From Candidatus Parcubacteria bacterium (lineage in GTDB: Bacteria > Patescibacteriota > Minisyncoccia > UBA6257 > 2-01-FULL-56-20): a DNA stretch of 45,161 bases. The stretch lies in contig DAIDJL010000002.1 in NCBI GenBank assembly GCA_027450205.1, positions 269,007 to 314,167 on the forward strand, read 5' to 3'. The notes under the pieces were generated by a model that was given only the letters and a program-made list of their open reading frames with translations, was not told where the DNA came from and did not search any database. Shown here piece by piece: positions 1 to 45,161 of this stretch; position 1 is the first letter of the stretch, and each line of letters starts with the position of its first letter. A program made the position numbers and the translations under genes.

Positions 1-930
1 GTCACGGTCTCCGGCGGGGGCTACATCAAGCGCCTGCCGCCGAGCACATTCAAGGTCCAGCGCCGCGGCGGCAAGGGTCTGATCGGTTCCGAAGTTGCCG
101 ACGAGGATTTCCTTTCCCACTTCTTCAGTGCGAACACGCACGACAACGTTTTATTTTTCACCGATCGCGGCCGCGTGTTCCAGACCAAGGTCTACGAGAT
201 CCCGCAGGCTACGCGTACGTCAAAAGGTAAGGCCATCCAGAATTTCCTGGAACTGCCGGCCGACGAGAATGTGAGCGCGATCGTTAACTATTCCACGAAG
301 ACGGGCGGCAGCAACGAAGGCAAAGCAGTCAAGAAATATTTAATGATGGTCACCAAGCAGGGAGTCATCAAAAAAACGCCACTCGCGGATTTTGAGAATA
401 TTCGCCGCACCGGGATCATCGCGCTTTCGCTCAAGAAAGGGGATCGTCTCAAGTGGGCAAAGCTTACGAGCGGTACCGAGCAGGTGGTACTCGCGACACG
501 GCAAGGCCAGTCCATCCGGTTTGACGAGAAGCAGGTGCGCCCGATGGGCCGCACCGCAGCCGGTGTGCGTGCCATCAAATTGAAGAAACAGAACGATGAA
601 GTGGCCGGCTTTGATATAATAAAAGGAGACGATGCGATGCTGCTCGTGGTCATGGAGAACGGCTTCGCCAAGCAGACCGCGCTCAAGGAATACAAAGTGC
701 AGAGCCGCGGCGGGTCGGGCATCAAGACCGCCGAGGTGACGCCGAAGACGGGCTTGGTGATATCCGCGCACGTGGTCACGGAAGAAAAAGAGATCTTCGC
801 GCTCTCTGCGAAAGGCCAGATGATCCGTACGGAACTTTCGACGGTCCGCAAGACCGGGCGTTCCGCGCAGGGGGTGCATATCATGAACCTCAAGAGCGGC
901 GATCGTGTAGCGGGAACCGTGGTCATTTAA
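1..930 (+). CDS. gyrA: DNA gyrase subunit A, C-terminal part (5' end outside window)
   Basis: This is the DNA-wrapping beta-pinwheel C-terminal domain of the type II topoisomerase A subunit, 309 residues, open from the first base to a TAA at 928-930. Repeated blades are visible, each with a G(R)-(aromatic/I)-(R/K) type strand such as 'TDRGRVFQTK', 'TRQGQSIRFDE', 'MENGFAKQT' and 'SAKGQMIRTE'. The sequence QRRGGKG at 58-78 matches the GyrA-box, which favours gyrase over topoisomerase IV ParC. The catalytic tyrosine domain is upstream of the window. The next gene begins at the very next base, so the two are probably co-transcribed. The family call is firm; the gyrA rather than parC choice rests on the GyrA-box. 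Confidence 0.93.
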   Translation, partial: VTVSGGGYIKRLPPSTFKVQRRGGKGLIGSEVADEDFLSHFFSANTHDNVLFFTDRGRVFQTKVYEIPQATRTSKGKAIQNFLELPADENVSAIVNYSTKTGGSNEGKAVKKYLMMVTKQGVIKKTPLADFENIRRTGIIALSLKKGDRLKWAKLTSGTEQVVLATRQGQSIRFDEKQVRPMGRTAAGVRAIKLKKQNDEVAGFDIIKGDDAMLLVVMENGFAKQTALKEYKVQSRGGSGIKTAEVTPKTGLVISAHVVTEEKEIFALSAKGQMIRTELSTVRKTGRSAQGVHIMNLKSGDRVAGTVVI

Positions 931-2250
931 ATGCCAACCAACTTCACTCAAAAACAGATCATCATCATTGGCGGGGCCGTGTTTTTGGTGCTTATCGGTG
1001 CCGTTGTGTTCTTTTTGAACATTCGATCGACGCCGGCCGGGCAAGGCGCGGTTACTCTCACTATTTGGGGGACGGATGACAGCAGGGCGTTCAACGATCT
1101 CATAAGTAAATACACCGGGCCGGGTTCGGGGACGCAATCAAAGATCAGCTACGTGCAGATCGATCCGGCGCAATACCGGACGAAGTTGCTCGCCGCGCTC
1201 GCCGCAGGCACCGGGCCGGACATATTCGAGGTCAGCAACCGCGATCTGTCGCAGTGGGTGAATCTGCTCGCACCGGTCCCCGCAACGCTCGCGACAACGT
1301 TCAGCCAGGTCACGCTGCAAAACGACTTCCCGGACGTCGTTGCGCAGGATTTCGTATCCGGCGGGAATATCTATGCGCTTCCGCTTTCCATCGATACGCT
1401 TGCGATGATCTATAATAAGGATCTCTTCAATACCGCCGGCATTGCGACGCTGCCGACGACATGGGAAGGCCTGCAGGCGGACCTGCCCGCGCTGCGCCAG
1501 GTGAACGCGCAGGGCCAGATCACGCAGGCGGCGCTCGCGCTCGGCGGTTCCGAGACGAGCATCCCGAACGCGCCCGATATTATTTTTCTTTTAATGATGC
1601 AGAATGGTACGCAAATGACGTCCGCCGACGGTTCATCCGTAACGTTCGCGTCCGGCGCTAATAACAATGATAATTCCGGACTCAATGCGTTCAATTATTA
1701 TTTACAGTTCTCAAACGCCGGCGGATCGGACTATACATGGAATGATGGCATGGGAACGGCGCTCGACAGTTTCACGCAGGGAAAGACGGCGGCCATCTTT
1801 GATTACGCCTCCGCGCTTGCGCAGATAAAGGCGAAAGCGCCGTTCCTCAACTACGGCGTTGCGGCGATGCCCCAGCCGGCGAACGCGACGGTGGCGGTAA
1901 ACTATGCAAAGTACAACGGACTCGCGGTCTCAAAGGACAGCACCCAGGTCGCCGGCGCGTGGAATTTCATCATTAATTTGACGACGTCCGCAGCGGATGA
2001 GAACATATATACGAAGGATGCCGGTGCGCCGCCGGCGTTGCGCTCCGCGATCGCGGCGGACGCGACGAATCCCGTGATGTCGGTCTTTGCCGCGCAGGCG
2101 CTCACCGCCAAGTCATGGCATGAATCGAACAGCGAGCAGATCGATTCGCTCATGAACACCGCCATCCAAAATGTCCTGAACGGCGCCGCCGATTCCACCA
2201 CGGCGCTTTCCCAGGCGCAGAGCGCGATAAACGCGGCAGGGAGCCAATAA
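931..2250 (+). CDS. Membrane-anchored extracellular solute-binding protein (family 1, sugar type)
   Basis: A 439-residue protein with one hydrophobic N-terminal anchor (about residues 8-28, 'IIIIGGAVFLVLIGAVVFFL') and then a periplasmic-binding-protein fold of the ABC sugar-binding class. Typical family features are the opening strand 'TLTIWGTDD', 'FEVSNRDLSQWV', the hinge segment 'ALPLSIDTLAMIYNKDLF' followed by 'PTTWEGL', and the late 'AGAWNFIINLTT'. No lipobox cysteine is seen, so it is probably held by the uncleaved helix. The start codon directly follows the gyrA stop. No permease or ATPase gene lies beside it, so the transported substrate and partner transporter are unknown. It could serve as an external binding or sensing protein. 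Confidence 0.85.
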   Translation: MPTNFTQKQIIIIGGAVFLVLIGAVVFFLNIRSTPAGQGAVTLTIWGTDDSRAFNDLISKYTGPGSGTQSKISYVQIDPAQYRTKLLAALAAGTGPDIFEVSNRDLSQWVNLLAPVPATLATTFSQVTLQNDFPDVVAQDFVSGGNIYALPLSIDTLAMIYNKDLFNTAGIATLPTTWEGLQADLPALRQVNAQGQITQAALALGGSETSIPNAPDIIFLLMMQNGTQMTSADGSSVTFASGANNNDNSGLNAFNYYLQFSNAGGSDYTWNDGMGTALDSFTQGKTAAIFDYASALAQIKAKAPFLNYGVAAMPQPANATVAVNYAKYNGLAVSKDSTQVAGAWNFIINLTTSAADENIYTKDAGAPPALRSAIAADATNPVMSVFAAQALTAKSWHESNSEQIDSLMNTAIQNVLNGAADSTTALSQAQSAINAAGSQ

Positions 2251-2273
2251 GGCATCCGCCACACTATTCATCC

Positions 2274-2771
2274 ATGAACATAAAAAAGACCCTTGCAAAG
2301 ATAGTGCTGGTTATTCTTGTCGGGTCTTCGATCGCGCTCCCCCTCGTTTCATTCGCCTCGGTCAATAATTCGTATAAGGTCCCCTCTTTGTGGCCGGCCG
2401 GATTTTGGGGGCCGATCGTCTGGTGTACGGGAAATTATATTCCGGGCGCCACGCAGATAGGCTCGCCGGACACGTGCAACAATCTCTGCGACCTTATCGG
2501 CACGTTTCTTAACGTCATCTATCTCATTATGTCTATCGCGATATTCATCATCGCGCCGATAGGCGTCGTGTGGGGCGGCATCCTGATCATGTTCTCCGGC
2601 GCGAATCCCGGAACGCTCGAGAGCGGAAAGAAGATCCTTTTAGGAACGGTTATCGGGATCATCATCGTCCTCTGCGCCTACCTCATCGTCAATACCGTCC
2701 TTGCGGTCCTTAATGTGACCTCGGTCGGGAGTTTTAACGGCAATTCCGGAACATGCCAGGTACTATCATGA
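2274..2771 (+). CDS. VirB2/TrbC-like pilin-type membrane protein (first of tandem set)
   Basis: A 165-residue protein with an N-terminal signal peptide (hydrophobic core about residues 8-27, ending 'PLVSFAS'), a short exported segment with several cysteines, and two membrane helices (about 80-105 and 119-143) separated by a short loop with 'SGANPGTLESGKK'. This is the layout of VirB2/TrbC-type pilins: signal peptide, helix, short polar loop with a small charged patch, helix. Its stop overlaps the next start in an ATGA arrangement, indicating translational coupling. It is the first of six similar genes. Assembly into a pilus or into the membrane core of a type IV system or competence machine is inference from family layout. 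Confidence 0.7.
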   Translation: MNIKKTLAKIVLVILVGSSIALPLVSFASVNNSYKVPSLWPAGFWGPIVWCTGNYIPGATQIGSPDTCNNLCDLIGTFLNVIYLIMSIAIFIIAPIGVVWGGILIMFSGANPGTLESGKKILLGTVIGIIIVLCAYLIVNTVLAVLNVTSVGSFNGNSGTCQVLS

Positions 2772-3724
2772 ACACATCAGGAAGGAACAAGAACATTATT
2801 TCCTCAGGCATTCTTTTTGGATTTCTTATGTCGCTTGCGGGCATGGCGGCCGCTCCGGCCGTTCTTGCGCAAACCCAAATAACGATCAGCACGAGCGTTC
2901 CGGGAACCGTCGTTGCCGCAACGGTGAACGGCGGCCCCGGCGCCTTCGTCGCAAATTTCTATCAATTCGCATTGATGATCGGGGGGGTCCTTGCATTCGG
3001 GGTCATCGTCTATGGAGGGGTAAAATATATGGCTTCCGTCGGGAATCCCTCGGGACAGGGCGATGCGAAGGAATGGATCGAAGCAGCCTTGCTTGGGCTC
3101 CTGTTGCTTGTCGGGGCATATTTCATATTAAGCGTCGTCAATCCGCAGCTTCTCAACCTTAACTTGCCTGCGCTCACGCCGGTGGACCTTTCGGGCATAA
3201 CGATACCCGGATCCGGGCCCGGAGGTGGAGGTAGCGGTGGCGGCGTTGGTATCGGTGGTAGCAGCGGCGGAGGGGTTTGCACCGCGCCGGCGTCGGGTCC
3301 GTGCAGCGTCGCGAGCCTTCAAAATACCTGCATGGGAAGCAACGCCGCCATTGCCGGAGGGGTCTGTATGACGGAAAGCAGCAATAACGTCGCCGCGGGA
3401 GGCGACCTCTCCAACACTGTCGGACCGAACGGGAAGCCATTGCCGGCTTCGGTGGGGCTTTTTCAGATCAATCTTTCGGCGAATACGATCCCTTATAATT
3501 GCACCCCGGGTTCGTCGGGCTGTTTGAATTGTCCCGCTGCTTTTACGAATCCTTATACCGGGAGCAACCCGCACACCGCGATCAAAAATATGAATCTTTA
3601 TAACCAATGCGTCGCGGCAGCCGAAAACCCTTCGACGAACATTCAGCAGGCATGCGCCATGTCTAAAAACGGGACGAATTGGGCTCAGTGGGGGCCGAGC
3701 ACCAGACAGAAATGCGGGGTATAA
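2768..3724 (+). CDS. Pilin-like protein fused to a lysozyme/transglycosylase-like domain
   Basis: A 318-residue protein. The start chosen is the ATG at 2768, which overlaps the preceding TGA (ATGA); an in-frame ATG at 2753 would lengthen the overlap. Residues 1-38 are a signal peptide ending 'VLAQT'. Two membrane helices follow (about 60-80 and 99-122) around the loop 'YMASVGNPSGQGDAKEW', as in the neighbouring pilin-like genes. A glycine-rich linker (3218-3276) leads to a cysteine-rich domain with 'CMTESSNN' (candidate catalytic Glu203), 'SVGLFQINL' and a C-terminal 'WAQWG', which resembles the lytic transglycosylase/lysozyme fold (VirB1-like). The fusion would tether a peptidoglycan-cutting domain to a pilin-type membrane anchor. 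The pilin half is recognised by layout, the enzyme half by motif. Confidence 0.68.
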   Translation: MNTSGRNKNIISSGILFGFLMSLAGMAAAPAVLAQTQITISTSVPGTVVAATVNGGPGAFVANFYQFALMIGGVLAFGVIVYGGVKYMASVGNPSGQGDAKEWIEAALLGLLLLVGAYFILSVVNPQLLNLNLPALTPVDLSGITIPGSGPGGGGSGGGVGIGGSSGGGVCTAPASGPCSVASLQNTCMGSNAAIAGGVCMTESSNNVAAGGDLSNTVGPNGKPLPASVGLFQINLSANTIPYNCTPGSSGCLNCPAAFTNPYTGSNPHTAIKNMNLYNQCVAAAENPSTNIQQACAMSKNGTNWAQWGPSTRQKCGV

Positions 3725-3750
3725 ATAAGGTATACAATATAAAAAAGACA

Positions 3751-4272
3751 ATGAATAAAAAAGTTATCGTCATCGGCGCCATGATCATCGTTGTCGCGAT
3801 CGCATTCGTCGTATTCTTTTTATTGCAGAGAAATGCTCCGGGAACGCCGGGCACCGGCATGGGAACCGGGACGCTGCCTCCGGCATCGACCGGCACGCCC
3901 ATCGTCGTGCCTCCGGCACCGACCAGCACCAGTATTGTCCTTGGCACCAGCCAGGGCAGCGTAACAATGAATAATTTTTATCTGACCGCGCAGGCCATCA
4001 CTCAGGATAAAGAGGCGGTGATCCTTACGAACACCGGCGACTATGCCATCAGCTATTACGTTCCCGACAGCAGTTTCTCTATCGCACTGCTTTCCACCCC
4101 GCTCAACGCTGCCCGGCAAGCTGCGGAGAGCGCATTCTTAAGCAAGCTTGGCATTTCACAACAGGACGCCTGCAAACTGACCGTGACCGAAGGGGTGCCC
4201 ATCGGCGTATCGGACCAATATCCCGGAGAGAGCTTTCCCCTCAGTTTTTGCGGCGGACCCGCAACGCTATGA
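3751..4272 (+). CDS. Membrane-anchored exported protein of unknown function in the pilin cluster
   Basis: A 173-residue protein. The start at 3751 is preferred because it gives a clean signal-anchor ('KKVIVIGAMIIVVAIAFVVFF') and lies 12 bases after a TACAAT -10-like box at 3733-3738; a longer reading frame would run back into the previous gene. After the helix comes a Pro/Thr/Gly-rich linker and then an extracytoplasmic domain ending in two cysteines ('DACKLTV' and 'LSFCGG') that could form a disulfide. No enzyme motif is recognised. Its position among pilin-like genes suggests a structural or accessory role in the same envelope structure; that is inference. Confidence 0.65.
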   Translation: MNKKVIVIGAMIIVVAIAFVVFFLLQRNAPGTPGTGMGTGTLPPASTGTPIVVPPAPTSTSIVLGTSQGSVTMNNFYLTAQAITQDKEAVILTNTGDYAISYYVPDSSFSIALLSTPLNAARQAAESAFLSKLGISQQDACKLTVTEGVPIGVSDQYPGESFPLSFCGGPATL

Positions 4273-4282
4273 GCAAGTCTGC

Positions 4283-4288
4283 TATAAT
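4283..4288 (+). promoter_or_regulatory. -10 box TATAAT, leaderless promoter
   Basis: A perfect TATAAT lies 7 bases before the ATG at 4296 and inside the overlap zone with the previous gene. Transcription would start at or next to the A of the ATG. No clear -35 box is visible. Confidence 0.55.
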
Positions 4289-4295
4289 GGATATT

Positions 4296-4667
4296 ATGAA
4301 GAAGGCGTTTAAGGGGATCGGGGCGGCAGCCGTCGTTTTTGTCTCTTTGTTGGCGGCTTCCCGCATTGCGTTGGCGGATGGCCAGACGCAAAATATAAAA
4401 TTGACCGATCCTTTGGGCGGCACCGAGACCTTTACGAGCGTATCCACCGCCGTTGCAGCGTTTCTGTTCTGGGATATTGCCTCGCCACTCGCTGTCATTA
4501 TGGTGCTTATCGGGGCATTTCAATTCATGACCTCGGCGGGCGATCCAGAGAAGGTGTCACGGGCAAGGAAAACCATTATGTACGCGGCGATCGGGCTCGT
4601 TGTCGCGCTCCTGGCCGGAGGCATCGTCAGTATTATCCGGACATTCGTCTCGGGATCATCAGCATAA
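4296..4667 (+). CDS. VirB2/TrbC-like pilin-type membrane protein
   Basis: A 123-residue protein read from the ATG at 4296, which yields a textbook signal peptide ('MKKAFKGIGAAAVVFVSLLA', cleavage after 'ALA'). Upstream in-frame ATGs at 4269 (overlapping the previous stop as ATGA) and 4287 would add residues before the signal peptide. Two membrane helices follow, separated by the loop 'FMTSAGDPEKVSRARK', the signature shared by this cluster: aromatic-x-T-x-x-G-D/E-P-E/D-K, a basic patch, then YAA. The downstream gene begins 2 bases after the stop. A pilus or secretion-channel subunit is the likely role, from layout and neighbours. Confidence 0.72.
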   Translation: MKKAFKGIGAAAVVFVSLLAASRIALADGQTQNIKLTDPLGGTETFTSVSTAVAAFLFWDIASPLAVIMVLIGAFQFMTSAGDPEKVSRARKTIMYAAIGLVVALLAGGIVSIIRTFVSGSSA

Positions 4668-4669
4668 CC

Positions 4670-5032
4670 ATGATCGCATACGCACAGACAAGCGCGATAC
4701 CGAACCCGGTAAATAACCTTCAGGGGGTTTTTGATATGATGTGCCTTTTTGCCGCATACTTCATCTGGACGGTGATCATCGTGAGCGTCATCATGGTGGT
4801 CGTTGCGGCATTCTATTACGTAACGTCGGGAGGCGAGCCTGATAAAACAACGAAGGCCCGTCAGCTGTTGACGTACGCCGCGGTAGGGATCGTGGTCGTC
4901 TTATGTGCGGTGATGTTCCCCGTCATCGTGGGAACGGCGGTCGGGTATCAAAGCCCCCAAGGACAAGGATTGACCCCGATGTGCGCCCTTCTTGGAGGCA
5001 CGGGAGGGTCAGGGACGGTCACAACCAATTAA
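4670..5032 (+). CDS. VirB2/TrbC-like pilin-type membrane protein
   Basis: A 120-residue protein that begins 2 bases after the preceding gene and is probably co-transcribed with it. It has a very short N-terminus without a full signal peptide, then two helices around 'YYVTSGGEPDKTTKARQ' and 'YAAVGIVVVLCA'. Its C-terminal tail ('GLTPMCALLGG') closely matches that of the next gene ('SLTPHCSILGG'), and both have a cysteine just before the first helix ('MMCLF', 'LMCTF'), so these two look like recent duplicates. The cysteine pair could form a disulfide on the outer face. The missing signal peptide is unusual within the set. Confidence 0.7.
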   Translation: MIAYAQTSAIPNPVNNLQGVFDMMCLFAAYFIWTVIIVSVIMVVVAAFYYVTSGGEPDKTTKARQLLTYAAVGIVVVLCAVMFPVIVGTAVGYQSPQGQGLTPMCALLGGTGGSGTVTTN

Positions 5033-5053
5033 TTGTCTGGGTCGAAAAAATAA

Positions 5054-5059
5054 TATAAT
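5054..5059 (+). promoter_or_regulatory. -10 box TATAAT, leaderless promoter
   Basis: TATAAT lies 8 bases before the ATG at 5068. A TTGTCT at 5033-5038 would give a short 15-base spacer, so only the -10 is called. No Shine-Dalgarno sequence is present between box and start. Confidence 0.6.
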
Positions 5060-5067
5060 TATCTCCA

Positions 5068-5466
5068 ATGAACCGATTCTCATTAACTACACTGTTCTCG
5101 TTCGCCACGCTCATATTGACGGGCTGGGTTTTTACGGCATACGCCGCTAGCCTTCCGCCCTCTCCCATAACGACCCCACAAGGGGTTCTTGATCTCATGT
5201 GCACGTTCACCGTCTACTTTTTTTACACCGTAATGATCATCACGGTTATTATGGTCGTATATGCATCGTTTTTGTATGTTACCGCGGGTGATGACACCGA
5301 GAAGACAACAAAAGCACGGCGCACTTTGACATACGCAGCGGTTGGTGTCGCAGTTTCCCTCCTTGCGGTCGGATTCCCCACTATTATAGAGGGCCTCGCC
5401 GGCGGAGCTTCCGGACAGACATCGCTTACCCCGCACTGCTCCATCCTTGGCGGACAGAGCGGTTAG
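5068..5466 (+). CDS. VirB2/TrbC-like pilin-type membrane protein
   Basis: A 132-residue protein with a signal peptide ('LTTLFSFATLILTGWVFTAYA'-type core, residues 5-26), then 'VLDLMCTFTVYFFYT', two helices, and the cluster loop 'YVTAGDDTEKTTKARR' followed by 'YAAVGVAVSLLA'. It is a near paralogue of the previous gene, sharing the C-terminal LTPxC-x-x-LGG tail. It has its own -10 box 8 bases before the start, so it can be expressed separately from the upstream pilin-like genes. Function as an envelope or pilus subunit is inferred. Confidence 0.72.
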   Translation: MNRFSLTTLFSFATLILTGWVFTAYAASLPPSPITTPQGVLDLMCTFTVYFFYTVMIITVIMVVYASFLYVTAGDDTEKTTKARRTLTYAAVGVAVSLLAVGFPTIIEGLAGGASGQTSLTPHCSILGGQSG

Positions 5467-5472
5467 GCAGGT

Positions 5473-5501
5473 TTGATGCCCATATCCTTGTATGCTAACA
5501 T
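5473..5501 (+). promoter_or_regulatory. Possible promoter before the last pilin-like gene
   Basis: TTGATG at 5473-5478 and TAACAT at 5496-5501 are 17 bases apart, about 50 bases before the ATG at 5551. Both hexamers are imperfect and the call is tentative. The rest of the 84-base intergenic stretch shows no hairpin. Confidence 0.35.
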
Positions 5502-5550
5502 TCTTAAGTAACCCAGAAAGGTCGAAACATCCTCTAAAAACTCATTGAAT

Positions 5551-5937
5551 ATGAAGAAAATAATCAATTTCGTAAAGGAATTCAGCCCTTCGATTCTTGC
5601 GCTGGCATTGCCGACGTTGGCGTTTGCCGACAACACCGTAAATTATCAAGGAGCGACCGGAGTTCCCAGCGCGAGTGTCGGCAGCTTGAACGATATTCTT
5701 AGTATGCTCTGCACGGTGTTTATGTGGGCGTTTTACTTCCTTGTCGTGCTTGCAGTCATCTTCGTCATTATCGCGGCATTCAAGTATCTTACCGCGGCCG
5801 GTGAGCCGGAGAAGGTAAAGAGCGCCGGAAATACATTGCTCTATGCAGCAATCGCTATCGGCGTCGCGCTCTTGGCACGTGCCATTCCGCTCATCGTAGG
5901 AAACTTCCTGAACGCAGGAACCATCACCTCTTGCTAG
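5551..5937 (+). CDS. VirB2/TrbC-like pilin-type membrane protein (last of set)
   Basis: A 128-residue protein read from ATG 5551. A signal peptide ends 'LAFAD', then come two membrane helices and the signature loop 'YLTAAGEPEKVKSAGN' with 'LLYAAIAIGVALLA'. It has cysteines in 'SMLCTV' and at the C-terminus ('TSC'), matching the Cys placement in the two preceding paralogues. A strong hairpin terminator follows at 5958-5993 and closes the cluster. It is recognised by layout as a VirB2/TrbC-like pilin; direct evidence for pilus assembly is absent. Confidence 0.72.
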   Translation: MKKIINFVKEFSPSILALALPTLAFADNTVNYQGATGVPSASVGSLNDILSMLCTVFMWAFYFLVVLAVIFVIIAAFKYLTAAGEPEKVKSAGNTLLYAAIAIGVALLARAIPLIVGNFLNAGTITSC

Positions 5938-5957
5938 GAGAAACATCGATTTTAGAA

Positions 5958-5999
5958 GATCCAAAAAGCCCCCGTTGGGGGCTTTTTGGATCTTTGTAT
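5958..5999 (+). terminator. Strong, probably bidirectional terminator
   Basis: A perfect 16-bp inverted repeat (5958-5973 and 5977-5992) has a 3-base loop. The arms contain AAAAAGCCCCC and its complement, so there is an A/T run on both sides. It ends the pilin cluster and may also serve the convergent minus-strand gene. Confidence 0.9.
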
Positions 6000-6005
6000 A
6001 TATTA

Positions 6006-6042
6006 AGAAAATTCCCCGACAGCCGTTAGGCCGCCGGGGAGT
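6006..6042 (-). terminator. Terminator for the minus-strand membrane protein
   Basis: Read on the minus strand, a CCCCGGCGG / CTGTCGGGG stem is followed by AATTTTCTT. It lies just after the stop of the gene at 6053-7006. Confidence 0.65.
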
Positions 6043-6052
6043 GCACGTTGTG

Positions 6053-7006
6053 TCATTGGTAAATATTCTTTACCGGGATTCTGGAAAACGTGAACGGATG
6101 ATTCTTGGCATCCATACCTGAAACATTAAGGATGAAGGAAACATCCGTCACTCCGCCGACCGGCTCTGCGAATGTGGCGAGAATGTCGTTCTTTACGTTA
6201 TGGACGAGTACGGCCCGTTCATCGACGTCGGTCCCCGCAAATCGGATTGATCCACCAAATCTCCATACGTCAAAGTGATTGCTCTCACCGTTGCCATACG
6301 TTGATCCCTGTGAATCCATCACGTCCATCGTATGATACTGCGTATCTTTGTTCATGATAAAGAATTTGCAGGTCATTTCATGGATATGGGAGTACCAGCA
6401 GTGATCCGCTTCGACCGGGAGCGAGCCTTCTTCTCCGGGTGCGACGCCTTCAGGCAATATGCCTCCCAGCTCTCCGCGGGGGAGCGATGCTTCTGCCGGT
6501 TGCGGTGTGGTTTTTCCGCTGTCTTTTGTTCCGCCGTCTTCTGCGGTTTTTTCTGCCCGCAGTTCTGCAATATCAGCTTTCATCTTTTCCAGCTCGGCTT
6601 TCGTATCGGCCAGCTCTTTTTCTTTTTGATCGGTTGTGGCTGGCGGTGTCGTGCTTGGCGGCGTCATGGGCGTGCCCGCCGGCGGTTTTGGAATTTTGGC
6701 GTTCTTTGCGGCAAGGTCCGCCGCCGCCGCTGCTGCATCAGCCTCGGCTTTTTGGTTGAGCCAGCCGCGAACGTCGTACGCGCCGACGATCACAATGGAC
6801 AAGATACACGCATAAATCAGCGCGACCCTCACCCATTCTTGCTGATATTGCCAGAGCGCTGCCGCTCCGGCGAGGATGAAAAGAGGAATCAGCCATAGCG
6901 GCCCAAGCCAGGCGACCATAGCGATTCCCGCAACGCTGGCGACAATGCCGCCAATGATCCACAGTGCGATTTTGTTCGAACTCTCCGTCTCAATGGTTTC
7001 AAACAT
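6053..7006 (-). CDS. Multi-helix membrane protein with coiled coil and exported C-terminal domain, unknown function
   Basis: A 317-residue protein. The start at 7006 is chosen because a Shine-Dalgarno GGAGG lies 4 bases upstream; longer readings lack one. Three hydrophobic helices fill residues about 12-75. Next come an Ala-rich stretch, a Pro/Thr linker, a predicted coiled coil ('KEKELADTKAELEKMKADIA' region), an acidic linker and a C-terminal domain with two cysteines ('ADHCWYSHIHEMTCKFF') that looks like an extracytoplasmic beta domain. No family is recognised. It is the last of three minus-strand genes encoding envelope proteins, each with an SD site, and has its own consensus promoter. 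Confidence 0.7.
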   Translation of the reverse strand: MFETIETESSNKIALWIIGGIVASVAGIAMVAWLGPLWLIPLFILAGAAALWQYQQEWVRVALIYACILSIVIVGAYDVRGWLNQKAEADAAAAAADLAAKNAKIPKPPAGTPMTPPSTTPPATTDQKEKELADTKAELEKMKADIAELRAEKTAEDGGTKDSGKTTPQPAEASLPRGELGGILPEGVAPGEEGSLPVEADHCWYSHIHEMTCKFFIMNKDTQYHTMDVMDSQGSTYGNGESNHFDVWRFGGSIRFAGTDVDERAVLVHNVKNDILATFAEPVGGVTDVSFILNVSGMDAKNHPFTFSRIPVKNIYQ

Positions 7007-7058
7007 ACACCCTCCAAGGTGCGTATTAAATTTTTTGCACATTTGTGCGACCAGGAAG

Positions 7059-7087
7059 AATATAACATATATTATATGAATTGTCAA
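7059..7087 (-). promoter_or_regulatory. Consensus promoter for the minus-strand membrane protein
   Basis: On the minus strand, TTGACA (7087-7082) and TATATT (7064-7059) are separated by 17 bases. The predicted transcript has a leader of roughly 45 bases carrying the SD site, unlike the leaderless genes nearby. Confidence 0.75.
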
Positions 7088-7116
7088 AAATGGCGCTCGG
7101 TTTTTTGGGTTTGGAT

Positions 7117-7151
7117 AGAAAAACTCCCCGGGCCGTAATGGCACGGGGAGT
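7117..7151 (-). terminator. Terminator after the 178-residue minus-strand gene
   Basis: ACTCCCCG (7123-7130) and CGGGGAGT (7144-7151) form the stem. On the minus strand it is followed by TTTTTC. It separates the gene at 7171-7707 from the next promoter. Confidence 0.7.
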
Positions 7152-7170
7152 AAAGTGGTGCAAGGTGCTG

Positions 7171-7707
7171 TTATGCTGTCCGAAAATACCGAATGGTGCA
7201 GTTCGTTGAAATGCGCCACTTGGTCGGTGGTCCTACCGGAAAATCCGGCAGGTCATTCGGGCTGTAGGGACCGATCGGTCGTTCACTTCCAAAGAACCAG
7301 AACCATACTTGACAATCGGGACCGCCGGGGAAAAACGTCTTCCCCCACCGGCTCCAGTTGCTTGGGACATAGATCCATTCTTCGAAACATCCTGCCGGAG
7401 TCGGTCCGACATCGAAATGATCGATGGTTTGATCCCGATGGTCGCCAAGTCCCTGCGCTTCGCGTTGCCATGCGTCTTGGCAGGGGAGCGTGGGGGTCGG
7501 TGCCGCAGCGGACTGCGACACGTTGTTGGTTGCGGAGGCTGATCTGGCGGAAGCTTCCATGCGGTGCACGATCTGCACGATGGCGATCAGGAACAGATTC
7601 CCAACGATCCCAAAAAACAGGAGCAGGAGGAGCTTCCGCGGATCCGACGTGCCGTTACGGGTTGGCCGGACTGTTTGCGGTGCCGGCGCCGGGGTTGTTG
7701 GAGCCAT
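7171..7707 (-). CDS. Small membrane-anchored exported protein, unknown function
   Basis: A 178-residue protein read from ATG 7707, which has AAAGGA about 8 bases upstream; an in-frame ATG at 7734 has no such site. The start lies inside the end of the upstream band-7 gene (53-base overlap), so the two are probably translationally coupled. It has a Pro-rich cytoplasmic N-terminus, one helix ('LLLLLFFGIVGNLFLIAIV') and an exported domain rich in Trp, Phe and Pro with four cysteines. No family is recognised. A role alongside the SPFH protein, for instance as a membrane partner, is a guess from the overlap only. Confidence 0.65.
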   Translation of the reverse strand: MAPTTPAPAPQTVRPTRNGTSDPRKLLLLLFFGIVGNLFLIAIVQIVHRMEASARSASATNNVSQSAAAPTPTLPCQDAWQREAQGLGDHRDQTIDHFDVGPTPAGCFEEWIYVPSNWSRWGKTFFPGGPDCQVWFWFFGSERPIGPYSPNDLPDFPVGPPTKWRISTNCTIRYFRTA

Positions 7708-8890
7708 TGCCACTATCCTTTCCGCCGCCTGCATTGGCGAACAGTTTGTTCATGAGCTGCGTGCCGAGGGCCGTGATCGTATCGGTCACGTTCGGTGAAA
7801 GCCTCACCTCATTGACCTTGATATCTTCCTTCACGATCTGGCGGCGGATGAGCGTTGTTTTAACGGCATCAATTGGGATCGGCGATGCCTTAGCATAAAG
7901 CGCTGCCTCGGCCGCGACGCTTTGCGCGGTTTTTGCCTGCGCCTGAGCGTCCCAGTCAGCTTTGCCTACGCTTAGCATCCCTGCCCTCGTCTCTTCGGTC
8001 GGCTCGATATCGCCGATGCCGAATCGGGTGACGATGATCCCAAGCGCGACAATACGAACCTGCCCTTTCCCATTTCTGAGGTCGTTTATTTGGTTGAGAA
8101 GACCTTCGGCGCTCTTCATGAGCCCGGCCTTTTCGGACTCGGTGAGTCGGCTAAATTCTTTTCTCACCTCGGTTTCCACATGCAGCCATGGGTGGTTCTT
8201 ATAAATGCCGATGATCTCGGCATTGGTGAGCTTGGGGTGAAGCCTCGTCACGTCATCACTTTTTATCTTTTCCAGGATAGCGAGTATTTCTTCATCCCTC
8301 ATCTCTCGGGCTTGATCCAGCGTTTGGGGGCCTTCTTTCTTTGAGCACAGCCATTGGCGCAATCGTTGTCCGGCCTGTTCGTCGAGTCGTTTGTCCAGTT
8401 CCACGAGGCGCGCTTCCAATGTCTGTCCCATATTGATGAAGGGGATGGGGTTGTACGGATCGATCACGAAATAGAACGCGATCTCTTCTTCGATCTCTTT
8501 ATCATCCGGGAGGATGATGACCGATTTTGACCTGTTGGACAGATTCAAGCCGGTCAATATCATGAAATCCAGGAAGAAAAATCCGCGGAGCGGGATGAAT
8601 ATCCATCCTGGCCCAATGAGCCGGCTTACGAATTTTTCGCCGACGATTGGAATAGCCACTTCATTCCTCTCCGGATCAATGCGTGCGATCGCCTGGATAA
8701 GAAAACCTCCAAACGATAGCACGAAGATCGCGGCAGCGAGCGATACTAAGTCGGTGGCGATCCATATTCCCACCGAAATGATGGTTGAGAGCGTAAGGAC
8801 CGTGCCGGTAAGGATGGCACGAACCCTGTCGAAGTCGGCCATGTTCGGCCGCGATGCATTTTCATCAAGATGCGTGCGCGATTCCGTCAC
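7655..8890 (-). CDS. SPFH/band-7-type membrane protein
   Basis: A 411-residue protein started at GTG 8890, with a perfect AAGGAGG 6 bases upstream; the longer reading frame from 8947 has no ribosome site. Two membrane helices (about residues 25-65) precede 'IPIVGEKFVSRLIGPGWIFIPLRG', a band-7-like opening in which GPGWIFIPL parallels the GPGLHFxxP signature of SPFH proteins, and a long alpha-helical region ending in an Ala-rich helix ('DWDAQAQAKTAQSVAAEAAL') that also resembles this family's post-SPFH coiled coil. The C-terminus is Gly/Asn-rich. Members scaffold membrane microdomains or protease complexes; the specific role here is unknown. Confidence 0.75.
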   Translation of the reverse strand: MTESRTHLDENASRPNMADFDRVRAILTGTVLTLSTIISVGIWIATDLVSLAAAIFVLSFGGFLIQAIARIDPERNEVAIPIVGEKFVSRLIGPGWIFIPLRGFFFLDFMILTGLNLSNRSKSVIILPDDKEIEEEIAFYFVIDPYNPIPFINMGQTLEARLVELDKRLDEQAGQRLRQWLCSKKEGPQTLDQAREMRDEEILAILEKIKSDDVTRLHPKLTNAEIIGIYKNHPWLHVETEVRKEFSRLTESEKAGLMKSAEGLLNQINDLRNGKGQVRIVALGIIVTRFGIGDIEPTEETRAGMLSVGKADWDAQAQAKTAQSVAAEAALYAKASPIPIDAVKTTLIRRQIVKEDIKVNEVRLSPNVTDTITALGTQLMNKLFANAGGGKDSGNGSNNPGAGTANSPANP

Positions 8891-8962
8891 GATATCCTCC
8901 TTATTGGTTTGTTGGCGTTGAATGTCAAAAGATCGGCACAATGCCAACCTATACCGCTTGCA

Positions 8963-8991
8963 ATAATAGCATTTTATAAAAGCATTGTCAA
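8963..8991 (-). promoter_or_regulatory. Consensus promoter for the band-7 gene
   Basis: On the minus strand, TTGACA (8991-8986) and TATTAT (8968-8963) are 17 bases apart. A leader of about 65 bases carries the AAGGAGG site. It is divergent from the plus-strand gene at 9056. Confidence 0.78.
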
Positions 8992-9055
8992 CTTTTCACC
9001 GCCCGCGGACATTGCATTTTGTGCAGGTTTTTGTTTTAATATAAATAATAAACAC

Positions 9056-10108
9056 ATGCCTGCCATTGAACAGTTTGGGCAACAGCAGCGGGAAATGGAG
9101 AGGAAGGATCGCGAGGCAAATGAGCCCCAAGGTCCGGGGCTGGACGAGATATTGGCCCATCCCAGGGACAATGCGCTTTTTTCGAAATACTTAGAAAACG
9201 GGAATGATGAAGACCAGGTCCTTGCGGCAAAGCTGCTTGCGGGAAAGTTAGAGGCGGAGGATTTCCGGACTCTGAGCGAAAAGAGAAAATCATTTTTAGA
9301 GGTCAAGGAGAGGGCGAAGAATGTGAGCGAGCGGCTGGAAAAAAATATCGATGGCATCATCGCCGCTTCGCCTCAAATGAGGGATATAGCGCAGGTTGCG
9401 GGAATGGATGCGATCCGGAAAGCGGTGATAAAACGTATGGATGAGATAGCTATCACCGACCCCGGGGGGTTTGCCGATCTGGAAGGCAGGTTTTTAGGGT
9501 TGACGGCGGCGGAAGCATCGATCGGGCGCGGCAATGAGCGCATTGCCGCGATAGCAAAGGAGCAGGGATTTACCGAACAGGAATATGCCCGGGCGCTTAT
9601 GGCGCGGGAAGCGGGAGATCCGTATGCGCTCGAAGATCTTATTAAAAGCAAGATGGGCGCATTTAAAAAAACTTTCACTGGCTATGGGGAGCTTATGCGG
9701 CAAGGAGAGGAAATCGACTCGCGCGAAGATATAAAGAACCGGCTTGGTCTTGTAAATTGGAATTTGAACAATATTGGCGGTGCGTTAAGCACGAAACTGT
9801 TCGAGGATGAAGCCACCAAGGAAGTCCTCATTGCAAATCTTAAGCGAGAGAGAGAGCCGCAGCCTGACGCTTCATTCGCCCAGATCAACGAACTGGCGAA
9901 ACGCCCGCGGGATCTTGCCACGGCTCAGCGCGAATGGGAGAAATATAATGAAATGCACGAGAACGATCCCGGGTATGATATTACTGCTGCCAAGTCGCAG
10001 TTTGGCGCGGAATATGCGGAGCGCGTGCTTGGGAAGAAGCGTACGGGCTTCTGGGCGACCATATTCCGCCTGATGTTATCCAAGGGTATTGAAAGTAAAC
10101 TAAAATAA
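9056..10108 (+). CDS. Soluble, mainly helical protein of unknown function
   Basis: A 350-residue protein started at ATG 9056, downstream of an AT-rich stretch with a TATAAA-like box at 9040-9045. The upstream extension in the same frame runs through the divergent promoter and is unlikely to be coding. The sequence is charged and helix-rich with no signal peptide or membrane helix. It includes repeated Glu/Lys/Arg-rich stretches and a short hydrophobic C-terminal helix ('FWATIFRLMLSKGIESK'). No catalytic motif is recognised. A 97-residue helical protein follows 6 bases later, and the two probably form an operon. Confidence 0.65.
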   Translation: MPAIEQFGQQQREMERKDREANEPQGPGLDEILAHPRDNALFSKYLENGNDEDQVLAAKLLAGKLEAEDFRTLSEKRKSFLEVKERAKNVSERLEKNIDGIIAASPQMRDIAQVAGMDAIRKAVIKRMDEIAITDPGGFADLEGRFLGLTAAEASIGRGNERIAAIAKEQGFTEQEYARALMAREAGDPYALEDLIKSKMGAFKKTFTGYGELMRQGEEIDSREDIKNRLGLVNWNLNNIGGALSTKLFEDEATKEVLIANLKREREPQPDASFAQINELAKRPRDLATAQREWEKYNEMHENDPGYDITAAKSQFGAEYAERVLGKKRTGFWATIFRLMLSKGIESKLK

Positions 10109-10114
10109 ATACAT

Positions 10115-10408
10115 ATGGCAGATATATCGCCAGAAAATATTTACGATGAGTTTTTGAAAGTTGCCGATGGCGGCGATGAGCAGGCAGCAAAGGATTTTTT
10201 GGTCGCCCATTTGAACTCGTTCCCGGAAAATGAAAGAGCGGAGATCGTTGCCGCGTTCTTTGATGATGCGGCCAAAAGCGCCGCAGCCGACACTATTGCC
10301 GTCGCCGACTTTCAGAAGCAGGCGCTGGAAACGGTTGATGGGCTAGGAGCCATGAAGAAGAAACTGGAGGAAAAGGATAATCTTTTGAAAATCAAAGAAA
10401 CGATATAG
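10115..10408 (+). CDS. Small acidic helical protein, unknown function
   Basis: A 97-residue protein beginning 6 bases after the preceding gene. It is acidic in its first half and ends in a Lys/Glu-rich helix that could form a coiled coil ('MKKKLEEKDNLLKIKETI'). It has no signal peptide or recognised motif. Close spacing with the larger helical protein suggests that the two work together. tRNA-Leu lies 25 bases downstream and may be read from the same transcript. Confidence 0.6.
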   Translation: MADISPENIYDEFLKVADGGDEQAAKDFLVAHLNSFPENERAEIVAAFFDDAAKSAAADTIAVADFQKQALETVDGLGAMKKKLEEKDNLLKIKETI

Positions 10409-10433
10409 GATTGTTTTACGGCAATGCTCTATT

Positions 10434-10514
10434 GCCCGGGTGGTGAAATGGCATACACGTCAGCTTTAGGAGCTGATGCCGAAAGGCGTGGAGGTTCAAG
10501 TCCTCTCCCGGGCA
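10434..10514 (+). tRNA. tRNA-Leu (anticodon UAG)
   Basis: The acceptor arms GCCCGGG (10434-10440) and CCCGGGC (10507-10513) pair fully. The anticodon stem TCAGC/GCTGA encloses TTTAGGA, giving UAG. A long variable arm (TGCC-GAAA-GGCG region) and T-arm GGTTCAAGTCC fit a class II leucine tRNA. CCA is not fully encoded. Confidence 0.95.
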
Positions 10515-10529
10515 CCGCAAAGCAGAAGA

Positions 10530-11462
10530 TCACCCCTCCTTTCTCCGCGCTCCGTGGAATGCTTTATGTACGTCGCGCAGCTGGTTGTTGGTGAGATGCG
10601 TATAGACCTGCGTGGTGGAGATGTTCGCGTGGCCGAGGAGCTCTTGCACGGAGCGGAGGTCGGCTCCATTTACTAATAGATCGGTGGCGAAGCTGTGGCG
10701 CAGAAGGTGCGCGTGGATGTGATTGGGAATGCCGGCCTGCGTGGCGCGGGCGGCGACGAGGCGTTGGACGGCGCGCGGGGTAATGGGGCCGATCACGCGG
10801 CCCAGCCGGTCGAGGCTGACGAATAATTTGTCCTCGGCGTCGCCCGCGCCGCCGGCGCGCGCGCGCGCGGCGAGATAGCGCTGCACTGCATCGCGCGCGC
10901 TGTCGGAAACGAAGACGACGCGCAGTTTGTCGCCCTTGCCGCGTACGGAAAGTTCGCCGCGCTTGAGATCGATCCCGCGCCCCAAAGCGCAGAGCTCGGC
11001 CAGCCGCAGGCCGGTGGAGAAGAACATTTCTAAAACAGCCTTGTCGCGCAGGTCGCGGAGCGAGTCGCCCTTCGGCGCGGCGAGCAGGCGTTCAAGGTCG
11101 CCATATTCCAGCGTGTCGATCTGCCGCCCCGGCACTTTCGGCAGTTCTATCTTTTCCGCCGACAGCGTTTTGATGTCGCGCTTCGCCAGATATTTCAAAA
11201 AATTGCGCAGGGCGATCGCGTAATATCCCTGTGTCACGCGCTTAAGGCCTTCGCGCCGGGCGAGCGCCACGCGGAACTCGCGCACCACGCCGTCTGTGAT
11301 CCCGGCAGGGGAAGACACTTTTGTGGATTTGAGAAACTCATTCAAGTAATGCTTGTAATTCTCGCTCGTCCGCGGCGACCGGTTTTTCTCTATCTCCAGA
11401 TAGTTCAAATAGTCCTGGAGCAGGCGCTCGATCTCTGTCCGTGGTCTTTCTTTTTCCGGCAT
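10530..11462 (-). CDS. Xer-type tyrosine recombinase (chromosome dimer resolution type)
   Basis: A 310-residue protein with the XerC/XerD layout: an N-terminal core-binding SAM-like domain (about residues 8-105) and a C-terminal catalytic domain. The active-site set is complete: Arg153 ('TGLRLAEL'), Lys176 ('GKGDK'), His252 and Arg255 ('HLLRHS'), His278 ('LGHANIS') and Tyr287 ('TQVYTHL'). The size and motifs fit the single Xer protein found in bacteria with one dif recombinase. It is convergent with tRNA-Leu, ending 16 bases from it. A TATAAT on the minus strand lies 6 bases before the ATG, suggesting a leaderless mRNA. Nothing around it indicates a mobile element. Confidence 0.9.
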   Translation of the reverse strand: MPEKERPRTEIERLLQDYLNYLEIEKNRSPRTSENYKHYLNEFLKSTKVSSPAGITDGVVREFRVALARREGLKRVTQGYYAIALRNFLKYLAKRDIKTLSAEKIELPKVPGRQIDTLEYGDLERLLAAPKGDSLRDLRDKAVLEMFFSTGLRLAELCALGRGIDLKRGELSVRGKGDKLRVVFVSDSARDAVQRYLAARARAGGAGDAEDKLFVSLDRLGRVIGPITPRAVQRLVAARATQAGIPNHIHAHLLRHSFATDLLVNGADLRSVQELLGHANISTTQVYTHLTNNQLRDVHKAFHGARRKEG

Positions 11463-11468
11463 ATTTTC

Positions 11469-11474
11469 ATTATA
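11469..11474 (-). promoter_or_regulatory. -10 box TATAAT of the Xer-type gene, leaderless
   Basis: On the minus strand TATAAT is followed by 6 bases and the ATG at 11462. No convincing -35 box is seen. Confidence 0.55.
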
Positions 11475-11499
11475 CGCTTATCTGTCGCAAAACGGATAG

Positions 11500-11529
11500 T
11501 TGACTGATGTGGTGAAAATGAAGTATAAT
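11500..11529 (+). promoter_or_regulatory. Promoter for a short ORF
   Basis: TTGACT (11500-11505) and TATAAT (11524-11529) are 18 bases apart, divergent from the Xer-type gene. A short ORF with an SD-like AGGAG (11536-11540) follows. Confidence 0.7.
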
Positions 11530-11552
11530 AAACTCAGGAGTGGGGTGCCGGA

Positions 11553-11675
11553 ATGAAAAAAGAGCGGAAGTCCATCGGCAAGCTGATCGCGCAAGTGGTT
11601 GCGTGGGTTCTGGATTTTGACGGCATGGAACTCCGGGTGGAGAACATCTGCCGCGCGATCATGCTCAAAAATTAG
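11553..11675 (+). CDS. Small protein of 40 residues, unknown function
   Basis: A short frame from ATG 11553 to TAG 11675, placed between a good promoter (TTGACT-18-TATAAT) and a hairpin terminator at 11698-11726, so it forms a complete single-gene transcription unit. The product starts with a basic patch ('MKKERKSIGKLIAQ') and continues as an amphipathic or partly hydrophobic helix ('VVAWVLDFDGMELRVENI'). No family is recognised. The unit could instead be a small RNA. The AGGAG is 12 bases from the ATG, rather far, so coding is likely but not certain. Confidence 0.5.
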   Translation: MKKERKSIGKLIAQVVAWVLDFDGMELRVENICRAIMLKN

Positions 11676-11697
11676 GACGGGGCGTTTTGCCCGACAG

Positions 11698-11727
11698 TCG
11701 CCACTATAGAAAGGTGGCGATTTTTCT
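11698..11727 (+). terminator. Rho-independent terminator
   Basis: TCGCCAC (11698-11704) pairs with GTGGCGA (11714-11720) and is followed by TTTTTCTTTT. It separates the small-protein unit from rpsO. Confidence 0.8.
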
Positions 11728-11734
11728 TTTGCTC

Positions 11735-11763
11735 TTGCTAATTTTCTCATATTGATGTATCAT
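11735..11763 (+). promoter_or_regulatory. rpsO promoter, leaderless
   Basis: TTGCTA (11735-11740) and TATCAT (11758-11763) are 17 bases apart, and the ATG is 8 bases after the -10. The predicted mRNA begins at or beside the start codon. Confidence 0.72.
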
Positions 11764-11771
11764 AACCAATA

Positions 11772-12038
11772 ATGCTTACTAAACGAGTAAAAGCCCGCAT
11801 CGTGGGCGAGAATAAGACGCACGAAAAAGACACCGGCTCCGCCCAGGTGCAGATCGCGATGACCTCGCGCCAGATCGAAGAATTGGCGGCGCATCTTAAG
11901 AAAAATCCGAAGGACAACCATTCCCGCCGCGGCCTTTTGAAGATGGTATCCAAGCGCAGGAAACTCCTCGCGTACATGAAGAAGCACGAGCCTTCTCTGT
12001 ACGAAAAACTCATCAAAAAGCTCGACCTTAAAAAATAA
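11772..12038 (+). CDS. rpsO: Ribosomal protein uS15
   Basis: An 88-residue protein of normal length for S15, which binds the central domain of 16S rRNA in early small-subunit assembly. The family's conserved patches are present: 'DTGSAQVQIAMTSRQIEEL', 'HLKKNPKDNHSRRGLLKMV' and 'KRRKLLAYMKK'. The next gene's ATG overlaps its stop by one base, so the NYN nuclease gene is probably translated with it. In many bacteria rpsO is followed by pnp; here pnp follows after the nuclease gene. The start is leaderless with no SD site, so the classic S15 autoregulation of a leader is unlikely. Confidence 0.97.
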   Translation: MLTKRVKARIVGENKTHEKDTGSAQVQIAMTSRQIEELAAHLKKNPKDNHSRRGLLKMVSKRRKLLAYMKKHEPSLYEKLIKKLDLKK

Positions 12039-12694
12039 TGAAGCCGGGAACAAATTATTCCAACCAGCGGGTTGGGATTTTTGTTGATGTGTCGAATCTT
12101 TATCACTCAGCAAAAAATCTTTATCAGGGGCGGGTGAATTACGCGGAACTCATCAAACACCTCGTCGGCGGGCGCCAGCTCATCCGCGCGATGGCGTATG
12201 TGGTGCGGAGCGAGGGCGTGGAGCCGCAGCAGCCGCGCGGGCACATGCGCATGGCGGAAAAAGATCAGGCTGCAGCGGTCTCGCTCGCGCCGGGATCTCC
12301 GACGCCGAACGGCGACGGCAGCAACAGCGCCTCTTCGGAGTCCAGTTTTTTTGAAGCGCTTGAAAAAGCAGGACTCGAGTTGCGGATGAAAGATCTGCAA
12401 ATTTACGCCGGTGGCATGAAAAAAGGCGACTGGGATGTCGGGCTCACGGTGGACGTCATCCGCATGATGCCGTTCCTGGACGTGATCATCCTGGTGACCG
12501 GGGACGGGGATTATATTCCGCTGATCAACTATGTAAAATGGGGAGGCGGGCGAGTGGTCGAGGTCGCCGCGTTCAGGCGGAGCGCATCATCAAAAATAGT
12601 GGAGGCCGCGGACGAGTTCATAAATATAGAGACCGTCCCGCGGGCGATCATGAAGCCGAGGTATGCGGCAAGGAATAAGCGGGGGCCGCAATAA
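12038..12694 (+). CDS. NYN-domain (LabA/DUF88-type) predicted ribonuclease
   Basis: A 218-residue protein whose ATG overlaps the rpsO stop by one base. It has the NYN/PIN-like fold signature: 'GIFVDVSNLY' with Asp17 and Asn20, 'DWDVGLTVDVIRM' with Asp133 and Asp139, and 'VTGDGDYIPLI' with Asp156 and Asp158. These acidic residues form the metal site in the family. Residues about 61-100 are a Gly/Ser/Pro-rich insertion between the first strand region and the core. Family members are RNA-cutting or RNA-associated proteins. Its place between rpsO and pnp supports a role in RNA turnover; the substrate is unknown. Confidence 0.85.
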   Translation: MKPGTNYSNQRVGIFVDVSNLYHSAKNLYQGRVNYAELIKHLVGGRQLIRAMAYVVRSEGVEPQQPRGHMRMAEKDQAAAVSLAPGSPTPNGDGSNSASSESSFFEALEKAGLELRMKDLQIYAGGMKKGDWDVGLTVDVIRMMPFLDVIILVTGDGDYIPLINYVKWGGGRVVEVAAFRRSASSKIVEAADEFINIETVPRAIMKPRYAARNKRGPQ

Positions 12695-12742
12695 TAAAAT
12701 CATCAAAAAATAAATTAACCAACCGAAGCGCGATAAAAGGGA

Positions 12743-12837
12743 TGTCATTCCGAGCTTTGTGCGAGATCTGCGGCCTAAGAGGCTGATCGTATGGATAAAA
12801 TCGCCGAAAGCGATCTTTCCCAAAGCTCAGGATGACA
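12743..12837. repeat. REP-like palindromic repeat between the NYN gene and pnp
   Basis: Imperfect 17-bp terminal inverted arms (12743-12759 and 12821-12837, 15 of 17 matching, core TGTCAT...GAGCTTTG) enclose a second hairpin, ATCGC-CGAAA-GCGAT near 12800-12814. This is the look of intergenic REP/MITE-like elements with GTCATTCCGAG ends. Only this copy is seen in the window. Confidence 0.6.
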
Positions 12838-12867
12838 GGACTCTCTGGGTTCGCGGTTCAAAATTAC

Positions 12868-15003
12868 ATGTTACAAAAAAAGCAGTTTTCCGTTGAGATC
12901 GCAGGAAAGACGTTGACGATAGAGGTTTCCGCACTGGCAGAGCAGGCAAACGCCGCGGTGCTTGCAAAGTATGGCGAGACCGTCGTGCTTGCGACCGCTG
13001 TCATGGCGCGTAAGGACAGTGACATAGATTATCTGCCCCTTAAGGTGGATTACGAAGAGAAGTTTTATGCTGCGGGAAAGATCATTGGCAGCCGCTACGT
13101 ACGGCGTGAAGGCCGCTCGTCCGAAGAGGCCATTTTGGCCGGCCGCTTGGTGGACCGTACCATCCGCCCGCTTTTCAACGACAAGATGCGCCGCGAGATC
13201 CAGGTGGTCGTCACCGTGTTGCAGATCGATGAGCAGAACGATCCGGAATTCGTGGGATTGCTTGGCGTCTCAACCGCGCTCTTCATCTCCGATATCCCGT
13301 GGAACGGCCCGGTGGCGGGCGTGCGCGTCGCGCAGCGGGCGAGCGACAAGCAGTTCGTCGTGAATCCGGACAACAGCGCCGTTGCCGAGCCGAACCTGCC
13401 GGTCTTTGACGCATTCGTCTCCGGTTCCAGGGATCGCATCAATATGATCGAGCTCGGCGGTTTGGATGCGCAGGAAAAAGATGTTGTCGCGGGATTCAAG
13501 CTTGCGCAGGGAGAGATCAACAAGCTGATCGCATTCCAGGAGCAGATCCGGAAAGAGATCGGTAAGCCGAAAGCGGAGGTTGCGCTCGCCGAGCCGGATG
13601 CGGACATCAAGGCGGAGATCAACGCGTTCCTGGCCGACAAATTGGAGGGAGCGATCTACAAGCCTACCAAGGTTGAGCACACGACCGCGGTCGGCGCGCT
13701 GAACCACGAGCTCAATCTGCACCTTAAAGAAAAGTTCGGCGCAACAAAAGAGAAGATAAACTGGAAGGCGGTGGAATACCTTTTTGACGAAATGGTGAAC
13801 GACCTCGTCCATAAGAATATTTTGGAAAAAGAGCAGCGTCCGGACGGGCGCAAACTGGACGAAGTCCGCGCGCTCGATGCCGAAGTGGGATTGTTCTCGC
13901 GCACACACGGCTCCGCGCTCTTTGTGCGCGGCAACACGCAGGCGCTCGCCGTGACGACGCTCGCGGCGCCCGGTGCCGAGCAGATGATCGAAACGATGGA
14001 GACCACTGGCAAGCGACGTTTCATGCTGCACTACAACTTTCCGCCGTTTTCGGTGGGTGAGGTTGGTTCGTTCCGCGGCCCCGGGCGCCGCGAGATCGGC
14101 CATGGCAACCTGGCGCGCAAATCGTTGGAACGCCTGATCCCGAGCAAGGAGGAATTCCCGTACACGATCCGTGTTGTTTCGGAGATCATGTCATCCAACG
14201 GTTCATCGTCGCAGGCCACGGTCTGCGCGGCGGCGCTCTCGCTCATGGATGCCGGCGTGCCGCTCAAGAAACCGGCGGCGGGCATCGCGATGGGGCTCAT
14301 GATGGGCACTACGCCGGACGGGCACTCGGATGTGAACAACTATAAAGTGCTGACCGATATCCAGGGGCCGGAAGATCATCATGGAGATATGGACCTGAAG
14401 GTTGCGGGCACGGCGGACGGCGTGACCGGCATGCAGATGGACGTCAAGGTGGACGGCCTTACGATCGAGCTGCTCGAAAAGGCGTTCGCGCAAGCGCGCG
14501 ATGCGCGGTTGCATATTTTGAAAACGATCGTAGCGACGCTTCCTGCGCCGCGCACGGCGATCTCGCCGTTCGTTCCGAAGATCCGGCAGTTCAAGATCGA
14601 CCCGGCGAAGATCGGTACCGTCATCGGTCCCGGCGGCAAGATGATCAACGGTCTTATTGAAAAATATGACCTTGCCGGCATTGACATCGAGGAGGACGGC
14701 GGCGTGTTCGTTTCCGGCACCGACCTTGAAAAAGTGGAGGCCGCGGTCGCGGAGATCGTGGGGATGACCAAAGAATACAAAGTCGGCGATATCGTTGAAG
14801 GTCCGATCGTGAAGATCCTCGAGTTTGGCGCGATCGTCGATCTTGGCGGCGGCAATGACGGTATGATCCACGTTTCCGAGCTCAAACAGGGATTCGTAAA
14901 GCAGGTGGAAGACGTCGTCCATCTCGGTGACCGCGTCCGCGCAAAGGTCATCAAGGCGGAAAATGGCAAGATCGGGTTGTCGCTAAAACAGATGGAGGTA
15001 TAA
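12868..15003 (+). CDS. pnp: Polyribonucleotide nucleotidyltransferase
   Basis: A 711-residue protein, the usual PNPase length, read from ATG 12868 ('MLQKKQFSVEIAGKTL'); an upstream in-frame ATG at 12832 lies in the repeat. PNPase degrades RNA 3' to 5' by phosphorolysis. Domains in order are RNase PH-like 1 ('GKIIGSRYVRREGRSSEEAI'), the helical linker, RNase PH-like 2 with 'GPGRREIGHGNLARKSLE' and the catalytic 'HSDVNNYKVLTDIQGPEDHH', a KH domain with 'VIGPGGKMI' from about residue 579, and an S1 domain ('GAIVDLGGGNDGMIHVSEL'). All parts are intact. The KH and S1 domains bind RNA. Confidence 0.97.
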   Translation: MLQKKQFSVEIAGKTLTIEVSALAEQANAAVLAKYGETVVLATAVMARKDSDIDYLPLKVDYEEKFYAAGKIIGSRYVRREGRSSEEAILAGRLVDRTIRPLFNDKMRREIQVVVTVLQIDEQNDPEFVGLLGVSTALFISDIPWNGPVAGVRVAQRASDKQFVVNPDNSAVAEPNLPVFDAFVSGSRDRINMIELGGLDAQEKDVVAGFKLAQGEINKLIAFQEQIRKEIGKPKAEVALAEPDADIKAEINAFLADKLEGAIYKPTKVEHTTAVGALNHELNLHLKEKFGATKEKINWKAVEYLFDEMVNDLVHKNILEKEQRPDGRKLDEVRALDAEVGLFSRTHGSALFVRGNTQALAVTTLAAPGAEQMIETMETTGKRRFMLHYNFPPFSVGEVGSFRGPGRREIGHGNLARKSLERLIPSKEEFPYTIRVVSEIMSSNGSSSQATVCAAALSLMDAGVPLKKPAAGIAMGLMMGTTPDGHSDVNNYKVLTDIQGPEDHHGDMDLKVAGTADGVTGMQMDVKVDGLTIELLEKAFAQARDARLHILKTIVATLPAPRTAISPFVPKIRQFKIDPAKIGTVIGPGGKMINGLIEKYDLAGIDIEEDGGVFVSGTDLEKVEAAVAEIVGMTKEYKVGDIVEGPIVKILEFGAIVDLGGGNDGMIHVSELKQGFVKQVEDVVHLGDRVRAKVIKAENGKIGLSLKQMEV

Positions 15004-15040
15004 AAAATACTTACGGGGCGCCCCGCCAAGTGTTTTTTTG
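15004..15040 (+). terminator. Possible pnp terminator
   Basis: A GC-rich palindrome CGGGGCGCCCCG (15014-15025) is followed by a T run at 15033-15039, with 8 bases between. The stem has almost no loop, so the call is weak. Confidence 0.4.
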
Positions 15041-15052
15041 TTGCCCGGATGA

Positions 15053-15058
15053 TAGAAT
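15053..15058 (+). promoter_or_regulatory. -10 box TAGAAT, leaderless
   Basis: TAGAAT lies 7 bases before the ATG at 15066, matching the local leaderless pattern. No -35 is clear. Confidence 0.45.
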
Positions 15059-15065
15059 GAAAGAT

Positions 15066-15464
15066 ATGGAAGATAAGACCTTTGCCACCGTCGCTCCGCC
15101 GCCGCCCTCCGAAGTGAGGATCCGCACGATGCGTTCGGATATCGCTTCCATGATGCAAAGCGGGGGAGGCGCCCCCGCTTTCGAGAGTATATCCGTTCCC
15201 GGTCTTTCAGCGGAGAAGAGCTTCAAGGCACCGGCTTTTTTTGCCACGCCGATGCCTGCCGGTGGCGCCATTCAGACCCCTACAGCGGATGACGCTCCGC
15301 TGCCTGTCGGCGGCATAAGAAATCCCGAACGCCCGGTCGTCGGACAAGAGGTTTCGGATGCCGGTCCCGGGAGCGACTTTTTACCGAAATTGATCGTCGG
15401 CGCGGTGGCACTTGCAGCGCTCGGGGTAGTGGTCTACTTCGTCTACGTCCTGTTTCTAAAATAA
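15066..15464 (+). CDS. Tail-anchored membrane protein, proline-rich, unknown function
   Basis: A 132-residue protein with a Pro/Ala/Gly-rich soluble N-terminal part and a single C-terminal membrane helix ('LIVGAVALAALGVVVYFVYV'), i.e. a tail anchor with the bulk in the cytoplasm. The start at 15066 is chosen because it is 7 bases after a -10 box; an in-frame ATG at 15057 overlaps that box. No conserved motif is recognised. It is convergent with recA, whose stop is 16 bases away. Confidence 0.6.
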   Translation: MEDKTFATVAPPPPSEVRIRTMRSDIASMMQSGGGAPAFESISVPGLSAEKSFKAPAFFATPMPAGGAIQTPTADDAPLPVGGIRNPERPVVGQEVSDAGPGSDFLPKLIVGAVALAALGVVVYFVYVLFLK

Positions 15465-15480
15465 GCGAAAAACAGAGGCT

Positions 15481-16563
15481 TTATTCTTCGCTCTTGCCTG
15501 CGCCTTCCGTCCCGTCACCGCTTTTATAAGCCTCTGCGGTCTTCTTTTTTATTTCCTCAAGCAGCTTTTTATCCTCTTTTAATTTCGCTTTGGAATTTTC
15601 GAATCCAACCCCCAGGCGTTCGCCATTATAACTGAAGCTCGAACCGGATTTCTTTACGACACCGTGTGCGACCGCAGCATTGAGAACGTCGCCGGTATAC
15701 GAGATTCCTTCGCCGAAGAGGATGTCGAATTCGGCGGATTTGAACGGCGGCGCCACTTTGTTCTTGGCCACCTTGGCTTTGACGCGGTTGCCGACCACAT
15801 TCTCGCCTTTTTTGACCTGCGCGATGCGGCGGATGTCGATGCGCACCGACGCGGCGAAGGGGAGCGCCCGCCCGCCCGGCGTGGTTTCCGGATTGCCGAA
15901 CATGATGCCGATCTTCATGCGCAATTGATTGATGAAGATAATAAGCGTTCCGCTGTTCGCCGCAATCGCAGTGAGCTTGCGGAGCGCCTGGCCCATCATG
16001 CGCGCCTGGCGGCCGACGTGCTGTTCGCCCATCTCGCCTTCCAGCTCCGCGCGCGGCGTGAGCGCCGCGACGGAGTCCACGACGACGACCGAGATGATCC
16101 CCGACCGCACGATACTTTCCAATATGTTCAAAGCTTCCTCGCCGCTGTCCGGTTGGGATATTAAAAGCTCGTTCACGTTAACGCCAAGCTTTGCGGCATA
16201 CTCCGGATCCATTGCGTGCTCCGCGTCTATAAATGCCGCCTTGCCGCCCTGCTTCTGCGCCTGGGCGACGACGTTCAGCGCGAGCGTGGTCTTGCCGGAC
16301 GACTCGGGTCCGAAGATCTCGGTTATCCTTCCGCGCGGCAATCCGCCGACGCCGAGCGCGAGGTCCAGCGAGAATGATCCCGTCGGGACGACCGAAACGT
16401 TCACGTGTGTCATATCCCCGAGCTTCATGATCGCGCCTTCGCCGAATTTGTCCTGGAGCGACGAAAGGAGCTGATCCACCTCTTTATTGCTCGCATTATG
16501 CTTCTCCGTCACGGGTGGTTTCTGTTCTTCTTTCGCACCCGCCGTCTTTTTTGATGTTTTCAT
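15481..16563 (-). CDS. recA: RecA recombinase
   Basis: A 360-residue protein for homologous recombination, strand exchange and SOS co-protease activity. Motifs present are Walker A 'GPESSGKT' (residues 85-92), '[10 protein letters not shown]', Walker B '[10 protein letters not shown]', the L1/L2 region '[15 protein letters not shown]' and '[21 protein letters not shown]'. The tail is Lys/Glu-rich. The start at 16563 ('MKTSKK') is preferred to the ATG at 16572, because a TATAAT ends 7 bases before it and overlaps the alternative ATG. No LexA-type operator is recognised upstream. Confidence 0.97.
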
Positions 16564-16570
16564 ATGCCTC

Positions 16571-16576
16571 ATTATA
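16571..16576 (-). promoter_or_regulatory. recA -10 box TATAAT, leaderless
   Basis: On the minus strand TATAAT is followed by 7 bases and the ATG at 16563. The expected -35 position holds no good match. Confidence 0.55.
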
Positions 16577-16621
16577 TCAGAGCCATCATTAAATTTATAT
16601 TAAGGAAAGGTTAAAAAACGA

Positions 16622-17392
16622 TTAATGGATCGGCGTACCCGCGGGGGTTGAGGCGGCGGCAGGTGTGCTGTTTCCCGCCGTGCCGGGGGCAGTGCTCGTC
16701 GTGCTTGAGCCGGTAGTTATCGAGCTCGAGGCCGCCCCGCTGCCTGTCGGCTGGTAGAATATCTGTTCCGTAACGGTCGTTTTGCCACCGAGGAATTTCT
16801 GTGCCGATATCTCGAACGAGTTGGAGCCGATGCCAAGCAACACGCTCTTCTGCCATGAGCCGCCGGCGGCGATGATGATCTGCTCCTGCTCGCCGTCCGC
16901 ACCGACGAGGTAGAGCGAATCGGCGCCGCTTACGGTGCCGGCGAGCGTTGCGGTGCTTGATGCGGTCACATACGGATTGGCGTCGGGAACGGTGACCACA
17001 AGCGTCGGTTTGCCGAAAATGCGCGGCGCCTGGAATGCGAGATAAATGAGCACGAGTATTCCCGCACCGATCGCCCAGAGATATTTCGGCGGCGATTGTT
17101 TGATGAACCGGTTCCGCGGCATCGTATCAAGCTCGCCGGAATTTTTGATCACCCCCTCTTTCTTTAATTTTTCCCACCACCCTTCGCCATCGAAATCGAG
17201 CACGGCGCCGAGGTGGGTGAGGTATCCGTGAAAGTACGGCGCCGATGGCATATTCTCATAATCGCCGCGTAACAGGCTCTCGATGTGCGACGGGGAAATA
17301 CCGGTCATCTCGGCCAGCTTCTTGAGCGATACGCCCCGTTCTTTTATCTTTTCTGCGAAAAACTGCTCAAATGGGAGGTCGTTGGGAGGCAT
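16622..17392 (-). CDS. RodZ-like protein: cytoplasmic HTH, one membrane helix, exported beta domain
   Basis: A 256-residue protein with a Cro/RodZ-type helix-turn-helix (about residues 8-68: 'RGVSLKKLAEMTGISPSHIE', 'LRGDYENMPSAPYFHGYL'), a membrane helix (about 103-122), an external Ig-like or DUF4115-like beta domain (about 130-215) and a Ser/Thr/Pro-rich tail. This is the RodZ plan, which links MreB-type cytoskeleton to wall synthesis in rod-shaped bacteria. Start 17392 is taken because it is 8 bases after a TATTAT box; the longer frame runs into the ftsK terminator. The role in cell shape is family knowledge, not shown here. Confidence 0.78.
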   Translation of the reverse strand: MPPNDLPFEQFFAEKIKERGVSLKKLAEMTGISPSHIESLLRGDYENMPSAPYFHGYLTHLGAVLDFDGEGWWEKLKKEGVIKNSGELDTMPRNRFIKQSPPKYLWAIGAGILVLIYLAFQAPRIFGKPTLVVTVPDANPYVTASSTATLAGTVSGADSLYLVGADGEQEQIIIAAGGSWQKSVLLGIGSNSFEISAQKFLGGKTTVTEQIFYQPTGSGAASSSITTGSSTTSTAPGTAGNSTPAAASTPAGTPIH

Positions 17393-17400
17393 ATAAGATG

Positions 17401-17406
17401 ATAATA
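17401..17406 (-). promoter_or_regulatory. -10 box TATTAT of the RodZ-like gene, leaderless
   Basis: On the minus strand TATTAT is followed by 8 bases and the ATG at 17392. It lies downstream of the ftsK terminator, so the gene has its own promoter. Confidence 0.5.
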
Positions 17407-17436
17407 AAGCGCAATGAGAAAATAGTCCACCAAAAC

Positions 17437-17468
17437 AAAAAAGACCTAGCAACAGGTCTTTTTTGTTT
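17437..17468 (-). terminator. ftsK terminator, bidirectional form
   Basis: A perfect inverted repeat, AAAAAAGACCT (17437-17447) and AGGTCTTTTTT (17454-17464), has a 6-base loop. It lies between ftsK and the RodZ-like gene. Confidence 0.88.
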
Positions 17469-17511
17469 GTCCAACACCGTGGCGTAATAAGAATGCAAGG
17501 ACTCTTTGCTT

Positions 17512-19734
17512 TTACGATAGCCGCTCCTCGATCTTCTCCATGTTCACGTCGCGAGGCTTTGCGCCGTCGCCGGGGCCGATGAGGTCGGCAGCTTCCATGA
17601 GGTCGAGCAGGCGCGCGGCGCGGGCGTAGCCGACCTTGAGGCGGCGCTGGAGCAATGACGCGGACGCTTTCTTGGCTTCGGCAACGACGGCGACGGCTTC
17701 GTCGAACATATCATCTTCCTCTTCATCGCTTTCGCCGCTCGCATTGATGAAGTGGTCGAACCCCGCGGGAACGATGGGTCCGGCCTTATCGATATTTTCT
17801 TCGCCGCCGCTTTCCGATTCCGGCACGGCGACCGGCTTATTATTTTCTTTTATGAAATCCACGACGCTCTTCAATTCCTCTTCCGTGATGTACGAGCCTT
17901 GGATACGCTTCGGCTTGGAAAGTTCCGCAGAGAGGAAGAGCAAGTCGCCATGGCCGAGCAATTTCTCCGCGCCGGCACCGTCCAGGATGGTGCGCGAGTC
18001 TATTTGTGAAGCGACCTGGAGCGCAACGCGCGCGGGAATGTTCGCTTTGATGAGCCCCGTGATGACCTCCACCGATGGGCGCTGGGTTGCAAGCAATAAG
18101 TGGATGCCGGTTGCGCGCGCCATTTGCGCAAGGCGGACGATCGCACCCTCAACTTCACGGCCAAACGAGCTCATCAGATCGGCCATTTCGTCGATGCCGA
18201 TAAGGATGAACGGCAGCTGATCTTCCGGTTTGCTTTTTGCGTTGTAGCTTTTTATGTCGCGGCTGCCGGCATGTTGCAAAATTTCATAGCGCCGATCCAT
18301 TTCCTGGATCGCCCACTTAAGCACGCCGAGCGCCTTCTTGTTCTCCGTGATGACCGGCGTGATAAGGTGGGGGATGCCGTCGTACATGGAAAGCTCCACG
18401 CGCTTGGGGTCGATGAGCGCCAGGCGCAGGGTCGCCGGCGAATTTTTATACAGGAGTGACGTGATGAGCGAGTGTACCAGGATCGATTTTCCGGAACCGG
18501 TGGCGCCGGCAACGAGCAGGTGCGGCATCTTTTCAATGTTCGCAAAGATCGGTTCGCCGGAGACGTCGCGGCCGAGCACGAAACCGAGCGGGCCGGATTG
18601 CATGAACTCCGGATAGTTCATGAGCGAGCCAAGGCGCACGAGCGCGGCGGCCTTGTTCGGCACCTCAATGCCCACGAGCGACTTTCCCGGAATCGGCGCC
18701 TCGATGCGGATCGGGTGTGCCGCGAGCGAGAGCGCAAGGTCGGCGTTCAACGCCGTGATGCGCGAGAGCTTTACGCCCTCCGCCGGCTTTAACGTATAAC
18801 GCGTGACCGCCGGGCCGACATTGATCTCTCCCATTTCCACGGGGATGCCGAAACTATCGAGCGTGCGTTTGATGATGTTTGCGTGCGCAAGAAGATCGCC
18901 GGTGGTCGGTTTTGATGTGTCGGATTTAAGGAGGGAGAGCGGCGGGGGAACATAGTTGGTGAAAGCCGGAGCCTTCGCCGGTTTCTTCGTCCTGCCGCCG
19001 AGTTCGTCTCCGTTCTTGGCGTGCACGACGGCAAGGTCTTCGGAGGCCGCCTCTTTTCTATCCTTGCCGTTCTTTTCATCTTTCCCCTCGGCGATCTTTT
19101 GCGGCACGGGTTTTTCGTCGTCCGTCCCGGTCACGAGAAGCGGTGTCGCATCGTCGTCCGTCCCATCCTCCATATCTTCTTCGGCCCACGGCCAGGCCAC
19201 TTTGATCGGCGCGTTCGCGGTCACGAGGATGGAGATGATCAGGATAAAAATGTCGATCGTGGTTGCGGCGATCACGCCGAACGGCATGCGAAGCGATCCG
19301 AACACGAGCCCAAGCCAGCCGCCATGCGTGGGGGAGAGCAGTTCGATCAGGCCGAGCACCGATAATATAAGGAGCGTTGAGCCGATGAGCGTGGTGGCGA
19401 GAATCCGCTTCTGCCGCGAAAGCAAGAACACCGCTGCGGCAAAAAGCAGGGTCGCGGGGAGGATCAAATAACCCCAGCCGAGCAGGGCGTCGAGGCCTTG
19501 ATAAATGAGCGCTCCCGCGGGTCCCGCAATGGAGAACCATGCAAGGACGAGCACCACAGCCACGCAGATGAAGCTGATCGCCCAGATGCTGTTCTTGGTT
19601 TCGGGGTGGAGGCGCGGTTCGCGGTTGCCGCCACGTGCGCCGCGGTTGCCGCCGCCGCCATCCCGGCCGTTACCATCGCCGCCGGAGTTCGACCCGCCGT
19701 TCCCTTTTTTACCCTTCTTCTTTTTCTTCGCCAT
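17512..19734 (-). CDS. ftsK: FtsK/SpoIIIE-type DNA translocase
   Basis: A 740-residue protein read from ATG 19734 ('MAKKKKKGKKG'); the longer frame runs antisense through the HAD gene and is rejected. After a basic Gly/Asn-rich N-terminus come four membrane helices (about residues 40-170), an acidic linker, the alpha and beta ATPase domains with Walker A 'GATGSGKS' (410-417) and Walker B 'LIGIDEMADLM', and the DNA-reading gamma winged helix ('RRLKVGYARAARLLDLMEA'). The complex pumps chromosomal DNA through the division septum and activates Xer recombination; the Xer-type gene is about 6 kb away. All domains are intact. Confidence 0.95.
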   Translation of the reverse strand: MAKKKKKGKKGNGGSNSGGDGNGRDGGGGNRGARGGNREPRLHPETKNSIWAISFICVAVVLVLAWFSIAGPAGALIYQGLDALLGWGYLILPATLLFAAAVFLLSRQKRILATTLIGSTLLILSVLGLIELLSPTHGGWLGLVFGSLRMPFGVIAATTIDIFILIISILVTANAPIKVAWPWAEEDMEDGTDDDATPLLVTGTDDEKPVPQKIAEGKDEKNGKDRKEAASEDLAVVHAKNGDELGGRTKKPAKAPAFTNYVPPPLSLLKSDTSKPTTGDLLAHANIIKRTLDSFGIPVEMGEINVGPAVTRYTLKPAEGVKLSRITALNADLALSLAAHPIRIEAPIPGKSLVGIEVPNKAAALVRLGSLMNYPEFMQSGPLGFVLGRDVSGEPIFANIEKMPHLLVAGATGSGKSILVHSLITSLLYKNSPATLRLALIDPKRVELSMYDGIPHLITPVITENKKALGVLKWAIQEMDRRYEILQHAGSRDIKSYNAKSKPEDQLPFILIGIDEMADLMSSFGREVEGAIVRLAQMARATGIHLLLATQRPSVEVITGLIKANIPARVALQVASQIDSRTILDGAGAEKLLGHGDLLFLSAELSKPKRIQGSYITEEELKSVVDFIKENNKPVAVPESESGGEENIDKAGPIVPAGFDHFINASGESDEEEDDMFDEAVAVVAEAKKASASLLQRRLKVGYARAARLLDLMEAADLIGPGDGAKPRDVNMEKIEERLS

Positions 19735-19800
19735 TACGTGATTTATTTTAACATCAGTCCGGGATTTATGCATTTTGCAATAAAGCCAGGCGCGATTCGT

Positions 19801-19806
19801 TATAAT
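19801..19806 (+). promoter_or_regulatory. -10 box TATAAT of the HAD gene, leaderless
   Basis: TATAAT ends 7 bases before the ATG at 19814. A TTGCAA at 19775-19780 is 20 bases upstream, too far for a standard spacer. Confidence 0.55.
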
Positions 19807-19813
19807 AGAGAGG

Positions 19814-20596
19814 ATGCCATCGCTCTCAAAAAAAACACTGATCGTCTTCGATCTCGACGGCACGCTCGCGCCGACCAAATCACCGCTTGAGCCGGATATG
19901 TCCCGGACGCTCTCCGCGCTGCTTGCCCAAAAAAAAGTTGCCGTGATCGGCGGAGGCACATACCGGCAGTTCCGCAGGCAGTTCATCTCGCGCCTTGATT
20001 GCCCAAGGGGATTGTTAAAGAATCTTTTTATCTTTCCGACCACCGCCACCGCCTTTTATCGCTATGATAAGGGATGGAAGAATGTCTATGCCCATACATT
20101 ATCAAAAGACGAGAAGCAAAAAGTAAGGAAGGCGGTCGTGGATGTCTTTAAGAAGGTCGGGTATGTCCCTCCCAAAAAGATCTACGGGAAAACGCTCGAA
20201 GACAGAGGATCTCAAATGTCATATTCATTCCTCGGGCAGGATGTCGTTGCGAAGCTCGGGAAGAAAGGCGTCCGTTTAAAAGAGGAGTGGACCAAGAAAA
20301 ATACACCGCTCAAACTAAAGATCGCCGGCATGTTGCAGAAAAAACTTCCGGAGCTTGAAGTTCATGCTGCCGGATTTACGACGATCGATATCACAAAACA
20401 GGGCATTGATAAGGCATACGGAGTCCGTCAGATCGAGAAATATCTGCGCATTCCTATCAGGGACATGGTTTTCATCGGCGATGCGCTTTATCCGGGCGGC
20501 AACGACGCGGCGGCCAAGAAGACCGGCGTACGGACGATCCCGACGAGCGGGCCAAAGGAAACGATCAGGATCATTGAAAAGATATTAAAAAGCTAA
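19814..20596 (+). CDS. HAD-superfamily (type IIB-like) phosphatase
   Basis: A 260-residue protein with the HAD motifs: 'VFDLDGTLAP' (nucleophile Asp13, acid Asp15), 'VIGGGTYRQF' in the motif II position, a Lys in 'ITKQGIDKAYGVRQI', and 'FIGDALYPGGND' as motif IV. The middle section carries a cap of the Cof/phosphomannomutase type. The K-x-x-x-D-K-x-x-G-V-x-x-I arrangement and the GDAL-x-x-GGND motif resemble eukaryotic-type phosphomannomutases and sugar-phosphate phosphatases. The substrate is not settled from sequence. It is divergent from ftsK and has its own leaderless-type promoter. Confidence 0.82.
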   Translation: MPSLSKKTLIVFDLDGTLAPTKSPLEPDMSRTLSALLAQKKVAVIGGGTYRQFRRQFISRLDCPRGLLKNLFIFPTTATAFYRYDKGWKNVYAHTLSKDEKQKVRKAVVDVFKKVGYVPPKKIYGKTLEDRGSQMSYSFLGQDVVAKLGKKGVRLKEEWTKKNTPLKLKIAGMLQKKLPELEVHAAGFTTIDITKQGIDKAYGVRQIEKYLRIPIRDMVFIGDALYPGGNDAAAKKTGVRTIPTSGPKETIRIIEKILKS

Positions 20597-20603
20597 ATAC
20601 GCA

Positions 20604-20632
20604 TTGACTCGCACGGCGGCAAGGCGTATATT
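20604..20632 (+). promoter_or_regulatory. Leaderless promoter of the YkuK-like gene
   Basis: TTGACT (20604-20609) and TATATT (20627-20632) have an exact 17-base spacer, and the ATG at 20641 is 8 bases after the -10. This is one of the clearest leaderless arrangements in the window. Confidence 0.78.
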
Positions 20633-20640
20633 CTGGGTAC

Positions 20641-21120
20641 ATGCCAGATACCTTCATCAGCTCGCTCGGAATACGCCTGACGGTACCGGAAGTGGTCCAG
20701 GAGATCATCGCGTTCATGGGCTCTGACCTGATGCGCAAGTATAGGGTGACGATCGGCACCGACTCCCAGCTGTTGTCCAGCAAGAACGCCGATTTTGTGA
20801 ATGCCGTGGTCGTACATCGCATCGGCAACGGCGGCCGCTACTTTTACCGCCGCTTTGAACTGGGCAAGTTCCACACGCTTCGTGACCGGATGATCCGCGA
20901 AGCGCTGATCTCGCTCGAGGTCGCGCAGGGGCTTCTTACGGAACTCAAGAAATATCCGCTCCCGGATTTTGAGTTCGAGATCCATGCGGACGTCGGCATG
21001 AACGGCCCGACGAAGGCGGTCATCAACGAGATCGTCGGCATGATCCGCGCAAATAATTTTGAGGTAAAGATCAAGCCCGACAGCTACGCTGCCACCAATG
21101 TCGCGGATAGGCACGTCTGA
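20641..21120 (+). CDS. YkuK/DUF458-type RNase H-like protein
   Basis: A 159-residue protein matching the DUF458 family: 'VTIGTDSQLL' (first acidic residue of an RNase H-like core), 'FVNAVVVHRIGNGGRYFYRR', 'LEVAQGLLTEL' and 'FEIHADVGMNGPTKAVINEIVGMI'. The fold is related to RNase H, but the biochemical activity is poorly established; a nucleic-acid role is likely. It is followed by an inverted-repeat element and then by a DnaQ-like exonuclease, another member of the RNase H superfold. Confidence 0.78.
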   Translation: MPDTFISSLGIRLTVPEVVQEIIAFMGSDLMRKYRVTIGTDSQLLSSKNADFVNAVVVHRIGNGGRYFYRRFELGKFHTLRDRMIREALISLEVAQGLLTELKKYPLPDFEFEIHADVGMNGPTKAVINEIVGMIRANNFEVKIKPDSYAATNVADRHV

Positions 21121-21130
21121 GAGTAAAAAT

Positions 21131-21215
21131 ACCAAATCCCAATATCCAAATTCCAATTTGTAATTTAAGTTTTGTGATTTGACTATTATTTGGTATTTGG
21201 ATATTGGGATTTGGA
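21131..21215. repeat. Inverted-repeat intergenic element
   Basis: Arms at 21131-21156 and 21190-21215 match at 24 of 26 positions (core AAATCCCAATATCCAAAT) around a 33-base AT-rich middle. It fills the gap between the YkuK-like and exonuclease genes and ends 10 bases before the next ATG, so it forms a long hairpin in either transcript. Confidence 0.8.
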
Positions 21216-21225
21216 AATTCACCAT

Positions 21226-21807
21226 ATGAAACTCGACACCCTTGTTTTCGACATTGAAACACAGAACTTTTTCACCGACCCGGACGTCGGCTGGGATAAC
21301 TACGCCGCGCTCAAAATCTCCGTTGTCGGCGTCTACTCATATATAGAGGATCGTTACTACTGCTACGAGGAGAACGAGATGGACAAGCTCGCGGAGCTGT
21401 TCAGCGACGCACGCCGTATCGTCGGGTTCAGCATGAACCGCTATGACATCCCCGTGCTCAATCAGTATTTCCAGCGGCTTAAGGACGCGCCGCGCCTGTG
21501 GGAGATGGAGCGCGTGGACCTGCTGGAGGAGATCGAGATGGCGACCGGCTCGCGCATAAGCCTGGACCGGCTCGCGGGGGCGAATCTCGGCCTTAGCAAG
21601 ACCCATCACGGTTCCGAAGCGGGCGCGCTTTATCGCGAGGGGAAAATGGAGGAACTCAAGGAATATTGCGTGAATGACGTGAAGCTTACGAAGGAATTGT
21701 ACGATCTGTATCGCAAGCAGAATTTTTTGATGGTGCCGAGCAAAAAGACCGGCGGGGTGGAGAAAGTGGAATTCGCAAACCTTGCGATAACGCCTTCGCT
21801 GTTATAG
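21226..21807 (+). CDS. DnaQ-like 3'-5' exonuclease (DEDDy type)
   Basis: A 193-residue protein with the DEDD exonuclease motifs: Exo I 'LVFDIETQ' (Asp9, Glu11), Exo II 'GFSMNRYDIPVL' and Exo III 'YCVNDVKLTKELYDLY', in which Tyr and Asp are spaced as Y-x-x-x-D. It resembles the stand-alone exonucleases related to DNA polymerase proofreading or RNase H-like helicase-linked domains. Start 21226 follows the inverted repeat; the upstream extension would translate the repeat and is rejected. Substrate (DNA or RNA) is undetermined. Confidence 0.82.
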   Translation: MKLDTLVFDIETQNFFTDPDVGWDNYAALKISVVGVYSYIEDRYYCYEENEMDKLAELFSDARRIVGFSMNRYDIPVLNQYFQRLKDAPRLWEMERVDLLEEIEMATGSRISLDRLAGANLGLSKTHHGSEAGALYREGKMEELKEYCVNDVKLTKELYDLYRKQNFLMVPSKKTGGVEKVEFANLAITPSLL

Positions 21808-21845
21808 TGCGTCCGCGATCCGCGCGGCGTTGATGAAAGCCGTGG

Positions 21846-21851
21846 TAAAAT
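21846..21851 (+). promoter_or_regulatory. -10 box TAAAAT of the cysteine desulfurase gene, leaderless
   Basis: TAAAAT is followed by 6 bases and the ATG at 21858. No -35 with proper spacing is seen. Confidence 0.45.
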
Positions 21852-21857
21852 ATTCCT

Positions 21858-23078
21858 ATGCGCCGCATCTATCTTGATCATGCCGCGTCCACACCCACGG
21901 ACCCGCGCGTCCTTCGCGCGATGAAGCTGTATTTTTTGCGTACGTTCGGAAATCCGGGGTCCCTCCACTCATTCGGCCAGGAGGCGATCGCCGCGGTGGA
22001 CGCCGCCCGTGAGGCGCTTGGCGTGCTCATCGGCGCAAAGCATTTCCGCGAGATCATTTTTGCGGGCAGCGCCACTGAAGCGAACAATCTCGCGCTTCGC
22101 GGAGCGGTAGAGCTCTATAAGATGCGGCATCCGGACATCGCCCACCCGCGTGTCATCATTTCTTCCATAGAGCATGAGTCCGTTCTTGAGACGGGAAGGT
22201 CTTTGGAACGCTATGGCGTCGAGGTCATAAAGCTGCCGGTCAATAAAGAGGGCGTGGTGGATATCGTCGCGCTCAAAGATGCGTTGAACGAATGCACGGC
22301 AATCGTTTCTATTATGCATGTGAACAACGAGGTGGGAACGATCCAACCGCTCCGCGAGATAAAATTCATGATCGACGAATTTAAAAAGAATTCGCCGCGC
22401 GGCGGCGGCGCTTCCGATGGTCCCGTATATCCGCTTTTTCATACCGATGCCGCACAGTCATTCCCGTACCTCTATTGTGACGTCGGAATGCTTGGCGTGG
22501 ATATGATGACATTGTCCGCCCACAAGATGAACGGGCCGAAAGGGGTCGGCGCGCTGTACGTCCGCCGTGACGAAAAGGCATTTTCCGAAAGCGGCGGATT
22601 TCCGCTTGCTTCGCAGATGAGCGGCGGCGGGCAGGAGTTTGGTCTGCGCTCCGGCACCGAGAACGTCCCGGGCATCGTTGGATTCGCAAAGGCCGCGCAG
22701 CTCGCTGCCGCCACGCGCGGTGCGCGATCCAAACGTATTGCCGCGCTGCGCGACGAGCTTTGGAAAAGGATCAAGGCGGCCGTCCCCGCGGCGGAGATCA
22801 ACGGCCCGATGGGGGATGCAAAAGCGCCGCACATTTTGAATGTTCATTTTCCCGGCCGCGCCGCCCAGGACCTGCTCACGCGTTTTGATCGGGCCGGCCT
22901 TGCCGCATCCTCCGGCTCCGCCTGCCGCTCCCGTGCGGTAGAATCATCGTACGTCATTCAGGCACTCGGATATTCCAAAGAGCGCGCCGCCGCGAGTATA
23001 AGATTCAGTCTGGGGAAGACGGTGACGGGGGGAGAGGTGGCCGCCGCGGCGAAGATAATAAAGAGAGCGCTGGGCTAG
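21858..23078 (+). CDS. Cysteine desulfurase (NifS/IscS class)
   Basis: A 406-residue PLP-dependent enzyme that takes sulfur from cysteine for Fe-S clusters or tRNA thiolation. Visible motifs are 'YLDHAASTP', 'SATEANNLAL', His106 in 'SSIEHESVL', Asp197 and Gln200 in 'HTDAAQ', the PLP lysine Lys223 in 'LSAHKMNGPKG', 'RSGTENV', and the sulfur-carrying Cys356 in 'SSGSACRS'. The short active loop with SSGSAC matches the IscS/NifS type. No scaffold gene (iscU/sufU) and no tRNA thiolase is next to it in the window. The enzyme appears complete. Confidence 0.94.
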   Translation: MRRIYLDHAASTPTDPRVLRAMKLYFLRTFGNPGSLHSFGQEAIAAVDAAREALGVLIGAKHFREIIFAGSATEANNLALRGAVELYKMRHPDIAHPRVIISSIEHESVLETGRSLERYGVEVIKLPVNKEGVVDIVALKDALNECTAIVSIMHVNNEVGTIQPLREIKFMIDEFKKNSPRGGGASDGPVYPLFHTDAAQSFPYLYCDVGMLGVDMMTLSAHKMNGPKGVGALYVRRDEKAFSESGGFPLASQMSGGGQEFGLRSGTENVPGIVGFAKAAQLAAATRGARSKRIAALRDELWKRIKAAVPAAEINGPMGDAKAPHILNVHFPGRAAQDLLTRFDRAGLAASSGSACRSRAVESSYVIQALGYSKERAAASIRFSLGKTVTGGEVAAAAKIIKRALG

Positions 23079-23150
23079 CGGAAGCCGCGCGCCATCCGTG
23101 AAACTTTTTTTCAGAAATCTTCGTATTAGATAGTGATCATATATACGAGC

Positions 23151-24482
23151 ATGAACAGCAGGACAAGAAAGATAAGCATTGCTCTTATCGGGCTCATCGT
23201 GATAGCCCTGATTATCGGTGCCATGGGGAGGATCCCGGCTGCCGGTGCGCAGGCGGCAACGGCGGCGCCAACCGGATCAAGCCCGCTTGGCACGTTTTGG
23301 AATGACCTTATCCATCCGTTCGCAGCGGGCGGCGGTAACGGTGTACCCCTGGGTGCGGCTCCTATAGTGGAATCCTCGTCAACCGGCGCCTATCAGCCGG
23401 TGGACCAGTACGAGAGCGATGTGATGGCCGCCGTAAAGAAGGCCTCGCCGGCGGTGGTCTCCATCACCATCTCCGAAAACGTGCCGGTGGTGGAGAACTG
23501 CCCGTACGACCCGTTCAGCAACCTGCCGCAGCAGTTCCAGCAATTCTTCGGGGACGGTTTTGGCGGGAGTGCGACGACCACCGTGCCCTGCAACACCGGC
23601 AAGACCCAGTTGCAACAGGTGGGCGGCGGAAGCGGATTCATCATTTCTCCGGACGGATTGATCTTAACGAACAAGCATGTGGTTTCGAACGCGTCCGCAT
23701 CGTATTCGGTTTTGACGAACGACGGCAACACGTATACCGCAAAAGTTTTGGCGCGCGACCCCAGCCAGGATCTGGCAGTGCTTAAGATCAATGCGACAAA
23801 TCTGCCCACCGTCACGCTCGGCAATTCCGACAGCCTCCAGCTCGGCCAGACCGCCATTGCGATCGGCAATGCGCTCGGACAGTTCTCCAACACGGTTTCC
23901 GTCGGCGTCGTTTCCGGGCTTGGACGCACGGTGACCGCCACCGCGCCGGACACCGGTGCGCAGGAGAACATTTCCGGCGTCATCCAGACCGACGCGGCGA
24001 TCAATCCCGGCAATTCCGGCGGGCCGTTGCTCGACCTGCGCGGCGAGGTGATCGGCATAGACACCGCTGTCGCGTCCAACGCGCAAAATATAGGATTTGC
24101 GATTCCGATCAACGAGGCAAAGTCGGCGATCGCGTCGGTTGAAGCGACGGGGGCGATCCGGGCGCCCTATCTTGGCGTGCGATACGAGAACGTCACTCCC
24201 GCCATCGCGGCGCAGCAGAAGCTTGCGATCGCGTACGGCGCGTGGATAGACAGCGGCGGCCAGGGCGCCGCGGTGATGGCGAATTCTCCGGCCGCCACAG
24301 CCGGCATCAAGGCGGGTGACATCATTGAATCGGTGAACGGGCAAAAGCTTGATAGCACGCATGACCTGGCGAATGTCATCAACGAATACAGCGTGGGCGA
24401 TACGGTGACGCTCGTCGTGAACCGTGCAGGCAAGGAGATCACGCTTCGGGCGACGCTTGCGGAGCGTCCGGCGGGGCAATAG
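23151..24482 (+). CDS. HtrA/DegP-type serine protease with one PDZ domain
   Basis: A 443-residue envelope protease and chaperone for misfolded exported proteins. It starts with a signal-anchor helix (residues 8-25). The chymotrypsin-like domain has a complete triad: His176 ('LTNKHVVSN'), Asp207 ('DPSQDLAVLKI') and Ser289 ('NPGNSGGPLLD'). One PDZ domain follows (about residues 340-440, 'AGIKAGDIIESVNGQKL'). The ATG at 23151 gives the signal-anchor at the N-terminus; an upstream in-frame GTG exists at 23133. A TATATA lies 5 bases before the ATG. A loop with cysteines (117 and 147) between anchor and protease core could be disulfide-bonded. Confidence 0.93.
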   Translation: MNSRTRKISIALIGLIVIALIIGAMGRIPAAGAQAATAAPTGSSPLGTFWNDLIHPFAAGGGNGVPLGAAPIVESSSTGAYQPVDQYESDVMAAVKKASPAVVSITISENVPVVENCPYDPFSNLPQQFQQFFGDGFGGSATTTVPCNTGKTQLQQVGGGSGFIISPDGLILTNKHVVSNASASYSVLTNDGNTYTAKVLARDPSQDLAVLKINATNLPTVTLGNSDSLQLGQTAIAIGNALGQFSNTVSVGVVSGLGRTVTATAPDTGAQENISGVIQTDAAINPGNSGGPLLDLRGEVIGIDTAVASNAQNIGFAIPINEAKSAIASVEATGAIRAPYLGVRYENVTPAIAAQQKLAIAYGAWIDSGGQGAAVMANSPAATAGIKAGDIIESVNGQKLDSTHDLANVINEYSVGDTVTLVVNRAGKEITLRATLAERPAGQ

Positions 24483-24523
24483 CCCCCGGCAGGCCCGGCT
24501 GCATTAGCAATCTCATCCCGAGA

Positions 24524-24551
24524 TTGACAATGGCTATTTCCCCGCTATAAT
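24524..24551 (+). promoter_or_regulatory. clpB promoter P1
   Basis: TTGACA (24524-24529) and TATAAT (24546-24551) are 16 bases apart. The leader to the ATG at 24642 is about 85 bases, longer than for most chromosomal genes here. Confidence 0.72.
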
Positions 24552-24564
24552 TGTTATATATTCC

Positions 24565-24617
24565 CGCGCGGGGCGTATAATAAGTTAAGGAAAATTTAAT
24601 CACGCGCGGGGTAGAAT
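24565..24617 (+). promoter_or_regulatory. Duplicated CGCGCGGGG / -10 block upstream of clpB
   Basis: CGCGCGGGG occurs at 24565-24573 and again at 24603-24611, 38 bases apart. The first is followed by TATAAT (24576-24581) and the second directly by TAGAAT (24612-24617). This could be two alternative promoters or a regulator-binding pair for stress control of clpB. Confidence 0.45.
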
Positions 24618-24641
24618 GGGATCAAAATCATAAAAAACCAT

Positions 24642-27308
24642 ATGCCAAACTTTCATCGTTTCACCATAAAAGCACAGGAGGCGCTGCAGAATGCGCAGGA
24701 GATCGCGGCCAAAAAGAACCATGGCGAATTGAAATCGATCCACCTGCTTGCCGCATTGCTTGAAGACGAGCAGTCACTCGTCATCCCGGTATTGGAGCGC
24801 TCGGGAGTGAATCTTGAACAGCTCGACGAGCAGATCGAGGTGGAGCTGGACCGCATTCCGCCCATCGTCAGCAATTCGTCGCTCGGTCAGCTGTATCTTT
24901 CACAGGAATTGATGAAGGTGTTGGATCAGGCGGCCAAGGTGGCTGCCCAGCAAAAGGACGAGTTCGTTTCCTGCGAACATCTTCTGCTCGCGCTGCTTGA
25001 TGTGAACGGTACCGCAAAATCACTGCTCGAAAAGTTCGGCGTGCGGCGCGAAGGCGCGTTCCGGGTGCTTGCACAGTTGCGCGGTTCCACGCGCGTTACC
25101 GACGAAACGCCGGAGAGCAAGTTCCAGGTATTGGAAAAATATGCCATCAATCTGAGCGATAAGGCGAAGGCGGGGGAGCTTGACCCGGTCATCGGGCGCG
25201 AGGAGGAATTGCGCCGCCTCATGCAGGTGCTTTCTCGCCGCACCAAGAACAATCCGTGCCTCATCGGCGAGCCGGGCGTCGGGAAAACCGCGATAGTGGA
25301 AGGCCTTGCCCAGCGTATCGCCTCGGGCGACGTGCCGGAGCTTCTTAAGGGCAAGCAGGTATTGATGTTGGACCTGGGCTCGCTCATTGCCGGCACAAAG
25401 TTCCGCGGCGAGTTCGAAGATCGCCTGAAGGCGTTCATGAAAGAGGTAAAGAACGCGTCAGGCAACATCATCTTATTCATAGACGAGATTCATACGATCG
25501 TGGGCGCCGGCGCTGCAGAAGGCGCCATTGACGCGTCCAATCTGCTTAAGCCGGCGCTCGCGCGTGGCGAGCTTCACGCGATCGGCGCGACGACCATCCG
25601 CGAATATCAGAAATATATAGAGAAGGATCCGGCGCTGGAGCGGCGCTTCCAGCCCATTATAGTAGAGGAGCCATCCATCGAGGATTCTATTTCCATCCTG
25701 CGCGGGCTCAAGGAAAAATACGAGATCCATCACGGCATGCGCATCAGCGACGAGGCGATCGTGGAGGCCGTCAACCTTTCCGCACGCTACATCACCGACC
25801 GATTTTTGCCGGACAAGGCCGTGGACCTGATCGACGAGGCCGCCGCGGCGCGCCGGCTGGAGTCGGAGAGCCTGCCGAAAGAGATCGACAAGGCGCGCCG
25901 TGAGATCACGCGCTTGGAGATAGAAAAGCAGGCGCTCTCGCAAGAGGGGAAAAAGAGCGCAACCACGGAGCGCATCAAGGAGATAGACAAGCAGCTGGCA
26001 TTATTGAAGGAGCAGAACGACGAGCTTTCCAGTAAGTGGCATTCGGAAAAGATAAAGTTCGAAACATTGCACCAGCTTCGCCAGAAAGTGGACAATCTCA
26101 AACGCGAAGCGGAGATCGCGGAGCGGGAGGGCAACCTGGAGCGCGTCGCGCAGATCATGTACGGCGAACAGCCCGCCGCAGAAAAAGACTTCGCTTTGTT
26201 CGAAAAAAAGAACTTCGGCGGACAGGCATCGTCGCGGAAGGGCAAAGCAGCCACCGGGGCGAGCGCCATCGGCGAGCGGTTCCTTAAGGAATCCGTGGAT
26301 AAAGAGGATGTCGCGGCGGTCGTGGCCGTCTGGACCGGCATTCCGCTCAAGCGGATGCTTGAGACGGACACCGACAAACTTATCCGCATTGAGGACGTTT
26401 TGCGCGAACGGGTGATCGGCCAGGATGAGGCGATCGCTTCCGTGGCGTCGGCGCTGCGCCGTTCCCGCGCCGGACTTTCGGATGAGAACCGCCCGATCGG
26501 ATCGTTCATGTTCCTCGGGCCTACGGGGGTAGGGAAAACCGAGCTCGCGCGGACGCTCGCGGAATTCATGTTCAACGACGAAAAGGCGCTGGTGCGCGTG
26601 GATATGTCCGAATATATGGAGCGGCATGCCGTGAGCCGCCTTATCGGTTCGCCTCCGGGCTATGTGGGCCACGAGGAGGGCGGCCAGCTTACCGAGATCG
26701 TCCGCCACCGGCCGTACAGCCTTATCCTTTTTGACGAGATCGAGAAGGCCCATCCGGAAGTGTTCAATCTGCTCCTGCAGGTCCTGGACAACGGCCGGTT
26801 GACCGACAGCAAGGGCAAAACGGTCAACTTCAAAAATTCCATCATTATTATGACATCCAACGTCGGCAGCGAGTATCTCAAGGCGATGTCGCGCATCGGT
26901 TTTAGCGCGGAGAGCCAGCAGGCATCGCTCGAAGAGGGGGATTATCGCCAAAAAGTAATGGAGGCCTTGCGCGGCAGCTTCCGCCCGGAATTCCTGAACC
27001 GCATTGATGACGTGGTCATCTTCAATCCGCTCCATAAGGCCGATATAGAGAAGATCGTGGACATTCAGATCAAACTGATAGAAAAGCGTCTCGCGGATCG
27101 CCAGATCAAGTTGGAGATAGAGGCGGCGGCGCGCGCGCACCTTGCAAAAGAAGGGTTCAGCGCGGAATATGGCGCGCGCCCCTTGAAGCGATTGATGCAG
27201 AAGGTTATCCTTGATAAGTTAGCGGATAAGATCATCCGCGGCGAATTCAAAGATGGCGGAAAAGTTAAGGTCAATTTTAAAGCGAACGAACTGGTCTTCA
27301 CTCCTTAA
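24642..27308 (+). CDS. clpB: ClpB-type AAA+ disaggregase
   Basis: An 888-residue class 1 Hsp100. ClpB works with the DnaK system to pull apart protein aggregates. Domains in order are the Clp N-domain (two repeats, residues 1-150), AAA-1 with Walker A 'GEPGVGKT' (209-216) and Walker B 'ILFIDEIHT', a long middle coiled coil (about 400-540) diagnostic of ClpB rather than ClpA/ClpC, AAA-2 with 'GPTGVGKTE' (about 626-634) and 'LILFDEIEKAH', and the C-terminal small domain. An Arg-finger region 'PALERRF' is present. The final 56 bases overlap the next gene in a different frame. Confidence 0.95.
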   Translation: MPNFHRFTIKAQEALQNAQEIAAKKNHGELKSIHLLAALLEDEQSLVIPVLERSGVNLEQLDEQIEVELDRIPPIVSNSSLGQLYLSQELMKVLDQAAKVAAQQKDEFVSCEHLLLALLDVNGTAKSLLEKFGVRREGAFRVLAQLRGSTRVTDETPESKFQVLEKYAINLSDKAKAGELDPVIGREEELRRLMQVLSRRTKNNPCLIGEPGVGKTAIVEGLAQRIASGDVPELLKGKQVLMLDLGSLIAGTKFRGEFEDRLKAFMKEVKNASGNIILFIDEIHTIVGAGAAEGAIDASNLLKPALARGELHAIGATTIREYQKYIEKDPALERRFQPIIVEEPSIEDSISILRGLKEKYEIHHGMRISDEAIVEAVNLSARYITDRFLPDKAVDLIDEAAAARRLESESLPKEIDKARREITRLEIEKQALSQEGKKSATTERIKEIDKQLALLKEQNDELSSKWHSEKIKFETLHQLRQKVDNLKREAEIAEREGNLERVAQIMYGEQPAAEKDFALFEKKNFGGQASSRKGKAATGASAIGERFLKESVDKEDVAAVVAVWTGIPLKRMLETDTDKLIRIEDVLRERVIGQDEAIASVASALRRSRAGLSDENRPIGSFMFLGPTGVGKTELARTLAEFMFNDEKALVRVDMSEYMERHAVSRLIGSPPGYVGHEEGGQLTEIVRHRPYSLILFDEIEKAHPEVFNLLLQVLDNGRLTDSKGKTVNFKNSIIIMTSNVGSEYLKAMSRIGFSAESQQASLEEGDYRQKVMEALRGSFRPEFLNRIDDVVIFNPLHKADIEKIVDIQIKLIEKRLADRQIKLEIEAAARAHLAKEGFSAEYGARPLKRLMQKVILDKLADKIIRGEFKDGGKVKVNFKANELVFTP

Positions 27309-27978
27309 GGCCGTCATTTTTGCCGTCGCATGGTGGGTATTGCCGTTCTGGCTGTTCGCCATCATCGCGCTTTATCTCTATTTCGTTCCCATTACGGGCG
27401 CCGGAAAGGTTTCGGCGCCCTTTTTGGTCCTGCTCTGGATAGCGTTCCTCCAGCAGGAAAGCATTCTCGCGGCGGCGATCTTCGGCGCGATATTCTATTT
27501 CATCCTTCTTATTAAAGATCTCATCATCATCGATCGTCGTACGGCGTATGAAGTGCTTATGCTCGTATTGTCGTACCTGCTCGTGCGGAGCTTCTTCCTG
27601 AACGTCGGCGGTTCATTCGGCTGGCTCACGCTCGCGTACGGCCTGGCCGGAGCGTGGGGGATGAGCGCGCTCGTTTCAAGTTTCGTCACGAATTTTTCCC
27701 CCGAGACGGCGGCCGAAACGCGTGAAGCGCGGATGTTCCGGCGCATGCTTGGATGGATGTCGTTCTTTCTTGTATGGCAACTGCTCATCGTGGGGACATT
27801 TCTTCCGCTCGATTTCCTTTACCAGTCGGCGATCATTTTCCTCGTGGCGGCGATCGTTCTTGATATCGTTCCGCAGTATGTGTTCGGGGAGCTTTCGCGC
27901 ACAAAAGTGCTGGCAATCTCCACCGTGCTTTTCACCTTGCTCGTGATAATCTCCGCTTCCGCACGTTGGATCATTTAA
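27253..27978 (+). CDS. Polytopic membrane protein, unknown function
   Basis: A 241-residue protein with about six membrane helices and few charged loops. The ATG at 27253 lies inside clpB, giving a 56-base overlap; no later ATG would keep the first helix, so the overlap seems real and implies translational coupling. No family is recognised. Coupling to clpB suggests shared induction, for example under stress, but nothing in the sequence identifies the function. Confidence 0.65.
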   Translation: MAEKLRSILKRTNWSSLLKAVIFAVAWWVLPFWLFAIIALYLYFVPITGAGKVSAPFLVLLWIAFLQQESILAAAIFGAIFYFILLIKDLIIIDRRTAYEVLMLVLSYLLVRSFFLNVGGSFGWLTLAYGLAGAWGMSALVSSFVTNFSPETAAETREARMFRRMLGWMSFFLVWQLLIVGTFLPLDFLYQSAIIFLVAAIVLDIVPQYVFGELSRTKVLAISTVLFTLLVIISASARWII

Positions 27979-28007
27979 TATATTTTTAATTTTCCGCGAA
28001 GCAACCC

Positions 28008-28036
28008 TTGCAATTGCCGGATTGCCGGATTATAAT
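28008..28036 (+). promoter_or_regulatory. Promoter with operator-like tandem TTGCCGGA repeat, leaderless
   Basis: TTGCAA (28008-28013) and TATAAT (28031-28036) have an exact 17-base spacer, and the ATG is 8 bases after the -10. The spacer consists of two 8-base TTGCCGGA units (28014-28029) plus one base. A regulator bound there would block RNA polymerase directly. The same unit, inverted, recurs inside the gene. Confidence 0.75.
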
Positions 28037-28044
28037 CTGCGCAT

Positions 28045-28734
28045 ATGAAAGAGACCGGCAAGGAGCGTTTTATTCTTACAAAGGCCTACGAGGTCGCTTA
28101 TGCGCTGTTCCGCCTGGCAGCGCAGATGCAGGAAAAGGACTTTGCCGAACAGCTCCGGGCATCCGGCGCCGCACTGCTCGCCGCTTCTGCCGCGGAAGAC
28201 TATGCCGCCGCCGGGCGCTCGCTCCGGGTTATGGAGTGCCTCGTCAAATTCGGGGGGGATGTCGGCCTGATCGGCACCCCGAACGTGGATGTGATGACGA
28301 GAGAGATCTTTGCTCTTGATGCGGCAATCGCCGAACGTCGGACTGCCGTAAAGACGGACGAGGTGAATGTTGCCGAAATATTTTCCAAGCCGGAGATCGC
28401 TGAACGCTCTGTGGCTTCGGAACCGGCAATCGATAAAGAGCCGGTAAGTACGGAATCTTTCCGCTCCGGAGAACCGGCAATCCGGCAACCGGCAAACAAT
28501 GATTCCTTAATCCGGCAAAATGCCATATTGGAACGAATCCGGCAATCCGGCAATTGCCGATTAAAGGAAATACAGGATATTTTGCCGAATACAAGCGAAC
28601 GAACGATCCGCTACGATCTGCAGACGCTCCTTGAGCGCGGGCTCATAGAGCGGATCGGCAATGCCGGACCGTCGGTTTTTTACCGCGCGAATATCAGCGT
28701 GGGCGCCGGAGAGGACATTCCGGTGATGGGGTAA
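28045..28734 (+). CDS. Helical protein with C-terminal winged helix-turn-helix (DeoR-like), probable regulator
   Basis: A 229-residue protein in three parts. Residues 1-90 form an alpha-helical domain ('FILTKAYEVAYALFRLAAQM'), perhaps a four-helix bundle. A variable linker (about 100-155) is partly encoded by CCGGCAA repeats. Residues 156-225 form a winged helix ('QNAILERIRQSGNCRLKEIQ', 'TSERTIRYDLQTLLERGLIE') resembling DeoR-type DNA-binding domains. The promoter contains an inverted copy of a 19-base sequence found in the coding region at 28539-28557, so autoregulation is plausible. Target genes are unknown. Confidence 0.72.
   Translation: MKETGKERFILTKAYEVAYALFRLAAQMQEKDFAEQLRASGAALLAASAAEDYAAAGRSLRVMECLVKFGGDVGLIGTPNVDVMTREIFALDAAIAERRTAVKTDEVNVAEIFSKPEIAERSVASEPAIDKEPVSTESFRSGEPAIRQPANNDSLIRQNAILERIRQSGNCRLKEIQDILPNTSERTIRYDLQTLLERGLIERIGNAGPSVFYRANISVGAGEDIPVMG
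28423..28560 (+). repeat. CCGGCAA heptamer cluster within the regulator gene
   Basis: CCGGCAA occurs at 28423, 28474, 28482, 28489, 28512, 28539 and 28547, plus one at 28055. The pairs at 28474/28482 and 28539/28547 keep the same 8-base step as the inverted pair in the promoter (28014/28022). Confidence 0.8.
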
Positions 28735-28760
28735 CTTTTCCCCCGTCGACACGTTATATT

Positions 28761-28795
28761 TTGTGCAGTTCGAAGGAAGCGTAGTATAGTATAAT
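28761..28795 (+). promoter_or_regulatory. Promoter of a candidate small RNA
   Basis: TTGTGC (28761-28766) is followed after 18 bases by TATAGT (28785-28790), which overlaps TATAAT (28790-28795). No start codon follows at the usual leaderless distance. Confidence 0.55.
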
Positions 28796-28797
28796 GG

Positions 28798-28901
28798 TTA
28801 CAGGTTCGGTGTGAGGCTGAACCGCAAGTAGAAAAGTGGACTTTTGTTAGGTCGACTTCTTTATTGCTCCAGCCTCGCCAAAAGCGAGTTTTTTCTTTTT
28901 T
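28798..28901 (+). ncRNA. Candidate small RNA of about 100 nt, unknown class
   Basis: A stretch with a promoter in front and a strong terminator behind but no convincing ORF. It contains a stable hairpin (GGTTCGG / CTGAACC, 28803-28823, loop of 7) and a second partly paired region. The bases just upstream and at the 5' end (GTATAATGGTTAC) resemble a tRNA D-arm, but no acceptor stem or T-arm can be formed, and the SRP RNA signature is absent. It may be a regulatory RNA or an attenuated leader of the surface-protein gene that follows. Confidence 0.5.
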
Positions 28902-28902
28902 A
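28874..28902 (+). terminator. Rho-independent terminator
   Basis: CTCGC (28874-28878) and GCGAG (28884-28888) are followed by a T-rich run to 28901. It ends the candidate small RNA. Confidence 0.8.
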
Positions 28903-29119
28903 AACAATCAACCCCGTTTTCGTCGCTCTCTTCTATTTGATCGGTCGTCGCTTTCCCTCACGAGGCGGCCGCTCGAGCGAATAGAGTGAAGTGCCGGAAA
29001 CGGTTCCTGAAACAAAAAAAATAAAAACGTGATTTGGTGCACGGAAAGGTCGACGGCTGAAAGGGTCCATAACGGACCAACAGGTCGATACCAATAATAA
29101 ATCGATTAATTAAACAAAA
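28902..29119 (+). other. Long non-coding leader before the surface-protein gene
   Basis: This 218-base stretch holds no supported ORF. It includes a small hairpin GGTCC-ATAAC-GGACC (29064-29078) and an AT-rich run directly before the ATG at 29120. No SD sequence and no confident promoter is seen. A structured 5' leader that stabilises an abundant mRNA is the likeliest reading. Confidence 0.4.
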
Positions 29120-32100
29120 ATGAATTCTAAAAAATTGGTTTCAGCGGTACTCACCGCCACCACGGTATTGTGGATGGTAGGAGCCGCGGCTTTGCCTCTG
29201 GCAAACGCGCAGACCACGGCGAGCCTCCAGGCTCAGATCGCGGCATTGCTCGCCCAGATCCAAACACTCCAAGCTCAATTGGGAACTTCTGGTTCAACGA
29301 CGACGACCAGCGTTTCCGCCTATAGCTATACTCGCGACCTCACCGTGGGTTCTAAAGGCGCAGACGTTTCGGCGCTCCAGTCTTTCTTGATCGCGCAGGG
29401 AGATCTTACGGCGGTCTCCGCTCCGACCGGCTACTTCGGGCCTCTTACGCAAAAGGCGCTCGCAAAGTTCCAGGCCGCGAAGGGGATCACCCCATCAGCA
29501 GGTTATTTCGGTCCTAAGACTCGCGCGTTCATCGCTTCGATGACCACGACGACCACGGGAACCGGCACCGGCACGACGGGCACCTCCACCAGCACGACTG
29601 GTACGGTTGCTCCGGCGACTGGTTTGTCGGTAAGCTTGGCTTCCACCAATCCGGCGGCCGGCTCTTTGATCTCGAGTGCAAACTCGGGCTCAGCACGCGT
29701 TCCGGTGTTGGCAGTGAACTTCACGGCCGGCAACTCGGGCGCGGTGACCCTTTCTGGCGTTTCGTTCCAGAAGACGGGTGTTTTGTCTGACAGCGCAATT
29801 TCCGGTGCATACCTGACCCAGAACGGCCAGGTGGTCGCCCAGTACAATTCGCTCAACTCGGGCTTGCTCAGCTTCTCCGGCTTGAACCTGTCCATTCCGG
29901 CAGGCCAGACGGTCACGTTGACGCTCGCGATCGACGTTGCAGGCGGTCTCTCCGCTGGTAACACCACCGGCTTCGCCCTTCCGGCGGCCTCTGATGTGAC
30001 CGCGTTCGATTCCAACAACACGGCGGTCACAGCGAATGGTTCGTTCCCGTTGAACGGTAACGTCTTTACGGTAACGTCCGTGACGAATCCCGCCCTCGCA
30101 ACCGTTTCCATCGCCTCGTCCTCCATTGGCACGCAGGTGACGGCCGGTACGCAGGGTAACATCGTCGGCGCCTGGAACTTCACCGTTGGCAACAGCCCGG
30201 TATGGCTCCAGAACCTCAACTTCCACGTGATCGGTTCCGCGAATGTCGCGAACCTCCAGAACGTCAAGTTGCTCGTGAACGGCACGCAGGTCGGCCAGAC
30301 GTTGTCTTCGATCCCTGCCAATGGCATGGCCGATTTCAGCGCTGCTGCCGGTTCTGCGAAGCTCCAGACGGGCTCCAACAATGTTCAGGTCGTGGCGGAT
30401 GTGATGGGCTCTCCGAGCTACAACTTCCAGTTTGAGATCTTGAACGGCTATGACGTCCTTGCGGTTGACAGCCAGTACAATGTTCCGGTCTCGGTAACGA
30501 ACACCGGCGGCGTTGGCACGCAGGTTGGCATCATGCAGGGCCAGATCACGGTCAACCAGGATGCAAACACCCCGACGGGTAACATTGCAAAGGGCCAGTC
30601 CGGCGTAGTGTTGGCTAAGTACGACATCTATGCGGCGGGTGAGCCGGTCAAGGTCAAGTTCCTTGACTTCAACATCCAGCTCGCGGGTGCAAGCACTTCC
30701 CAGACGCTTGCCAATGATATCCAGAACGTCTCCATTACGGATGACGCTGGCAATCAGGTCGGCACGACCATCAATCAGCCTCCGTCTGCTAATAGCTGTT
30801 CCGCAGCTGTCGCTGCCTCTGGCTATAACACTACGGGCGCCGGCAACTCGACGATCACCTCTTCGACCGTCACGTATGCTGACTGCTTTGGTACGTCTGC
30901 TTCGCCGATCAACTACATTATTCCGGCGAACACGACCCGCGTCCTTAGCTTGAAGGCTGACATTCAGAGCAATGCAAGTTTCTCGACCATCACCGCGAAC
31001 CTTTCGGGTGACACGAACAACTTGCAGGGTATGACGTCCAGCCAGACCGGCAGCACTTCGGGTGTCTCTGGTGTGGCGTTGACCATGGTCAACTCCAGCT
31101 TGGCGGTATCGCAGAACAACGCTTTGGGAACCCAGAACGTCTCTGCGGGTACGACGGGCATCAAGATCGGTTCGTACGCATTCAGCGCTTCTTCGGCTGA
31201 GGGCGTGAATGTGAACACGGTAAGCGTCCAGCTCACTCCGGGCAATACGACTGCCGCGTTCCAGAACCTCAAGCTCTTGGTGAACGGCACGCAGTTCGGC
31301 ACGACCCAGGGCGTGGTAAGCGGGAACACCACTTACTCGTTCTCTGGCGCTGCCTTCAACATCCCGGCCGGTCAGACTGTGAATGTTGATGTGTATGCTG
31401 ATTCCTTGTCCGCCGCTACGGGTACTTATTCTCCGGCAACGGCTTTGGTTGGCTTCACTGGAGTTGGTCAGGTCTCATACACCTCGATCAACGATACCCT
31501 TGGTACGATCAACGGCCAGGCGGTGTCCTTCAGCGGTCAGCCTGCTTTGACGATTGCTGCAGATTCGAGCAATCCTCCGGCTGGTCAGATCGTCCAGAAC
31601 TCCACCGGCAATGCACTCGCGGTATTCCGCTTCACGGAAACCTCGAATGTTGAGAACGTAAAGGTAACGCAGTTGAATGTTGTTGATAAGGTCGCTTCAA
31701 CGGCCTCTGTCAAGGCAGCGTTCAGCAACCTGAAGTTGTACAATGGTTCCACCTTGCTCGGCACGGCGCAGTCGCCGGTTGCTGATGCTTCCGGTACGGG
31801 CTACATCTACGCCTTCACGGGTCTTACCAACCTGATCGTTCCGCAGGGCAATTCGGTCTCGCTGACCCTTAAGGGTGATGCGGGTTCGTACACCAACGGT
31901 TCGCTCTCGGATAACACGACCTCGACCTTCGCGATCGCGACGACGACCGACTCCACGAACAACACGACCGCTTTGGCGGTAGTTGCGCGCGGTGCGACAT
32001 CCAACAAGACTGCAGCGACGACCCTCTCAAGCGCCTCGGGTAACCCCCAGACCACGTTGAGGACCACGCTCGCAGTCGCCGGTTCTTCGGTTGGCAGCTT

Positions 32101-32566
32101 GCCTCCGGCCAGCTTCCAGCAGATCGGCTCGCTCACGTTCACCGCGAACGCCTCTGGCGATGCTCGGCTTAATGCCCTGACTCTCACCTTGGGCGGCGCT
32201 GCTGCTTCGGGAACATTCACCAATTCGTTGGTGTTGAAGGATCCGAGCGGTAACGACATCGTTGCGGTTGATGGTTTGGCGACCGTTGCCACATCCACTG
32301 CCACGACGACATGGACCTTTGCGACCTCGACCAAACCGTTGGTTGTGACCGCAGGCAGTTCATACACGTTGACGTTGTGGGGTAACCTGGGATTGATCCC
32401 GGCCATCAGCCAGCAGTCCCAGTCGCTCACCGCGACGATCAATAGCACTTCGGACTTCTCGTACTATGATGGTACGGATGCTTCGTCGACTATTGTCAAC
32501 TTGACCACGAACCAGGTACCGCTCACGGTCACTAACCTGACCTCTCCGGTCGGCGGCCAGTTCTAG
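29120..32566 (+). CDS. Large secreted surface protein with peptidoglycan-binding domain and repeated beta domains (S-layer-like)
   Basis: A 1148-residue protein with a signal peptide (cleavage after 'LANAQ'), a short coiled coil ('LQAQIAALLAQIQTLQAQLG'), a PG_binding_1 domain (about residues 70-140, 'GSKGADVSALQSFL', 'GYFGPLTQKALAKFQ'), a Thr/Gly linker (142-165), then about six related beta-sandwich modules recognisable by recurrent '(L)KLLVNGTQ', 'IPAGQTV' and '(V/I)GS-x-F/Y' strands. There are almost no cysteines apart from one pair (near 'NSCSAAV' and 'YADCFG'). This is the plan of an abundant wall-attached surface or S-layer protein. A perfect GAAA-loop terminator follows. Confidence 0.82.
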   Translation: MNSKKLVSAVLTATTVLWMVGAAALPLANAQTTASLQAQIAALLAQIQTLQAQLGTSGSTTTTSVSAYSYTRDLTVGSKGADVSALQSFLIAQGDLTAVSAPTGYFGPLTQKALAKFQAAKGITPSAGYFGPKTRAFIASMTTTTTGTGTGTTGTSTSTTGTVAPATGLSVSLASTNPAAGSLISSANSGSARVPVLAVNFTAGNSGAVTLSGVSFQKTGVLSDSAISGAYLTQNGQVVAQYNSLNSGLLSFSGLNLSIPAGQTVTLTLAIDVAGGLSAGNTTGFALPAASDVTAFDSNNTAVTANGSFPLNGNVFTVTSVTNPALATVSIASSSIGTQVTAGTQGNIVGAWNFTVGNSPVWLQNLNFHVIGSANVANLQNVKLLVNGTQVGQTLSSIPANGMADFSAAAGSAKLQTGSNNVQVVADVMGSPSYNFQFEILNGYDVLAVDSQYNVPVSVTNTGGVGTQVGIMQGQITVNQDANTPTGNIAKGQSGVVLAKYDIYAAGEPVKVKFLDFNIQLAGASTSQTLANDIQNVSITDDAGNQVGTTINQPPSANSCSAAVAASGYNTTGAGNSTITSSTVTYADCFGTSASPINYIIPANTTRVLSLKADIQSNASFSTITANLSGDTNNLQGMTSSQTGSTSGVSGVALTMVNSSLAVSQNNALGTQNVSAGTTGIKIGSYAFSASSAEGVNVNTVSVQLTPGNTTAAFQNLKLLVNGTQFGTTQGVVSGNTTYSFSGAAFNIPAGQTVNVDVYADSLSAATGTYSPATALVGFTGVGQVSYTSINDTLGTINGQAVSFSGQPALTIAADSSNPPAGQIVQNSTGNALAVFRFTETSNVENVKVTQLNVVDKVASTASVKAAFSNLKLYNGSTLLGTAQSPVADASGTGYIYAFTGLTNLIVPQGNSVSLTLKGDAGSYTNGSLSDNTTSTFAIATTTDSTNNTTALAVVARGATSNKTAATTLSSASGNPQTTLRTTLAVAGSSVGSLPPASFQQIGSLTFTANASGDARLNALTLTLGGAAASGTFTNSLVLKDPSGNDIVAVDGLATVATSTATTTWTFATSTKPLVVTAGSSYTLTLWGNLGLIPAISQQSQSLTATINSTSDFSYYDGTDASSTIVNLTTNQVPLTVTNLTSPVGGQF

Positions 32567-32609
32567 TCTAAGCAAAACTTCGCGCGACGCTTGTGACCTC
32601 GCGTGATGG

Positions 32610-32641
32610 AAAACTCCCCGGCGAAAGCCGGGGAGTTTTTG
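32610..32641 (+). terminator. Strong terminator with GAAA tetraloop
   Basis: AAACTCCCCGGC (32611-32622), loop GAAA, and GCCGGGGAGTTT (32627-32638) form a perfect stem with a T run. It ends the surface-protein gene. Confidence 0.93.
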
Positions 32642-32654
32642 TTTGCCACCCCCC

Positions 32655-32685
32655 TTGTGCAAAAAACCCTTGATTTTGCTATACT
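32655..32685 (+). promoter_or_regulatory. Promoter of the HU gene
   Basis: TATACT at 32680-32685 is the -10. TTGTGC at 32655-32660 is 19 bases upstream, longer than ideal. The leader to ATG 32739 is about 47 bases. Confidence 0.5.
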
Positions 32686-32738
32686 AAAGGGGAGCTTAAT
32701 GCATAAAAGGTCGGGGAAACAAACTAATTATCATCATC

Positions 32739-33014
32739 ATGAATAAAAAAGGATTGACGGAAGCGGTCATGAAGGCCACCGGCATTGAGACGAAGGCGGC
32801 CGCAGAGCGTGCAGTGGATGCGGTATTTGATACGATCGTAAAGACCATGGGCCGCGGCGAGGAGGTCGCGATCACGGGATTCGGCACGTTCCGCGTCGCC
32901 AAGCGCGCCGCGCGCGAAGGCCGCAACCCCAAGACCGGCGAAAAGATCCAGATCAAGGCTTCTATCAAGCCGAAGTTCCGGGCCGGCAAGCTTCTTAAGG
33001 AAGCAGTGTTGTAA
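32739..33014 (+). CDS. HU-family DNA-binding protein
   Basis: A 91-residue nucleoid protein of normal HU/IHF length. The signature 'GFGTFRVAKRAAREGRNPKTGEKI' (ITGFGTF and GRNPxTGE) is intact, as are the N-terminal dimerisation helices ('MNKKGLTEAVMKATGIETKA') and the C-terminal 'PKFRAGKLLKEAV'. HU bends and compacts DNA and assists recombination. The gene stands alone between two terminators. Confidence 0.96.
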   Translation: MNKKGLTEAVMKATGIETKAAAERAVDAVFDTIVKTMGRGEEVAITGFGTFRVAKRAAREGRNPKTGEKIQIKASIKPKFRAGKLLKEAVL

Positions 33015-33050
33015 GGTTACTGAGAAAGGATCCTTCTTCAGTCTTAAGAC

Positions 33051-33082
33051 AAAAATCACCGCGTGAGGCGGTGGTTTTTGTT
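33051..33082 (+). terminator. HU gene terminator
   Basis: AAAAATCACCGC (33051-33062), loop GTGAG, and GCGGTGGTTTTT (33068-33079) form the hairpin with a T run. Confidence 0.85.
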
Positions 33083-33099
33083 ATCAGGGGAATTAGTGA

Positions 33100-33423
33100 T
33101 TTTATTTGAGGTTCCAATTTGGAACCTCAAAGATCGGGCGAGGCGGTCATCGTTATCTTTCCTACGCCTTTACGGAGCAAGGCGTGGCGATGCTTTCCAG
33201 TGTTCTGCGAAGCGACCGTGCCGTGGCGGTGAATATCGCCATTATGCGGACATTCGTGCGGCTGCGGCAATTGCTTGCGAGCAATAAAGAGCTGGCGGAA
33301 AAAGTGGGGGAGACGGAGAAGAATTACGATAAAAAGTTCAAGATCGTGTTTGAGGTTTTGAAGCAGCTCATGGGGTCGCCAGAAGAAGAGAATAAGAACC
33401 CGATGGGATTTACACGGAAATAA
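33100..33423 (+). pseudogene. N-terminally truncated ORF6N/KilA-N-type protein remnant
   Basis: About 107 codons survive from a stop at 33097-33099 to TAA at 33423. The frame matches the back half of ORF6N-domain proteins: '(F)LRFQFGTSKIGRGGHRYL', 'AFTEQGVAMLSSVLRSDRAV', 'NIAIMRTFVRLRQLLASNKE' and the Lys-rich coiled tail. The conserved N-terminal half of the domain is missing, and the space to the HU terminator is only about 20 bases. A TTG at 33106 could allow a short product, but a decayed gene is more likely. These proteins are common in phage-related and mobile DNA. Confidence 0.75.
33106..33130. repeat. 25-bp perfect palindrome
   Basis: Two 12-base arms (TTGAGGTTCCAA and its complement) flank a central T at the broken front edge of the ORF6N remnant. 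Confidence 0.85.
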
Positions 33424-33491
33424 TAAAAGACGCAATTAAGCAATATCTGAGCTAAAATTTTAGGTCGCAAAATGCGATTTCAAGTTTGTGG

Positions 33492-33497
33492 TAAAAT
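33492..33497 (+). promoter_or_regulatory. -10 box TAAAAT, leaderless
   Basis: TAAAAT is followed by 6 bases and the ATG at 33504. A small hairpin TCGCA-AAA-TGCGA sits at 33463-33475 just upstream. Confidence 0.45.
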
Positions 33498-33503
33498 AAA
33501 GCC

Positions 33504-33971
33504 ATGGCAAAATTTGAAATATCCTGGGAGGCGCCGGAGTTCGAGTATCGCGAGAAGGACGTCTCGTGGTATTGGATATCCATCATTGTTGCGGCGGTCA
33601 TCATTGCGTTCTCGGTGTGGCAGAAGGATTTTCTCTTCGGCTTTTTCATCGTGATCGCGGAGATGCTGTTCATCGTCTGGGGCAACCGATCGCCCAAGGC
33701 GGTCGCGTTCACGCTGACCGACACCGAGATCGACATCGGAGGATTCAAATCCCACGCCATGAAAGAGTTTGAAAGCTGGAGCGCGGAATCGGACGGTGCG
33801 GAGTGGGCCGACGTGATGTTCTATTTCCGTTCGCACATCCGTCCGCCGCTCCTGGTCATCGTCCCGGAGGAGAAAATGGCGGAGCTCCGCACGAATCTCA
33901 GGGTGGTGCTGAAGGAGATCGAGCACGAGCCGTCGCTTCTCGATTCCATTGAAAAATTCCTCAGATTCTAG
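33504..33971 (+). CDS. Small membrane protein with PH-like soluble domain, unknown function
   Basis: A 155-residue protein with two adjacent membrane helices (about residues 22-40 and 44-60, 'WISIIVAAVIIAFSVW', 'FFIVIAEMLFIVWG') and a C-terminal cytoplasmic domain ('AFTLTDTEIDIGGFKSHAMK', 'RPPLLVIVPEEKMAELRTNL') that looks like a PH-like beta-barrel plus helix. Such proteins are common as hypotheticals in small-genome bacteria. The start is leaderless-type. Function is not known. Confidence 0.7.
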   Translation: MAKFEISWEAPEFEYREKDVSWYWISIIVAAVIIAFSVWQKDFLFGFFIVIAEMLFIVWGNRSPKAVAFTLTDTEIDIGGFKSHAMKEFESWSAESDGAEWADVMFYFRSHIRPPLLVIVPEEKMAELRTNLRVVLKEIEHEPSLLDSIEKFLRF

Positions 33972-34014
33972 TATTCTTCTTCTGACCTCTTCGCTTTCTT
34001 TTAAACGGCGAGGA

Positions 34015-34082
34015 GTATGACAGAGTGCCTTTCTCTGCCATCCCGAAGGGTGAGCCCGGCAGAGAAAGGCACTCTGTCATAC
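34015..34082. repeat. Perfect 25-bp inverted repeat beside tRNA-Arg
   Basis: Arms at 34015-34039 and 34058-34082 are exact complements around an 18-base loop (core GACAGAGTGCCTTTCTCTGCC split across both arms). No T run follows, so it is not a standard terminator. It ends 5 bases before the tRNA-Arg gene. Confidence 0.92.
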
Positions 34083-34087
34083 GACGC

Positions 34088-34159
34088 GCCCTCGTCGTTC
34101 AACGGATAGGACGCAAGATTGCGGATCTTGTAATCGAAGTTCGATTCTTCGCGGGGGCA
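34088..34159 (+). tRNA. tRNA-Arg (anticodon GCG)
   Basis: The acceptor GCCCTCG (34088-34094) pairs with CGGGGGC (34152-34158). The D-stem is GTTC/GGAC. The anticodon stem CAAGA/TCTTG has loop TTGCGGA, giving GCG. The T-arm is CGAAG-TTCGATT-CTTCG. CCA is not encoded. A GCG anticodon for arginine is unusual in bacteria, where ACG (inosine) normally reads CGU/CGC. The 3' part overlaps, on the opposite strand, the end of the serine recombinase gene. Confidence 0.92.
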
Positions 34160-35589
34160 CTTTGAACGATTTGCTCGCGTTCTGCGACGAGGCGAAACGG
34201 AATTTGCCAAGTAATATCGATCTTTTTTTGATCGATTGCGCAGTTCGACATGACGGTTCGGAGCAATCGGCGTTTTTTTGCCGTGATCGCCCCGTAATAC
34301 AAGGAATATGCACTTCCTGCGAGTTCGACAAATTTCTGAAGTTCATCGGGAATTGAGACACGATTCGCCTCAAAATCTTCCCGCCGATCACTAATCGCCC
34401 GTCGCTCCGTAATGAGCGCAGACTTTCGTTCTTCAAACGCTTCGCGATCAAGCGTGCCGTCCAAATAGGCATCAGTCGCCCGGTTCAGACGCTCCGTAAG
34501 TTGATCGATCTTCAATGTCAGTGTTCGCACCTCGTGCTCCTTGCGCTCTGCCCAATTCGCCTTGAGTTCCGCGATGCGCCGGAAGAGCTGCGCCTTTTCG
34601 TCATCCCTGAATGTAAGCGCTTTGATCTTCTCTTCTACAAGACCCGCGACCGTATCATCCCGAACGCTTGTTTTTGCGCACGCTTTGGTGTGGCAACGGT
34701 AGTACACGCGGCCCTTTTGCAGTTCTCCGATGAGTGCATTGCCGCACGCGGCGCACCTGATGAACCGCCGGAACGGAAAGTCGTGGACGTGGACGCGCGT
34801 CCCCACGCGGCCATGAAGGATGTCCTGGACGCGCTCGAAGAGATGCTTGGTAATGAGCGCCTCATGGTTGCCTTCGTAAGTTTCTCCGGACACACGAATG
34901 CGTATCACGCCCATATAGAAGGGATTGCGCAGAAGCGTGTGAAGACCCGCAACCGTCACTTTTCCGCCGTTCCTGTTACTCAGTCCGCGCGCGTAGAGAT
35001 CTTCAACCAGTGTTGGTAAGCTCCACTGGCCAGTACTGTAGAGGTCGAACGCTTTCCGGACGAGCGGCCCCCGTATGGGATCGACAGTCTTCCGCTTTGC
35101 CGAGCCGTTATCGAGATAGCCAATTGGTGCGCGCAAGGGATAGAAGCCCTGCTTCAATCGACCATAAAGGCCTTTCTTCGTCTCTTCGCGGAGATTCCGA
35201 ATGAAGTCCGACGCGATGACGGCCTGAATATCGGCAGAGAGTCGGCCTCCGCGCGATTGGAGATCAATGGACTCGTTGGCGAAGTGGACCTCGACGCCCC
35301 GGTCGATCAACTCGCCAAGATCGGCCCAGTCTTTCAGATTCCGTGCGCTTCGGTCGATCTTGTGGATGATGACTCCGGCCGCAGTTCCCTTCCGCAGCCC
35401 TTTGAGCATCGCGTTCCACACCGGCCGCCCGCCCTTCGCGGCAGTCTGCTGTTCCTCGAACCATCGAGTGATGCCGAGATTGGATCGCACGGCGTAGCGC
35501 TCAATGGCGCTCCGCTGCTCCGGGAGCGATACGCTTCGCTCGCCCTGCTTCGTGGTAGAAACACGAATGTAGCCAAAGTATTCTTTCAG
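34099..35589 (-). CDS. Large serine recombinase (site-specific integrase) with non-ATG start
   Basis: A 496-residue integrase if read from CTG 35589. The N-terminal resolvase domain opens 'KEYFGYIRVSTTKQGERS' with catalytic Ser11; that part lies upstream of the first ATG/GTG/TTG (GTG 35490) and cannot be dropped from an active enzyme. An in-frame TAA sits just four codons before the CTG. Further parts are 'HKIDRSARN', the recombinase domain ('GFYPLRAPIGYLDNG'), a zinc ribbon with Cys279, Cys282, Cys299 and Cys304, and a long coiled coil. The last 20 or so codons are antisense to tRNA-Arg, so the C-terminus is tied to the attachment site. It probably integrates and excises the element to its right. 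Confidence 0.88.
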   Translation of the reverse strand: MKEYFGYIRVSTTKQGERSVSLPEQRSAIERYAVRSNLGITRWFEEQQTAAKGGRPVWNAMLKGLRKGTAAGVIIHKIDRSARNLKDWADLGELIDRGVEVHFANESIDLQSRGGRLSADIQAVIASDFIRNLREETKKGLYGRLKQGFYPLRAPIGYLDNGSAKRKTVDPIRGPLVRKAFDLYSTGQWSLPTLVEDLYARGLSNRNGGKVTVAGLHTLLRNPFYMGVIRIRVSGETYEGNHEALITKHLFERVQDILHGRVGTRVHVHDFPFRRFIRCAACGNALIGELQKGRVYYRCHTKACAKTSVRDDTVAGLVEEKIKALTFRDDEKAQLFRRIAELKANWAERKEHEVRTLTLKIDQLTERLNRATDAYLDGTLDREAFEERKSALITERRAISDRREDFEANRVSIPDELQKFVELAGSAYSLYYGAITAKKRRLLRTVMSNCAIDQKKIDITWQIPFRLVAEREQIVQSAPAKNRTSITRSAILRPIR

Positions 35590-35608
35590 AGTTTTGTTTC
35601 GTTAATTT

Positions 35609-35660
35609 GTATTTCCCCGAGTAGGAATCGACCTTTCTCCTGAATCCTAGAGCGCTCCCG
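35609..35660 (-). other. tRNA 3'-end-like fragment upstream of the serine recombinase
   Basis: On the minus strand, GGTCGATTCCTACTCGGGGA (35630-35611) looks like a T-arm running into an acceptor 3' strand, preceded by a weak anticodon-arm-like stretch. A complete tRNA cannot be folded. It may be a decayed tRNA end or old attachment site, or chance. Confidence 0.3.
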
Positions 35661-35808
35661 GATCGGGGTCAATGTCGCCCGCTCCGGCCTTCATGTCCTC
35701 GTAGATTTCCCATGCGAGTTCGAGATATGCGTCCAGGTTCTCCCGCGCCGTCTGGAGCTCGTCGTCCCTGAGGCCGGGGAACAGCTTTTTCAGAGCTTCA
35801 TCGTCCAT
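35647..35808 (-). CDS. Small acidic protein of 53 residues, unknown function
   Basis: Read from ATG 35808 ('MDDEALKKLFPGLRDDELQT'), this is a short acidic helical protein ending 'GAGDIDPDPGAL'. A longer frame back to 35952 would translate through the palindromic region and is unlikely. It lies just upstream of the serine recombinase in the same direction and may be co-transcribed with it. No family is recognised; a helper of the recombinase or an element-specific regulator is a guess. Confidence 0.5.
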   Translation of the reverse strand: MDDEALKKLFPGLRDDELQTARENLDAYLELAWEIYEDMKAGAGDIDPDPGAL

Positions 35809-35853
35809 GCGTTTCAGCGTACCGACCGATTCCCGTTCCGCAAAGGCGCGGGA

Positions 35854-35991
35854 ACCCTCGACGTACGAGGGTGCGGCGCTCGTGCATACCCTCGCGCACG
35901 GAGGGAGAACGCGTCTTCCGCTTCGCTGCACAGGCGGTAAGGTGAAGGCCACGCTTCGATGCGTAAAGGTCGAATCGAAGCGTCATTCACC
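35854..35991. promoter_or_regulatory. Palindrome-rich divergent intergenic region
   Basis: ACCCTCG (35854-35860), CGAGGGT (35866-35872) and ACCCTCG (35888-35894) form alternating inverted copies. Further on, GGTGAA + ACGCTTCGAT (35941-35960) face ATCGAAGCGT + TTCACC (35974-35991) as a large hairpin. It lies between divergent genes of the mobile element and could be an operator, a replication or transfer origin, or an att region. Confidence 0.5.
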
Positions 35992-36014
35992 CTTCAGACA
36001 CCCCCCACGGCTCC

Positions 36015-36770
36015 ATGCGAGGCCCCCTCGCCTACATCGGCGGCAAAAACGCGATCGCGAATCAGATCATCGCGATCTTTCCGAGGCACCAGACGTACGT
36101 CGAGGCCTTCGCGGGCGCAGGCCATGTGTTCTTCCGCAAAGCCCCCTCGAAGGTGGAGGTCTTGAACGATCTCGACGGCGAAATGGTGAACTTCTTCCGC
36201 GTCTGCCAGCTCCATTACGAGGAACTCGTCCGCTACCTCCGTTACGTGCTCGTGAGCCGACGTTGGTTCGATCTGCTCCTGGTGACCGATCCCGCGACGC
36301 TCACCGACATCCAGCGGGCCGCCCGCCAGTTCTATTTGCAGAAGAACAGCTACGCGGGACTCGTGCGGAATCCCAGTTTCCGCAAGGGCCTGGCCCATCC
36401 GCCCGGATTCAACCCTGAGCGGATTCCGGCGCTCATCGAGGAGACGCACCGGCGTCTCGCCCGCGTGCAGATCGAGTGCCTTCCCTACGAGAAAGTGCTC
36501 GCAGATTACGACAGCCCATCGACGCTCGCGTATCTCGATCCGCCGTACTACGGCCGCAAGCTCTACAAGTACAACCTGGACGCTGATGATTTCCGAGCGA
36601 TGGCGGAACTCTTGGGCACGTTGCGGGGGAAATTCGTCCTCTCGCTGAACGACGTTCCGGAGGTCCGCGCGATCTTCAAACCGTTCACAATGCGCGGTAT
36701 CGATCTCGCGTACACCGCCCAGAAACACGCCGGACGGCGCTACCAGGAAGTGCTCATCACGAATTTCTGA
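36015..36770 (+). CDS. D12-class DNA adenine N6-methyltransferase (Dam-like), orphan
   Basis: A 251-residue protein with the alpha-class adenine methyltransferase motifs: 'LAYIGGKNAI' (motif X region), motif I 'FAGAGHVFF' (residues 32-40, S-adenosylmethionine binding), 'VLNDLDGEMVNFF', and catalytic DPPY (175-178). The C-terminal 'RRYQEVLITNF' is typical for this class. It probably methylates a short palindrome such as GATC, though the target cannot be read from sequence. No cognate restriction gene adjoins it, so it is likely protective or regulatory for the element. A type I restriction gene occurs 7 kb downstream. Confidence 0.9.
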   Translation: MRGPLAYIGGKNAIANQIIAIFPRHQTYVEAFAGAGHVFFRKAPSKVEVLNDLDGEMVNFFRVCQLHYEELVRYLRYVLVSRRWFDLLLVTDPATLTDIQRAARQFYLQKNSYAGLVRNPSFRKGLAHPPGFNPERIPALIEETHRRLARVQIECLPYEKVLADYDSPSTLAYLDPPYYGRKLYKYNLDADDFRAMAELLGTLRGKFVLSLNDVPEVRAIFKPFTMRGIDLAYTAQKHAGRRYQEVLITNF

Positions 36771-36905
36771 TTCCGTGCCTGACTCGTGTCAACACCGTTC
36801 TGCGCCCTGGACGCTCGTGCAATGTGTTGAATCTTCGAGTTCTTTCCGGTTTCCTTCAGCCCTCGTGTTACGGTTTTCGATCCCGCCCCGCGGATACTTG
36901 CCGCG
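36771..36905. other. Gap before the coupling-protein gene
   Basis: This 135-base stretch shows no supported ORF, no clear promoter and no SD site before the ATG at 36906. Confidence 0.4.
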
Positions 36906-38285
36906 ATGATCTCATTCCTCGAACATCTCGTGATTGCATTCTGGAACCGCCTGCAAGGGCGGCGCATGCGCGGGAAGAACCGAACCTCCCCGGACACCGT
37001 CCTCGGATTCCGTGTCGTGGACGAGGAACTGACCAACCGGCGCGTCGGCATCAGCGCCACGCGCCGCACGATGCACACGACGGTGGTGGGAAAGAGCGGT
37101 ACCGGGAAGACTTCGTTCATCAAGCACCTCTGCGCACAGGACGTCGCCACAGGACGCGGGCTCTTCGTACTCGACCTCCACGGCGACATCACGCCGTTTC
37201 TCCTGAGCGCCGTCGCCGCCGAGGAATGGAGACGTGAAGAGCATCTCTCCGACCGGCTCATCGTGATCTCGCCCGCCGACCGTGACTCGTCGGTGGGACT
37301 GAACCCGCTCGAGGATGCCGATCCGGACTTCGCGCGCAGCGCGGAACTCGCCGAATTGCTTCGTGCGCGGTGGGGCCTCGACCATTTCGGGGCGCGTACG
37401 GAGGAGCTCATGCGGAACGCATTCTTCGTGCTTACGGCGAACGGCCTCACACTCCTCGAGCTCCCCCTTCTTCTTACGAGCGCAGCATTCCGCGCCGCGT
37501 GCCTCGCGAAGACGCCCAACGCGGAAATCCGCCACTACTTCGAATCTCGGTACGGCAAGGCGAGCGAGCAGATGCAAGCCGTGATGCGCGAGCCGATCTT
37601 GAACAAGACGAGCGCGTTCACGTCCGACCCTCGCTTCAGGCACATCGTCGGGCAGGCGCGTTCGACCTTCTCGTTCAAACGGGCGATGGACGAGGGATGC
37701 ACCGTCATCGCGAATTTCGAAAAGGGGAGACTCGGCGCGCAGGCGCTCACGCTCGCAAGCCTCGTGTTCACCACCTTCAAGAACGCGATCTTCACTCGCG
37801 AGCGGAAGACGCTTTTCGCTGCGTACTGCGATGAGGTGCAGAACTTCATTGCGTATTCGGACGACATCGAAACGATGCTTTCCGAAGCCCGCAAGTTCGG
37901 TGTCGGCATCGTATCGGCCAACCAATATCTGGACCAGCTTCCGCCGCCGATGCGCGGGGCGCTGCTCTCTACCGGCACCCAGGCGTTCTTCCAGCTTTCG
38001 AGCGCTGACGCCCAGACGGTCGCACAGATGCTCGACGGCGGACGGTCGCTCGCCGAGCGGCTGAAGAATCTGCCGCAGCGCCATTTCGTCGTGAAGAGCG
38101 GTGCCGAGCCCTGGGCGGAGGCATGCGTCCCGCCCGTTCGCGATCTCGGCAAGAGCTCCACCGATCTCCTGAATCGTTCTCGCGCCCGGTTCGCGCGGCC
38201 GCGCGCGGATATCGAGCGGGAAATCGCCGAACGGCAGGCATTGTTCGCGAAATCAACCGACGAGGCTCTCAATGACTGGAACTGA
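36906..38285 (+). CDS. VirD4/TraD-type coupling ATPase (type IV conjugative DNA transfer)
   Basis: A 459-residue ATPase of the T4CP/DUF87 class. It has Walker A 'GKSGTGKT' (62-69), 'LFVLDLHGDI', Walker B-like 'LFAAYCDEVQNF' (about 302-313), and 'SANQYLDQLPPPMRGALLST' followed by 'GTQAFFQLSSADAQTV', which match the TraD/TraM-recognition core. The N-terminal membrane segment is short (about residues 5-15). Family members couple the DNA-relaxase complex to the secretion channel. Its end overlaps the next gene by 14 bases. No relaxase or VirB4 gene is visible in the window, so the element may be mobilisable, or the rest may lie beyond it. Confidence 0.82.
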   Translation: MISFLEHLVIAFWNRLQGRRMRGKNRTSPDTVLGFRVVDEELTNRRVGISATRRTMHTTVVGKSGTGKTSFIKHLCAQDVATGRGLFVLDLHGDITPFLLSAVAAEEWRREEHLSDRLIVISPADRDSSVGLNPLEDADPDFARSAELAELLRARWGLDHFGARTEELMRNAFFVLTANGLTLLELPLLLTSAAFRAACLAKTPNAEIRHYFESRYGKASEQMQAVMREPILNKTSAFTSDPRFRHIVGQARSTFSFKRAMDEGCTVIANFEKGRLGAQALTLASLVFTTFKNAIFTRERKTLFAAYCDEVQNFIAYSDDIETMLSEARKFGVGIVSANQYLDQLPPPMRGALLSTGTQAFFQLSSADAQTVAQMLDGGRSLAERLKNLPQRHFVVKSGAEPWAEACVPPVRDLGKSSTDLLNRSRARFARPRADIEREIAERQALFAKSTDEALNDWN

Positions 38286-39069
38286 GCGCAAGCGGAAACG
38301 GGGACTCATCGCGCAGCCGCGCGATCTCAACCTGCTGCGCGAACTCGCGCTCATGCGCGTTGCGGACGCCAAACAGTTGGCCCTGGCCGCCGGGTTCCAT
38401 TCGACGACAAGGATCAACACGCGACTTCTCGCCTTGTATCGCGCCGGACTCCTGCGGCGATTTTTCATCGGCTCCGGCGGCGGACGCAAAGCGCTCTACG
38501 CCATTGCGCCGAAGGGCGCGCAGTTGGTCCACGTTCCGTGCCGGGGACCCCGTAGGCGTCAGGACGAGATGCTCGTCGCGGACTTCTTCGTGCTACACCA
38601 GCTCGCCGTCAACGAGGTGTACTGCGCATTGAAATTCGACGGGGTGCCGATTCCCGGCGTTCAGTTCGTGCAGTGGCTCTTCTTCCATGTGCCGCTCGTG
38701 CCGGGACTTCCGCTCATTCCCGACGGATACCTCGAATGGAAAACCCCCTCCGGGATCGACTCCGCATTCGTCGAAGTGGACCTCGGCCACGAGGCGCTCG
38801 CGGTCTGGAGAGAGAAGGCGAAGCACTACCTCCAACTCGCGCTTTCCGGCGAGTTCGAGCGCCAGTTCAAGCAACCCCGATTCCGCGTCCTCGTCCTCGC
38901 GAACTCGGAGCGCCGGATGCAGTCGATCCGCGCGACCGTCGCCAGTGTGACCCAAAAGATCTTCTGGTTCGCCACGCAGGGCGTCGTGCGGGACGAGAAA
39001 TTCTTCGCTCCGGTATGGCTCCGCCCCGCCGAGCGCGACTGCCAACAGCTCTTCAAGGAACCACGATGA
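38272..39069 (+). CDS. Replication-relaxation family protein
   Basis: A 265-residue protein with an N-terminal winged helix ('RDLNLLRELALMRVADAKQL', 'RLLALYRAGLLRRFFIGSGG') and a C-terminal domain with 'LIPDGYLEW', 'AFVEVDLGHEAL' and 'WREKAKHYLQLA', a pattern like the replication-relaxation family (nuclease-like D...E-x-D spacing) found next to coupling ATPases on plasmids and integrative elements. It overlaps the T4CP gene by 14 bases and the next gene by 4. It probably acts in element replication or nicking; whether it replaces a classical relaxase is unknown. Confidence 0.78.
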   Translation: MTGTERKRKRGLIAQPRDLNLLRELALMRVADAKQLALAAGFHSTTRINTRLLALYRAGLLRRFFIGSGGGRKALYAIAPKGAQLVHVPCRGPRRRQDEMLVADFFVLHQLAVNEVYCALKFDGVPIPGVQFVQWLFFHVPLVPGLPLIPDGYLEWKTPSGIDSAFVEVDLGHEALAVWREKAKHYLQLALSGEFERQFKQPRFRVLVLANSERRMQSIRATVASVTQKIFWFATQGVVRDEKFFAPVWLRPAERDCQQLFKEPR

Positions 39070-39473
39070 AATACTGCTACCACTGCGGAAAGATGACGGC
39101 GGGTGACCCGGCCTTCTGCGGCACCTGCGGGCGGACCTACGATGTCCGACTCTGTCCGCGCCTCCACCCAAACCCGCGCGGTGCGGCCGTCTGCTCGAAA
39201 TGCGGCAGCCGGGAGCTCTCGACGCCGCAACCGAAGATTCCCATGTCCCTCCGGCTGCTCGCGCTTCTCGCGCGCCTGGGGGCGGGACTCGTCCTCTTCT
39301 ATCTCACGCTCGCACTCATTATCGATGCCGTCCGTTCTCCCCAGGTGCAGCAGACGTTCATCGCCGTCGGAATGCTTCTCTCGATCCTCTGGTGGATGTG
39401 GAGCAAACTCCCCGACTGGCTCCAGGAAGGGATCCGGTCCTTCTGGACGAGGAGGCATGACGATGCCGAGTGA
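39066..39473 (+). CDS. Zinc-ribbon membrane protein
   Basis: A 135-residue protein started at ATG 39066 (ATGA overlap with the previous stop). It begins with two zinc ribbons, C-x2-C pairs in 'YCYHCGK' with 'FCGTCGR', and 'LCPRLHP' with 'VCSKCGS', then has two membrane helices (about 62-82 and 90-108) and a charged tail. Zinc-ribbon membrane proteins of this kind are frequent but functionally unassigned. The tight overlaps place it in one operon with the coupling ATPase and replication-relaxation genes. Confidence 0.75.
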   Translation: MKYCYHCGKMTAGDPAFCGTCGRTYDVRLCPRLHPNPRGAAVCSKCGSRELSTPQPKIPMSLRLLALLARLGAGLVLFYLTLALIIDAVRSPQVQQTFIAVGMLLSILWWMWSKLPDWLQEGIRSFWTRRHDDAE

Positions 39474-39786
39474 CGGAAGCAACGGAGAGGCACGCATGTC
39501 GGGTTTCGGGAATGCAGAGAAGCCTTTGGAATTCCAAGGCTTTCCGTCGGAATCCCTCGGGCAGAGCTACCCGTACCGAGACCCGCACCCTGACGACGCC
39601 CTGGGAGAGCCGCTGTCGATCCGCGAAGTGGCGGAGGTGATCGGCTGCTCCGACTGGACGGTGCGCCACCGTTACCTTCCACAGGGGCTCCCGCACTTCC
39701 GCTCGGGTCCGGCAGGCAAGTTCGTCTTCTACCGCAAGCAAGTCGTCGCATGGATTCTTCAACAACAACGGAAAGGAGGGAAATAA
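39463..39786 (+). CDS. Excisionase-like helix-turn-helix protein
   Basis: A 107-residue protein. ATG 39463 is chosen because an AGGAGG stands 7 bases upstream; it overlaps the previous gene by 11 bases. The C-terminal part ('PLSIREVAEVIGCSDWTVRH', 'GPAGKFVFYRKQVVAWILQQ') is a MerR/excisionase-type winged helix with the typical 'aromatic-x-(R/K)-x-x-(V/L)' ending. Such proteins set the direction of integrase reactions. It sits 2 bases before the tyrosine integrase gene, which supports an Xis role. Confidence 0.8.
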   Translation: MPSDGSNGEARMSGFGNAEKPLEFQGFPSESLGQSYPYRDPHPDDALGEPLSIREVAEVIGCSDWTVRHRYLPQGLPHFRSGPAGKFVFYRKQVVAWILQQQRKGGK

Positions 39787-39788
39787 CC

Positions 39789-40895
39789 ATGTCGCTCGTA
39801 AAGCGTGGCAACGTCTGGTGGGACTACGTCTGGAGGGACGGCGTCCGCCACGCGAAATCCACGGGCACCGGAAATCGCCGCAGGGCGGAAATCATCGCAC
39901 GGCAGTTCCGTGACGAACTGAATGACATTCGCCATCGGGTGCCGCAACGGAATCCCGATATGACGGTCGGTGCGCTCGCCGCCCGCTTCATCGCCGACGG
40001 CATGGCGAAACCCCATGCCCTCGATCGCCTCAACCACCTTCTGCCGTTCTTCGCAGACCTTCGGGTGTGCGACATCACGCCCGCTCGGGTCCGGGAGTAC
40101 CGACAGGAACGCCACCGCGAGAAAGCGATCAAGGAAGCGACCGTGAACCGCGATCTCTCCGTCCTCCGCCGCCTGCTCTATTGGGCGGTCGAAGAAGGGC
40201 TGCTCGCGGTGAATCCTTTGACCCGACTCCATATGGAACGCGAGCGCCGCGTGAAGCGCCCCGTGATGAGCCTCCGAGAAGAGCGGCTGCTCGTTGCCAT
40301 GGCGCCGGAGCATCTGCGCCGGATCATCCGCTGCGCGCTCGATACCGGGATGCGGCGGGGAGAGATCTTGGGCGAGCGATGGGAGGACATCGATTTCGAC
40401 AATCGCATCCTCCATGTGACCCGCAGCAAGACACCCGAAGGCGAAGCACGGGACATTCCGCTCACGAGCGCCCTTTACGAAACGCTCCTCGCCATCCGGC
40501 GCGATCAGGGACCGGTGTTCACGTACCAGGGCGACGCGATCAAGATCGTGAAGACCGCGTGGGCATCGAGCCTCCGCCGCGCAGGATTGCGTCACTTTCG
40601 GTTCCACGACCTCCGGCACACGGCGAACACCCGCATGATGCTCGCGGGTGTGCTCCAGGAAGTGCGCCGAGAAATCCTCGGCCACACGTCGCGGCGGTCG
40701 CGCGACATGAACGACCGCTATATCCAGATCGAGCTTCCGGAGAAGCGCGATGCGATCCGGAAACTCGAAGCCTGGCTTGCGAGCCAAGCGGCAGCGCTCG
40801 GCGCGGAAGCGGCGCAGCAGCAGGGAGCGCAGCCACCAACCACAACCACCCAGCCCGAAAAGGAAGTACCCGATGAAAAATCCAACGACCAATGA
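39789..40895 (+). CDS. Tyrosine-type integrase
   Basis: A 368-residue phage-type integrase started at ATG 39789, with GGAGGG upstream. An N-terminal arm-binding domain ('GNVWWDYVWRDGVRHAKSTG') is followed by a SAM-like core-binding domain (about 55-150) and the catalytic domain with Arg189 ('DTGMRRGEI'), Lys214 ('RSKTPEGEARDIPL'), His273 and Arg276 ('HDLRHT'), His299 ('LGHTS') and Tyr311 ('DRYIQIE'). All residues are intact. It is the second recombinase of the element, of a different chemistry from the serine recombinase, and is paired with the excisionase-like gene. Confidence 0.93.
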   Translation: MSLVKRGNVWWDYVWRDGVRHAKSTGTGNRRRAEIIARQFRDELNDIRHRVPQRNPDMTVGALAARFIADGMAKPHALDRLNHLLPFFADLRVCDITPARVREYRQERHREKAIKEATVNRDLSVLRRLLYWAVEEGLLAVNPLTRLHMERERRVKRPVMSLREERLLVAMAPEHLRRIIRCALDTGMRRGEILGERWEDIDFDNRILHVTRSKTPEGEARDIPLTSALYETLLAIRRDQGPVFTYQGDAIKIVKTAWASSLRRAGLRHFRFHDLRHTANTRMMLAGVLQEVRREILGHTSRRSRDMNDRYIQIELPEKRDAIRKLEAWLASQAAALGAEAAQQQGAQPPTTTTQPEKEVPDEKSNDQ

Positions 40896-41082
40896 CCTCG
40901 ACCCAGCGGTCCGCAAACGGATCCTCGAACGCGTGAGGGAGATCAACCACCGGCTCCTCGTGCGCCTCGAGGCCGTCGCCATCGACCTCAACCACGATCG
41001 ACATCTCGCCGCGCTCGGCGGCATTGATGGCATCGAGCGCGAGATCGGCGAGATGCGCAGTTTCCTGCTTCTGCTTCCATAG
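40873..41082 (+). CDS. Small helical protein of 69 residues
   Basis: Started at ATG 40873, with AGGAAG a few bases upstream. It overlaps the integrase end by 23 bases. The protein is a charged helix-rich peptide ('RKRILERVREINHRLLVRLE') with a hydrophobic end ('FLLLLP'). No family is recognised. It is part of the integrase operon by overlap. Confidence 0.55.
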   Translation: MKNPTTNDLDPAVRKRILERVREINHRLLVRLEAVAIDLNHDRHLAALGGIDGIEREIGEMRSFLLLLP

Positions 41083-41133
41083 CAGGCGCCCACGCACTTT
41101 CACAACAGAACCCATACCGCACAAGGAGGCGAT

Positions 41134-41328
41134 ATGACCCCACAGAAACCATCACCAGAACCGCCCCCGGGCCGCAAGCCCTGGATCAAGAAGACCACGG
41201 CCGAGGTGGTCCTCGAGCAGATCGCCAAGCAAGAACGGATCGTCGGCGACCTGCGCGAGGAACTCGCCCACGAAGAGCGCGAGCTTGCCAAACTGCAGCA
41301 GGTCCGCAAGGTGCTCGAAACGCAGTAA
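41134..41328 (+). CDS. Small coiled-coil protein of 64 residues
   Basis: A 64-residue protein with a perfect AAGGAGG site before ATG 41134. After a Pro-rich start it is a single predicted coiled coil ('EQIAKQERIVGDLREELAHE', 'ERELAKLQQV'). It is followed by a strong terminator, so expression of the downstream operon is separated. Function is unknown; oligomerisation or binding to the next gene's coiled coil is possible. Confidence 0.65.
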   Translation: MTPQKPSPEPPPGRKPWIKKTTAEVVLEQIAKQERIVGDLREELAHEERELAKLQQVRKVLETQ

Positions 41329-41332
41329 CCAC

Positions 41333-41368
41333 CGGGGAGTTGTCGCACAGCGACCGCTCCCCGTTTTT
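41333..41368 (+). terminator. Strong two-step terminator
   Basis: CGGGGAG (41333-41339) and CTCCCCG (41357-41363) enclose a second stem GTCGC-ACA-GCGAC and are followed by TTTTT. The outer arms match those of terminators in the chromosomal part. Confidence 0.85.
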
Positions 41369-41391
41369 CATGCCGAAAAGGAGGCATCGCT

Positions 41392-42573
41392 ATGACAACG
41401 AAGGTATTGCATCGGGATCGCGCATCCGGGAAGCCGTATCGCCTCGAATCCCGCGCGTTCTATCTCGGCGCGCACGACATCGACCCCGAACCCGTGATGC
41501 AGGAAATCGAGGCGAAGATGGTGCAGGAATTCGCGGACGAACGCGAGGAGCTGCTGCGCATGCTCCGTGAGTTCGAAGCGAAAAAGGAACAGGTGCGCCG
41601 CGAGCGGCCGGAAGCAGAAACCGTGTGGACGCGCGTGAAGAAGGACCTTGGCGACACGCCGCCTCCCTCTCTCCACGCCCTCCTCATGGTTCTCTTCGCA
41701 TGCTCAGCGCTCGCCATCGACACGCTGTTTCTCTCGCCGTCTATGGATATCTTGAACGTGGCGCTCCCGGTGCTTCAGATGCTCGCCGCCGCCGGAGTCG
41801 CCATGCTCTGCACCGCATGGTTCGAATTCTCCGGGGTGCTCTATCTCCGTGCCGGAAAGAATTTCGCCCAACGCGTCATCGCCGTCACCGCCGCCGGCAT
41901 CGGCGCATGCTGCCTCATCGCATGGGGACTCCTCAGGGGATTCGAGCTGAAATTCGCGGCGGCGCTTGCGGGCAATCCGTTGGGCGAGTTCCTCGGCGCG
42001 CACCCGGTCCTCGCCGCGATCTTCTTCATTTTTGTGACGCTCGGGACGCCAATTATCGGCGCGATGGCGCTCCTCAATGCCTGGAATGAGGCGTCGCAGG
42101 CCTTCCTCTGGCGCACCGTGCGGAAGCGTTTCGAACACCTTCGGACGGCGGAAGTGGAGGTCGCGCGGAAGGTCCAATCCGCTTCCGAAGCGCTCGATCA
42201 TTTCGACCGGCGGAAGGAAGCCGTCTGTCGCGAAGCGAAGGCCGTTTTCAACCAGTATTACGCGCGGGGTCGCCAGACCGGCGCGCGGAAAGAGACGCTC
42301 GCGTCTGTCGTGCGCAAGAGCGCCCTCGGGGGCATGTGCGCCGTGCCGCTCGCGTTTCTCGCACCCTTCGCCTTCGTGCCCGCACTTGTCGCCCTTCCCT
42401 TGACCGTGGGCATCGGCCTCTTCACGTATTTCAACCATCGCCGCCACCACCCGGACCACGACCGCTATTTGGCGCAAGAGAACACACGCTTTGCCGTCAT
42501 CCCGGATGCCCCGCGCGCCGAGCACCTTCCCACGCCCACACCACGCTTGCTTTCGAAAGGAGACCCTGAATGA
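41392..42573 (+). CDS. Multi-helix membrane protein with cytoplasmic coiled coils, unknown function
   Basis: A 393-residue protein with AAGGAGG 7 bases before ATG 41392. Its N-terminal cytoplasmic region has a coiled coil (about residues 35-70). Four helices follow (about 95-235), then a second charged helical stretch ('FEHLRTAEVEVARKVQSASE') and one or two more helices near 310-345. The last base group overlaps the next gene as ATGA. No known family is recognised. With the VWA lipoprotein and a small membrane protein it forms a three-gene membrane operon within the element. Confidence 0.7.
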   Translation: MTTKVLHRDRASGKPYRLESRAFYLGAHDIDPEPVMQEIEAKMVQEFADEREELLRMLREFEAKKEQVRRERPEAETVWTRVKKDLGDTPPPSLHALLMVLFACSALAIDTLFLSPSMDILNVALPVLQMLAAAGVAMLCTAWFEFSGVLYLRAGKNFAQRVIAVTAAGIGACCLIAWGLLRGFELKFAAALAGNPLGEFLGAHPVLAAIFFIFVTLGTPIIGAMALLNAWNEASQAFLWRTVRKRFEHLRTAEVEVARKVQSASEALDHFDRRKEAVCREAKAVFNQYYARGRQTGARKETLASVVRKSALGGMCAVPLAFLAPFAFVPALVALPLTVGIGLFTYFNHRRHHPDHDRYLAQENTRFAVIPDAPRAEHLPTPTPRLLSKGDPE

Positions 42574-43307
42574 TCTCGCCTCGCATCTTCGCGCTCGCAG
42601 CATTGACCCTGTTCGCTGGTTGTTCGCACCGGGTTCCAACCGTCACCGTCGATCTCCTCGACACGAGCTTGAGCATCACCCCGCGCGCCGAGCACGCCGC
42701 AGAGAATGCCATTTTCGGCCAAATTGCTCACATGGGGCGCGGCGACCGCCTGATCCTCATCCCGATCACCGGTGACGCCGAAAACGACGCGGGGGGCAGA
42801 ATTCTGCGCCTCACGGCGCCCATTGAGCGCCAAGCCTACGACAACGACCTGCGGCGGTTCCAAGCGGACGCGAAGAAGCAATATGCCGCCTGGCTTACCT
42901 CCCTCGATCCGCACCAGATGCGGACGGATATCCTGGGCACGCTCGATGTCGCCGGGCAAGAACTCGCGACAGTGTCCAAGGATTCGAATCGCCGCCTCAT
43001 CATTCTCAGTGATTTTCTCGAGGACGATCCTTCATATCGTTTCGTCTCCACACGCCGTCTCGTGAATGCCTCGCGCGCCCGTGCGCTCGCCATTGGCCTG
43101 CGGATGGAGCGGCGGTTCGCACTGCCCGGAGTTCCCGTGTGTCTCGGGCGCTTGGAATCGAACGACTTTGCGGCGCTCTCGCCGGAGCGGAAGGAAGCGG
43201 TGCAGGCATTTTGGGCTGAATACCTGAGCAACCGGGGGGCCGCCCCTGCACTGCGCTTCGACGGCACTGGAATGCTCGAAGGAGTCGCAGGATGTACGGC
43301 GAGATAA
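42570..43307 (+). CDS. Exported lipoprotein with VWA-like (MIDAS) domain
   Basis: A 245-residue protein with a lipobox (LFAGC, Cys18) and then a strand ending 'VDLLDTSLS', i.e. the D-x-S-x-S metal-ion-dependent adhesion site at Asp31, Ser33 and Ser35. 'RDRLILIPIT'-like and 'RLIILSDFLEDD' supply further strands and a later acidic residue of the fold. VWA domains bind partner proteins through a metal ion. The ATG overlaps the preceding stop (ATGA). As a surface or periplasmic partner of the membrane protein it could take part in contact or transport; specific function is unknown. Confidence 0.75.
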   Translation: MISPRIFALAALTLFAGCSHRVPTVTVDLLDTSLSITPRAEHAAENAIFGQIAHMGRGDRLILIPITGDAENDAGGRILRLTAPIERQAYDNDLRRFQADAKKQYAAWLTSLDPHQMRTDILGTLDVAGQELATVSKDSNRRLIILSDFLEDDPSYRFVSTRRLVNASRARALAIGLRMERRFALPGVPVCLGRLESNDFAALSPERKEAVQAFWAEYLSNRGAAPALRFDGTGMLEGVAGCTAR

Positions 43308-43350
43308 CCGACATCGCCACGCACCGGCGTAGCAGAAAGGGGGTGCAGCC

Positions 43351-43650
43351 GTGATCGAAAGCAGGCTGTTTTCCGCATGGGATGGCCTCGTGGGATCGGT
43401 GGCTTTGATTGCGATCATCGTGCTCGCGCTCTCCGTCATGGTGAGGTTCGTGAAGTTGGGCGACGTTCTGCGGCACCTCGGCGTGATCCTGGTCGGCGCG
43501 ATCCTCCTCGTCATGCTGCCTGCAATCATCGCGTCCCTCTGGACCTCCATGACCCTCACCCAGCACCTCGGCATAATCTTCTTGGGCGTTATGATGCTGC
43601 TTCTTTTCGGGACCTCGCGTCGACGGCCGTCCCATGGGCGGCGGAGGTAG
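43351..43650 (+). CDS. Small membrane protein, two to three helices
   Basis: A 99-residue protein started at GTG 43351, with AAAGGGGG about 6 bases upstream. It consists of hydrophobic helices ('VALIAIIVLALSVMV', 'HLGVILVGAILLVMLPAIIA', 'LGIIFLGVMMLLLFG') and ends in a basic tail ('RRRPSHGRRR'). No family is recognised. It is the last gene of the membrane operon, 43 bases after the VWA lipoprotein gene. Confidence 0.6.
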   Translation: MIESRLFSAWDGLVGSVALIAIIVLALSVMVRFVKLGDVLRHLGVILVGAILLVMLPAIIASLWTSMTLTQHLGIIFLGVMMLLLFGTSRRRPSHGRRR

Positions 43651-43666
43651 GTCCATTGCACGTTTC

Positions 43667-43695
43667 TTTACATAAGCGCCTCATTTTCCTATACT
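43667..43695 (+). promoter_or_regulatory. hsdR promoter
   Basis: TTTACA (43667-43672) and TATACT (43690-43695) are 17 bases apart, and the ATG is at 43719. The restriction gene can therefore be expressed separately from the membrane operon. Confidence 0.7.
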
Positions 43696-43718
43696 TCTGA
43701 TGACTCACGCAGAGCATT

Positions 43719-45161
43719 ATGCCACCAGCGACCCCTTCCAACTCCGAGTGGCTTACGCGCAAACTTCTCATTGACGGCAAGCTCAAGGCCGTCGGTTGGA
43801 GCGTGGTTCCTTTTGCCCCGAATAGACCGCTCGCATCGTACAACAAGTGCGCAATCGAGGAGTTCCCGACCGCCAATGGTCCTGCGGATTACGCGCTCTC
43901 CCTGGGCGGCCAGATCGTCGGGATCGTGGAAGCGAAGAAGCTGACGCTCGGTCCCCAGAACGTCCTCTCCCAGGCGGAGCGGTACTCGAAGGGGCTCCCG
44001 CAAGCGGCATTGCAGGCAGGCGAATTCGGCGTGCCGCTGCTGTACTCGACGAATGGTGAAGTCATCTGGCATCACGACGTACGTGATCCGTCCAATCGTT
44101 CGCGCCAGATCGCAAATTTCCATACCCCCGAGGCCGTCGCCGAGATCATCCACTTTGACTTCAATGCCGCACTCGCGCGATTGAAGGCGATTCCGAACAA
44201 ACAGGCAAAGCTCCGTCCCTACCAAATCGAGGCCAACGACGCGATTGAGCAGGCCATCGCTGCCCGCAAGCGTGCCATGCTGGTCGCCATGGCGACCGGG
44301 ACCGGCAAGACCTTCACGATGGTGAACGAAGTCTACCGCCTCATGAAATCCGGCGTCGCCCGGCGCGTGCTTTTCCTCGTGGATCGCCGGGCGCTCGCGG
44401 CGCAAGCAGTCCGGGCATTTGGCTCGTTTGATGCAGATCAGGGCCTCAAATTCGACAAAGTGTACGAGGTCTACAGCCAGCGTTTCCAGAAGGAAGACTT
44501 CGGAGAGGAGGAAAAATTCGATCCCAAGGTACTCCCGAAGTCGTATCTCGAAGCACCGAAGCAAGGCAGCGCTTTCGTCTACGTTTCAACCATTCAGCGC
44601 ATGACGATCAACCTCTTCGGTCGCGAAGCCGCGATGCACGATGAAGACGCGATTGACGAGGACGCGGAAAAGCTCAGCATCCCGATCAATGCCTTCGATC
44701 TCATCATCGCCGACGAGTGCCACCGCGGATACACCTCCTCCGAAGTCGCCATCTGGCGCAAGACGCTCGACCATTTCGAAGCGATCAAGATTGGCCTCAC
44801 CGCCACTCCCGCTGCCCACACCACAGCCTTTTTCCGCGACACTGTGTATCGCTACGAATACGAGCGTGCCGTGCGCGAGGGTTTTCTCGTTGATTACGAT
44901 GTTGTAAGGGTCCGCTCCAACGTGCGAATGAATGGCGTCTTCCTCCAGGAAGGCGAAGAGGTCGGCCTCATCGATCCGGGTACCGGATCAACCAAGATGG
45001 ACAACCTCGAAGACGAGCGTACCTTCGATGCCGCCACCATCGAGCGCGAGATCACCGCGCCGGACTCGAATCGCAAGATTCTCGAAGAGATCAAAGCGTA
45101 TGCCACGGAGCATGAGCAAACGTACGGCCGCTTCCCGAAGACGCTCATCTTCGCCGCGAAC
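43719..45161 (+). CDS. hsdR: Type I restriction endonuclease subunit R (3' end outside window)
   Basis: The first 481 codons of an HsdR-type protein, open to the last base. The N-terminal nuclease domain has a PD-(D/E)xK core: Asp57 in 'GPADYAL' and Glu71-x-Lys73 in 'IVEAKK'. The helicase part has Walker A 'MATGTGKT' (191-198), motif II DECH (332-335) and 'GLTATP' as motif III. Type I R subunits translocate DNA and cut it far from the recognition site. The expected HsdM and HsdS genes are not in the window and may follow. The gene lies inside the mobile element and could protect it or the host. Confidence 0.93.
   Translation, partial: MPPATPSNSEWLTRKLLIDGKLKAVGWSVVPFAPNRPLASYNKCAIEEFPTANGPADYALSLGGQIVGIVEAKKLTLGPQNVLSQAERYSKGLPQAALQAGEFGVPLLYSTNGEVIWHHDVRDPSNRSRQIANFHTPEAVAEIIHFDFNAALARLKAIPNKQAKLRPYQIEANDAIEQAIAARKRAMLVAMATGTGKTFTMVNEVYRLMKSGVARRVLFLVDRRALAAQAVRAFGSFDADQGLKFDKVYEVYSQRFQKEDFGEEEKFDPKVLPKSYLEAPKQGSAFVYVSTIQRMTINLFGREAAMHDEDAIDEDAEKLSIPINAFDLIIADECHRGYTSSEVAIWRKTLDHFEAIKIGLTATPAAHTTAFFRDTVYRYEYERAVREGFLVDYDVVRVRSNVRMNGVFLQEGEEVGLIDPGTGSTKMDNLEDERTFDAATIEREITAPDSNRKILEEIKAYATEHEQTYGRFPKTLIFAAN

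Follow-up and report, generated by a model that had tools for sequence, protein, structure and literature searches.

In the genome of a Candidatus Parcubacteria bacterium (860 kb in 8 contigs, 96.5% complete), a gene for a predicted DNA-binding protein carries the same short repeat, CCGGCAA, in the spacer of its promoter and within its coding sequence, and this raises the question whether these copies are operators through which the product controls its own expression, or whether a repeat has merely spread into a tolerant part of the protein. The gene is considered here within the whole stretch of DNA that was analysed (the window; 45,161 nucleotides), and then in the host genome and in its relatives. 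Neither this regulator family nor arrays of this kind in Patescibacteria were treated in any paper found in the literature searched (open-access, with few subscription papers).

The regulator gene and its sites

The features of the gene, in window coordinates, are the following:

28008-28013, + strand: -35 hexamer TTGCAA of the regulator gene promoter
28014-28030, + strand: promoter spacer of 17 nt, sequence TTGCCGGATTGCCGGAT
28014-28029, + strand: tandem putative operator TTGCCGGA TTGCCGGA (= TTGCCGGATTGCCGGA) occupying the spacer; operator role inferred
28031-28036, + strand: -10 hexamer TATAAT, with the ATG (28045) 8 nt downstream
28045-28734, + strand: regulator gene, 229 aa, with a match to HTH_DeoR
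28054-28353, + strand: four-helix bundle, residues 4-103, of the S23/Xcc0516/Avd fold (pLDDT ~98)
28354-28497, + strand: low-confidence linker, residues 104-151 (pLDDT <50 at 134-148)
28498-28689, + strand: DeoR-type winged helix, residues 152-215, from profile match and model
28055-28061, + strand: internal site CCGGCAA close to the start codon
28423-28429, + strand: internal site CCGGCAA
28474-28495, + strand: trio of internal CCGGCAA sites (28474, 28482, 28489; steps of 8 and 7)
28512-28518, + strand: internal site CCGGCAA
28536-28557, - strand: perfect 22-nt inverted copy of 28010-28031, holding CCGGCAA at 28539 and 28547
28548-28559, no strand: palindromic junction of sequence CGGCAATTGCCG, the form that head-to-head pairs most often take among orthologues
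28582-28588, - strand: internal site TTGCCGA, 28 nt past the preceding inverted copy, a distance often seen in orthologues

The spacer contains CCGGCAA twice, in inverted orientation, and the coding sequence contains it eight times (28055, 28423, 28474, 28482, 28489, 28512, 28539 and 28547), with 8-base steps at 28474/28482 and 28539/28547. The preliminary description of the locus had claimed a spacer made of two repeat units, eight internal copies with two such steps, and a winged helix in the product, all of which held, the winged helix being of the DeoR type; it had also claimed a 19-base inverted repeat between 28539-28557 and 28010-28028, which held too and is actually longer, the arms 28010-28031 and 28536-28557 being complementary over 22 nt at 100%. 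The transcript is likely to be leaderless or nearly so, its start being inferred from the distance between the -10 hexamer and the ATG; because the 5' arm sits in the promoter, upstream of this likely start, an mRNA hairpin between the two arms is excluded. On the 3' side of the gene, window positions 28760-28890 contain a terminator-like hairpin (CTCGCCAAAAGCGAG TTTTTT) without a clear + strand ORF; this stretch could conceivably be a small RNA, and it has no Rfam match, a search of the window and of four yraN upstream regions having returned tRNAs only and no known RNA element.

The structure model of the protein has a mean pLDDT of 85 and shows the linker between the two domains as disordered. 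By structure comparison, the bundle matches 2rld, 2gsc, 8ub8 and 4dwl with Z of 14.3-16.0, the best match being 2rld_B (Z 16.0, rmsd 1.1 over 97 residues) and the next unrelated bundle scoring 11.2; in a sequence search of solved structures, the only hit was a weak one, to a spore coat protein (E=0.01), and was taken as chance. The DeoR-type HTH profile (PF08220) is matched at 34.8 bits against a curated cut-off of 21, and by 29 of the 29 aligned orthologues at E<=0.01; no Pfam match to the DeoRC domain was found in the protein, and NCBIfam equivalogs score far below their cut-offs. A full-length DeoR/GlpR repressor is excluded, the HTH being C-terminal and the sugar-phosphate-binding DeoRC domain absent.

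Rarity, conservation and coordinated drift of the site

Within the window CCGGCAA occurs 26 times against 11.5 expected, a count reached in none of 100 shuffles, and the eight strict copies in the coding sequence compare with a mean of 1.4 under synonymous-codon shuffling (p=0.003, the floor of 300 such shuffles). A looser form of the motif, NCGG(C/A)AA, has a density of 21.8/kb in the regulator gene against a mean of 3.7 (range 0.8-6.7) in 22 other genes of the window; since some of these unrelated genes are themselves mildly enriched, the loose motif counts for little by itself, and the argument rests on the size of the excess in the regulator gene and on its recurrence in orthologues. In pattern searches of the entire host genome, the 15-mer CCGGCAATCCGGCAA has three exact copies, all within a single 540-bp stretch at this locus, and few near copies elsewhere. 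Near matches that might have been further targets (C2:256759, C4:34814, recA) lie within coding sequence and look like chance; a genome-wide (REP-like) repeat or an uptake sequence is excluded by the lack of any many-copy spread at unrelated places.

The gene was found in 33 of the 38 genomes of its family, and a closer examination covered 29 orthologues. In all but one of their ORFs (28/29) the loose motif is more frequent than in synonymous shuffles (p<=0.01); it occurs at -75..-1 upstream in 24 of the 29, against 3.9 expected (p=5e-5), and a variant of it lies inside the promoter spacer in 20 of the 28 with a recognisable -10. Neighbouring copies are arranged as direct repeats with a step of 8 (35 cases) or 7 (15), or head to head as CGGCAATTGCCG with a step of 7 (23). 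In the linker, where the repeats of the regulator read as PAI, IRQ and SGN peptides, copies in the orthologues use either strand and more than one reading frame, which accounts for the repeated peptides seen in the shadow frames; insofar as the copies are operators, which is inferred, the sequence of the linker would have been shaped by operators embedded in coding DNA.

That the constraint acts on the DNA is shown also by codon choice at the conserved Arg and Gln positions that the repeats cover near the winged helix, compared with equally conserved ones of the same kind about twenty codons further on. The Arg codon is CGG at R157 in 19/29 and at R166 in 20/25 orthologues, against 7/29 at R186 and 1/29 at R189 (Fisher, R166 vs R186 p=9e-5; R157 vs R189 p=6e-7), and the Gln codon is CAA in 41 of 46 cases at Q158/Q167 against 8 of 19 at Q193.

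The distribution of the gene is wider than the family: a profile search recovers it in 105 genomes of a sample of 200 from the order and, across the phylum, in 20 of 287 sampled genomes at E<=1e-10. One relative (L035), labelled Armatimonadota, sits on a 5.5-kb metagenome-bin contig, where a binning error is possible. No relative of the regulator was found among viral contigs (IMG/VR), and a phage origin is accordingly without support. Most of the coding sequences examined from the order's other families are likewise enriched in CGGCAAT repeats, but the promoters there often lack them; it therefore seems that the internal array predates the promoter sites or has been retained more widely, and autorepression at the promoter cannot be the whole story. 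This wider retention is the strongest hint that the array may have a role of its own.

The site itself changes from lineage to lineage, and does so in concert. The unit is CCGGCAA in the host, GCGGCAA in G022, G019 and G020, TCGGCAA in G013 and G027, CCGGAAA in G003 and TCGGAAA in G007. The coding variants of a given genome agree with those of its promoter (p=0.001, 17 genera) and with those upstream of the gene yraN (p=0.0045, 15 genera), in tests that used one genome per genus, by which shared ancestry is reduced, if not fully removed. In G007, TCGGAAA is found seven times in the regulator gene and four times upstream of yraN; in G003, CCGGAAA is found seven times in the gene, five in the promoter and four in the yraN region. 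Unlinked places that change together indicate a shared trans-acting factor. Where the site is most changed (CGGAAA; L033 in G003, L026/L027 in G008/G007), the winged helix is altered too, with Y190N in the recognition helix and a wing motif changed from GGP to RRN/RKN; these substitutions are no more than a suggestive lead for determinants of specificity.

A second target beside yraN and comM

The sites upstream of yraN form a second cluster, which is intergenic, between the dksA-like/comM cluster and yraN, and unlinked to the regulator gene; in the host genome it reads AATCCGGCAAATTGCCGGATTGCAGGATTAAAT (~C2:196512-196544, L038). When 38 genomes were searched for the 16-mer with at most one mismatch, most matches fell in the regulator gene or in the yraN region, the few further coding matches looking like chance, and the reversed control gave 0. 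The sites of the yraN region have no clear promoter-spacer position. A role in natural transformation has been proposed (PMC12455585) for the helicase ComM and for YraN, a helicase-associated nuclease.

Two genomes, G009 and G017, keep the yraN-side sites, and the regulator gene was not found in their assemblies; another binding protein may serve there, or the gene may have been lost to draft gaps. G021, also without the gene, has copies of the site after clpP (L183, 1490-1640), which may be a remnant of the regulator gene or a third target; copies in the same clpP 3' intergenic position occur in G022 (L076, 1490-1520), a member of the same genus.

The region upstream of yraN also carries arrays of a different palindrome, TGTTTGTCGGCAAACA in the host genome (C2:196612-196627 and 196716-196731; L117/L038), where it is confined to this place. 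It drifts between lineages, being TGTTTAGCGCTAAACA, TGTTTGTCGACAAACA, TGTTTGCCGCCAAACA or TGTTTCACGTGAAACA in other genomes (e.g. L108, L109, L111, L112, L118, L124, L169), with some 2-8 copies per array, the last of which often overlaps the yraN start codon (the protein begins MFSAKH). Tens of nucleotides 3' of the putative operator upstream of yraN there is, in addition, a conserved stretch, roughly CCCGATAATGCGATAAAACCTA followed by TAAACAAAAATGTTT (L117, L126, L116, L122, L125, L108, L114).

Proposed autoregulation, rival explanations and known systems

The sites, their placement, the constraint at the DNA level, the coordinated drift and the second target are shown by these comparisons; that the protein binds the sites, in which direction it regulates, how it oligomerises and what the internal copies do are matters of inference only, there being no binding or expression data. 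On this basis, the product likely controls its own gene, probably as a repressor, through operators that lie in the promoter, within the coding sequence and in the comM/yraN control region; its binding to them, the repression and any looping are all inferences. The winged helix would recognise the 8-bp unit TTGCCGGA / TCCGGCAA at the promoter spacer, in the coding array and in the dksA-comM/yraN region; occupancy of the spacer would exclude RNA polymerase and yield negative feedback, to which the internal array may contribute by acting as a roadblock, by titration, or by forming a DNA loop with the promoter ~0.5 kb away, while the second target would place the transformation genes comM/yraN under the same control. 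Proteins of the S23/Avd fold are pentamers, a statement for which no supporting paper was met in the open-access literature searched; if the bundle of the regulator is pentameric as well, one particle would present several winged helices on flexible linkers, and such a multi-armed particle would be better matched to arrays of short units than to one palindrome. On this mechanism, a preference for TTTCCGAT sites is expected of the G007 protein, and one for TTGCCGGA of the G000 protein. A bolder reading, compatible with the data but less likely than not, is that an oligomeric, multi-arm regulator built on the four-helix bundle binds chiefly to its own gene, which serves it as a platform, that promoter, array and comM/yraN constitute one system setting the level of natural transformation in these ultrasmall bacteria, and that the linker is in part dictated by the operators.

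Three other explanations have to be weighed against autoregulation. That a different DNA-binding protein occupies the sites, the regulator binding elsewhere, is unlikely: it can point to G009 and G017, with yraN sites and an undetected regulator gene, but the densest cluster of sites is the very gene for a winged-helix protein, and the winged helix is altered where the site is most changed (G003, G007/G008), although this last point is only suggestive. Still less credit can be given to the proposal that the operators are confined to the promoter, the coding copies having arisen merely from a conserved peptide (RQSAIL..IRQSGNCR) combined with codon preference. The copies proximal to the HTH do encode a conserved peptide, and the loose motif is slightly enriched in some other genes; however, synonymous shuffles which preserve the peptide fall far below the observed copy number, the linker copies span several frames and both strands, and the Arg and Gln codons at these positions are unlike those of other conserved Arg and Gln residues of the same domain.

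Equally remote is a small selfish or slippage-driven repeat to which a tolerant linker gave room for expansion and which then spread locally, with the promoter copies as passengers. Tandem 8- and 7-bp steps and the variable length of the linker do resemble expansion, but this explanation does not account for spacer copies in 20/28 orthologues, for the codon-biased copies in the winged helix, for the unlinked locus or for the joint change, and the abundance of copies that it would lead one to expect at unrelated places in related genomes was not found. The preliminary description had offered the choice between autoregulation, through the promoter and an internal site, and a repeat family spread into the linker: the former is now well supported, if by inference only, and a loop from the promoter to the internal sites is still a possibility; the latter is disfavoured, leaving the copies in the spacer and at yraN, the codon bias in the winged helix and the coordinated drift unexplained. 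Both comparisons that could separate the two favour autoregulation, the double repeat being absent from unrelated regions of the genome and orthologues keeping sites in promoter and coding sequence alike, with matching lineage variants; the yraN-side target and the coordinated drift lay beyond what the single sequence could reveal.

Regulation in Patescibacteria is almost unstudied experimentally, and a regulator, its site, the lineage variants of that site and a probable regulon (the regulator itself and comM/yraN) can now be named, the predicted regulon being testable outside a host that is hard to grow. Variation of the site matched at three places amounts to a natural experiment on the co-evolution of regulator and operator, and the linker would be, if the inferred operator function is correct, a clear case of protein sequence moulded by operators within coding DNA.

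Sites in or beside the gene of the protein concerned are known from parS sites inside parB/spo0J and from iterons that control rep genes; in contrast to these, no partition or replication partner genes were seen adjoining the regulator gene, and its second target is the control region of transformation genes. The HTH is of the type found in DeoR, GlpR and AgaR, and the DeoR family includes autoregulators with several operators; here, however, the HTH is C-terminal and its partner is an S23/Avd-like bundle, without a sugar-phosphate-binding domain. The fold of the N-terminal domain is common to S23 (the 23S rRNA intervening-sequence protein) and Avd (2rld, 2gsc, 4dwl), which are single-domain proteins (target lengths 107-117), whereas in the regulator the bundle is fused to a DNA-binding domain. 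The closest precedent for the proposed mechanism is LacI, which lowers its own expression via a transcriptional roadblock at operator O3 (PMC3711431), a self-roadblock resembling that envisaged for the regulator. LacI also has an auxiliary operator, O2, within lacZ, and intragenic operators and looping are familiar from that system. LacI employs few palindromic operators, whereas the regulator has about ten short units distributed over spacer and coding sequence in several frames; these sites are conserved across genera and drift together.
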